Of a stretch of 40,200 nt of DNA, positions 1 to 40,200 are shown piece after piece. The translations under genes were made by a program, and so were the position numbers. Source of the DNA: Archangium sp. (GTDB taxonomy: Bacteria > Myxococcota > Myxococcia > Myxococcales > Myxococcaceae); NCBI GenBank assembly GCA_030695565.1, contig JAUYRZ010000043.1:1-40200 (forward strand), written 5' to 3'. The notes beneath the pieces were generated by a model. The model was not told where the DNA came from and ran no database searches. It saw only the letters and a program-made list of their open reading frames with translations. Position 1 is the first letter of the stretch. Each line of letters begins with the position of its first letter.

Positions 1-8
1 ACGAAGAA

Positions 9-57
9 CTCCCTCTCCCTGCGCGAGCGGGGAGAGGGTCGGGGTTTGGGGCCTCAC
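9..57 (+). repeat. Palindromic intergenic repeat, copy 1
   Basis: A stem CCCTCTCCC / GGGAGAGGG-type hairpin (arms near 11-18 and 31-38) is followed by a G-rich tail. The same core recurs about ten times in the window, always between genes or at gene ends. With copy 2 it forms an inverted pair upstream of icmF. It could terminate the gene to the left of the window; that is inferred from structure only. Confidence 0.8.
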
Positions 58-71
58 TTCCGCCGGAGATG

Positions 72-115
72 CCCCTCACCCCCAGCCCTCTCCCCGCTGT
101 CGCAGGGAGAGGGAG
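72..115 (-). repeat. Palindromic intergenic repeat, copy 2 (inverted)
   Basis: This is the same element as copy 1 in opposite orientation, reading CCCCTCACCCC then CCCTCTCCCCGCTG...CAGGGAGAGGG. It ends only 18 bases before the GTG start of icmF, so the icmF 5' untranslated region either contains this hairpin or transcription starts inside it. Bases 1-133 hold no gene that I can see, only these two elements. Confidence 0.8.
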
Positions 116-133
116 CCTGCTAATTCCCGCAGC

Positions 134-3100
134 GTGCAAGCCCCAGCCGTCGCACCCTTCAAGCTTCGTCACCACGTCCGCATCGTCACCGCGGCCTCGC
201 TGTTCGACGGCCACGACGCCGCGATCAACGTCATGCGCCGGATCATGCAGTCCTCCGGCGCCGAAGTGATCCACCTGGGTCACAACCGTTCGGTCGCCGA
301 GATCGTCCACTGCGCGATTCAAGAAGACGTGCAGGGCATCGCGATCACCTCGTACCAGGGCGGTCACGTCGAATACTTCAAGTACATGATCGACCTGCTC
401 AAGCAGGCGAACGCGAACATCAAGGTCTTCGGCGGCGGAGGAGGCACCATCCTCCCGTCCGAGATCGAAGAGCTGCACAAGTACGGAGTGACGCGCCTGT
501 ACTCACCCGACGACGGCCGGGCGATGGGCCTGCAGGGCATGATCGACGACGTGATCAAGCAGTGCGACTTCGAGAAGCGGCAGGCGGACTTCAAGCCGCT
601 GCTCCCGAAGCTGCGTGAGCGCAATCCTTCGACGCTGGGCTCGCTGATCACCATCGCGGAGAACTTCCCTGACGCAGGAGACGGTCTGCGCACCGCGCTC
701 ACCGAGGTCGCGCAGTCGAACGCACGCGTACCTGTTCTCGGAATCACGGGCACCGGTGGCGCCGGCAAGTCGAGCCTGGTGGACGAGCTGGTCCGCCGGT
801 TCCTCACGGACTTCAAAGACAAGACGATGGCGGTGATCTCGGTCGATCCCTCCAAGCGCAAGACGGGCGGCGCGCTGCTGGGCGATCGCATCCGAATGAA
901 CTCGATCGACGACCCGCGCGTGTACATGCGTTCGCTCGCGACGCGGCAGAGCAACCTGGCGCTCTCCAAGCACGTGCGTGAGTCGATCGAGATCTGCCGT
1001 GCGGCGGGCTTCGATCTGATCGTGGTGGAGACCTCGGGCATCGGCCAGTCCGACACGGAGATCACGGATCACGCCGATGTCTCGCTGTACATCATGACCG
1101 CGGAATATGGCGCCGCGACGCAGCTCGAGAAGATCGACATGCTCGACTTCGCGGACATCGTGGCGATCAACAAGTTCGACAAGCGTGGCTCGCTCGATGC
1201 GCTGCGTGACGTGCGCAAGCAGTGGAAGCGCAACCACAACGCGTTCGATCGCAAAGACGAAGACGTGCCGGTCTACGGAACGATCGCCTCGCAGTTCAAC
1301 GATCCCGGAATGAACCAGCTGTACCGGGCGATCATCGGAGTGCTCGCGAAGAAGACGGGCGTGAAGCTCGAGTCGCACCTCGAAGTCACGCCGGGCATGA
1401 GCGAGAAGAAGTGGATCATTCCGCCCGAGCGCACGCGCTACCTCGCGGAGATCGTCGAGACCTGTGAGGACTACGACGGCGTGGTCCGCGCGCAGGCGGC
1501 CATCGCGCGGCGCATGTACCAGCTGCACGGCACCATCGAGTTGCTGCGCGCCAACGTCGGCAAGAAGAAGCTGGAGATCGTCGAGCCGAAGGCGGCTGGC
1601 GGCGTAGTGCAGGTGACCGAGAAGGTCGAAGGCGAGCCCGCGTTCCTCGGTGAATTGGTCGCGCTCTACGGCGAACTCGAGAACCGTCTGCTGCCCGACT
1701 GCAAGCGGCTGCTGGCGGAGTGGCCTGCGACGAAGAAGCGGTACTCGGCGGCGAAGTACCAGTTCCAGGTGCGCGAGAAGATCATCGAGCTCGACCTGGT
1801 GACCGAGTCGCTCTCGCACCTGAAGATCCCCAAGGTCTCGTTGCCGAAATACGAAGACTGGGGCGACGTGCTCACGTGGCTGCTGCGCGAGAGTCCTCCG
1901 GGGCAGTTCCCGTTCACTGCGGGCGTCTTCCCGCTCAAGCGTGACGGAGAAGATCCGGCGCGCATGTTCGCGGGTGAGGGCGGCCCGGAGCGCACCAACA
2001 AGCGTTTTCACTACGTCTCACGCGGCCTTGCGGCGAAGCGGCTCTCGACGGCCTTCGACTCGGTGACGCTCTACGGAGAAGACCCGGATCCGCGGCCGGA
2101 CATCTACGGGAAGGTCGGCAACTCCGGCGTGTCGATCGCCAGCGTGGATGACGCGAAGAAGCTCTACTCGGGCTTCGATCTGGCGGACCCGTCGACTTCG
2201 GTGTCGATGACGATCAACGGTCCTGCGCCGATGCTGCTGGGGTTCTTCCTGAACGCGGCGATCGATCAGCAGTGCGAGAAGTGGATCAAGGCGCAGGGCA
2301 AGACTGCCGAGATCGAGAAGAAGATCGACGAGCTGTTCAAGGCCCGCGGCGTTCCGCGCCCGAAGTACCAGGGCACGTTGCCCGAGGGAAATGACGGACT
2401 CGGCCTGATGCTGCTGGGCGTGTCGGGTGACGAGGTGTTGCCGCCCGAGGTGTACGGAAAGATCCGCGCGGCGACGCTGTCAGCGGTTCGCGGCACGGTG
2501 CAGGCAGACATCTTGAAAGAGGATCAGGCGCAGAACACCTGCATCTTCTCCACCGAGTTCGCGCTGCGGCTGATGGGCGACATCCAGCAGCACTTCATCG
2601 ACAACAAGGTGCGGAATTTCTACTCGGTGTCGATCAGCGGGTACCACATCGCAGAAGCAGGGGCGAACCCGGTCAGCCAGCTCGCCTTCACGCTCGCGAA
2701 CGGCTTCACCTTCGTCGAGTACTACCTGTCGCGCGGCATGAACATCGACGACTTCGCGCCGAACCTTTCGTTCTTCTTCAGCAACGGAATGGACCCTGAG
2801 TACACGGTGCTCGGGCGCGTGGCCCGGCGCATCTGGGCGAAGACGATGCGCGACAAGTACGGCGCCAACGATCGTTCGCAGAAGCTGAAGTACCACATTC
2901 AGACTTCTGGCCGTTCGCTGCACGCGCAGGAGATCGCGTTCAACGACATCCGCACCACGCTGCAGGCGCTGCTGGCGTTGATGGACAACTGCAACTCGCT
3001 GCACACGAACGCGTACGACGAGGCGATCACCACGCCGACCGAAGACTCGGTGCGCCGCGCGCTGGCGATTCAGTTGGTGATCAACAAGGAGTTCGGCCTG

Positions 3101-3589
3101 TCGAAGAACGAGAACCCGACACAGGGCTCGTTCATCGTGGAAGAGCTGACCGACCTGGTCGAGGCGGCGGTGCTCAACGAGTTCCGCGCGATCTCCGAGC
3201 GTGGCGGTGTGTTGGGCGCGATGGAGCGCATGTACCAGCGCTCGAAGATCCAGGAAGAGTCGCTCTACTACGAGACGATGAAGCACGACGGTTCGCTGCC
3301 GCTGATCGGCGTGAACACGTTCCTCGATCCGAAGGGTTCGCCGACGGTGCAGCCGCCGGAAGTGATCCGCGCGACGAAGGAAGAGAAGGACTACGCGATC
3401 ACCTCACGCGACGCGTTCTGGAAGCGCAACGCCGCGACCGCGCCCGCCACGCTCGACGCAATTCAAAGAGCGGCACTCGACAACGGGAACGTGTTCGCCG
3501 CGCTGATGGAAGCTTGCAAGGTCTGCACGCTCGGCCAACTCTCAGGCGCCCTCTACAAAGTCGGAGGCCAGTACCGTCGCAACATGTGA
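134..3589 (+). CDS. icmF: Fused isobutyryl-CoA mutase / G-protein chaperone (IcmF)
   Basis: This protein interconverts isobutyryl-CoA and n-butyryl-CoA with adenosylcobalamin and carries its own GTPase chaperone. Domain order is that of IcmF: a B12-binding domain with DGHD at residues 25-28 (His27 as lower cobalt ligand), a MeaB-like GTPase with P-loop [12 protein letters not shown] at 203-214 and NKFD at 346-349, a linker, then the catalytic mutase barrel to residue 1151. The stretch FTAGVFP before the barrel and the motif [14 protein letters not shown] fit the isobutyryl rather than methylmalonyl type. Length (1151 aa) is close to the family's usual ~1090-1100 plus. The start is GTG at 134, just past an inverted repeat; no clear ribosome site is visible. 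Known relatives also accept isovaleryl/pivalyl-CoA, so substrate range is open. Confidence 0.95.
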
Positions 3590-3595
3590 CCTCTG

Positions 3596-3642
3596 ACTCC
3601 CTCTCCCTGCGCCAGCGGGGAGAGGGTTGGGGTGAGGGGCCG
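3596..3642 (+). repeat. Palindromic intergenic repeat, copy 3
   Basis: CCCTCTCCCTGCGCCAGCGGGGAGAGGG-type hairpin followed by TTGGGGTGAGGGG. It begins seven bases after the icmF stop and is well placed to act as its terminator or 3' end structure. Confidence 0.82.
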
Positions 3643-3672
3643 ACTTGGCACACCCTCTGCTGAACGAGCACC

Positions 3673-4536
3673 GTGCACTTCATCGCCGTTAGAAACCTCA
3701 CGCTTGTTTCCGCCGTCCTGCTGAGTGGGCCGGCGTTCGCCAGGGTTCAGTATTGCGCCCAGCGCTTGGCGCCAGCCGACCAACAATCGCTGCCAGCGAA
3801 TGCGCAGGCGCTGATCGCGCACGGCAAGACCTCCGTGAGATTCGACCCGCAAGACGGCGGCACGATCGTGTGGACGCCCTTCATTCGGCGCCTGAACAGC
3901 GACGGTGGCGTTCAATCACTGGTAGCGGCGCCAGATGAACTCCAACCGACGGGCGACTATGGGAACGCAACGCTGTTTCTGCCTGGCACGCTGATCCCCG
4001 GCGAGCGATTCCGGCTCGAGTCATCCTCGGACTGCAGTGGCGACCTCGAGCCAGGCGCCGAAGTGCGCGTGGGCAAACCGGCTCCCTTGCCAGAGACGTT
4101 CGGAGTGCCCTCACTCCTCGTAGAACCTGGCGAGCCCGATGGCACCCGAGAGCTCGTCATCGACATCGATGACTCCGTTCGGCCGTGGCTGAGCGTGGCC
4201 AGGGTCAACCTCGAAGTGAACGGCCGAAGCCGAAGCACCGACTACGGGCGACTGGCCCGCAGATTCGACGGTGGCTCGCGCGTCTTCGTCGACGACCTGA
4301 CGCGGCTCTGCGACCTCGAGTGGGCAGGGGAGTCCAACAACACGCTTCAGACCTGGCTCATCAAGCTCCAGTTGGAACTCCCCGGTGTTCAAGAGCGGCC
4401 TCCTGCAGTGGAGCTGACTGCTGAGATGGCTTGCCGCCAAAGCTGCGCGAGCGTCGGCGTGACCCCATGGCTGCTGGGGACGCTGCTGCTGGCCACTCGT
4501 CGCTTCACCTCGGGTCGCAGACGCCGCAACATCTGA
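3673..4536 (+). CDS. Unknown secreted protein with MYXO-CTERM-like tail
   Basis: I do not recognise a family. The 287-residue product starts with a likely Sec signal (hydrophobic residues about 8-22, ending SGPAFA), so the body is exported. The middle is a beta-rich, proline-containing domain without an obvious catalytic motif. The C-terminus has paired cysteines (CRQSC), a short hydrophobic run (VTPWLLGTLLLA) and an Arg-rich end (RRRRNI). That tripartite arrangement resembles the MYXO-CTERM tails that anchor or sort surface proteins in myxobacteria; the resemblance is by architecture. The start is GTG at 3673; the following gene begins seven bases after the stop, suggesting co-transcription. 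It lies in the accessory stretch between two mutase loci. Confidence 0.7.
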   Translation: MHFIAVRNLTLVSAVLLSGPAFARVQYCAQRLAPADQQSLPANAQALIAHGKTSVRFDPQDGGTIVWTPFIRRLNSDGGVQSLVAAPDELQPTGDYGNATLFLPGTLIPGERFRLESSSDCSGDLEPGAEVRVGKPAPLPETFGVPSLLVEPGEPDGTRELVIDIDDSVRPWLSVARVNLEVNGRSRSTDYGRLARRFDGGSRVFVDDLTRLCDLEWAGESNNTLQTWLIKLQLELPGVQERPPAVELTAEMACRQSCASVGVTPWLLGTLLLATRRFTSGRRRRNI

Positions 4537-4543
4537 ACCGGAC

Positions 4544-4981
4544 ATGCGTCCCAACTGCGATTCAGATCATGATTGGGAGGTCATCACTCAGGCCTCGTTC
4601 GTGACGAAGCGTCTGGTCTGGAGCCAGTCCTCCAGTTGCAGGGCCTGCCACGCGCGAATGGAAGTGGACGGTGACGGCATTCCTCCACCCGAAGTGCGGG
4701 AACTCTTGCTGTCGAGAGACGGCGTTTGGGGGCTTCGGAACGCGAGCCGGCGTGGCTTCGCCCGAGCCATTGCTTCGTTACTTCACTTGGGCGTCGTTGA
4801 AACCTGGCCGCTGGTCTCAGACCGTGACGGAGTCATTGCAGTCGGGACGAGGGCAGAGGCGCTCTGGGTTGCAGCCACCCTGAGTGCAGACGGAGAGGGA
4901 GCTGAGATCGTCCGAGTCGACTCAGCTGACGGAATCCTTGGGATCCTCTCTACCAACCGCTTCCGGCGATCTGCCGAGTAG
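4544..4981 (+). CDS. Unknown small cytoplasmic protein
   Basis: This is a 145-residue protein with no family I can name. It has no signal peptide or membrane helix. The N-terminal third contains a cysteine pair (CRACHA, around residue 33-38) plus Cys5, which might bind metal. The C-terminal half (VETWPLVSDRDGVIAVGTRAEALWVAATLSADG) looks like an alpha/beta fold. ATG at 4544 is seven bases after the stop of the upstream exported protein, so the two are probably one transcription unit. Its last 32 bases overlap tail-to-tail with the AhpD-like remnant on the other strand. Confidence 0.6.
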   Translation: MRPNCDSDHDWEVITQASFVTKRLVWSQSSSCRACHARMEVDGDGIPPPEVRELLLSRDGVWGLRNASRRGFARAIASLLHLGVVETWPLVSDRDGVIAVGTRAEALWVAATLSADGEGAEIVRVDSADGILGILSTNRFRRSAE

Positions 4982-5195
4982 CCACGTTCGTCCGGTTCCA
5001 GAAGTTGATGAACGCGATGTTGAACACGAGCGCCCATCGCTGGGTCTCGTCGAAGAACCGGCACACCTCGTCCCAGATCGCGTCAGGCACCGGATCGGAG
5101 CGATCACTGATGCGCGTGGTGGCCTCGGTCAGCGCGAGTGCAACCCGTTCAGCATGCGTGAAGAACGGCGCTTCCGGCGACGCGGCCACCGAGAA
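4950..5195 (-). pseudogene. Truncated carboxymuconolactone decarboxylase / AhpD-family remnant
   Basis: On the minus strand residues such as SPEAPFFTHAERVALALTEA, then DAIWDEVCRFFDE and INFWNRTNVATRQ, match the C-terminal half of AhpD-like carboxymuconolactone decarboxylase family proteins. The N-terminal half, which holds the helix with the redox CxxC and its histidine, is missing. Homology starts abruptly at about 5192, exactly where base composition drops towards AT. The missing half was not found past the DUF262 gene either, so an insertion with deletion or a recombination end-point is the simplest reading. An open frame continues to an ATG at 5225, giving 91 residues, but the first eleven or so do not look native. 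The remnant is very probably inactive as a peroxidase. Confidence 0.75.
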
Positions 5196-5473
5196 AATCA
5201 ATGTAGATTTATCGACAACCCCCATTCACAACGCACAACAACCATTAATTAACTTCCTGGGAAGCCGAGCGCAAGTCGGTGATTTATCGCCGGCCTATCG
5301 AAAGAAGATTCTGCCTCCCTTTGCGCCTCATCCATGCCGGCCACTTGAGCCTCGAGCGGGGAGCGCGCCAGTTAATAGGACTGCGTTTGGCAGACTGGCA
5401 GACCCGAAAGACCCTAGGTCAAGACGTGGTTTTTGTTGTAGGTTCTCAACCCATCTCGTTTGGGGGTCTCAAG
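5196..5473. other. AT-richer intergenic stretch at island border
   Basis: About 280 bases between the AhpD remnant and the DUF262 start. It contains runs such as ATTAATTAA near 5246 that are rare elsewhere in this window. I see no convincing gene, inverted repeat or attachment site. An in-frame extension of the DUF262 ORF reaches back to 5279, but its translation looks random and is not taken as coding. The DUF262 promoter should lie here. Confidence 0.5.
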
Positions 5474-7408
5474 ATGAGCATTACGCCGAAGGGTATGAGT
5501 CTGCAGGAAGCTTACCGGCTCTATCGGGATGATCGGTTCGTCGTCAATCGTCGCTATCAGCGAAAGCTAGTTTGGACGGTAGAAGAGAAGCAGCGCCTGA
5601 TTGACAGCATCCGATCTGAGTTCCCAATTCCCTTGATTCTATTGGCGGAGAGGGTGAGCGGAGGCGGGCTGGCATCTTTTGAAATAATTGATGGAATGCA
5701 ACGACTAAATGCAATCTTTACGTTCATTGAAATGGCATTCGATCTCGGCGGACACTATTTCGATATTCGCGAGTTCCCGCGTGCCAATCAGGCCGCAAAG
5801 GACGGCAAGTTTACGCCAAGAGATGGTGTTGACCTGCTCACGCCAGATGACTGTGCCGACTTCCTGGACTACAATCTAGCTGTAACGACCTTTCCTGCCA
5901 AAAGCGACGATCAGGTCAATTCAGTTTTTGGCCGAATCAACTCGAATGGCAAACATCTCAGCCCCCAAGAAACCAGGCAAGCCGGCGTCAGCACCGCCTT
6001 TGCCGACCTCGTAAGACGGACTAGCGCTGAGATTCGTGGCGACACTTCTGCCGATGTTCTGCTTTTGGCGCAGATGCCGCAGATTAGCATTGAGACGGAA
6101 CGCGAGCAGCAAGGCTATGGAGTACGGGCCGACGACACTTTTTGGTGCCGGCAAGGGATTCTCTTGCGTGCCCAATTACGCGACAGCGAAGACGAGCAAT
6201 TGCTTGCGGATATTGCGGCGTCGATTCTCCTGGAGGAACCTTTTGCATTTAGCCGAGAGCAGCTCGATCAAGCCTACTCACTCGGAAGCAAGCTTCAGCT
6301 TGATTTGGAGAACCGGCTTTCGAAGTATGGCTCCGACAGACTTTCGCATGAAATAAAGACAGTTCTGTCGGTTCTCAGGGACACGCTGGAGGCGTATAGC
6401 GCGGACGCTAATTGCCTGCGGAATGCGGTACGCACAAGTTCGTCGGGAAACCCAATAAAGACCGAATTCTATGCGGTTTTCATGACGTTCTTTGATTTCA
6501 TGGTTACTCATGGTCGTTCGCCGGACGATCCGACAGAACTGGTCGGTTCGCTTCGTGGACTGGCTGGCAAGTTGGACCACCAGTCGCACTACACGACAAC
6601 CGAGGGGCGACAGCAAAACATTAGAATCACGCGCGGGTTGCTGGATGATTTTTTCGTGAAGAAGACTCCCCCTGCGTTGCTTCATGGCCCCGGTCTCGCT
6701 CTGGACTTCGAAAACTCAATCCGCAGGTCTCGCATCGAGTCGTCCCGCTACGAGTGCAAGCAGGGCCTATGCACCCTTGCTCCGACTGGTCGAATTGCGG
6801 ACCAGGAACTCATGAGTCGACTGTCGAACACGATTTGTGCGATTGCGAACGTTGGGCCTGAGGCGGATGGCTTTTTGTTTGTGGGAGTCGCAGACAAGAA
6901 GGCTGATGCCGATCGTGTTCTCGCACTTGATGGTGTGGCTGCCATTCCGATTGGCGATAGGTTCGTGGTTGGAGTGGACCGCGAAGCAAAGTTGCTTGGT
7001 ATTCAACTCGAGCGCCATGTAGAGCAGTTTTCGAATGCGATTCGGAATTCTGCTCTCACCGATCCACTGAAGACGCAGGTGCTTTCTGCGATCGATTGTG
7101 TTGAATACAAGGGGTTGTCGGTGATTCGTGTTCGGGTTCCTGCCCAGCGCGCGATTTCTTTTGTCGGTGATGTTGCATATGTCCGTGACGGCGCGAACAC
7201 AAAGGAGGCTCGCGGGCCGGCATTGGCTGCAGTGGTTGAGCGATTTCTGGGGCATGTTCCGGGAGTGCGCGGGGCAGGGTCTCCTCAACCTGTCATGAGG
7301 AGTTTCCCCCAAGATCGGAAGCCTGCAGCGCCGGCCCCTAAAACTAAGGTCGCCGCGAAGGGTGTCCCCGCCTCGCCCAAGCCGGCGACAGGAAAGAAGC
7401 GAAAGTAG
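5474..7408 (+). CDS. DUF262 (ParB/GmrS-like) protein fused to AlbA_2/Schlafen-like domain
   Basis: A 644-residue protein. The N-terminus is a DUF262 domain: NRRYQRKLVW at 25-34, the signature DGMQR at 73-77 (family form DGQQR) and FGRINSNGKHLSPQETR at 152-168. DUF262 is the NTP-binding/hydrolysing module of GmrSD, SspE and BrxU antiphage enzymes. No DUF1524 HNH nuclease follows; instead an AlbA_2/Schlafen-type region begins with IESSRYECKQG at 421-431 and continues through TICAIANVGPEADGFLFVGV at 453-472. The last 45 residues are Lys/Pro/Ala-rich. The start ATG 5474 is chosen because the family N-terminus begins there and GGGGGTC lies just upstream. Base composition is near 50-60% GC in sampled lines, clearly below its neighbours, so it was probably acquired horizontally. 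A defence role is inference; no partner gene is adjacent. Confidence 0.8.
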   Translation: MSITPKGMSLQEAYRLYRDDRFVVNRRYQRKLVWTVEEKQRLIDSIRSEFPIPLILLAERVSGGGLASFEIIDGMQRLNAIFTFIEMAFDLGGHYFDIREFPRANQAAKDGKFTPRDGVDLLTPDDCADFLDYNLAVTTFPAKSDDQVNSVFGRINSNGKHLSPQETRQAGVSTAFADLVRRTSAEIRGDTSADVLLLAQMPQISIETEREQQGYGVRADDTFWCRQGILLRAQLRDSEDEQLLADIAASILLEEPFAFSREQLDQAYSLGSKLQLDLENRLSKYGSDRLSHEIKTVLSVLRDTLEAYSADANCLRNAVRTSSSGNPIKTEFYAVFMTFFDFMVTHGRSPDDPTELVGSLRGLAGKLDHQSHYTTTEGRQQNIRITRGLLDDFFVKKTPPALLHGPGLALDFENSIRRSRIESSRYECKQGLCTLAPTGRIADQELMSRLSNTICAIANVGPEADGFLFVGVADKKADADRVLALDGVAAIPIGDRFVVGVDREAKLLGIQLERHVEQFSNAIRNSALTDPLKTQVLSAIDCVEYKGLSVIRVRVPAQRAISFVGDVAYVRDGANTKEARGPALAAVVERFLGHVPGVRGAGSPQPVMRSFPQDRKPAAPAPKTKVAAKGVPASPKPATGKKRK

Positions 7409-7548
7409 CGTCACTTAGTGCGGTGCACCTTGTGACTGAAAGTTGCAGTCGGCTGCATCGCTGGCTCTTCTTGGAGCAGGAGACCGCCTCAAAGCTGGCA
7501 CCTGCCGAGCCCCTTGCCGCGAGCCGGACTCTGACGGATGAAGGGAAC
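7409..7548. other. Gap before mutA
   Basis: 140 bases between the DUF262 stop and mutA. Open reading frame extends back to GTG 7423, but that extension has no resemblance to a mutase N-terminus. A good ribosome site GAAGGGA (7540-7547) precedes ATG 7549. The promoter of the mutAB operon is expected here; I cannot assign -35/-10 boxes with confidence. Confidence 0.5.
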
Positions 7549-9074
7549 ATGACGTTCCCGCGAGTCAATGCCGCTGAATGGCGCGCCCAGGTCGAGAAAG
7601 AACTGGCCGGCGCTTCGTTCGACAAGACGCTGGTCTTCAAGACCGCTGAAGGTCTTTCGATCGCGCCGCTCTACACCGAGGCGCCTCAGACTCACGCGAT
7701 CGGTGCCGGTGCTCCGTTCAAGATCGTGATGCGCCACGAGCCCACGATGACCGACGACCTCGACAACGGGGCAGAGGGTCTGTGGCTGTCCGCCGAGGCG
7801 CTGAGCGGAGTGAAGGCACGTGATGCCTTCTTCGTGATCGATGGGGCGCTCCCTCAAGACGCTCGATCGGATCTTCGGTTCGCGCTGATCGGTGCACCTG
7901 ACCAGGCCAAACGCGTCTCGGAGAAGTTCCCGAATGGGGTCGCCGCGATGGTCTCCACGCTGCGCTACCACGACGCGGGCGCTGACTCGGCGGACGAGCT
8001 CGCCTTCGCGCTCTCCACCGGGGCTGCGTATCTCGAGACGATGATCTCTGCAGGACTCACGCCCGCGCAGGCCGGCAAGCAGCTCGCGGTGCAGATCGCC
8101 GTCGGCCGCGACACCTTCGCTGAGCTCTGCAAGGTGCGCGCGTTGCGGGTGGTCTGGCAGAAGCTGCTCGCCGCCGCGAAGGCCGAAGCAGGGCGCACTC
8201 TGATTCACGCCGTCTGCTCCTTCCGCACGCTCACTCAGCGCGATCCCTGGGTGAACATGCTGCGCGGCACCACGCAGGTCTTCTCCGCGGTGCTCGGTGG
8301 CGCAGACCTCGTCACGCCGTTGTCCTTCGACCTGGTGCTCGGAGAACCTTCTGCGCTCGCCCGCCGCGTCGCCCGGAACACCGGCCTCGTGCTGAGAGAC
8401 GAGAGCTCACTGGGCCGCGTGTCGGATCCTGCCGCGGGCTCGTACTACCTCGAGACGTACACCGACGCGCTCGCGCGAGAAGCGTGGAAGCGTTTCCAGG
8501 CGTTCGAGAAGGAGGGCGGCATCGAGGCCCTGCGTGCTTCAGGAAAACTCGAAGCCCGCCTCGAGGCGTCCTGGCAGGCGCGGCTCGAGCTGCTCTCGAA
8601 GCGCCGTGCTCCGGTGTTGGGCGTCTCCGAGTTCGCCAACCTCACCGAGAAGCTGCCCAGCGCGCCGATCGCCGTCACCACCATGGGCCACCGCGACTCG
8701 GAACAGTTCGAGCTGCTGCGGGTGAAGGTGGAGAACTCGCCGTACCCCATCGAAGCCGTGCTGCTCACGCTCGGTGACTTCGCTGCATCCCGCCCGCGCG
8801 TCGGCTTCGCCACCGGCTTCTTCGCCGCGGGCGGTATTCATTCGCGCGAGAGCGCAAGGAACGAGCACGCGCGCATCGTCTGCCTGTGTGGCACCGACGA
8901 GCAGTACGCCGCCGAGGCCGTCACGCGCGTAAAGGCGCTGCGAGCCGCCGGGTGTCAGAAGATCTTGATGGCCGGCAAGCCAGGCACGCTCGAGGCGGAG
9001 CTCCGGAAGGCGAGCATCGACGGCTTCATCTTCGTGGGCTGCGACGTCATCACCACGCTCAACGAGGTGCTGTC

Positions 9075-9078
<4 letters not shown>
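7549..9078 (+). CDS. mutA: Methylmalonyl-CoA mutase, small (beta) subunit
   Basis: MutA is the non-catalytic partner of MutB in the heterodimeric mutase that isomerises methylmalonyl-CoA and succinyl-CoA. The sequence starts [19 protein letters not shown], followed by a mutase-barrel-like region (for example [28 protein letters not shown] and [17 protein letters not shown]) and a short C-terminal alpha/beta region resembling a degenerate B12-binding domain ending [18 protein letters not shown]. At 509 residues it is shorter than the 610-640 residues usual for the family, with shortening in the barrel N-terminal part. ATG 7549 has a clear ribosome site. Its stop overlaps the mutB start (ATGA at 9075-9078), showing translational coupling. 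Confidence 0.92.
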
Positions 9079-11243
<2,165 letters not shown>

Positions 11244-11268
11244 GGGGGCGCTTGAGCCTGAGTTTTTC

Positions 11269-12255
11269 GTGAAAAGGCCCCGGCTTTCTCTCTCTGCGTT
11301 TGAGGCCGGCGTTCGCTCCGGCGATCGCGGCGTGCTCGCTCAGGCGATCACCTTGATCGAGAGCCGTGATCGCGACGATGGCGTGCTCGCTCAGGCGCTG
11401 TTGACCCGTTTGCTTCCCTTCACAGGGGCGGCCAGGCGGGTGGGCATCACCGGCGTTCCCGGCGTTGGGAAGAGCACCTTCGTCGACGCGCTCGGCATGA
11501 AGTTGCTCGAGCAAGGCAACAAGGTCGCCGTGCTCGCGATCGACCCCACCAGCAGCATCTCGGGCGGGTCGATCCTCGGCGACAAGACGCGCATGGCCCG
11601 GCTCTCCCTCGAGCCCCAAGCGTTCATCAGACCGTCACCCAGCGGCCTCACCCCCGGCGGCATCGCGCGGCGAACCCGTGAGACGATGCTCCTCTGCGAA
11701 GCAGCCGGCTTCGACGTGGTGCTCGTCGAGACCGTCGGCGTCGGGCAGGGCGAGACCGCCGTCGCAGAGATGGTCGACTGCTTCCTCGTGCTCATGCTCC
11801 CCGGGGCGGGTGACGAGCTGCAGGGCATCAAGAAGGGCGTGCTCGAGCTCGCCGACCTCATCGCCGTGAACAAGTCAGACGGGGAGGGCGCCGCACTCGC
11901 CCGCGTCGCGCTCGGCGAGCTCAAGGCTGCGCTCCGCTACGTGCCTCGCAAACGGGGCGACTGGGAACCGCAGGCCGTTGCCATCTCCGCTCGCACCGGC
12001 GACGGCATCGACGCGTTGTGGGCCATCGTCGGTGACCACCGCGCCGCGCTGGAGAAATCGGGCGGCCTTGCCGAGCTGCGTCACGAACAGCAGCGCTCGT
12101 GGATGTGGTCGCTCATCAGTGAACGGCTCGACCTCGCCTTCCGCCACCACCCTGAAGTCGCCCAGAAGCTGCCGAGCCTGGAAGCCGAGGTTCGCGCGGG
12201 GCGCATGACGCCAACCTCAGCTGCAGACGCGTTGCTCGCAATTTTTGGGGTCTGA
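11269..12255 (+). CDS. meaB: MeaB-type GTPase, chaperone of methylmalonyl-CoA mutase
   Basis: MeaB protects and reactivates methylmalonyl-CoA mutase by GTP-gated control of cobalamin loading. The protein shows the G3E family P-loop GVPGVGKST at 62-70, the switch-like block DPTSSISGGSILGDKTRM, ETVGVGQGE, and the guanine-specificity motif NKSD. The C-terminal dimerisation helices include RHEQQRSWMWSLISERL. From GTG 11269 it has 328 residues, the usual size. That start is preferred because the longer frame back to 11188 would be translated from the repeat at the end of mutB. Position directly behind mutAB supports the mutase-specific role over the old ArgK annotation. Confidence 0.93.
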   Translation: MKRPRLSLSAFEAGVRSGDRGVLAQAITLIESRDRDDGVLAQALLTRLLPFTGAARRVGITGVPGVGKSTFVDALGMKLLEQGNKVAVLAIDPTSSISGGSILGDKTRMARLSLEPQAFIRPSPSGLTPGGIARRTRETMLLCEAAGFDVVLVETVGVGQGETAVAEMVDCFLVLMLPGAGDELQGIKKGVLELADLIAVNKSDGEGAALARVALGELKAALRYVPRKRGDWEPQAVAISARTGDGIDALWAIVGDHRAALEKSGGLAELRHEQQRSWMWSLISERLDLAFRHHPEVAQKLPSLEAEVRAGRMTPTSAADALLAIFGV

Positions 12256-12285
12256 GCTCTTTTTTTCGGGGTGACCCCGGTCAGA
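12251..12285. promoter_or_regulatory. Imperfect palindrome between meaB and next gene
   Basis: A perfect inner palindrome CGGGGTGACCCCG at 12267-12279 sits within outer arms TCTGA (12251-12255) and TCAGA (12281-12285). It follows a run of seven T residues, so it is not a classical rho-independent terminator for the plus strand. It could be an operator or RNA structure. The meaB stop codon overlaps its left arm. Confidence 0.35.
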
Positions 12286-12327
12286 GTCCTCGCGCCGACG
12301 AGCCCAGCGCGTACAATTCACCTCGAC

Positions 12328-13443
12328 GTGCCGACACTCAGCTGTTTCTTCGCGATCTACACCGAGGGAGAGAGTCTCCACGACTCGTTCCCTTCGCCCA
12401 CCGCCACCGATGTGTTCCTCGGCGAGATGGGAACCCTCATCCTCCCCGGCCCGAAAGACGAACTCTTCGGCCCTCACGCGAACATCTTCTCGCGCGTGAA
12501 GCTCAAGCGAGGCTTCCTGCTGGGCTTCACCCGCAAGCTGCACGGGCGGGCGGAGACCTTCTTCAGCGAAGTGCGCATGGCCGTGCTGCGCGCGACCGCG
12601 GGCGCCAAGGGCGTCGGGCTCGACATCTTGAGGCTCGCTCCGTTTCCGCTGGAGACCGCGAGCGAATCGCTCCCGGAGGACCTGCTCGCCGAAGACCTGT
12701 TCTCGGTCGGCTTCACCGAGATGGGCGACAGGGGCCTGCGCGCCGAGACGCTGGGTTTCGCCAAGCTGGGTCAGCGCGAGATCACCTTCGAGTTCACCGA
12801 CCCCGCGCTCATCGAAGAGGCCGCGTTGATGTGCGGCCATCTCGCTGACTGGCTGCTCGATCACAAGAAGCGCATCTCACACGGCGAGTCGATGTCGTTC
12901 GGGTTCGACCGCATCTCGTTCTTCTCCGCCGAAGGCAGTGCAGGGGGCCCCTTCCGCGGGTGGCACCCGCCGTTGATTCAGAAGCTGATCCCCGAAGAGC
13001 TCTTTCCGGGCGTCGGGGTGCTCGAAGTGCACGCGTTCCCTCCGGGCCACGCCGACCTGCGAGAAGACCTGACCATTCCGCTGCGCCGCGCGCTCGAACA
13101 GCGCACGTTGTTGGAGGAGCTGGATCTCTCCGGCGACGCGCCGCACTCCTCGAGCACGGCCCAGGTGAAGGGCTTCATCACCGAGCTCAAGAGCCTCGTG
13201 GCGATGCGCGAAGAGTCGGCCAACTCGAAAGACAGCGGCTGGCGCTTTCGCAGCACCGTCGAGGGTGACTCGGGAGAGAACGGCGTGATGTCGCTGGCCG
13301 ATCTCGCGCGCCGCGCGCCTGAGCTGGTGCGTTTTCTCGCGCTCCCTCAGGGCGTGAAGCTCACCTGGGACATTCAGGGAGATCTCGATGTCGACCGGTC
13401 TCGCGTCGAGTTGGATGAGGACGAGCTGGCCGACGACTCATGA
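12328..13443 (+). CDS. Conserved-looking protein of unknown function
   Basis: The gene has strong coding bias but no family I can name. The product (371 residues from GTG 12328; the frame stays open to GTG 12271) lacks a signal peptide or membrane helix. It opens PTLSCFFAIYTEGESLHDSFPSP and contains a central region of mixed alpha/beta character (RGFLLGFTRKLHGRAETFF, LMCGHLADWLLDHKK) and an acidic end (RVELDEDELADDS). GTG 12328 is favoured because the preceding residues fall in the palindromic gap and look non-coding. The downstream methyltransferase starts at or just after its stop, suggesting a shared transcript with meaB and the HMG-CoA lyase gene. Function unknown. Confidence 0.6.
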   Translation: MPTLSCFFAIYTEGESLHDSFPSPTATDVFLGEMGTLILPGPKDELFGPHANIFSRVKLKRGFLLGFTRKLHGRAETFFSEVRMAVLRATAGAKGVGLDILRLAPFPLETASESLPEDLLAEDLFSVGFTEMGDRGLRAETLGFAKLGQREITFEFTDPALIEEAALMCGHLADWLLDHKKRISHGESMSFGFDRISFFSAEGSAGGPFRGWHPPLIQKLIPEELFPGVGVLEVHAFPPGHADLREDLTIPLRRALEQRTLLEELDLSGDAPHSSSTAQVKGFITELKSLVAMREESANSKDSGWRFRSTVEGDSGENGVMSLADLARRAPELVRFLALPQGVKLTWDIQGDLDVDRSRVELDEDELADDS

Positions 13444-13459
13444 AACGCCGGTCCTCCAG

Positions 13460-14185
13460 GTGGCCCCTCGACTGCTCTCGGGGCGAACGGTGAGCGGCCC
13501 GTTCTTCGGCGAGCTGTATCTGCGCTCGACCCGCCCGTTCCTCTCCGACGTCGTCACCGAAGCCGAAGCCCGCTTCCTGCGCACCAACCTGCCCGAAGGC
13601 CGCCTGCTCGATCTCGGCTGTGGTCACGGCCGGCACCTGGCGCAGGTCCCCGCGTTCGGCATCGATCGCGACCCGCTCTCTCTGGCTGAGGCGAAGACCT
13701 TCGGGCCGGTGGTGCGGGGTGACTTCCGCGCGCTGCCGTACCGCACCGCGAGCTTTCGGGGCGCGTGGTGTTGGTACAACTCCATGGGCACCTTCGAAGA
13801 CGATCAGGTTCCCCTGATCCTCGCGGAGCTCAGCCGGTGCGTGGCCCCCGGCGGCGCGCTGGTCATTCAGGGCTCTCACCTCGACCGCGCGATCGCCCAG
13901 CCAGAGGCGGGGTACGACGGACCGCTCCCCGATGGCAGTCACCTCAAGGAGCGCGCCGTTTTCAACCCGCAGAAGAAACGCGACGAAATTCATCGCTCTC
14001 TGCAGCTCCCCGATGGTCGACTCATGGAGGCACCGTTCTTCATCCGTTACTATGACCTCGAGGAATGGCGCGGATTGCTGGCAGAAGCGGGGTTTGAGGT
14101 GGCGTGGTCGGTCGGCGGCCTCGATGGCGCGCCGTTAAACGAATCCTCCACAGACGTGATTGTCGGAGCGAAGAAGTCCCCATGA
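13460..14185 (+). CDS. Class I SAM-dependent methyltransferase
   Basis: A Rossmann-fold methyltransferase of about 241 residues. Motif I is LLDLGCGHGRH (DLGCGHG at 51-57 from this start), followed by an acidic residue in FGIDRD that should bind the ribose of S-adenosylmethionine, and a motif-III-like LSRCVAPGGALVIQG. The later YYDLEEWRGLLAEAGFEV is typical of Methyltransf_11/25 enzymes. Substrate cannot be told from sequence. Candidate starts are GTG 13460 (used), GTG 13490, or an ATG at 13388 overlapping the upstream gene by 56 bases. The stop overlaps the ATG of the HMG-CoA lyase gene. Confidence 0.8.
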   Translation: MAPRLLSGRTVSGPFFGELYLRSTRPFLSDVVTEAEARFLRTNLPEGRLLDLGCGHGRHLAQVPAFGIDRDPLSLAEAKTFGPVVRGDFRALPYRTASFRGAWCWYNSMGTFEDDQVPLILAELSRCVAPGGALVIQGSHLDRAIAQPEAGYDGPLPDGSHLKERAVFNPQKKRDEIHRSLQLPDGRLMEAPFFIRYYDLEEWRGLLAEAGFEVAWSVGGLDGAPLNESSTDVIVGAKKSP

Positions 14186-15132
14186 CGATGACCAACCCAC
14201 TCGGAGCGATCCCCAAGCGGGTCGAGGTCTATGAGGTCGGGCCCCGCGATGGGCTGCAGAACGAGCTGCGCACGCTCGCCACCGCCGACAAGGCGCGGCT
14301 GATCGAGGCACTGGTCGGCTCAGGCCTCAAGCGCATCGAGGTGTCCTCGTTCGTTTCTCCCCGGTGGATTCCGCAGCTGGCTGACGCGGAGAAGCTCATC
14401 GGCCTCGTGCCGCGGCGGGAGGGTGTGGTGTTCACCGCGCTCGTGCCCAACTTGAAGGGCCTCGAGCGGGCGCGCGCGGCCGGGCTTCAAGAGGCGGCGG
14501 TGTTCCTGTCGGTCACCGAGAGCCACTCGCAGAAGAACATCAACAAGTCGGTCGCTGACGCGATCAGCACCGCTCGCGAGGTCGCCAATGGCGCGCGCGC
14601 GGCCGGCATGCGGGTGCGCTGCTACCTGTCGACCGTGTGGGGCTGCCCGTATGAGGGCATCACGCCGGTGGCCCGGGTGGTCGAGGTGGTGAAGCAGCTG
14701 GCGGACATCGGGTTTTACCAGCTGTCGCTGGGTGACACGATCGGGGTGGGCACTCCGAGTCAGACCGCGGAGATCGTCGGTGAGGTCTCGAAGGTCGTGG
14801 GTTTGGGGCAGATCGCGCTCCACCTGCACGACACGCGCGGGACGGCGCTGGCGAATGCGCTGGTGGGCCTGAGCATGGGCGTCACCACGTTCGACGCGAG
14901 CATCGGTGGGTTGGGTGGGTGCCCGTATGCGCCTGGCGCGGCGGGGAACCTGGCTACAGAGGATCTCGTGTTCATGCTTCAGGGCATGGGCGTCGAGACG
15001 GGGATCGATCTCGGTAAGCTCGTCGAGGCGGGTGAGCTTGCTCAGGAGTTGATTGGCCGAAAATTGTCCGGGAAGTACCTGCAGGCGGCGCTCGGTGAGC
15101 GCGAGAAGATGGCCAATCGGGCCCGGAAGTAG
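14182..15132 (+). CDS. mvaB: Hydroxymethylglutaryl-CoA lyase
   Basis: Cleaves HMG-CoA to acetoacetate and acetyl-CoA, the last step of leucine degradation. The DRE-TIM metallolyase hallmarks are present: GPRDGLQNE at 20-28 (Arg22/Asp23), SSFVSP, HLHD at 214-217 for the divalent metal, and the family signature GGLGGCPYAPGAAGN with catalytic Cys247. At 316 residues it is full length. The ATG at 14182 overlaps the methyltransferase stop (ATGA). With mutAB, meaB and icmF nearby it points to branched-chain amino acid catabolism; in myxobacteria the isovaleryl-CoA/HMG-CoA branch is also tied to iso-fatty acids, which is known biology, not something visible here. Confidence 0.95.
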   Translation: MTMTNPLGAIPKRVEVYEVGPRDGLQNELRTLATADKARLIEALVGSGLKRIEVSSFVSPRWIPQLADAEKLIGLVPRREGVVFTALVPNLKGLERARAAGLQEAAVFLSVTESHSQKNINKSVADAISTAREVANGARAAGMRVRCYLSTVWGCPYEGITPVARVVEVVKQLADIGFYQLSLGDTIGVGTPSQTAEIVGEVSKVVGLGQIALHLHDTRGTALANALVGLSMGVTTFDASIGGLGGCPYAPGAAGNLATEDLVFMLQGMGVETGIDLGKLVEAGELAQELIGRKLSGKYLQAALGEREKMANRARK

Positions 15133-15159
15133 CTCCCTCTCGCCCGAAGGGAGAGGGGA
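15133..15159 (+). terminator. Hairpin after mvaB (repeat copy 5, short form)
   Basis: CCCTCTC (15135-15141) pairs with GAGAGGG (15151-15157) around a nine-base loop. It begins right after the mvaB stop and lies between convergent genes, so it may end both transcripts. It has only the core of the repeat family and no G-rich tail, so it may be an independent hairpin. Confidence 0.6.
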
Positions 15160-15178
15160 CCTCGTTCCACTTACTTGT

Positions 15179-17302
15179 TCACTTGAATAAGCGCTTGAGC
15201 CAACCGAGCACCCCGCGGGGCTGGAACACGTCGACCTCGGGGTCGGTGTCCTCTTCCATCGCGCGGATGTGCTCCTTCACGTTGGCCGGCGTGTCACGCG
15301 TGGCGAACTGAGAGACGATCCGCCTTCCGGTCGACTCCTCTTTCGCCGTGATGGTCAGCAGGCACTCGTTGCTCAGCTCGAAGCTCAGCTCGATCGCGAC
15401 CGAACCTCGCGGCCCCGGCGGGAGATCCGTCACCTTGAAGTTGCCCAGCCAGGTGTTCTCACCGGCACGCGTGGCCTCGCCCTGGAAGACCGGCAGCTCG
15501 AGCGTCTTCTGATTCTCGCGCGTGGTGACCATCTGGTATTTGCGCGTGGTCGGCAAAGAGGTGTTGCGCGCAATGATCGGGTGAAACCGCCCGCCGGGCA
15601 GGCCGATGCCGATCGACATCGGCAACACGTCGATGAGCAGCAGCCCCGCTTTCTTTTCCAACGCATCGGCGAGCAGCGCGGCACCGAGCGCGACCGCTTC
15701 TTCCGGGTTGCCCACCATCACCGGCTGGCGGCCGAAGAGCAGCTTGATGCGCTCCTGCACCAGCGGCGCGCGCGATTGGCCACCGACCAGCACGATCTCG
15801 TCGATCTGATCGGCGCGCAGGGTGCGGTTGCGAATGACCTCCTGGCAGACCTCCATGGTGCGATCGACGATCGCCCGGGTGATTCGCTCGAGCTGCTGCC
15901 GGGTCAGGGTGACGTCGAGGTCGACGGGCTTGCCGTTCACCACCGAGACGAAGGGCACGTGAATGCGCGCTTCGGTGAGGTTCGACAACGCGATCTTCGC
16001 GCGCTCGGCGGCGTCGTACACGCGCTGAATCGCCACCCGATCGGTGAAGATGGTGTCGGTCTTCTCCTCGAAGTCGCTCATCAACTGCGTGACGATCGCG
16101 GAGTCGAAGTCGATGCCGCCCAGGAACGTGTCGCCGCCCGTGGAGACCACCTCGTAGACGGCCTCGGTGTACTCGAGCACCGACGCGTCGAAGGTGCCGC
16201 CGCCCAGGTCGTAGACCAGCACCCGCTGCGGCTTGCGATGCGAATGGCCCCAGGCGAGCGCAGCCGCGGTCGGCTCGTTGACGATGCGCTCGACGTGGAA
16301 ACCCGCGAGGCGGCCAGCTTCACGCACGGCCTCACGCTGCCGCTCGGAGTACCAGGCAGGCACGGTAATCACCGCGCGGTGAACGGGCTCGTTGAGGCGG
16401 TGTTCTGCGAGTTGTTTGAGCTCGCGCAGCAGCAAGGCAGAGAGCTCCTCGAGCCGGTACGCCCGATCACCCAGCTGCACCGCGCACTCGCCGTCTTCGG
16501 TGGGCACCACCTCGTACGGGAAACGCTTGAGCAGCTCGCGCACTTCGGGCGAGTCCACCGGCCGGCCGATGAGGCGCTTGAAGCCGTAGACGACCCACTT
16601 CGGGTTGATGGTGAGCTGGCTCTTGGCGGCGGCACCGACCACGAGCTGACCACGCGGCGTGAGCGCGATCATCGACGGCACCAGCGCCTGGCCGTCTTTC
16701 CAGCTCAACAGCATCGGCTTGCCGTCGCGCACGATCGCCGCGCAGGAGTTCGTGGTGCCCAGATCGATGCCGATGATGGGCCCGGTGCGCGGGGGCTCAG
16801 GCGCAGCCTCGAAGGCGGGCGCCTTCACCTGCGTGGTGTCGCCTTGCACCAGCAACCGGCCGGCGAGCTCTGAGGGCAGGGGGGCCTGGGCCTGGGAGGC
16901 TGCTGGCGGCTCGGGCGGGATGGCGTCGGGGCTGGTGTCGATCGGCCCCACGTTCCTGGGGATCGGCGGATCCGACGAACGCGCGTGCGGCATCGCTGCA
17001 GAGGCCGACTCGAGGAACCGCCGGCTCACCGCGTCGAGGGTGATGAACTTGAAGCCCATGCCCGTGACGCCTTCGCCCTTGTTGCCGGTGACGTAGGCGA
17101 CGACCGCCGAGGCGTAGAGCACCCGCGCTCCCGTCTCGATCTTGATCTCCAGGAGCACCGAAGTGCCCGGGTTCTTCAGTGACTTGGAGCGGAGGTAGAT
17201 GCCCCCTCTCGTCAGGTTGGCCCCGTACTTCGCGAGGAAGTCTTCAGCCGTCGCGAAGGGCAGGCGCACCGAAAGGCCAATGGGCTTGTTGTCGGTGGAC
17301 AC
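15179..17302 (-). CDS. PilZ-like domain fused to Hsp70 (DnaK-type) chaperone
   Basis: A 707-residue fusion. Residues 1-108 resemble the myxobacterial PilZ-related domain: NLTRGGIYLRS at 29-39 is the NxSxxG-type loop and GVTGMGFKFI at 78-87 the closing strand. The Arg pair expected before the loop for cyclic-di-GMP binding is not obvious. A Pro/Ala-rich linker (110-174) leads to a full Hsp70: GIDLGTTNSCAAI at 178-190, NEPTAAALA at 342-350, DLGGGTFD at 365-372, then substrate-binding strands and a short end WLKRLFK. It lacks the DnaK lid-length C-terminus. The start is GTG at 17302. It may couple a second-messenger or localisation signal to chaperone activity; the client is unknown. Confidence 0.88.
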   Translation of the reverse strand: MSTDNKPIGLSVRLPFATAEDFLAKYGANLTRGGIYLRSKSLKNPGTSVLLEIKIETGARVLYASAVVAYVTGNKGEGVTGMGFKFITLDAVSRRFLESASAAMPHARSSDPPIPRNVGPIDTSPDAIPPEPPAASQAQAPLPSELAGRLLVQGDTTQVKAPAFEAAPEPPRTGPIIGIDLGTTNSCAAIVRDGKPMLLSWKDGQALVPSMIALTPRGQLVVGAAAKSQLTINPKWVVYGFKRLIGRPVDSPEVRELLKRFPYEVVPTEDGECAVQLGDRAYRLEELSALLLRELKQLAEHRLNEPVHRAVITVPAWYSERQREAVREAGRLAGFHVERIVNEPTAAALAWGHSHRKPQRVLVYDLGGGTFDASVLEYTEAVYEVVSTGGDTFLGGIDFDSAIVTQLMSDFEEKTDTIFTDRVAIQRVYDAAERAKIALSNLTEARIHVPFVSVVNGKPVDLDVTLTRQQLERITRAIVDRTMEVCQEVIRNRTLRADQIDEIVLVGGQSRAPLVQERIKLLFGRQPVMVGNPEEAVALGAALLADALEKKAGLLLIDVLPMSIGIGLPGGRFHPIIARNTSLPTTRKYQMVTTRENQKTLELPVFQGEATRAGENTWLGNFKVTDLPPGPRGSVAIELSFELSNECLLTITAKEESTGRRIVSQFATRDTPANVKEHIRAMEEDTDPEVDVFQPRGVLGWLKRLFK

Positions 17303-18861
<1,559 letters not shown>

Positions 18862-18865
18862 AGTG

Positions 18866-18910
18866 CTCCCTCTCCCTGCGCAGCGGGGAGAGGGTTGGGG
18901 TGAGGGGCCG
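18866..18910 (+). repeat. Palindromic intergenic repeat, copy 6
   Basis: CCCTCTCCCTGCGCAGCGGGGAGAGGG-type hairpin with TTGGGGTGAGGGG tail, nearly identical to copy 3. It starts five bases after the guaB stop and lies between convergent genes, so it could terminate both. Confidence 0.82.
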
Positions 18911-18916
18911 ATTCGC

Positions 18917-19504
18917 TCACTTGTCGCGCTTGCGCTTCGTGTCCTTCACTTCGACCGTCTTCTCGGCGTTCGACAGGCGGGTCAGCAGTGAGTCTTTGTC
19001 GTCCAGCGCCAGCTTCTCGATCGCGCTGCGCAGAGTGTCGAAGCTCAGGCGCGCCGCCTTCACCGGCTTGCCGTCACGGTACTCGTCGACCACCGGCAGG
19101 TTGATGATCTCGCGAACGAGCCCTTCGAAGTCGAGCCGCACGTCGGCCTGCGACTGAATGCAGCCGTCGCGTGCCGCGATGATCTCCTGGCTGCCTTCCT
19201 GGTAGGCCAGGTCGGGGTTTCGCGAGAGCGCGTCTTCGAACTTGGCCGTGCGGTCCTTCACCTGATCGAACAGGTCCGTGTAGATGCCGATCCGCTTTTC
19301 TTCCGGGGCGGAGTCATCACGCGCCTTCGAGAGCTCCGACGTGATGTCGTCGCACTTCATCTTCACCAGGTCGCCGGCCGTCGATGAGGTGAGCGCTTCA
19401 CTGCGCTTCGTCTCCCGGTCGAGGCGATCGTCACTCGAGATCTCTTTTACGCAGCCGGTGAAAAGCAGGGCGGTCGCCACAATGGTCAGGATGCGCTTGC
19501 TCAT
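18917..19504 (-). CDS. Putative lipoprotein of unknown function
   Basis: A 195-residue protein with a lipoprotein signal: MSKRILTIVATALLFTGC, lipobox LFTGC with Cys18 as the lipidated residue. The mature part is highly charged and predicted helical (for example EEKRIGIYTDLFDQVKDRTAKFEDALSR), with three further cysteines, and ends in a basic tail KDTKRKRDK. I recognise no family. The open frame runs far upstream antisense to guaA, but ATG 19504 with the signal peptide is the only sensible start. It is convergent with guaB and divergent from guaA, with 60 bases between the starts. Confidence 0.75.
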   Translation of the reverse strand: MSKRILTIVATALLFTGCVKEISSDDRLDRETKRSEALTSSTAGDLVKMKCDDITSELSKARDDSAPEEKRIGIYTDLFDQVKDRTAKFEDALSRNPDLAYQEGSQEIIAARDGCIQSQADVRLDFEGLVREIINLPVVDEYRDGKPVKAARLSFDTLRSAIEKLALDDKDSLLTRLSNAEKTVEVKDTKRKRDK

Positions 19505-19564
19505 TGGCGCGAGAGTGTTGAAGGGATAAGGGCGTTCGTCAACGACTGATCCCGGAGCCTCACC

Positions 19565-21118
19565 GTGCACGCCACTCACGAGAAGATCCTGATCCTCGAT
19601 TTCGGTAGCCAGTACACCCAGCTCATCGCGCGCCGGGTGCGCGAACTGGGCGTCTACTGCGAAATCCAGCGTCACAACCTGACCCCCGCTGAAATCAAAG
19701 CCTTCAACCCGCAGGGCATCATTCTCTCGGGCGGCCCCATGTCGGTCGAGCAGGCCGGCGCCCCGATGTGCGCCCCTGAGCTGTTCGAGCTCGGCCTGCC
19801 CGTACTGGGCGTCTGCTACGGCCTGCAGCTGATGGCCAAGATGCTCGGGGGCCGGGTCGACAAGAGCGCCCACCGCGAGTTCGGGCCCGCCCAGGTCGAG
19901 GTCAGCTCGGCCCGCGGCCCTTTCGCCGCCTTCAAGGCAGGCACCCAGCTCAAGGTGTGGATGAGCCACGGTGACCGCGTCGAGGCGCTGCCTCCCGGTT
20001 TCGTGGCCATCGGCACGACGCCCAGCGCGCCGTTCGCCGCCGCGGCGCACCAGACCAAGCCTCTCTACGGCGTGCAGTTTCACCCCGAGGTGGTCCACAC
20101 GCCTGAAGGCAAAGAGATGCTGCGCGCCTTTCTCTTCACCGACTGCAAGGTGAAGGGCGACTGGACGATGAAGAGCTTCATCGAGGAGTCGATCCAGGAG
20201 ATCCGCGCCAAGGTCGGTGAGACGGGCAGGGTGATCTGCGGGTTGTCGGGCGGCGTCGACAGCTCGGTCGCTGCGCTCCTGCTGCACCGGGCGATCGGTG
20301 ATCGGCTTCAGTGCATCTTCGTCGACAACGGGCTGCTCCGGCACGCCGAGCGCGAGCAGGTCGAGGCGCTGTTCACCGGCCGCTTCCACGTGCCGCTCAA
20401 GACCATCGATGCGCGGGCGCGGTTCCTCGGCAAGCTGGCCGGGGTGACGGACCCCGAGAAGAAGCGGAAGACCATCGGTTACGAGTTCATCTCGGTGTTC
20501 GAAGAGGCCGCAGGTGAGTTCACCGATGCGAAGTTCCTCGCGCAGGGCACGCTGTACCCCGACGTGATCGAGTCGGTCTCCGTGGTGGGCAAGTCGGCGA
20601 CCATCAAGAGCCACCACAACGTCGGCGGGCTGCCCGAGAAAATGAAGCTCGCGCTGATCGAGCCGCTGCGCGAGCTGTTCAAAGATGAAGTGCGCGTGCT
20701 GGGCCGTGAGCTGGGTCTGCCTGACGAGATGGTGTCGCGGCATCCGTTCCCCGGGCCGGGTCTCGCCATTCGGGTCATCACCGATCTGACCGAGGCGCGC
20801 CTCGACATCCTCCGGAAGGCCGACGTGATCGTGCTCGAGGAGATCAACGCGGCCGGGCTCTACAAGGAGACGTGGCAGGCGTTTGCCGTGCTGCTCCCGG
20901 TGCAGAGCGTGGGCGTGATGGGCGATGAGCGCACGTATGAGATGACCTGCGCGGTTCGCGTGGTGACCTCGGTCGACGGCATGACCGCTGACTGGGCCCG
21001 CTTGCCGTATGACGTGCTCGGGAAGATCTCGAGCCGCATCTGCAACGAGGTGCGCGGGATCAATCGGGTGGTGTACGACATCTCGTCGAAACCGCCCGCC
21101 ACCATCGAGTGGGAGTAG
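19565..21118 (+). CDS. guaA: GMP synthase (glutamine-hydrolysing)
   Basis: Aminates XMP to GMP using glutamine and ATP. The N-terminal class I amidotransferase domain has the triad Cys84 (GVCYGLQL), His173 and Glu175 (QFHPEV). The ATP pyrophosphatase domain follows with the PP-loop SGGVDSS at 228-234. The C-terminal dimerisation/XMP-binding domain includes [13 protein letters not shown] and ends [17 protein letters not shown], the conserved finish. The 517-residue length is typical. The start is GTG at 19565, 60 bases from the divergent lipoprotein gene. Confidence 0.98.
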
Positions 21119-21131
21119 TCTTTTCGCTTCC

Positions 21132-21467
21132 ATGGCTGCAGCCCAGAAGTCAGCGAAGAAGAAGAAGGCTCCCGCGACGAAGGCGGCTCTCAAGAAGAAG
21201 GCTTCTCGCGCTGCCGCGCTCGCCTGGTTTGCGAACCTGTCGAGCCGGATCTTCGAGGCCGGGGTGCCTGAGCTTCAGGTGCTGATCTCTGAGGCTCGGA
21301 CGTATGACCTCGTCGGGTTGAGCGAGGCGCTGGGCGAGGATTCCCAGGTGCTCGCGCTCAACAAGGCGGCCAATGAGCTGATTGAGGCAGGGTTGGATTC
21401 GTTTGGGGCAGCGAGCCCTCAGGGATTCCAGCTCCAGGTGCTTCGGGACATCTTGAACGACTCGTGA
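21132..21467 (+). CDS. Small protein with Lys-rich N-terminus, unknown function
   Basis: The 111-residue product begins 13 bases after the guaA stop and is probably read from the same mRNA. Residues 6-27 are a Lys/Ala-rich basic tail (KSAKKKKAPATKAALKKKAS) that could bind nucleic acid or be a flexible extension. The remainder is a compact helical domain without recognised motifs (LAWFANLSSRIFEAGVPELQVLISEA; FGAASPQGFQLQVLRDILNDS). ATG 21132 is chosen because the longer frame overlaps guaA. No family is recognised. Confidence 0.65.
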   Translation: MAAAQKSAKKKKAPATKAALKKKASRAAALAWFANLSSRIFEAGVPELQVLISEARTYDLVGLSEALGEDSQVLALNKAANELIEAGLDSFGAASPQGFQLQVLRDILNDS

Positions 21468-21476
21468 AACGAAAAA

Positions 21477-21530
21477 CCTCTCCCTGCGAGAGCGGGGAGA
21501 GGTCGGCCTGCAAGGCCGGGTGAGGGGCTC
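21477..21530 (+). repeat. Palindromic intergenic repeat, copy 7 (two-stem form)
   Basis: Core CCTCTCCCTGCG...CGGGGAGAGG followed by a second small hairpin CGGCC-TGCAA-GGCCG (21504-21518) and GGGTGAGGGGCT. Together with copy 8 it forms an inverted pair between the convergent guaA-side operon and the S46 peptidase gene. Confidence 0.82.
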
Positions 21531-21538
21531 AGCTGGGG

Positions 21539-21583
21539 CCCCTCACCCCGACCCTCTCCCCGCTGGCGCAGGGGGAGGGAGAA
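21539..21583 (-). repeat. Palindromic intergenic repeat, copy 8 (inverted)
   Basis: CCCCTCACCCC-GACCCTCTCCCCGC...CAGGGGGAGGGAG. This is the one-stem form in opposite orientation to copy 7, seven bases or so away, and it ends just before the peptidase stop codon. The two copies could pair with each other over most of their length. Confidence 0.8.
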
Positions 21584-21587
21584 CAGA

Positions 21588-23705
21588 TTACGGCTGGCCG
21601 GCCTTGGGGCCCGCGGCGGTCGGGGCCTTGAGCTCGTCGACCAGACGCTTGGCGCCGTACACCTTGTCCATCGCTTCGATCAGCGCGGCCGAGTGCACCG
21701 CCACCGTGCGGTTGACCGACTCGTCGAACCCGTAGTCACCACCCAGCGACTGGATGTTGCCGTCGAACACCAGCCCGACGACCTCGCCCTTCTGGTTCAC
21801 CACCGGCGAGCCACTGTTGCCGCCGATGATGTCGTTGGTGGTCACGAAGTTGAACGGCACGTCCTGGTCGAGCTTCGCCTTGGCCGCCAGCCACGTCTTG
21901 GGCAGCGCGAAGGGCTCGGCGCCCGTGTGACGCTCGAAGGCGCCCGCGAGGGTGGTGAACGGCTTGACCTGCGCGCCGTTCTCCTCGTAGCCCTTCACAG
22001 CGCCGTACGAGAGGCGCAGCGTGAACGTCGCGTCGGGGTAGATCGCGTCGCCGTAGACCGCGAAACGGGCGCGGGCGAGCAGCTCCTGCTGCTTCTTGAG
22101 CGGGCCATCGACCTCGGTCTCGTACTTCTTGCGGATCGCGCGGGCGTCGGCGTCGAACGCGCGGGCCAGCTCGATCATCGGGTCCTTCGACGCGTCGATC
22201 TTCGCCTTGCCACCCTCGAGCAGCTCCTTGCGCAGGCCGCCGATCGCGTTGCCGGTCTTGTCGACCTTGAGATCCTTGAGCTTGGTGCCCTTGACCGCCG
22301 CCTTGGCGATCTCTGCCGGGCTCTTGGTGCCGAACACGCGCTTGATGACCGGGTGATCCGGGCCCAGCTCTTCACGCATCTTGGTGAGCGACCAGGTGAG
22401 CGTCGCGACTTCGAGCTCGTCGTAGATGGGCCGGTTCGCCAGCATGCCTTGCTTGAACTGGGGCAGGCGGGCGTCGCTGAACTCCTTGAGGCGCTCGCCG
22501 TTGGGCTTGCCGATCTCTTCGGCGTACCGAACGTAGCCACGCGCGATGCCGAACAGGTCGGACATCGGGCCACGCTCGAGGGCGTTGAACTCCTTGCGGT
22601 AGGCCTGCTGCTTCTTCACCAGGCCCGCGATGTTGTCCCAGACCGCGCCGTACTGCTTCTCGAGCTCGGGCTTGGCCTTCACCTTGGCGCGGAAGTCCTG
22701 CTCGTTCTTCACCAGCTGGCCGTAGAACGCCTTGTCGGCGAGCGCCGCGTGACGGCCCTTGTACGCCTTGAGCCCGTTCTCCACGCCGAACAGCAAGTCA
22801 TTGGAGTGACGCTTCTGCTCGGCGCCGCGCTCCTGGTACATCGTGGCGAGGCCCCGCAGCTCGGCCATGCGCATCAGGGTGATGGGCATGCGCATGTCGC
22901 GGTCGTCCTCGAGCTGCGCGACGGTGAGGCCACGCGAGGTGCCGCCGGGGTTGCCGGAGACGAAGGTCGCATCGCCTTCCTTCATCGTGCCGTCCGACCA
23001 GGCGAGGTAGTGCTCCTGCTTCATCGGCTTGCCGTCGGTGCCGTAGATGCGCACGAACGACACGTCGAGGTCGTAGCGGGGGAACATGAAGTTGTCGGGG
23101 TCACCACCGAAGAACGCGATCCCGTCTTCGGGCGCGAACACGAGGCGGATGTCCTGCAGGCGGCGGTACTTGTAGAGGTCGTAGCGGCCACCGCGGTAGA
23201 GGGTCACCACTTCACAGCGGAACTCGTCGCTGGTGGCGCAGTCCTTCTCGATGCCCGCGATGGTGGCCTTCTGCACGTCGGCGAACTTCTCGACCGCGAC
23301 GTCCTTGGTCGAGTCCTGCACGCGCTTGGTGACGTCGGTGATCTCGGTGAGCTGGTTGAGCTCCATGCCGGGGCAGCGGGCTTCGTCTTTCTGAGTCTTG
23401 GCGAAGAAGCCGTCGCGGTTGAAGTCTTTCTTCATGTTGCCCGAGAGGTTCTCGATGCACTCACGCGCGCAGTGGTGATTGGTCATCACCAGGCCGTCAG
23501 CAGAGACGACCGACGCCGAGCAGCCGCCCGCGATGCGCACGGAAGCGAGGCGGAGGTGATCGAGCCAGTCCTTCTGCGGCTCGAAGCCGTACTTCGCCTT
23601 CACCTTCGCGGCGGGGAAGTTATTGTACGTCCACATGCCTTCATCAGCGAAGGCGGGAGCAGCGCACAGCGCTGCGGCGAGGCACAGCGAGGCAATTCGC
23701 TTCAT
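21588..23705 (-). CDS. S46 family dipeptidyl-peptidase (DPP7/DPP11-like), exported
   Basis: S46 enzymes remove dipeptides from peptide N-termini in the periplasm of bacteria that feed on protein. The protein has 705 residues, typical of the family, with a Sec signal (MKRIASLCLAAALCAAPAFA). Family landmarks are MTNHHC with the catalytic His at 77/78, GGDPDNFMFPRYDLDVSFVRIY around the catalytic Asp, and GGNSGSPVVN with Ser631. The residue 18 after the serine is Gly (FDGN); in characterised enzymes Gly here goes with DPP7-type hydrophobic specificity and Arg with DPP11 acidic specificity. That reading rests on remembered family knowledge. ATG 23705 is chosen for the signal peptide. Confidence 0.92.
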   Translation of the reverse strand: MKRIASLCLAAALCAAPAFADEGMWTYNNFPAAKVKAKYGFEPQKDWLDHLRLASVRIAGGCSASVVSADGLVMTNHHCARECIENLSGNMKKDFNRDGFFAKTQKDEARCPGMELNQLTEITDVTKRVQDSTKDVAVEKFADVQKATIAGIEKDCATSDEFRCEVVTLYRGGRYDLYKYRRLQDIRLVFAPEDGIAFFGGDPDNFMFPRYDLDVSFVRIYGTDGKPMKQEHYLAWSDGTMKEGDATFVSGNPGGTSRGLTVAQLEDDRDMRMPITLMRMAELRGLATMYQERGAEQKRHSNDLLFGVENGLKAYKGRHAALADKAFYGQLVKNEQDFRAKVKAKPELEKQYGAVWDNIAGLVKKQQAYRKEFNALERGPMSDLFGIARGYVRYAEEIGKPNGERLKEFSDARLPQFKQGMLANRPIYDELEVATLTWSLTKMREELGPDHPVIKRVFGTKSPAEIAKAAVKGTKLKDLKVDKTGNAIGGLRKELLEGGKAKIDASKDPMIELARAFDADARAIRKKYETEVDGPLKKQQELLARARFAVYGDAIYPDATFTLRLSYGAVKGYEENGAQVKPFTTLAGAFERHTGAEPFALPKTWLAAKAKLDQDVPFNFVTTNDIIGGNSGSPVVNQKGEVVGLVFDGNIQSLGGDYGFDESVNRTVAVHSAALIEAMDKVYGAKRLVDELKAPTAAGPKAGQP

Positions 23706-23778
23706 GGTTGAACTCCTTGAAGGGTCCACGACGAGAGCCTTGTGCCCCCGCGAGTGACCCAAATCAAGGCCTACCGGG

Positions 23779-25692
23779 TCAGCCAGGGACTGACTTCCCC
23801 CAGATCTCGTCGAAGCGGTTCTGGAACATCGAGGCCGTCTCCTGGTGGTTCTTCACGGTGATGCGGTTCTCGGAGTGTTTGGTCGACGACGACTCGGAGA
23901 AGTTGGCGCTCCCGAAGAAGACGTCGTTGCCGACCACGCCGAACTTCTCGTGCATCGTCTTGGCCTTCTGAATGCGCACCTCGACCGGGTAGCCCTGGGC
24001 GGCGAGGGCCTTGAGCGCAGCAGCCGCCGGAGCTGTGTAATTATTCTCGAGGACCACCCGAACCACGGCGCCTCGTCTGGCCGCGGCCAGGAGCGACACG
24101 AACTCGGGCGCCGTCGGGCTCGCCCCGTACATCGCCACCGAGATGGGATCGCCCGCCTTTGCCCGGTTGAACAAGTCGGTGGCTGCGACGGTGACCGACG
24201 CGCGCGTGGGCGAGACGACGCCATCGGCCCCAGCGACGAGCGCCTGCCGGATGCCATCGGGGCCGTAGCCGGTTCCACCCGCGGGTGAACCTGCGGGGCG
24301 GCTGTTGAAGAACGCCTCCACGTCGACCGCGGTGAGGGAGTGGCGCAGCCGGGTGATGGTGGCCTTCGGCACGCCCACTTTGATCAGCTCGTCGATCGAC
24401 TCGAAGTCGCCGTTCTTCTCACGGAAGGCCACCAGCGCCGTCGCCTGCGTCTTGGTGAGGCCGACCTTGTCGAGCTCCTCCAGCGAGGCGGTGTTGATCG
24501 ACACCTGGCCCGAGCCGAAGCCGATGTCTTGCAGTTGGGTGTCGGTCAGTGACGCGAGCTGCGGCACGCGCTCCTTCAGATCGGCGGCGTCGGTGAAGCG
24601 GCCGTACTTCGTGCGCTCCTGGATCACGCTGCGCGCCAGAGTCTTCGAGCCGAGCAGGGTGGCCAGGCGGGTCTCGTCCTGCACGCGGAAGCCGTTCACG
24701 TCGAGGCTGCGGGTATCGGAAGGCACCGTGTACGCGACGAACGCATCGTCAGGCCGGTTGGTCACCGAGGTGGCGGGCTTGTTGTGCGCGCGCATCATCT
24801 CGTTCCACTTCGTGCCCTTGTAGTTCTGGAAGGCGTTGGGCGAGAGCGCCGCCTCGGGGTTGTTCCAGTAGCCGGCGAACTCGCCACCGAACTGCTCTAC
24901 AGCGCGGCGGGAGGACGAGTCTTTGTTCTGGAAGATGGTGAGATCTTCGTAGTTCTTGGTGTCGGCGGTGGCCGACCAGTTGAACGAGCCGGTGAGCAGT
25001 GAGTCAGGCTTACCGTCGATGAAGGTGACGAAGCCCTTGTGGTGATTGAGGCCCTGCGTCGCGCCGTGGTTGTAGGCGGGGCGCTCGAGCGTGCTGCTCC
25101 AGACGTAGGGGAAGTCTTTCTTGAACTTCACCTGGATGTTCGGGAGCCCGAGCTTCGCGAGCTCAGGCAGCGCGTTGCCGCCGCTCGCGGTGGCCTGGCC
25201 GGAGTCGGCGATCACCCGGAAGGTGACGTTCGGGTTCTGCCGGGCGATGTCGGTGATCGCCTGCTGCATCACGTCGCTCTGGAACTCGAAGATGAGCATG
25301 TTGACGTCCATCGGGCGGCCGTTGGCGCGGACGACGGAGTCCTGCAGCTCCTTCACCATGCGCGCTTCGACCGACTTGCCCTGGAGCGTGAAGACGTTGC
25401 TCACGCCGTCGAGGTTGCCCAGATCAGACATCGACGTGATCGCGACGTGCGCGCCTTCGATGCCCACGCCCAGCAGATCGGGCGTCAACGCGCCGGTCGC
25501 CGCAGCGATGAAGGCGTCGGCCACGGCCTGCACTTCGTTGGCGGAGAGCACCTTGTTGAGGTCGGCCCCTGCGGCGTTCACCAGCGCGCCTTCGATGCGC
25601 TTGCGATCGACGTCGTTGGTGGCGCGGGCCAGCACGCGATCGACGATGGGGCGGGCGGCGCTGGAGATCTTGAGCTGGGCGAACGTGGGCAT
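23779..25692 (-). CDS. Phospholipase D-like protein with internal helix-hairpin-helix repeats
   Basis: A 637-residue protein with two PLD half-sites: HHKGFVTFIDGK at 217-228 with GSFNWS at 235-240, and HEKFGVV at 581-587 with GSANFS at 594-599. Together they should form one phosphodiesterase active site of the HKD superfamily. Between them lie two ComEA-type helix-hairpin-helix modules, about 340-392 (IQERTKYGRFTDAADLKERV) and 397-450 (VSINTASLEELDKVGLTKTQ...FREKNGDFESIDELIKVG), which usually bind DNA. The N-terminal 70 residues are helical. No signal peptide is evident from ATG 25692, so it may act on nucleic acid in the cytoplasm or leave by another route. A nuclease is more likely than a lipase given the HhH modules, but this is inference. 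Confidence 0.82.
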   Translation of the reverse strand: MPTFAQLKISSAARPIVDRVLARATNDVDRKRIEGALVNAAGADLNKVLSANEVQAVADAFIAAATGALTPDLLGVGIEGAHVAITSMSDLGNLDGVSNVFTLQGKSVEARMVKELQDSVVRANGRPMDVNMLIFEFQSDVMQQAITDIARQNPNVTFRVIADSGQATASGGNALPELAKLGLPNIQVKFKKDFPYVWSSTLERPAYNHGATQGLNHHKGFVTFIDGKPDSLLTGSFNWSATADTKNYEDLTIFQNKDSSSRRAVEQFGGEFAGYWNNPEAALSPNAFQNYKGTKWNEMMRAHNKPATSVTNRPDDAFVAYTVPSDTRSLDVNGFRVQDETRLATLLGSKTLARSVIQERTKYGRFTDAADLKERVPQLASLTDTQLQDIGFGSGQVSINTASLEELDKVGLTKTQATALVAFREKNGDFESIDELIKVGVPKATITRLRHSLTAVDVEAFFNSRPAGSPAGGTGYGPDGIRQALVAGADGVVSPTRASVTVAATDLFNRAKAGDPISVAMYGASPTAPEFVSLLAAARRGAVVRVVLENNYTAPAAAALKALAAQGYPVEVRIQKAKTMHEKFGVVGNDVFFGSANFSESSSTKHSENRITVKNHQETASMFQNRFDEIWGKSVPG

Positions 25693-25951
25693 GGGCGGCG
25701 CAGATCGGACCCATTCGCAGGCCCATTTGCAAGGGGCTTGGACAGCGCCAGCAACACCACCAACCACACGCAGGGCCAGCTCATGGCGTACCTCGAGTCG
25801 ACGAGACCTCGAAGGCGTCGCGCGACGAATCGTGTGACGGTGGGCTCATCTCATTTCCAGGCAGAACCTCGGACCTCTGCGGAGGTTCGTTGCAGTCGAT
25901 GTGCCGAGAAGTTCCTACGCGTCGATCAGCCCGGCGCTTCTGCTGGGGGCG
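25693..25951. other. Intergenic gap with small hairpin
   Basis: About 260 bases upstream of the PLD gene and downstream of the binding-protein gene. It contains AACCTC (25865-25870) pairing with GAGGTT (25882-25887), with an alternative tight stem CCTCTGCGGAGG inside. No U-run follows on either strand. The PLD promoter should be here. No gene is supported. Confidence 0.35.
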
Positions 25952-26662
25952 TCACTGCAGGCCGGCCAACGGCACGCCGTACTCGCGGAGGATTCCGTCG
26001 ATCTCATCGCGACGGCGATCGAGAGCGCGTTCCAGCGCGGCCTTCAGCGCGGCCTGGCCCTTTGCCACGCCGACGCACACGTCGAAGGAGAAGAGCTGAT
26101 CTTCACTGCCCGGATTGATGAGCGAGATGCGCAGCGTCGATTCTTCTCCGCGCGCGAAGGCGCCGGCGATCGGGCCCCACACCAGACCGACGTCGACGTC
26201 ACCGTGCTCGACGGCGGCGATCAGCCTGGCAGGCGATCCGCGCAGCACGCTGTCGGGCCAACCTCGCCGGCTGAGCGCCTGCATCAAGGGCGTGTGGTCT
26301 TCGAGGCCGAGCTTCAAGGGCCGCAAGCGCGGATCGTCGAGCGACTGGAAGTAGAGCTGGCGATCGGCGCGCGTGAGGAAGACGTAGCTCGAGCGGTAGT
26401 AGGGCCGGGTGGTGTCGGTGCCCGCGGGTGCGCCGATCACCACGTCGCAGCTGTGCTGCTCGAGAGATGCGCCCCAGCTGAACTGAACGCGTGCCCCGAG
26501 CTCGTCGCCCAGCGCGTAGGCGATGCGGTTCTCGAAGCCGCGCTCAGCGCGATCTGAAAAAGGGAGGTTGTCGGGGTTGGCGCAAACTCTGAGGAGGTGC
26601 TGCGCAGCTCCTGGAGGGCAGGACACCATCGCGAGAGCCAACAGGACGAGAAGCGCACGCAT
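25952..26662 (-). CDS. Periplasmic substrate-binding protein, PQQ-dehydrogenase-associated (XoxJ-like) type
   Basis: The 236-residue protein has a signal peptide (MRALLVLLALAMVSCPPGAAQ) and opens with LRVCANPDNLPFSDRAERGFENRIA, which is characteristic of the family found beside pyrroloquinoline-quinone alcohol dehydrogenases (XoxJ/MxaJ and relatives). The fold is a type II periplasmic binding protein. CDVVIGAPAGTDTTRPYYRSSYVFLTR and GDVDVGLVWGPIAGAFA are further landmarks. No quinoprotein dehydrogenase or cytochrome c gene is next to it here, so its partner is elsewhere or the protein has another role. A lipobox-like MVSC is possible but weak. It is separated by about 70 bases from the methyltransferase gene upstream. 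Confidence 0.85.
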   Translation of the reverse strand: MRALLVLLALAMVSCPPGAAQHLLRVCANPDNLPFSDRAERGFENRIAYALGDELGARVQFSWGASLEQHSCDVVIGAPAGTDTTRPYYRSSYVFLTRADRQLYFQSLDDPRLRPLKLGLEDHTPLMQALSRRGWPDSVLRGSPARLIAAVEHGDVDVGLVWGPIAGAFARGEESTLRISLINPGSEDQLFSFDVCVGVAKGQAALKAALERALDRRRDEIDGILREYGVPLAGLQ

Positions 26663-26731
26663 TCAGCCACTCGAGTTGCATTGCTCGTACCGGGCGATCT
26701 GGGCGCAAGCGATGCAGGCTGAGAGCGACGA

Positions 26732-27364
26732 TTACCTGGAGTCGTAGACGGTCAGCGTGACCGTGTTGCTCCTTCTCGCCACCAGCCAGGTCACGTCGTT
26801 CAACTCGAGGCCGACGGTGCAGACGACGATCGGGTGCCGAGCCGCGACAGTCTGGATTCTCTTGATCGCGCGCCTGAGCATCTCGCCGCTGAACGGCGCG
26901 TAGAGGAAGAAGACCGTTCCATCCAGGTCGGCTTCCGTCGCATCTGCGAGCACGAACGAGATGTTTGAGAGACACAGATCCTCGCTGCGGGCGCGCGCGT
27001 CGAGCACCAGCGGCTCTTGAATCTCGAAGCCCTTGCAGGCCGAGCCTGAGATCACGTGCGCGAGCATCAACACACGCCCGAGACCCGAGCCGAGGTCCAC
27101 CAGTTCGTCTTCGGCGCGGAGCGGCACGTCTCGCACCATCGCGAGGATCTCGTCGACGCCACAGGGGAGATACGGGACCGATTCACGTGGCAACCCGGGC
27201 ACGTCGACCGGCAGCTCGGGCAAGCCGAAGACCTCATCGACCCACGCGTCACGTTCGATGAACGGAACGGAGAGCAGCACCTCGAGCAGTGCCGAACCGC
27301 GCAGCGCACCGCTCTTGATGCCGATGCGGGCTGCGCGCGCTCGAACTCGCAACGACTCGTTCAT
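26732..27364 (-). CDS. SAM-dependent methyltransferase, DOT1-like fold
   Basis: The 210-residue protein has motif I LVDLGSGLGRVLM (DLGSGLGR at 90-97), then GFEIQEPLVLDARAR with an acidic residue for the SAM ribose, and DLDGTVFFLYAPFSGEMLRR, a motif IV reminiscent of DOT1-type and class I protein/small molecule methyltransferases. The N-terminal 70 residues are a helical cap with PYLPCGVDEILAMV. The substrate is unknown. ATG 27364 is the only good start; it lies 15 bases from a palindromic repeat. It is probably co-directional with, but not necessarily in an operon with, the downstream binding-protein gene. Confidence 0.78.
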   Translation of the reverse strand: MNESLRVRARAARIGIKSGALRGSALLEVLLSVPFIERDAWVDEVFGLPELPVDVPGLPRESVPYLPCGVDEILAMVRDVPLRAEDELVDLGSGLGRVLMLAHVISGSACKGFEIQEPLVLDARARSEDLCLSNISFVLADATEADLDGTVFFLYAPFSGEMLRRAIKRIQTVAARHPIVVCTVGLELNDVTWLVARRSNTVTLTVYDSR

Positions 27365-27378
27365 CGTCGGCGAAGTTA

Positions 27379-27433
27379 ACCTCTCCCTGCGAAAGCGGGG
27401 AGAGGTCGGCGCACAGCGCCGGGTGAGGGGCTT
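27379..27433 (+). repeat. Palindromic intergenic repeat, copy 9 (two-stem form)
   Basis: Core CCTCTCCCTGCG...CGGGGAGAGG plus a second hairpin CGGCGC-ACA-GCGCCG (27407-27421) and GGGTGAGGGGCT. It matches copy 7 except that both arms of the second stem differ in a compensating way. It lies upstream of the DOT1-like gene and downstream of the pirin gene, both on the minus strand. Confidence 0.82.
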
Positions 27434-27435
27434 CA

Positions 27436-27470
27436 GGGGGGCAAGTGGCCCGCTGCGCAGGGCGAGGGAG
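27436..27470 (-). repeat. Degenerate palindromic repeat, copy 10
   Basis: CCGCTGCGCAGGGCGAGGGAG matches the right half of the inverted element (compare copy 8), while the left half has decayed to GGGGGGCAAGTGG. It is adjacent to copy 9, repeating the inverted-pair arrangement seen at 9-115 and 21477-21583. Confidence 0.55.
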
Positions 27471-28220
27471 TTAGCTCACGTCGATCCACAACGCGGCGCC
27501 CGCTTTCGCAGACTTCACCTGCAGCTCACCCTCGCCGACCTTGAGGCCTTCACCCGGAGCGAGCGTCGCGGAGGCGGTTGAGAGGGTGGTGTCGAGCGCG
27601 AGCAGGTACCCCTTCCGGCCGGCCGCGAGCTCCACGGTCTGCGTCTGGCCCGCCTCGAAGTCGATCCACCAGACCTTCGCGTCGCAGCGCAGCGGCATGA
27701 CCTCGTCACCGGCCACCATCTGCTTCGGCCCGCGGGCGATCGTACGTTCGAAGTACGCGGGCGGACCGCCGTGGCTGGTGGGGCGGAACCAGATCTGCAG
27801 CATCCGCACCGGACCCTCGGTGTCGTTGCCTTCGGCGTGCACCATGCCGTCGCGTGCTGAGATCAACTGAGCGGATCGCGCGTGCACCGTCGCTCCGTGC
27901 GCCTGATCGCCGTGATGACTGAGCGAGCCGTCGAGCACGATGCTCAAGATCTCCATCTCCTGATGCGGATGAAGAGGAAAGCGCGAGTGCGCGGTGAACG
28001 TGGCGTCGGCCAGCACCAGCAGTGAACCCATCGGCTGGCCTTGACCCGCGCTCGGGCCGACGGTCGCGACGAAATGATCCCGCAGGCTGAGCCAGGAGAG
28101 CGTGGTGGTGGGGAGCGACGTCAGCGGGCGAAAGGTGGTCTGGGCCATGGGGCGTTTTCTCGAGCAAGACGCGAGCAGCGAGGCGCCGACGAGCAGGGTG
28201 GAGCGACGGTCGAACTTCAC
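27471..28220 (-). CDS. Pirin-family cupin, probable Tat-exported lipoprotein
   Basis: A bicupin of the pirin/YhhW family. Pirins are iron-binding and some act as quercetinases. Visible landmarks are FPLHPHQEMEILSIVLDG with His84 and His86, and GMVHAEGN with His128 and Glu130, which together match the metal ligands; MLQIWFRP follows. From GTG 28220 the N-terminus is MKFDRRSTLLVGASLLASC, a twin-arginine motif (Arg5-Arg6) leading to a lipobox cysteine at 19, unusual for this normally cytoplasmic family. An internal ATG at 28148 would give the ordinary cytoplasmic form beginning MAQTTFRPL. The full frame is annotated because the signal is coherent. It is divergent from the TonB-dependent receptor gene. 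Confidence 0.85.
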   Translation of the reverse strand: MKFDRRSTLLVGASLLASCSRKRPMAQTTFRPLTSLPTTTLSWLSLRDHFVATVGPSAGQGQPMGSLLVLADATFTAHSRFPLHPHQEMEILSIVLDGSLSHHGDQAHGATVHARSAQLISARDGMVHAEGNDTEGPVRMLQIWFRPTSHGGPPAYFERTIARGPKQMVAGDEVMPLRCDAKVWWIDFEAGQTQTVELAAGRKGYLLALDTTLSTASATLAPGEGLKVGEGELQVKSAKAGAALWIDVS

Positions 28221-28225
28221 GCTGC

Positions 28226-30844
28226 ATGTCTACAACATCGGCCGTGAAGCAATCGCCTGCTCGTTCACGCGTGCTACGTCCCCTCACTGTGTCTGGTCAA
28301 AGGGCGTGGGCGGTCATCATCACTCTGGCGTCATCCCTCGCAGCCGCGGAGGACGAGGTCACTCCACCCACGCTCGTGCAACCATCGCCTGCGGCCTGGC
28401 CTGAAGACGGCGGCGTGGGTGGAGACGTCGAGCTGCTCCTGACCATCGACGAGACCGGCAAGGTGCGTGACATCGAAGTGCAGGCTTCGCCGGGTGACGC
28501 CTTCACGGACTCAGCGATCTCCGCGGCGCGCGGGCTCGTCTTCGAACCGGCAACGGTGGACGGCGGCGTCGTCGGGGTGGTGCTCGCCTATCGCTACCAT
28601 TTTGAGCAAGCGGCGCGTGACGCAGGCCTGCCACCGGGCCGGCTCGTTGGAACGGTCATGACGAAGGGCACCCGCGACGTCATTCCGCTCGCGCACCTGA
28701 GCTTCGGAGATGCGGGCATCGACACCGACGGGGCAGGGCGGTTCGAGATCGACCTCCCCGCAGGCGCCTTCGAAGTGCACGTCAGCGCCTCGGGCCACGT
28801 GGAGCGCCTCTTCAAGGAGAAGGTCGCTCCCGGGCAACAGGTCGAGGTGCTCTACCGTCTCGAGCGCACATACTCGCGGCCGTACGAGACGGTGGTGCGT
28901 GGCCAGACTGATCGCGCCGAGGTCTCGCGCATCACGCTCTCCGGTGCAGAGATTCACGAAGTGGCGGGCACCGCCGGCGATCCGCTGCGCGTGGTGATGC
29001 TCTTGCCCGGAGTCACCACGGTCGCGTCCGGCTTGAGCTACCCGGTCGTGCGCGGCTCACTGCCTGCGGCGACCGGCTTCTTTCTCGACGGCGTGCGGGT
29101 TCCTCAGCTCTACCACCTGCTCGCCATCAACCCGGTCATCCACCCCGACTTCATCGAGAGCATCGATTTCTACGCAGCGAACGCGCCCACCCGGTACGGC
29201 CGCGTCTCCGGCGGCGTGATTGGGGTGCAGGTGGCGAAGGCGCGCGACGATCGGGTGCACTTCACGATCTCCCCCGATCTGTTGCAGACCAACGGCTTCC
29301 TCGAGATTCCGATCCCGTCGACGGGCACCAACATCACGCTTGGTGGCAGCGTGAACTACGCCGGGTGGATCCTGGGGACACTCGATGCGGCATCGCTCTT
29401 TCCTCCCGACCTCGCTCCGGTCGCCGAGTCCTGGGACTACCAGGCGCGCATCGAGCAGAAGCTCGGCAAGGGCAGCGTGCGACTCCTCGCGTTCGGTTCG
29501 AGCGACCAGGTGGGCGTCCGTGCGACGGGCCCGAACGGGGTGACGCTGCTCATGACTTCACGCTTTCACCGCGTCGATCTGCGGACCCAGCACCCGGTGG
29601 GTCCTGGCTTCCTCGAGGTGGGCAGCTATGTGGGCTGGGAAGAAATGGGCCTCGAAGGAGCGACGGCCGGCACGGTGGGCAACTTCCGGCTCGATCGCTT
29701 CATCTGGGCCGCGCGAGCGAGCTACCGGGTCGAGCTCGGCGAGCACGTTCAACTCAAAGCAGGCTTCGACGTCGAGCGGCAGACCTCTGGCATCCAAACG
29801 GCATTCGGCCCAGAGAATCAGGCCGATCTGCTTCGCCAACCGAACGTCATGGGCGTCTTTACTGGCTCCTTCGTCGAAGCGGCCTACCTGTCGAAGCAGT
29901 GGTCGATCGTCGCGGGCGTTCGGGTCGACACCTGGCACCTGCCTCCCAGCCTGACTCTGGTTTCCGCTGATCCCCGGCTCGACGTGCGCTTCAAGCCGAG
30001 TGAATCACTCACCATCCGCGGCAGCGCGGGCCTCGCGCATCAAGCGCCGATGCTCTTGCTCTCGTTGCCTGTCGCCGACACCGCGGCGTTGAGCACCGGG
30101 CTTCAAGAAGTCGGGCAATTCAGCCTTGGCGCCGTGGGGAAGCTGCCGTGGCTCGATCTCGAACTCTCGGGCGACGTCTTCTACAACCACATCTTTCAGG
30201 CCCGTGAACGAAGCATCAGCGAGTTTCTCAGCGGCGTTTCATCGGTCGACGACCGCTACTCGGGTAATCGCTGGGGCAGGGCCTACGGGCTCGAGCTGAT
30301 GCTTCGTCTTCCGCAACAAGGCCGGCTCTTCGGCTGGCTGTCGTACACGATGATGCGCAGTGAACGCATGCGCCGGTTCGCAGTCTTCAACCCCGACCAG
30401 ACGTTCGCATCGAGTACCACCGCGATGCTTCCCTTCGCTTTCGATCAGACCCATTCCCTCAACGCAACACTCGGCTACCAGTTCACCATGGGGTGGAAAC
30501 TGGGAGCGTCATTCCACCTCAACACCGGCAGACCCGAGTCAGGCGAATTCGGCTCACGGACCTCGCGCGTGGTGGAGAACCCGCAGACGGGACAATCACG
30601 ATGGAGCCCCGTGCCGCTCAACGAGGTCGAGCGGCTGCCAGCCTTTGCGCGCCTCGATGTGCGTGCCTCGAAGACGATCACGTTCAGCACGTTCAGCGCA
30701 GAGGTGTACCTCGACATCATGAACGTGCTCGTGCGCCCCGAAGTGCACGCGTTCAACTACGGCTACGAAATGGACGTGCCGCGGAAGAGTGAGCTCAGCA
30801 TTCCCACGGTGCTGCCGACCCTCGGCGTGAAGGTGGTGTACTGA
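28226..30844 (+). CDS. TonB-dependent outer-membrane receptor with N-terminal TonB-like domain
   Basis: The product (872 residues from ATG 28226) is an outer-membrane gated channel. After a signal peptide (AWAVIITLASSLAAAEDE) come a TonB C-terminal-type domain at about 55-125 (VGGDVELLLTIDETGKVRDIEV...AARGLVFEPATVDG), a carboxypeptidase-regulatory-like fold at about 135-215, a plug domain (LRVVMLLPGVTTVASGLSYPVVRG; YGRVSGGVIGV) and a long beta-barrel ending in an aromatic residue (TLGVKVVY). Starting at ATG 28226 leaves five bases to the divergent pirin GTG, so GTG 28271 or 28289, both directly before the signal peptide, are equally plausible. Ligand unknown. Its stop overlaps the next start (TGATG), so the pair is translationally coupled. 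Confidence 0.88.
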   Translation: MSTTSAVKQSPARSRVLRPLTVSGQRAWAVIITLASSLAAAEDEVTPPTLVQPSPAAWPEDGGVGGDVELLLTIDETGKVRDIEVQASPGDAFTDSAISAARGLVFEPATVDGGVVGVVLAYRYHFEQAARDAGLPPGRLVGTVMTKGTRDVIPLAHLSFGDAGIDTDGAGRFEIDLPAGAFEVHVSASGHVERLFKEKVAPGQQVEVLYRLERTYSRPYETVVRGQTDRAEVSRITLSGAEIHEVAGTAGDPLRVVMLLPGVTTVASGLSYPVVRGSLPAATGFFLDGVRVPQLYHLLAINPVIHPDFIESIDFYAANAPTRYGRVSGGVIGVQVAKARDDRVHFTISPDLLQTNGFLEIPIPSTGTNITLGGSVNYAGWILGTLDAASLFPPDLAPVAESWDYQARIEQKLGKGSVRLLAFGSSDQVGVRATGPNGVTLLMTSRFHRVDLRTQHPVGPGFLEVGSYVGWEEMGLEGATAGTVGNFRLDRFIWAARASYRVELGEHVQLKAGFDVERQTSGIQTAFGPENQADLLRQPNVMGVFTGSFVEAAYLSKQWSIVAGVRVDTWHLPPSLTLVSADPRLDVRFKPSESLTIRGSAGLAHQAPMLLLSLPVADTAALSTGLQEVGQFSLGAVGKLPWLDLELSGDVFYNHIFQARERSISEFLSGVSSVDDRYSGNRWGRAYGLELMLRLPQQGRLFGWLSYTMMRSERMRRFAVFNPDQTFASSTTAMLPFAFDQTHSLNATLGYQFTMGWKLGASFHLNTGRPESGEFGSRTSRVVENPQTGQSRWSPVPLNEVERLPAFARLDVRASKTITFSTFSAEVYLDIMNVLVRPEVHAFNYGYEMDVPRKSELSIPTVLPTLGVKVVY

Positions 30845-32040
30845 TGCGGCTCTCCTGTCTTGCTGTCGCTCTCGCGCTGAGCGCATGCACCAACCCCGAT
30901 GACTACTTGCCGCTCCACGGCATCGTCATTCCCGCCGACGGGATCGAGAGGCCGGCGGTGCAGTTGCTTCGCCAGAGTCACGAAATCGACCCGCAGTCGT
31001 ACTACACACCGTGTGATCCATCACGGGGGCCGCTTTTCAAGGAGTCGCAGCCGGATTCCGAAGGGCGGTACGAGTTCGAGCTGTTGCGTGGAGAGACGTC
31101 GTCATTCACCGGCTTCCTCGAGTTTTGCTTCCGTGCACAGACGACGTTCGGCTCAGGGAGCACCGCGTGGACGGACCTCCCGGGCCTCGCCACGGGTATG
31201 CCGCTCGCGGCGCTCCGAGAGTGGCGGCCCGCGCTCGCGATCGACGCAGGCCTGCTCCAATTCGAGCCCATCATTCCGTTTCCGGTCGAAGTTCCGTTCG
31301 TCTTCAACGGCACAGACGAGCCCCAGTTCACGATCGCCCTCAACCACCACGCCACCGTCACCACGGGAGACGGTGGACTCCTCTGGGAGGCCGACGATCG
31401 GTTCGTGGTTCTGGACGGAGGTGCGAACTACCGCGAGCCCCTCGTGCTCGATGCGGCTCGCCTGGAGGACTTCGAAGGCGCCTTGACGCTCGAAGCCGAG
31501 CTGGATGAGGGGATCCGGGTCCCGTTGGGGGTCAGCTTCACGTACGTGCCCGCCGTCTTGATGCGAGGGCTCCCGTTGCCTCTGGCCGGAACTGCAGTTC
31601 CCGTCAGCCGCGGCATTCCCTGTGCTGGCTTTTCTCTCCCGTGTCCTATCACTGACGGCGAACTGACGGCGGTCGATGCTGGCTTTCGCGAAGAGCTCTC
31701 GCTGACGCTCTCGAGCCCCACCGTGCTCAAGACGATCGTGTTGAGAGGCGCGAACGTGGCCCTGAGTGGCAACTACTACGCGGTGCTGCCGACCATCAGC
31801 GCGCTCGTGACGACCGAAGACGGAGGGACACTGACGATCGACCAGCCTCTTGCGTATCCAGCTGCTCAGTGGCGCCAGTCCTATTCTCGCCTTCCGGTGG
31901 TCAGGCCCGATGGGGGCTATGCGAGCGTGCGGACTGTCTTTGCGGCCATCCCAGTCGATGCAAGTGCACCTGTGGTGAGTGTGAAGCTCCTCTTCCCCCA
32001 GGGGCTCGTGAGCATCACCGAGGTCTCCCTGTTCGAGTGA
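30844..32040 (+). CDS. Outer-membrane-type lipoprotein partnered with TonB receptor
   Basis: A 398-residue protein with a lipoprotein signal MRLSCLAVALALSAC, Cys15 being the lipidation site. The mature protein is beta-rich and mostly without recognised motifs (for example PDSEGRYEFELLRGE, typical of Ig-like or carboxypeptidase-regulatory-like strands). Several Cys occur in pairs that could form disulfides (PCDPS, CFRAQ, CAGFSLPC). Its ATG overlaps the receptor stop codon, so it is made with the receptor and may act as its surface or periplasmic ligand-binding partner, by analogy with SusC/SusD-like pairing; it has no visible SusD homology. Function unknown. Confidence 0.75.
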   Translation: MRLSCLAVALALSACTNPDDYLPLHGIVIPADGIERPAVQLLRQSHEIDPQSYYTPCDPSRGPLFKESQPDSEGRYEFELLRGETSSFTGFLEFCFRAQTTFGSGSTAWTDLPGLATGMPLAALREWRPALAIDAGLLQFEPIIPFPVEVPFVFNGTDEPQFTIALNHHATVTTGDGGLLWEADDRFVVLDGGANYREPLVLDAARLEDFEGALTLEAELDEGIRVPLGVSFTYVPAVLMRGLPLPLAGTAVPVSRGIPCAGFSLPCPITDGELTAVDAGFREELSLTLSSPTVLKTIVLRGANVALSGNYYAVLPTISALVTTEDGGTLTIDQPLAYPAAQWRQSYSRLPVVRPDGGYASVRTVFAAIPVDASAPVVSVKLLFPQGLVSITEVSLFE

Positions 32041-32203
32041 CCCCAGCACGAGTTGTGTGGAGGAACGTCACCAGTTCCGCCGCCGCAGCGAGCTGCGATC
32101 TGCGCCCGATCGATGAAACCGTTGCGGCAGTCGCGTGAGCCACTGCAGCGAATCAATTGGGCCGATCAGAGGGGCGCGCGCTTTGCACACCCCGTCCGGC
32201 GCC

Positions 32204-33304
32204 ATGACCACCACCACACGCGACGTCGCGAAGCCCTGCGTCATCTTCGGCGGCGCAGGTTTCATCGGCACCAACCTCGCGGCGCGCGTGGCGAACTCCG
32301 GGCGCAAGGTTCGGGTGGTCGACAACCTCGCGCGGCCCACCTCGGCCTTCAACGCGGCCTGGCTGCGCGAGACCTACCCCACGGAGATCGAGATCCTCCG
32401 CGGTGACGTCCGTGATCCGCAGCTCGTCGAAGACGCCGTGGCCGATGCGGGCGCGGTGGTGCACCTCGCCGCGCAGGTCGCGGTGGCCACCAGCCTCGTC
32501 GACCCGCGGCACGACCTCGACGTCAACCTGATCGGCACCTTCAACGTGCTCGAGGCCTTGAGAGGCCGCGACGTGCCGCTGGTCTTCGCCTCCACCAACC
32601 AGGTGTACGGCGCCCTGCATGGCGTGCCCTTGAAAGAAGGCGCCCGCCGCTGGGAACCCACCTCCGACCTGGTGCGCCTGCGCGGTGTCTCCGAGTTTGC
32701 ACCGCTCCAATTCTCCAGCCCGTACGGCTGCTCGAAAGGGGCCGCCGATCAATACGTGCTCGATCACGCCCGCTGCTTCGGCATGCCCAACGTCGTCTTG
32801 CGCATGAGCTGCATCTACGGGCCGCACCAATTCGGCAACGAAGATCAGGGCTGGGTCTCGCACTTCACCATCGCCGCGCTCGCCGGTGACCCGCTCACCA
32901 TTCATGGCGACGGCAAACAGGTGCGCGACGTGTTGTACGTCGATGACGTCGTCGACGCCTGTCTCGAGGCGATCACCGAAGCGCGTGTGCTCAGCGGCAG
33001 GGCGTTCAACATCGGCGGCTCACCCCGGCACACCTCCAGCCTGTTGGAGCTCGTCGAGTCGCTCGAGACGATCTGCGGCCGCAACCTCGAGGTGCGCTTC
33101 GAACCGGCGCGCACCGGCGACCAACGCTTCTACGTCTCAGACACCCACGCCTTCGAGGCCGCCACGGGCTGGGCGCCGCGCATCCCCGTCACCACGGGCG
33201 TGCGTGCACTCGCCGACTGGGTGACCGCCCATCACCCGCGCCTTGCGCCGAACAGGAGACAGTCATGGCCGAAACAATCCCAACCACGATGGGCGCCGTC
33301 GTAA
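32204..33304 (+). CDS. NAD-dependent epimerase, CDP-paratose 2-epimerase-like SDR
   Basis: An extended short-chain dehydrogenase/reductase of 366 residues. NAD-binding GGAGFIG at 16-22, VVDNLARP at 38-45, HLAAQVAVATSLVDPRHD, and the active-site Tyr174-xxx-Lys178 in SSPYGCSKGAADQYV are intact. The block RMSCIYGPHQFGNEDQGWVSHF and GDGKQVRDVLYVDD are close to CDP-paratose/tyvelose 2-epimerases, making a nucleotide-sugar substrate likely. ATG 32204 gives the family start. It overlaps the following dehydrogenase gene by 40 bases. It is the first gene of a sugar-modification cluster; the 163 bases before it carry no recognised gene. Confidence 0.88.
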   Translation: MTTTTRDVAKPCVIFGGAGFIGTNLAARVANSGRKVRVVDNLARPTSAFNAAWLRETYPTEIEILRGDVRDPQLVEDAVADAGAVVHLAAQVAVATSLVDPRHDLDVNLIGTFNVLEALRGRDVPLVFASTNQVYGALHGVPLKEGARRWEPTSDLVRLRGVSEFAPLQFSSPYGCSKGAADQYVLDHARCFGMPNVVLRMSCIYGPHQFGNEDQGWVSHFTIAALAGDPLTIHGDGKQVRDVLYVDDVVDACLEAITEARVLSGRAFNIGGSPRHTSSLLELVESLETICGRNLEVRFEPARTGDQRFYVSDTHAFEAATGWAPRIPVTTGVRALADWVTAHHPRLAPNRRQSWPKQSQPRWAPS

Positions 33305-34245
33305 TCGAAGGGCCCCGGCGCGCTGCGCGACACTGGGTGCCCACGCCCGAGTGGGGCGAAGACGAGGTGCTCATTCGCGTCGAGGGCTGCGGGGTGTGCG
33401 GCTCCAACCTGCCGGCCTGGGAAGGGCGGCCCTGGCTCCGCTATCCGCTCCCGCCGGGCAGTCCGGGTCACGAAGGGTGGGGCGTGGTGGTGCGCGCCGG
33501 CAAGCAGGTGACCTCGGTCGCGCTCGGCGATCGGGTCAGCTTTCTCTCCGATCGTGCGTTCGCCGACTACGCCACCGCTTCACCCGCAGCGCTGTGCGTC
33601 TTGCCCGCGTCGCTGGCGAAGTCGCCGTTCCCCGGTGATGCGCTGGGCTGCATCATGAACATCTTTCGCCGCTCGCAGATTCGTGCGGGGCAGAAGGTGG
33701 CCGTCGTCGGCGCGGGCTTCATCGGGGCGGGCCTGGTGGCGTTGGCCTCTCGGGTGGGCGCACACGTCGCCGCCGTCTCGCGCCGCCCCTGGGCGCTCGA
33801 TCTCGCAAGCCGCCTGGGCGCGAAAGAGACCTTCGTGATGGGTGACGATGACTTCGCCACCGTGCGCGCGTTGATGGACTTTTCGGGGGGCGAAGGGTTC
33901 CACCAGGCCATCGAAGCGGTGGGGGCCCAGCGAACGCTCAACCTGGCCTCCCAGCTGGTCGCCACGCAGGGCCGCCTGGTCATCGCCGGCCAACACCAGG
34001 ACGGCCTGCGGCAGGTCGACCTGCAGAGCTGGAACACCCGGGGCATCGACGTGATCAACGCCCACGAGCGAAATCCAGGCCACCGCGTCGCAGGCATGAG
34101 GGCCGCGGCCGATGCGGTGTGCAGCGGGGCGCTCGATCTCACCGAGTCGATCACCCACCGCTTCGAGCTGGCCGACGTCGCCTCGGCCTTCACCATGCTG
34201 GAGCAACGCCCCGAGGGGTTTCTCAAGGCGGTGCTCAGCCCATGA
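33265..34245 (+). CDS. Medium-chain (zinc-type) dehydrogenase
   Basis: The 326-residue protein is a GroES-like plus Rossmann dehydrogenase. Catalytic-zinc ligand candidates are Cys45 (GCGVCGSN) and His69-Glu70 (PGHEGWG); the structural-zinc four-cysteine lobe is absent. The nucleotide site is VVGAGFIGAG near residue 149. ATG 33265 has a strong ribosome site AGGAGAC at 33254-33260 and lies within the end of the epimerase gene, so the two are coupled. In this context it probably oxidises or reduces a sugar intermediate, for example making or using a keto-sugar; the exact substrate is not evident. Confidence 0.85.
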   Translation: MAETIPTTMGAVVIEGPRRAARHWVPTPEWGEDEVLIRVEGCGVCGSNLPAWEGRPWLRYPLPPGSPGHEGWGVVVRAGKQVTSVALGDRVSFLSDRAFADYATASPAALCVLPASLAKSPFPGDALGCIMNIFRRSQIRAGQKVAVVGAGFIGAGLVALASRVGAHVAAVSRRPWALDLASRLGAKETFVMGDDDFATVRALMDFSGGEGFHQAIEAVGAQRTLNLASQLVATQGRLVIAGQHQDGLRQVDLQSWNTRGIDVINAHERNPGHRVAGMRAAADAVCSGALDLTESITHRFELADVASAFTMLEQRPEGFLKAVLSP

Positions 34246-34279
34246 ATTCACTTTCCGCGCAGTCCGACAGGGGTTTCCC

Positions 34280-35374
34280 ATGATTCGCCGCGTATTGATG
34301 ACCGCTGAGGCCGGGAGCGGAGTGTGGACGTATTCCCTCGAGCTGGCGCGCGCGCTGGCCGAACACGGCGTGTCCGTGCTGCTCGCGGTGATGGGCCCCG
34401 CGCCTTCGGCCACCAAGCTGCGGGAAGCCGCAACCATCCCCACCCTCGAGCTGGAGCACCGGCCCTTCGCGCTGGAGTGGATGGAGCACCCCTGGGCCGA
34501 CGTGCGCCTGGCGGGCGACTGGCTGTTGAACCTCGAGGCCCGCTGGCAACCCGAGCTGTGCCACCTCAACGGCTTTGCGCACGCAGGCTGCGACTTCAGC
34601 GTGCCGCGCATCGTGGTCGCCCACTCCTGCATTCCCTCGTGGCACGACGCGGTGCACCACGGGCCGCTGCCGGGCAAGTGGGCCACCTACCGGCGCCGCG
34701 TGGTGGCTGGCCTCGCATCCGCCGACGCGGTGGTCGCGCCGACGAGGTGGATGCTCAAGGAGCTGGAGCGCCACTACGGCAAGCAGGTCCGCGGTGAGGT
34801 GATCGCCAACGCCCGCTCGAGCCCGGGCTTTCAGGCAGCACGAAAGGATCCCGTGGTCTTCTCCGCGGGCCGGGTGTGGAACAAGGCCAAGAACCTGCTC
34901 GTGCTCGACCGCGCCGCGGAGCACGTGAGCTGGCCGGTGATGATCGCCGGCCCGACCGACCACTCGCAGACGCCACCGGGCACCTTCAATCACACCGGGC
35001 TGCTCGGCGAGCTCGAGCCCCAGGGAATCTCGCAGTGGATGGCCCGCGCCTCCATCTACGCTTCGCCCGCGAAGTACGATCCGTTTGGCCTGTCGGTGCT
35101 CGAGGCCGCCCTGTCGGGCTGTGCGCTGGTGCTCGGCGACATTCCCTCCATGCGCGAGGCCTGGGCTGACGCAGCGGTCTTCGTCGATCCGAACGCGCCG
35201 ACGCAGTGGGCGGCGACGATCAACGGGCTCGTCGCAGAGCCTTCGCTGCGCCGGGAGCTCGCGCGGCGCGCTGCCGAACGTGCGACGGGCTTCTCGCCGC
35301 GGGCCCAGGCCACCGCGTACCTGGCGATCTATCAGTCGTTGACCCAGCGCACCGCGCACGCCCGCGCCTCCTGA
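34280..35374 (+). CDS. Glycosyltransferase family 4 (GT-B fold)
   Basis: A 364-residue retaining glycosyltransferase of GT4 type. It opens RRVLMTAEAGSGVWTYSLELARAL, the donor-domain-facing glycine loop, and the C-terminal half has FSAGRVWNKAKNLLVLDRAAE (the GRxxxxKN donor-phosphate site) and ASPAKYDPFGLSVLEAALSG, corresponding to the EX7E region (Glu within SVLEAA). No membrane helix or signal is seen, so it acts at the cytoplasmic face. ATG 34280 is 34 bases after the dehydrogenase gene. It probably attaches the sugar made by the upstream enzymes to a glycan. Confidence 0.87.
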   Translation: MIRRVLMTAEAGSGVWTYSLELARALAEHGVSVLLAVMGPAPSATKLREAATIPTLELEHRPFALEWMEHPWADVRLAGDWLLNLEARWQPELCHLNGFAHAGCDFSVPRIVVAHSCIPSWHDAVHHGPLPGKWATYRRRVVAGLASADAVVAPTRWMLKELERHYGKQVRGEVIANARSSPGFQAARKDPVVFSAGRVWNKAKNLLVLDRAAEHVSWPVMIAGPTDHSQTPPGTFNHTGLLGELEPQGISQWMARASIYASPAKYDPFGLSVLEAALSGCALVLGDIPSMREAWADAAVFVDPNAPTQWAATINGLVAEPSLRRELARRAAERATGFSPRAQATAYLAIYQSLTQRTAHARAS

Positions 35375-35504
35375 TTGTGGGCGCGATCGAAGAAGAATGC
35401 GCGCCGCGCAGCCCGGAGCGAATCGGTTACGGGCGGTGGCGTTCAGAGCCTCGGGAGATCACTGGCGCACTGACTGGCACACGCGCTGCTTCTGGCTCAC
35501 ACCC

Positions 35505-36230
35505 ATGCGACCGAACGATCTCTACATCTCCACCATCACGCTGGCCCGCAGCGATCAGGAGGCCGAGCTGCTCGAGACCTCCCTCAAAGCCCTGGCGCTG
35601 CTGCAGGTGCCCATCGCCGTGAGCGACGGTGGTTCACCGAAAGCCGTGGTGGATTTCCTTTCCCGGATACCGGGAGTCTCGCTGGTCTCGTCGATGGCCC
35701 GCGGGCTGGTACCCCAGGTGAAGGCCTCGGTTCGTGCCGCGCTCACCAGTGGCCGCAAGTTCATCCTCTACACCGAGCCCGACAAGCAGCGCTTCTTCGA
35801 GAATGGGCTGGTGGAGTTCTTGCGCCGCGCGCCCGACACCGACGACGTGGGCCTGGTGATCGCCGCTCGAACGGAAGCGAGCCTCTCGACCTTTCCTTCG
35901 TTGCAGCAGTTGACCGAACGGGCCATCAACCAGCTCACCGGGCAAGTGGTGGGGCAGAAGGGCGACTACTCGTACGGCCCCTTCGTGATGCATCGCAAGC
36001 TGGCCGCGCTGGTCGAGCAGCTCCCCGATTCGATCGGCTGGGGCTGGCGCCACGCCCTCTTCGCGCTGGCCCAGCAGGACAAGTTCAAGGTGGTGCTCGC
36101 GCAAGGCGACTTCAGCTGTCCGTCAGCGCAACGCGACGAGCAGGCGCAAGACAAGGACCGCCGCATGAAGCAGCTCGACCAGAACATCGAGGGGCTGCTC
36201 ACCGCGGTGAAGACCCCGTTCCACGCCTGA
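35505..36230 (+). CDS. Putative GT-A-like glycosyltransferase-related protein
   Basis: A 241-residue protein with features of a nucleotide-sugar transferase fold: a beta-alpha start YISTITLARSDQEAELLETSLKAL, a VSDGGSPKAVVDFL turn like the GT2 donor loop, and FILYTEPDK at about 90-98 where a DxD-type motif would be expected (here TEPD). Later GPFVMHRKLAALVEQLPDSIGWGWRHALF resembles acceptor-side segments. I cannot assign a CAZy family. ATG 35505 is preferred over a frame open to ATG 35397, whose extra residues look non-coding; a gap of 130 bases to the GT4 gene then remains. It is the last gene of the sugar cluster, and its stop is two bases from the convergent crotonase stop. Confidence 0.62.
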   Translation: MRPNDLYISTITLARSDQEAELLETSLKALALLQVPIAVSDGGSPKAVVDFLSRIPGVSLVSSMARGLVPQVKASVRAALTSGRKFILYTEPDKQRFFENGLVEFLRRAPDTDDVGLVIAARTEASLSTFPSLQQLTERAINQLTGQVVGQKGDYSYGPFVMHRKLAALVEQLPDSIGWGWRHALFALAQQDKFKVVLAQGDFSCPSAQRDEQAQDKDRRMKQLDQNIEGLLTAVKTPFHA

Positions 36231-36231
36231 C

Positions 36232-37017
36232 TCACCGGCCAGAGAACACCGCGTCGCGCCGCTCGACGAAGCTCATCATGCCTTCGGCCGCATCTGCGCT
36301 GGCCATCACGGTCGGGAGCAGCGCGGCCAGGTGTTGGGTGGCCGCCTGCACGCCGTGGGACTCTGCGATGCGGGCGTTGGCGAGGGTGCCCTGAACACCC
36401 AGCGGCGCCTGGCGGGCGATCACCTGGGCGAGGGCGCGGGCGCGCGTGACGTGTTGCCCGTGCGCGACGACCTCTTGCACCAGGCCGATGCGCAGGGCCT
36501 CGGTGGCGCCGAACTCTTCACCGGTCAGCAGAAAACGCATCGCGTTGCCCCACCCGAGCCGCGCGGGCGCACGCATGGTCGCCCCACCGAACGGCAAAAT
36601 GCCACGGCCGATCTCCAGCTGACGAAACCGCACCGTCTCGGAGGCCACCACGATGTCGCAGGCCAGCGCCAGCTCGATGGACAGGGTGAACGAGATGCCG
36701 CTGACCGCCAGCACCACCGGCTTGGGCACCTGCGGGCCCCACACGCCGAAGGGGTCGAAGGCCCGCCCACCCGAGAGCGCCTGCGGGCCCCCTTCAGCGA
36801 CCGCCGGGCCCACCTGCATCAGATCGAGACCGGCAGAGAAGTGATCGCCGTGACCGAAGAGCACGCCCGCGCGCAGGGTGGGGTCGGTGCCGAGCTCTTC
36901 GTAGGCCGCCGCCAACGCGGCGATGGTCTCGAGGTCGAAGGCGTTGCGTTTCTCGGGGCGGTTGACGCCCATCACCAGCACCGCGCCCTCTCGTTCGATC
37001 GTCAGTCGTGAGCTCAT
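36232..37017 (-). CDS. Crotonase / enoyl-CoA hydratase-family protein
   Basis: The 261-residue protein has the crotonase fold: FSAGLDL at 60-66 for the first oxyanion hole, ELALACD at 115-121 with Glu115, and FRQLEIGRGILPFGGATMRAPARLGWGNAM with Glu135. Both positions equivalent to the hydratase glutamates are occupied. The replacement of the usual GGG before Glu115 by SFTLSI, and the block GILPFGGAT, mark a common proteobacterial subfamily rather than a defect. It could act in fatty-acid or branched-chain acyl-CoA oxidation. It is convergent with the sugar cluster. Confidence 0.88.
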   Translation of the reverse strand: MSSRLTIEREGAVLVMGVNRPEKRNAFDLETIAALAAAYEELGTDPTLRAGVLFGHGDHFSAGLDLMQVGPAVAEGGPQALSGGRAFDPFGVWGPQVPKPVVLAVSGISFTLSIELALACDIVVASETVRFRQLEIGRGILPFGGATMRAPARLGWGNAMRFLLTGEEFGATEALRIGLVQEVVAHGQHVTRARALAQVIARQAPLGVQGTLANARIAESHGVQAATQHLAALLPTVMASADAAEGMMSFVERRDAVFSGR

Positions 37018-37085
37018 GGGCGAACTGTACCCGGGCCCGCGTTACCCCGGCGAAGTGCTCGTCGATCAAGAGGAGCGAAACGGCG

Positions 37086-37733
37086 TCACCTGGGGTTCCC
37101 AGAGGGAAGGAGAACCCGAGTGAGTGAACCGAACTTCGATCTCCTGAGAATCCACTCCGCCGCGAGGGCGTTGATGACCCAGCCTGCGGCCATCGACACC
37201 GTGGCGAGCGCCTCGGTCATGTACGGCCTCATGAAGGGCAACGCAGTGAAGCCGGCGGTGAAGAACTGGGTGCCCGCTCCGAGGAACAAGGCGTAGGCCC
37301 GAAGCATCCACGCGCCGTGCGCCTCGAACTGCCGCCTGCGCGCGGCGATGACCCCGAGCACGATGAAGGTGACCATCGCGATGGCCACCACCGTGCGAAT
37401 CGCGTTGAGCGCGGGGCTGTCGAACTCCTTGGGCGCCCAGCGCAGCGCCATCCACGTGCCTGCGAGCGCCGCGGCGATGCCCAGCACGCCCAACACCCGC
37501 CCCACGATGCGATGCCAGGCGCCCCGGCGCAGTGACGGCACGAACTGAAACGCACCGACCGTGGCGAAGGCGGTCGCGCCGATGATGTGCAGCGCCGCCA
37601 TCCACGGATCCGCGGCGAAACGTTCGTGGCCATCGAGCGTGAAGGCGCCCGTCGACAACGAGAGCACCCGGCTCAACCCGGCGAGCATCGGCACCGCGCT
37701 CAACAACAACAGCCCTGCGATCTTCGTTTTCAT
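37086..37733 (-). CDS. DUF2306 family integral membrane protein
   Basis: The 215-residue product is almost entirely hydrophobic helices, about six, with pattern KTKIAGLLLLSAVPMLAGL, WMAALHIIGATAFATVGAFQFVP, RIVGRVLGVLGIAAALAGTWMAL, NAIRTVVAIAMVTFIVLGVIAA, AYALFLGAGTQFFTAGF and TVSMAAGWVINALAAEWIL. The conserved His in HIIGA plus Arg-rich W(H)RIVGR between helices match DUF2306, a family with heme-b-like membrane architecture but no settled function. ATG 37733 is preferred over the frame's first Met at 37766. No strong tie to its neighbours beyond proximity. Confidence 0.75.
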   Translation of the reverse strand: MKTKIAGLLLLSAVPMLAGLSRVLSLSTGAFTLDGHERFAADPWMAALHIIGATAFATVGAFQFVPSLRRGAWHRIVGRVLGVLGIAAALAGTWMALRWAPKEFDSPALNAIRTVVAIAMVTFIVLGVIAARRRQFEAHGAWMLRAYALFLGAGTQFFTAGFTALPFMRPYMTEALATVSMAAGWVINALAAEWILRRSKFGSLTRVLLPSGNPR

Positions 37734-37790
37734 GAAGCCACGATGAACTGCGCCGCAAGGCGCCACATCGGGCGAAGGTCTGGCCGCGGG

Positions 37791-38447
37791 TCAGCCGAAA
37801 GTACGAGGCACGCGGCCGGTCTCCCACGCCCACAAGGCCACCTCGACGCGGTTACGCGCGCCCAGCTTGCCCATGAGGCTCGCGACGTGCGTCTTCACGG
37901 TGCTCAACGAGATGTGCAGCTGCGAGGCGATCTCTTCGTTGGGGAGCCCGCGCGCCAGCGTGCGCAGCACCTCTTCTTCCCGCTCCGTCAGCGGCTCGAA
38001 CGGTTGTTTCGAGGGGCTCGCGGCGTTGGCAAACCGCTCCAGCAGCCGGGCGGTCGTCTTCGGCGAAATGAGCGCGTCGCCGCTCGCCGCGGCCTGAACG
38101 GCCTGCACCAACAACTCGGGCCCGGCGTCCTTGAGCAGAAAGCCACGCGCGCCCGCCTTGAGCGCCGAGAACACGTACTCATCGAGGTCGAAGGTGGTGA
38201 CGACCACCACCGCGAGCGGGTTTTCGATGCCGGGCCCGGCGAGCCGCCGCGTGGCCTCGAGGCCGTCCATCACCGGCATGCGGATGTCGAAGAGGCACAC
38301 GTCGGGGCGCAGCGACTGCGCCAACTTCACTGCGCTCGCGCCGTCTTCTGCTTCGCCGACGACGTTCAGGCCGCTGGCCTGGAGGATCATCTTCAAGCCG
38401 CTGCGCACGAGGTGTTGATCGTCTGCGATGAGAACGCGCAAGGTCAT
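37791..38447 (-). CDS. NarL/LuxR-family response regulator
   Basis: The 218-residue regulator has a receiver domain (acidic pair Asp9-Asp10, phospho-acceptor Asp54 in CLFDIRMP, Lys in FLLKDAG) and a LuxR-type helix-turn-helix (LTEREEEVLRTLARGLPNEEIASQLHISLSTVKTHVASLMGKL). Phosphorylation by the neighbouring kinase should favour dimerisation and DNA binding. Its ATG overlaps the kinase stop (38444-38447), so the two are translationally coupled. Targets are unknown; the DUF2306 gene immediately downstream on the same strand is a possible one. Confidence 0.93.
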   Translation of the reverse strand: MTLRVLIADDQHLVRSGLKMILQASGLNVVGEAEDGASAVKLAQSLRPDVCLFDIRMPVMDGLEATRRLAGPGIENPLAVVVVTTFDLDEYVFSALKAGARGFLLKDAGPELLVQAVQAAASGDALISPKTTARLLERFANAASPSKQPFEPLTEREEEVLRTLARGLPNEEIASQLHISLSTVKTHVASLMGKLGARNRVEVALWAWETGRVPRTFG

Positions 38448-39523
38448 CGGGTGACTCCATCGCGCGGGAGCAGCGCGTCGACGCGCCAGCCGCGTTCGGG
38501 AAGGGGGCCTGCTTCGAAAGTGCCACCGAGCAAGGCGACGCGCTCAGCCATGCCGATCAACCCGAAACCCGCGCCCCGAAGTGAGCTCGCCTCGCCATCG
38601 TCACGCACCGAGAGCTGAACCCGTGAGCCTTCACCCACGATGCGCAAGGTCACGGAGGAGGCGTTCTTCGCGTGTTTGATGGCGTTGGTGACGGACTCCT
38701 GCGCGAGCCGGAACAAGGCGCGCTCCGTGACGGGCTCGAGGCCTTCCAGGTTGCCGGCGAAGGAGACTTCGACGGCAGGCCGGGTGGAGCTGCGAGCGAG
38801 TTCACGAATCTCAGCCAGGCCCCTCGACGGAGTGAGGGTGGGATCGTCGCGCAGGGCCCCCACGATGGCGCGCAGCTCGACGAGCGTTCGTTTGGCCTCG
38901 GCTTCGATCGCGGCCAACGCGTTCGCCGCGTCGTCGGGGCTGAGGCGAAGTACCGCGCGCGCGCCCTGCGCCTGCAAGGTGATGGCGGTCATGTGGTGCG
39001 CCACGCTGTCGTGGAGTTCACGCGCGAGTTGTTCGCGCTCGAGCAGCCGGGCCTGATCCACCGCGCGTACCTGCGCTTCGTCGCGAAAACGAAGCACGGC
39101 GCCAATGGTGCCCGGAAGAATCATCACCACCGCGCTGCCGATGATTTCTTCGAGCTGCGCCAGCTCTCCTGCGAGCAGCGAAGTGAGCCAGGTCACGAAG
39201 ACGAAGGCGGCGCCGGCGATCACCTGCCGGGGCGAGGCCCAGCGGCACAGCGCGTACGGGAGAATGAGGATCGCCGCTGATGAGGCGGGTGCGAATTCAG
39301 GCAGCGCCAGCTGATGGCGAACGAAGGTGGCCACCGTCGCGAGGGTGAAGGCGAAGGCGGTGGCGATGAGCGGCTGGCTCCGGCGGAACCCCAGCGCGCC
39401 TGCCACCGCGAGCGCGAAGCCCAACGCAGCGGCACGGCTGGGCAGGTCGGTGCGAAGGCAGACCTCGACGGTCGCTGCGAGCGCGAACACCACCGGGAGC
39501 CACCACGTCTTGCCGCGATTCAT
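38444..39523 (-). CDS. Sensor histidine kinase (DesK/NarX-type, HisKA_3)
   Basis: From ATG 39523 the protein has about 359 residues: four to five hydrophobic segments (for example WWLPVVFALAATVEVCL, AAILILPYALCRW, VIAGAAFVFVTWLTSLLAG, IIGSAVVMILPGTIGAVL) with little periplasmic loop, then a HisKA_3 dimerisation helix with the phospho-accepting His in ELHDSVAHHMTAI, and a HATPase_c domain (QESVTNAIKHAKNAS, GAGFGLIGMAERV). It resembles DesK/LiaS sensors that read membrane state. A frame extends to ATG 39559, giving 12 more residues. It forms a pair with the downstream NarL-type regulator. Confidence 0.9.
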   Translation of the reverse strand: MNRGKTWWLPVVFALAATVEVCLRTDLPSRAAALGFALAVAGALGFRRSQPLIATAFAFTLATVATFVRHQLALPEFAPASSAAILILPYALCRWASPRQVIAGAAFVFVTWLTSLLAGELAQLEEIIGSAVVMILPGTIGAVLRFRDEAQVRAVDQARLLEREQLARELHDSVAHHMTAITLQAQGARAVLRLSPDDAANALAAIEAEAKRTLVELRAIVGALRDDPTLTPSRGLAEIRELARSSTRPAVEVSFAGNLEGLEPVTERALFRLAQESVTNAIKHAKNASSVTLRIVGEGSRVQLSVRDDGEASSLRGAGFGLIGMAERVALLGGTFEAGPLPERGWRVDALLPRDGVTR

Positions 39524-39655
39524 CCAGCCAAGCGTAGATGAGTCGGCAGGTGCGCCCATCGACCGAAAGTATGACGAACTCAGGCTTGGGGAGGCACCGG
39601 GGTGCCGGCGTCGGGTTTTCCTTCAAGTCGCGCCGTGCGAAAGGTGCGAGGCCTT

Positions 39656-40200
39656 TCAGTGGCCGTCGATCGCACGAAGGCGATCCTGGAGGCCGCCGCG
39701 TGCGACGGCGAAGTCGTTCACTTCCCCCGTGGGGTCCGCGGTGAGCGGAAGTGGAATGGCCATCAGCTCGGAGAGTCGGTGCGCTCGCGTGAGCTCCTCG
39801 GGCGGAACGGGCTCGCCGCGCTGCGTGTAGCCGTCGAGCCGCGCATTCATGCGATTGGCGGCGAGGGTGGTCTGTTCGATGGGCGTCAGCTCGCGATGTT
39901 CGGCGGGGGTGATCAGCGCACCTCGCCGCGGGTCGATGGTGGTGGCCGGCGGCGGCGTCGCCGCCGGAGCAGCGTGCGAACGGGAGCTCCTTCCCGAAGG
40001 GGCGGCCGGCGCATCGAAACCATCGGTCAACCCCATCGCGCGGGCGGTCTCACGGCCCACCACGCCATCGACCTGCAGGCGATGAGAGCGCTGAAACTCG
40101 CGCACGGCCGTGGCGGTCTCCCGCCCGTAGCGGCCATCGACACGAATGTGTGAGCCGAGCTCATTGAGACGGGTCTGCGCGGCCGTGACAGGGGCACCAC
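39656..40200 (-). CDS. Peptidoglycan-binding-domain protein, partial (N-terminus beyond window)
   Basis: Reading backwards from the window edge the frame is open to base 40198 and gives TRLNELGSHIRVDGRYGRETATAVREFQRSHRLQVDGVVGRETARAMGL. That is the C-terminal part of a PG_binding_1 domain (VDGRYGRETATAVREFQ and LQVDGVVG are the hallmark). A Pro/Ala/Ser linker and a helical segment (PAEHRELTPIEQTTLAANRMNARLDGY; ELTRAHRLSELMAIPLPL) follow to the stop at 39656. The amino end and any catalytic domain lie to the right of the window. A role at the cell wall is inferred from the domain only. Confidence 0.75.
   Translation of the reverse strand, partial: GAPVTAAQTRLNELGSHIRVDGRYGRETATAVREFQRSHRLQVDGVVGRETARAMGLTDGFDAPAAPSGRSSRSHAAPAATPPPATTIDPRRGALITPAEHRELTPIEQTTLAANRMNARLDGYTQRGEPVPPEELTRAHRLSELMAIPLPLTADPTGEVNDFAVARGGLQDRLRAIDGH

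Follow-up and report, generated by a model that had tools for sequence, protein, structure and literature searches.

The insert between icmF and the mutase genes

The window (i.e. the whole stretch of 40,200 nucleotides analysed here, from an Archangium sp. contig) carries icmF at 134-3589 and, from about 7549, genes for methylmalonyl-CoA mutase. Between these lies a gene, present as a single copy in its genome, for a protein of 644 residues that joins a DUF262 domain to a Schlafen/AlbA_2 domain (see table). The initial annotation had placed the start of this gene at 5196, which is instead the left edge of the insert; the best start is the ATG at 5474, with coding sequence to 7405 and the stop codon ending at 7408. 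The GC content of the insert is 0.536, whereas the other 2.1-kb stretches of the window average 0.660 (SD 0.016, minimum 0.630), confirming the low base composition that had been described, and third-position GC is 0.57 in the fusion gene compared with 0.84-0.88 in icmF, mutA and mutB. The insert is missing from five close relatives. As the gap between icmF and mutA is only about 15-370 bp in the close relatives compared, the whole block at 3590-7548 is extra in this genome.

Features of the extra block and of the fusion protein (window coordinates)
Feature	Position	Strand	Support
DUF262-Schlafen(AlbA_2) fusion gene, 644 aa	5474..7408	+	ATG coincides with where most homologues start
DUF262/GmrSD_N (ParB/Srx-like NTPase) domain, residues 23-170	5540..5983	+	Pfam PF03235, 1.2e-20; fold match to BrxU, SspE, ParB/Noc
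QR motif, Q29 R30	5558..5563	+	conserved in 101/101
DGMQR motif, residues 73-77	5690..5704	+	D, G, Q, R invariant in 101/101; middle residue varies
FxxxN motif (FGRIN), residues 152-156	5927..5941	+	F152, R154, N156 in 101/101
BrxU-like helical linker, residues ~165-400	5966..6673	+	AlphaFold secondary structure; BrxU 1-418 on residues 3-394
Schlafen/AlbA_2 domain, residues ~405-595	6686..7258	+	Pfam; domain model pLDDT 93; top 19 structural matches
Putative active-site motif E422-x4-E427-x-K429	6737..6760	+	conservation; aligned with SLFN11 ESQSIEFK
GVAD, residues 471-474, with D474 as candidate third acid	6884..6895	+	acidic at 474 in 101/101
Basic tail private to this copy, residues 596-644, Pro/Ala/Lys-rich and predicted disordered	7259..7405	+	absent from 100 homologues; pLDDT <50; GC 0.653
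AhpD/CMD-like gene, C-terminal remnant cut at the insert's left edge	4953..5198	-	homologue alignments
Extra block between icmF and mutA	3590..7548	.	missing in the close relatives compared

The broken neighbouring gene that had been reported at the left edge is an AhpD/carboxymuconolactone-decarboxylase (CMD)-like gene on the reverse strand, whose homologues align only from about mid-protein onward, from window position 5198; its N-terminal half was looked for across the whole window and was not found. The half that has been lost is the one with the CxxC motif. Two further ORFs of the extra block, at 3673-4536 (+) and 4544-4981 (+), have host-like GC and no Pfam matches. Elsewhere in the window, downstream of meaB, a 390-aa protein encoded at 12271-13443 (+) has a C-terminal Imm33-like domain (1e-6).

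At its other end the window copy of the fusion gene has lost its native 3' end. Because the basic tail is missing from the homologues (none of the 100 aligned, which are 576-601 aa long, contains it), is predicted to be disordered and has a host-like GC, it is probably host DNA from the right junction, translated by read-through once the native stop had been lost. The basic tail of the initial annotation is thus a property of this copy and not of the family. Three other accounts of the gene could be rejected: an artefact or chance ORF by the existence of 100 full-length homologues, a frameshift or pseudogene by the lack of any stop and the presence of all motifs, and assembly contamination by the flanking icmF, which is 92-94% identical to same-genus genomes.

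Two domains in one protein

The protein combines a DUF262 sensor-type domain with a Schlafen/AlbA_2 domain, an assignment of which we are as good as certain; both Pfam matches, GmrSD_N and SLFN_AlbA_2 (residues 444-476, 5.7e-7), lie above the curated cut-offs, and AlphaFold gave a mean pLDDT of 85.7 and a pTM of 0.81 for the whole protein (from 101 sequences) and 93.0 and 0.89, respectively, for the C-terminal domain alone. The DUF262 motif set claimed initially is fully present, with Q29, R30, D73, G74, Q76, R77, F152, R154 and N156 all invariant in the alignment of 101 sequences. When the model was searched against known structures, residues 3-394 aligned with BrxU 1-418 (Z 8.7), the rmsd of 11.4 over 278 residues indicating that the pieces match while their arrangement differs; residues 1-161 aligned with SspE (Z 8.2) and then with ParB, Noc and sulfiredoxin folds, and DndI matched with Z 5.8. 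A Foldseek search with the whole model returned no match under 0.001. DUF262 is a sensor common to many defence systems, and to our knowledge its effectors so far are DNA nucleases or unknown partners. Its precedents bind and hydrolyse NTPs, sense DNA modification and pass the signal to a C-terminal nuclease (PMC10952713, PMC12137116).

The assignment of the C-terminal half to AlbA_2/Schlafen, in the place where DUF1524 would be expected, is borne out by profile, structure and conservation; the lack of a structural match, which the initial annotation had named as a refuting result, was not what the searches gave. Residues 404-597 of the model align with DIP2311 (3lmm), SAMD9 (7ksp, 9o0d) and Schlafens, with Z scores of 10.9-11.1 for DIP2311, 10.4-10.5 for the DNA-bound domain of SAMD9, 9.5-10.2 for the SAMD9 tRNase domain and 6.0-8.7 for the SLFN family. 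The top 19 rows of the domain search were all SLFN, SAMD9 or AlbA_2, with Z falling from 11.1 to 6.0 before a drop to 4.8 in row 20; PF04326 scored above its cut-off, VIA Z scores were 11.1, 10.5 and 10.2, and Foldseek with the C-terminal domain alone found 3lmm at 4.6e-5.

The putative catalytic residues are strongly conserved: E422 and K429 are found in 101/101 sequences, position 427 holds E in 95 of them and D in the other 6, and position 474 holds D in 99 and E in the remaining 2. E422, K429, G431, N459, G471 and R571 are the sole invariant columns of the domain, and the putative catalytic residues are still kept in the most distant members, which are down to 18-25% identity in this domain. 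A profile alignment, taken from a PDB search that gave weak matches only and was used for residue correspondence alone, places E422/E427/K429 opposite ESQSIEFK of SLFN11. In rat SLFN13 the pivotal catalytic glutamates are E205 and E210, mutation of either of which abolishes RNase activity, and D248 is the third acid, E249A having served as a control (PMC5862951). In the sequence alignment D248 faces A473 and the next residue faces D474, which puts the candidate third acid one residue off in that alignment. The Schlafen-type domain is related to human antiviral RNases; it is quite likely to be an active nuclease and, if so, RNA would be its somewhat more probable target.

The protein resembles BrxU, GmrSD, SspE and GrwAB in having a DUF262 domain with QR, DG-x-QR and FxxxN motifs and a helical arm, but differs from them in carrying a Schlafen domain in place of their DUF1524 His-Me nuclease and in the middle residue of DGxQR, which is mostly M or L in the family and Q in these enzymes. 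As no Pfam match to DUF1524 (PF07510) was found in it, the protein does not belong to the GmrSD-type enzymes; it plausibly works like one up to the effector. It shares the fold of residues 404-597 and the E-x4-E-x-K site with SLFN11/13/14 and the SAMD9 tRNase domain, whereas its Schlafen domain has a single AlbA_2 lobe and is C-terminal, attached to DUF262, rather than N-terminal. PADLOC has no full-length model for the fusion and matched its N-terminal DUF262 to NsnA (2.3e-24), which we take to be the Menshen protein, and to PD-T4-2_A (1.2e-13). Both belong to multi-gene systems, whereas the fusion, in which the similarity ends by residue 184, has a different C-terminus and no conserved partners; it stands alone and is not a member of Menshen (NsnABC).

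The description of the fusion as undescribed holds for the literature searched: DUF262 and AlbA_2 did not occur together in any paper there, the single paper with both DUF262 and Schlafen treats them separately and does not describe the fusion, nothing relevant was found on NsnA and no functional test of any family member was found; a 2025 preprint on bacterial Schlafens lay outside that search. In that preprint (Taboada et al., as cited in PMC12839542) bacterial Schlafens are reportedly anti-phage, with the Schlafen nuclease proposed as an abortive tRNase effector. A phylogenomic study of GmrSD gives DUF4268, DUF4357 and DNA_binding_1 as extra domains, AlbA_2 not being among them (PMC4619093), and in BREX-linked Schlafens the fusion partners are a wHTH and a histidine-kinase-like domain (PMC12839542).

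Spread and genomic settings of the family

The same two-domain order, which the initial annotation had proposed to look for in other genomes, is widespread: at least 313 stretches of GTDB genomes encode a relative, and the best 80 of these are mostly full-length, aligning colinearly in a single stretch at 41-54% identity. A tblastn search of plasmids found relatives on 1491 records (141 nearly full length), and 32 IMG/VR contigs were found by patterns from the alignment, with none found there by patterns from the window protein alone; locus counts for the family are set by such pattern scans and are lower bounds. The retrieved loci come from Pseudomonadota, Cyanobacteriota, Actinomycetota, Bacteroidota, Bacillota, Chloroflexota, Myxococcota and archaea. 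In PHROGs, phrog_26759 matches over its full length (positions 3-591 of 593, 3.6e-121) and is the same family, listed there with function unknown, and the RefSeq name for members in E. coli is 'GmrSD restriction endonuclease domain-containing protein'. With members in GTDB genomes, on plasmids and in prophages, the family is not an oddity of the source genome.

Within the Myxococcota the family is found in 2/195 genomes, i.e. in one other genome beside the source, and none of 60 kin genomes contains a full-length relative. In the tree, which excludes the nearest relative (G144, 55% identity), the window protein sits on a long branch and groups (97/94) with a mixture of Myxococcota, Pseudomonadota, Fidelibacterota and Cyanobacteriota. 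That phylum labels change more than once in a tree does not in itself prove transfer; taken together, the several phylum labels in this group, the low GC and the empty site in relatives fit horizontal acquisition of the gene.

Family members are solo genes, as had been proposed initially. Neighbouring genes are on the same strand at 53/96 loci upstream and 41/98 downstream (100 loci), as for random orientation, and few same-strand genes are within 50 bp (7 upstream, 12 downstream); no conserved same-strand partner gene was found in the 100 loci. Full-length copies occur once per genome in the 36 genomes examined.

At least 11 loci, some of them near-identical, occupy the gpA-gpQ interval of P2-like prophages, flanked by gpA and, at the opposite end, by gpQ/gpP (L076, L093, L099, L101-L104, L111, L112, L120 and L121). 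This cos-proximal gpA-gpQ region is a hotspot of anti-phage systems, tested ones included, and is where P2 carries old and tin (PMC9122126). In the laboratory strain E. coli W an intact member of 593 aa, with all motifs, lies in this region of a P2-like prophage, between the replication endonuclease and portal genes, and the gene is carried by 17 complete E. coli genomes. Two further members adjoin gpV, one of them (L109, 7962-9737) between gpV and gpS and the other at L118; this is apparently a second prophage accessory site, presumably the Z/fun position.

Plasmid members were found next to PemIK in one setting; in another their neighbours are a C5-methyltransferase, a PLD restriction endonuclease and a Z1 gene, and elsewhere TIR and Lit genes are nearby. 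The member beside pemIK is broken on most IncF plasmids, with homology ending at nt 1284, just past the FKQG active-site motif; the broken copies consist of separate pieces, 1-1284 and 1276-1770, which overlap by 9 nt as from an IS1 target duplication, and in NC_004998.1 the broken member (3962-5244) has IS1 close by. Among E. coli genomes with a match, 105/803 keep 80% of the gene. On one IMG/VR contig with a family member (L108), a nearby protein at 4505-5683 (-) has SGASETAHLEFKRESYG near its start and looks like a second AlbA_2/Schlafen-type protein.

Within 20 kb of the 36 chromosomal copies we found no N6- or C5-methyltransferase (PF02384, PF00145) compared with 1.24 expected, a count of same-contig pairs checked by hand from which fragmented assemblies would hide some; the argument from restriction-modification islands is thus not supported for chromosomal copies. 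In PADLOC scans the immediate neighbours gave diverse matches, to 155 families, and a matched set of distant genes from the same loci gave matches to 98; there is redundancy among these families and prophages are part of the near set, and the difference is not used as an argument here.

Possible function and alternative readings

As near relatives occupy a recognised hotspot of phage defence, the fusion is probably a one-gene phage-defence system, and we consider a defence function fairly likely. The proposal of defence made initially gains from the P2 location, carriage on plasmids and the patchy spread, but not from the chromosomal copies, which do not cluster with methyltransferases. A stand-alone protein of this kind would guard against phages or other mobile elements. 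Its DUF262 NTPase and helical arm would detect a signal of invasion, for which modified DNA has precedent in BrxU, GmrSD, SspE and GrwAB, and nucleotide binding or hydrolysis by DUF262 would lead to a change of shape. This may release the Schlafen nuclease, where enzymes of the BrxU/GmrSD type release a DUF1524 DNA nuclease. By the precedent of SLFN13 and SAMD9, the E-x4-E-x-K site would then cut tRNA or other RNA, and the resulting stop in translation would amount to abortive infection. To the reading as a whole, i.e. abortive infection by a Schlafen RNase that is unleashed by an NTP-dependent DUF262 sensor, we give roughly even chances. More tentative, and less likely than not, is its specific form, a widespread undescribed one-gene immunity in which DUF262 senses modified or invading DNA and a Schlafen tRNase halts translation instead of DNA being cut. 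In that form it would parallel, in bacteria, the animal antiviral proteins that couple a sensor to Schlafen or SAMD9.

The fusion could instead be a variant of Type IV restriction, in which modified phage DNA is recognised by DUF262 and is bound and cut by the Schlafen/AlbA_2 domain in place of DUF1524. The N-terminal two-thirds of the protein does align with BrxU, modified DNA is what DUF262 relatives act on (PMC10952713, PMC12137116) and the AlbA_2-type domain of SAMD9 was solved bound to DNA (7ksp, Z 10.4-10.5). However, the fusion is without DUF1524, its conserved E-x4-E-x-K is an RNase site, and a C-terminal fusion is equally compatible with an RNase of abortive infection; we regard this variant as unlikely.

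AlbA_2 domains are frequently annotated as regulators, and the family could serve mobile elements as an accessory gene outside defence, e.g. in plasmid or prophage regulation or stability, its AlbA_2 domain serving to bind nucleic acid. Such a role, which would suit the many members on plasmids and prophages and the chromosomal copies lying away from methyltransferases, appears distinctly unlikely, since a binding domain does not need the catalytic-type residues that are invariant here, many chromosomal copies are outside recognisable elements and no partner gene is conserved. That the window copy is a decaying passenger, i.e. an inserted remnant with no present function, is improbable, as some 595 family codons are free of stops and every family-invariant residue is kept, despite the truncated neighbour, the replaced 3' end and tail, the low GC and the long tree branch.

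If the reading as a one-gene defence system with a Schlafen RNase is correct, a family found in hundreds of species would link the sensing of DNA to the cleavage of RNA within one protein. It would extend Schlafen-type immunity and supply a function for a PHROG family as well as for RefSeq proteins that are named by their N-terminal domain alone.

What the first reader, a model, noticed from the sequence alone, without database searches (positions are those of the whole stretch)
23779..25692. PLD-superfamily enzyme with two helix-hairpin-helix modules between its half-sites
Two HKD-type half-sites (217-240 and 581-599) are separated by about 340 residues carrying tandem ComEA-like HhH modules. 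HhH modules normally bind DNA, so this may be a DNA-processing nuclease or a DNA-uptake-related enzyme. No signal peptide is visible despite neighbours being exported.
Basis: partly seen in the sequence, partly recalled or inferred. Interest (0 to 1): 0.55.

Follow-up and report, generated by a model that had tools for sequence, protein, structure and literature searches.

The report
Two-part nuclease-like enzyme, DNA-grip linker
A conserved myxobacterial enzyme, probably one that cuts nucleic acid, has its active site built from two halves of one chain lying on either side of a pair of worn-down DNA-grip-like modules; it is an unusual arrangement of known parts rather than a new kind of system.

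Summary
Window 23779-25692 (minus, 637 aa) encodes two PLD domains whose half-sites (217-240, 581-599) flank two tandem ComEA-like HhH modules; the second is clear, the first degenerate but related to it. In 22 aligned full-length homologs, all from Myxococcota genomes, both HxK...GSxN...E half-sites are kept 22 of 22. AlphaFold models superpose both halves as one body on two-domain PLD enzymes (PLD3/PLD4 nucleases, poxvirus F13, phospholipase D), so the half-sites probably form one active site; the catalytic loops have low confidence.

"HhH, so DNA-binding" is weaker than claimed: the GhG hairpin is absent in 22 of 22 (first hairpin of module 2) and 19 of 22 (second), and the key ComEA DNA-contact lysine is absent in 22 of 22. 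No shared operon partner and no signal peptide were found. An EF-hand-like loop in the N-terminal domain and cysteine-free chains (15 of 22) hint at action outside the cytosol by an unknown route. Two distant relatives order the parts differently, so the layout looks like a domain permutation. 

Best reading: a single-chain, two-half-site nuclease. New variant of a known kind.

The parts
23779..25692 (-). whole gene, 637 aa plus stop
   Evidence: start supported by homolog alignment
25411..25692 (-). N-terminal domain, residues 1-94, no Pfam match
   Evidence: helical in model
25534..25569 (-). degenerate EF-hand-like loop, residues 42-53 (first ligand position not Asp)
   Evidence: seen by eye; D/N44 22 of 22, N/D46 22 of 22, E53 21 of 22; no Pfam EF-hand match
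24784..25410 (-). first PLD domain, residues 95-303
   Evidence: PLDc_2 second stretch, NucT local match 212-259; model; profile match to second PLD domain, probability 89%
24973..25044 (-). half-site 1, residues 217-240 (H217, K219, N238)
   Evidence: 22 of 22; coordinates
24946..24948 (-). E249, conserved glutamate following half-site 1
   Evidence: 22 of 22
24514..24711 (-). HhH module 1, residues 328-393, degenerate
24328..24513 (-). HhH module 2, residues 394-455
   Evidence: HHH_3 51.3 bits; TIGR00426 57.7 bits over its 53.1 cut-off
23782..24327 (-). second PLD domain, residues 456-637
   Evidence: PLDc_2 511-631; Nuc 1byr E 4.5e-10
23896..23952 (-). half-site 2, residues 581-599 (H581, K583, N597)
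   Evidence: 22 of 22; coordinates
23869..23871 (-). E608, conserved glutamate following half-site 2
   Evidence: 22 of 22

Best explanation
It is a single-chain, two-half-site PLD-superfamily phosphodiesterase, most likely a nuclease. The first PLD domain (95-303) and the second (456-637) pack into the usual pseudo-dimer and bring H217/K219/N238 and H581/K583/N597 into one active site; one histidine would attack the phosphodiester and form a phosphohistidine intermediate, the other would act as general acid. Two ComEA-type HhH modules loop out between the halves and probably hold a nucleic-acid substrate beside the site, though their hairpins are worn. Shown here: the domains, invariance of both half-sites, and a model in which both halves superpose as one body on known two-domain enzymes. 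Inferred: activity, nucleic acid as substrate, HhH contact with it, and action outside the cytosol.
For: Two intact half-sites, 22 of 22. Sequence matches of the second PLD domain to nucleases: Nuc 4.5e-10, PLD6/MitoPLD 5e-4; local matches to NucT, DrmC and DpdK and PbeA. Structure: m2b0f aligns over 94-637 to PLD3/PLD4 with Z about 15.5-16.3, about 287-304 residues, rmsd 3.8-4.2; m556 (residues 108-637) gives Z 18.0-19.2, 282-297 residues, rmsd 3.4-3.8. Displaced Asp is tolerable: in PLD3 the Asp/Glu of the motif lies 20 A from the active site (PMC10783504, passages seen). Nuclease domains fused to ComEA-like (HhH)2 have a precedent (PMC4777378, section 25).
Against: The best structural rows include lipid enzymes: F13 ranks first (Z 18.5 and 21.2), then bacterial phospholipase D and phosphatidylserine synthase. 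GhG is absent in 22 of 22 at 411-413 and complete in only 3 of 22 at 440-442; the ComEA K164/K166 position is never Lys. Alignments for folding held only 7 sequences.
Confidence: 0.6

Rival explanations
1. A phospholipase D or phosphatidyl/phosphodiester transferase acting on lipids or another phosphodiester, with the HhH modules serving as protein-protein or structural spacers.
For: Vaccinia F13, bacterial phospholipase D and phosphatidylserine synthase are among the best structural matches; HhH hairpins have lost GhG; T2SSK, a non-DNA-binding relative of the HhH fold by recall, is a weak Pfam match at 411-436.
Against: No membrane anchor or signal peptide seen; sequence matches in the PDB set are mostly nucleases or PLD6.
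Confidence: 0.2
2. A secreted or contact-delivered antibacterial nuclease: the N-terminal EF-hand-like domain directs release by a signal-less route, and the enzyme cuts prey or environmental DNA.
For: Cysteine-free chain in 15 of 22 homologs, against 1 of 32 neighbouring ORFs of 500-900 aa (ORFs called by a simple script, and the homologs are related, so not independent). EF-hand-like loop. Distant relatives L040 and L042 look like lipoproteins by eye. A divergent paralog L043/L069 is fused to a further ~1100 residues.
Against: The N-terminal domain was not found on any other protein at convincing score: beyond the family itself, the best of 25 genomes is E 0.016. No immunity-gene-like or secretion partner recurs beside it.
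Confidence: 0.3
3. A DNA-uptake enzyme.
For: HhH module 2 passes TIGR00426, the ComEA HhH repeat model (57.7 bits, cut-off 53.1).
Against: No signal peptide, ComEA contact lysine absent, no competence gene among nine window neighbours scanned, other HHH_3 proteins in the genome, gene missing from most genomes of the family examined (11 of 40 relatives have it).
Confidence: 0.05
4. A stand-alone anti-phage nuclease related to DrmC, DpdK or PbeA.
For: Weak local matches: PbeA 4e-10, DrmC 1.9e-7, DpdK 1.3e-6.
Against: Matches cover one PLD domain only, and DrmC (27.1 bits) and DpdK (24.2) are far below the NCBIfam cut-offs of 133 and 100. The gene sits in a stable chromosomal place near guaA in 6 of 6 loci examined in two genera, unlike a mobile defence island.
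Confidence: 0.07

Closest known systems
PLD3 and PLD4, lysosomal 5' exonucleases
   Same: Single chain, two PLD halves, one active site; both halves superpose as one body
   Different: No HhH modules between the halves (their second domain follows the first directly by the passages); membrane-anchored, eukaryotic; sequence identity only 16-19% in the structural alignment
Nuc / NucT, single-half-site bacterial nucleases
   Same: Closest solved sequence relative of the second PLD domain (1byr, E 4.5e-10); NucT matches the first
   Different: One half-site per chain, working as a homodimer (recalled for Nuc; for PLD6-type nucleases stated in the passages of PMC10783504); here both halves are in one chain
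ComEA, periplasmic DNA receptor
   Same: HhH module 2 passes the ComEA HhH model; module 1 is its degenerate copy
   Different: No export signal, GhG lost, key lysine absent; embedded in an enzyme
Nucleases with ComEA-like (HhH)2 domains such as DNaseTA of Thioalkalivibrio
   Same: Nuclease plus ComEA-derived HhH module; PLDc is listed among domains fused to such modules (PMC4777378, section 25)
   Different: There the catalytic domain is EEP-type and HhH is C-terminal; here the modules lie between two half-sites

Membership tests
PLD superfamily (two half-sites in one chain) | PLD-like domains | tested here: met
   PLDc_2 87.1 bits, two stretches
PLD superfamily (two half-sites in one chain) | Two HxK...GSxN half-sites | tested here: met
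   22 of 22 for all six H, K, N positions and GS
PLD superfamily (two half-sites in one chain) | Asp at strict HxK(x)4D spacing (not universal: PLD3 has Glu in its second motif) | tested here: not met
   Asp displaced by two positions in both half-sites; described as structural, not catalytic, in PLD3
PLD superfamily (two half-sites in one chain) | Both domains packed as one pseudo-dimer | tested here: met
   in models only: one superposition spans 94-637 and the whole of 108-637
PLD3/PLD4 exonucleases | 5' exonuclease activity on single strands | not testable with these tools
   needs an assay
ComEA | Export signal or membrane anchor | tested here: not met
   crude hydropathy, 24 rows: maximum 0.28-1.31, except L034 2.09 with an uncertain start
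ComEA | GhG hairpins and conserved K164-equivalent | tested here: not met
   GhG 0 of 22 at hairpin 1, 3 of 22 at hairpin 2; Lys 0 of 22 at 416 (position matched by me from the alignment)
DISARM DrmC / Dpd DpdK | Score over the family cut-off | tested here: not met
   27.1 of 133 and 24.2 of 100 bits
EF-hand | Pfam EF-hand match | tested here: not met
   no EF-hand family at E up to 10 for four N-terminal domains

The most novel reading that the evidence does not exclude
A family of substrate-gated nucleases: the HhH modules between the halves bind nucleic acid and so bring the two half-sites into register, so that the enzyme is active only on bound substrate; the family arose by permuting an ancestral HhH-HhH-PLD-PLD exported enzyme, and its signal-less, cysteine-free, EF-hand-like-headed form leaves the cell by an undescribed route.
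Probability: 0.12. Interest if true: 0.7.

Novelty: new variant of a known kind. Interest (0 to 1): 0.36.

Why it matters
PLD enzymes with both half-sites in one chain and DNA-binding HhH modules are each well known, but a pair of HhH modules placed between the half-sites raises a testable question: does binding there hold or gate the active site? If the protein leaves the cell, it would also mark an export route without a signal peptide in predatory bacteria.

Tried and rejected
Phage, plasmid and viral relatives of the window protein: none by tblastn in 50,697 phage and 72,556 plasmid records, none confirmed in viral contigs. A distant member (L033) used as query hits 1565 plasmid records, but only over about 20% of its length in the 20 rows listed, one PLD domain annotated phospholipase D family, and no record covers 80%. 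BFVD fold search: best matches are two-domain PLD proteins of poxviruses and giant viruses; only 8 of 529 matches have E up to 0.001.

Export by N-terminal module: searched 25 genomes with the N-domain profile. Besides nine strong family members, weak rows (E 0.016-0.097) remain, of which I looked at L052, L053 and L054. L052 is a transglutaminase-like ORF with a real EF-hand-like stretch; L054 looked like chance.

Charge as a test of DNA binding: module 2 has net charge 0 in the window protein, family mean -1.6. I dropped this, because by my own hand count ComEA's HhH stretch as printed is also about -1, so charge does not discriminate.

Neighbour-gene association: the largest gene cluster besides the PLD family spans 6 of 19 loci (guaA, IMPDH), which is shared synteny within two genera and not an operon (part of that output was cut, L061-L064 were reprinted, the end of L060 and the start of L065 were not seen). 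Signal: L065 neighbours were scanned and show a sigma factor, a protein kinase and unknown proteins, no secretion system.

Literature: six searches; no title or abstract listed described this arrangement. Seen of papers: PMC4777378, one passage and section 25; PMC10783504, PMC9747964 and PMC12839542, passages only; all others only as listings. A pattern check on four HhH loci of the same genome printed nothing and was not pursued.

Full report
WHAT IS THERE. The gene runs from 25692 down to 23779 on the minus strand and codes for 637 residues; a longer reading from a GTG at 25767 adds 25 residues that homologs do not share. Pfam finds PLDc_2 twice (87.1 bits, cut-off 27) and HHH_3 twice (61.8 bits). 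Scanned alone, module 2 (394-455) scores 51.3 bits for HHH_3, while module 1 (about 328-393) scores 21.6, below the cut-off of 27. A profile-profile comparison joins the two modules (88.4%), against 0.1, 0.8 and 0.2% for three control pairs, and joins the two PLD domains (89.4%).

CONSERVATION. The same genome has one copy. Of 40 relatives searched, counting the window's own genome, 11 have a match at 1e-10; of 195 Myxococcota genomes, 29 have a match at 1e-15 to a profile of ten members. Three of those 29 (G049, G163, G175) match only in part and belong to differently built proteins, and some others are cut by contig ends. From these I aligned 22 full-length members; two truncated rows and one divergent paralog (L043) were left out of the counts. 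H217, K219, G235, S236, N238, E249, H581, K583, G594, S595, N597 and E608 are each kept in 22 of 22. The Asp of the strict motif is displaced in both half-sites. In PLD3 that residue lies 20 A from the site and is Glu in the second motif (PMC10783504, passages), so this is no sign of inactivity.

DO THE HALVES MEET? Two AlphaFold models were made, each from 7 sequences. The full chain gave pLDDT 70.1 and pTM 0.64; residues 108-637 gave 75.9 and 0.77. The half-sites therefore assemble in the model. The catalytic loops themselves have pLDDT under 50, and I could not read coordinates, so the distance between the histidines and the facing of the HhH modules were not measured.

NUCLEASE OR LIPASE? 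Fold does not decide: F13 and phospholipases fit as well as nucleases. Sequence leans to nucleases: Nuc at 4.5e-10, PLD6 and PLD4 weaker, NucT, DrmC, DpdK and PbeA locally. Fusions of PLDc and other nuclease domains to ComEA-like (HhH)2 are known (PMC4777378, section 25). I put a nuclease at about 0.6.

DO THE HhH MODULES BIND DNA? At 411-413 the hairpin reads G-h-S/T/P in 22 of 22; at 440-442 a complete GhG survives in 3 of 22 (L032, L033, L036), all in the deeper branch. The lysine most important for DNA binding in ComEA (K164 in B. subtilis; PMC9747964, passages) corresponds, by my own numbering on the alignment, to residue 416, which is Lys in 0 of 22. A nearby Lys/Arg at 414 (16 of 22) could partly stand in. 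Binding is possible but unproved.

WHERE DOES IT ACT? No signal peptide is visible by hydropathy in 24 rows, with one uncertain start (L034). Three hints point outward: a degenerate EF-hand-like loop at 42-53 (E53 21 of 22; no Pfam EF-hand match); no cysteine in 15 of 22 homologs against 1 of 32 neighbouring ORFs of similar size (related homologs, simple ORF calling); and distant relatives that look like lipoproteins by eye. None is proof, and the N-domain was not found elsewhere at a convincing score.

HOW DID THE LAYOUT ARISE? In L040 one ORF reads HhH-HhH-PLD (HHH_3 88.6 bits, PLDc_2 67.2 bits) and an overlapping ORF in another frame just downstream carries a second PLD domain (59 bits) that resembles the window's first one; a frameshift in a draft genome cannot be excluded. 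In L042 one ORF holds two PLD domains behind an HhH-like stretch seen by eye but not by Pfam. The parts are thus found as HhH-PLD-PLD as well as PLD-HhH-HhH-PLD, which suggests permutation; the direction is not known.

GENE SETTING. In the window and two other genomes of the genus, and in three of another genus, the gene lies within about 7 kb of guaA in the same relative orientation (6 of 6 loci examined, of ten carriers in these two genera). In a genome of the same genus without the gene (G005), guaA, the next ORF and the S46 peptidase are in place and no copy lies in the 16 kb read. The tree groups the four window-genus members and the five members of the other genus each at 100/100, as sisters at 92/91 together with nothing else. 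One member of the window's family (L016) groups with members of other families, so some transfer is possible. No gene recurs beside it across distant carriers.

VERDICT. A conserved, probably active, single-chain two-half-site PLD enzyme, most likely a nuclease, with worn ComEA-like modules between the halves. New variant of a known kind; moderate interest.

Noticed in passing
L069:6199-11409 (minus), also L043: A divergent paralog with both PLD domains (HhH region not matched by Pfam) is fused to a further ~1100 residues; the far end has weak NAD-binding-fold matches, some just over cut-off. The same genome also has the ordinary form (L038).
   Followed up: partly
window 15179-17302: Hsp70 domain (504 bits) with an N-terminal PilZ-like stretch just under cut-off (19.9 of 22.2 bits); a matching gene lies near guaA/IMPDH in five of the 19 loci clustered.
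   Followed up: no
L052 (genome G005), 412-residue open frame: A transglutaminase-like protein with an N-terminal EF-hand-like stretch and no obvious signal peptide by eye; a possible parallel to the N-terminal domain studied here, but the profile match is weak (E 0.065).
   Followed up: partly
L040 964-2259 and 2069-2971: HhH-HhH-PLD lipoprotein-like ORF overlapping a second PLD ORF in another frame: split gene, frameshift or sequencing error.
   Followed up: partly
window 18917-21193 (minus): A 758-residue open frame on the strand opposite guaA with no Pfam match; most likely a by-product of high G+C.
   Followed up: no
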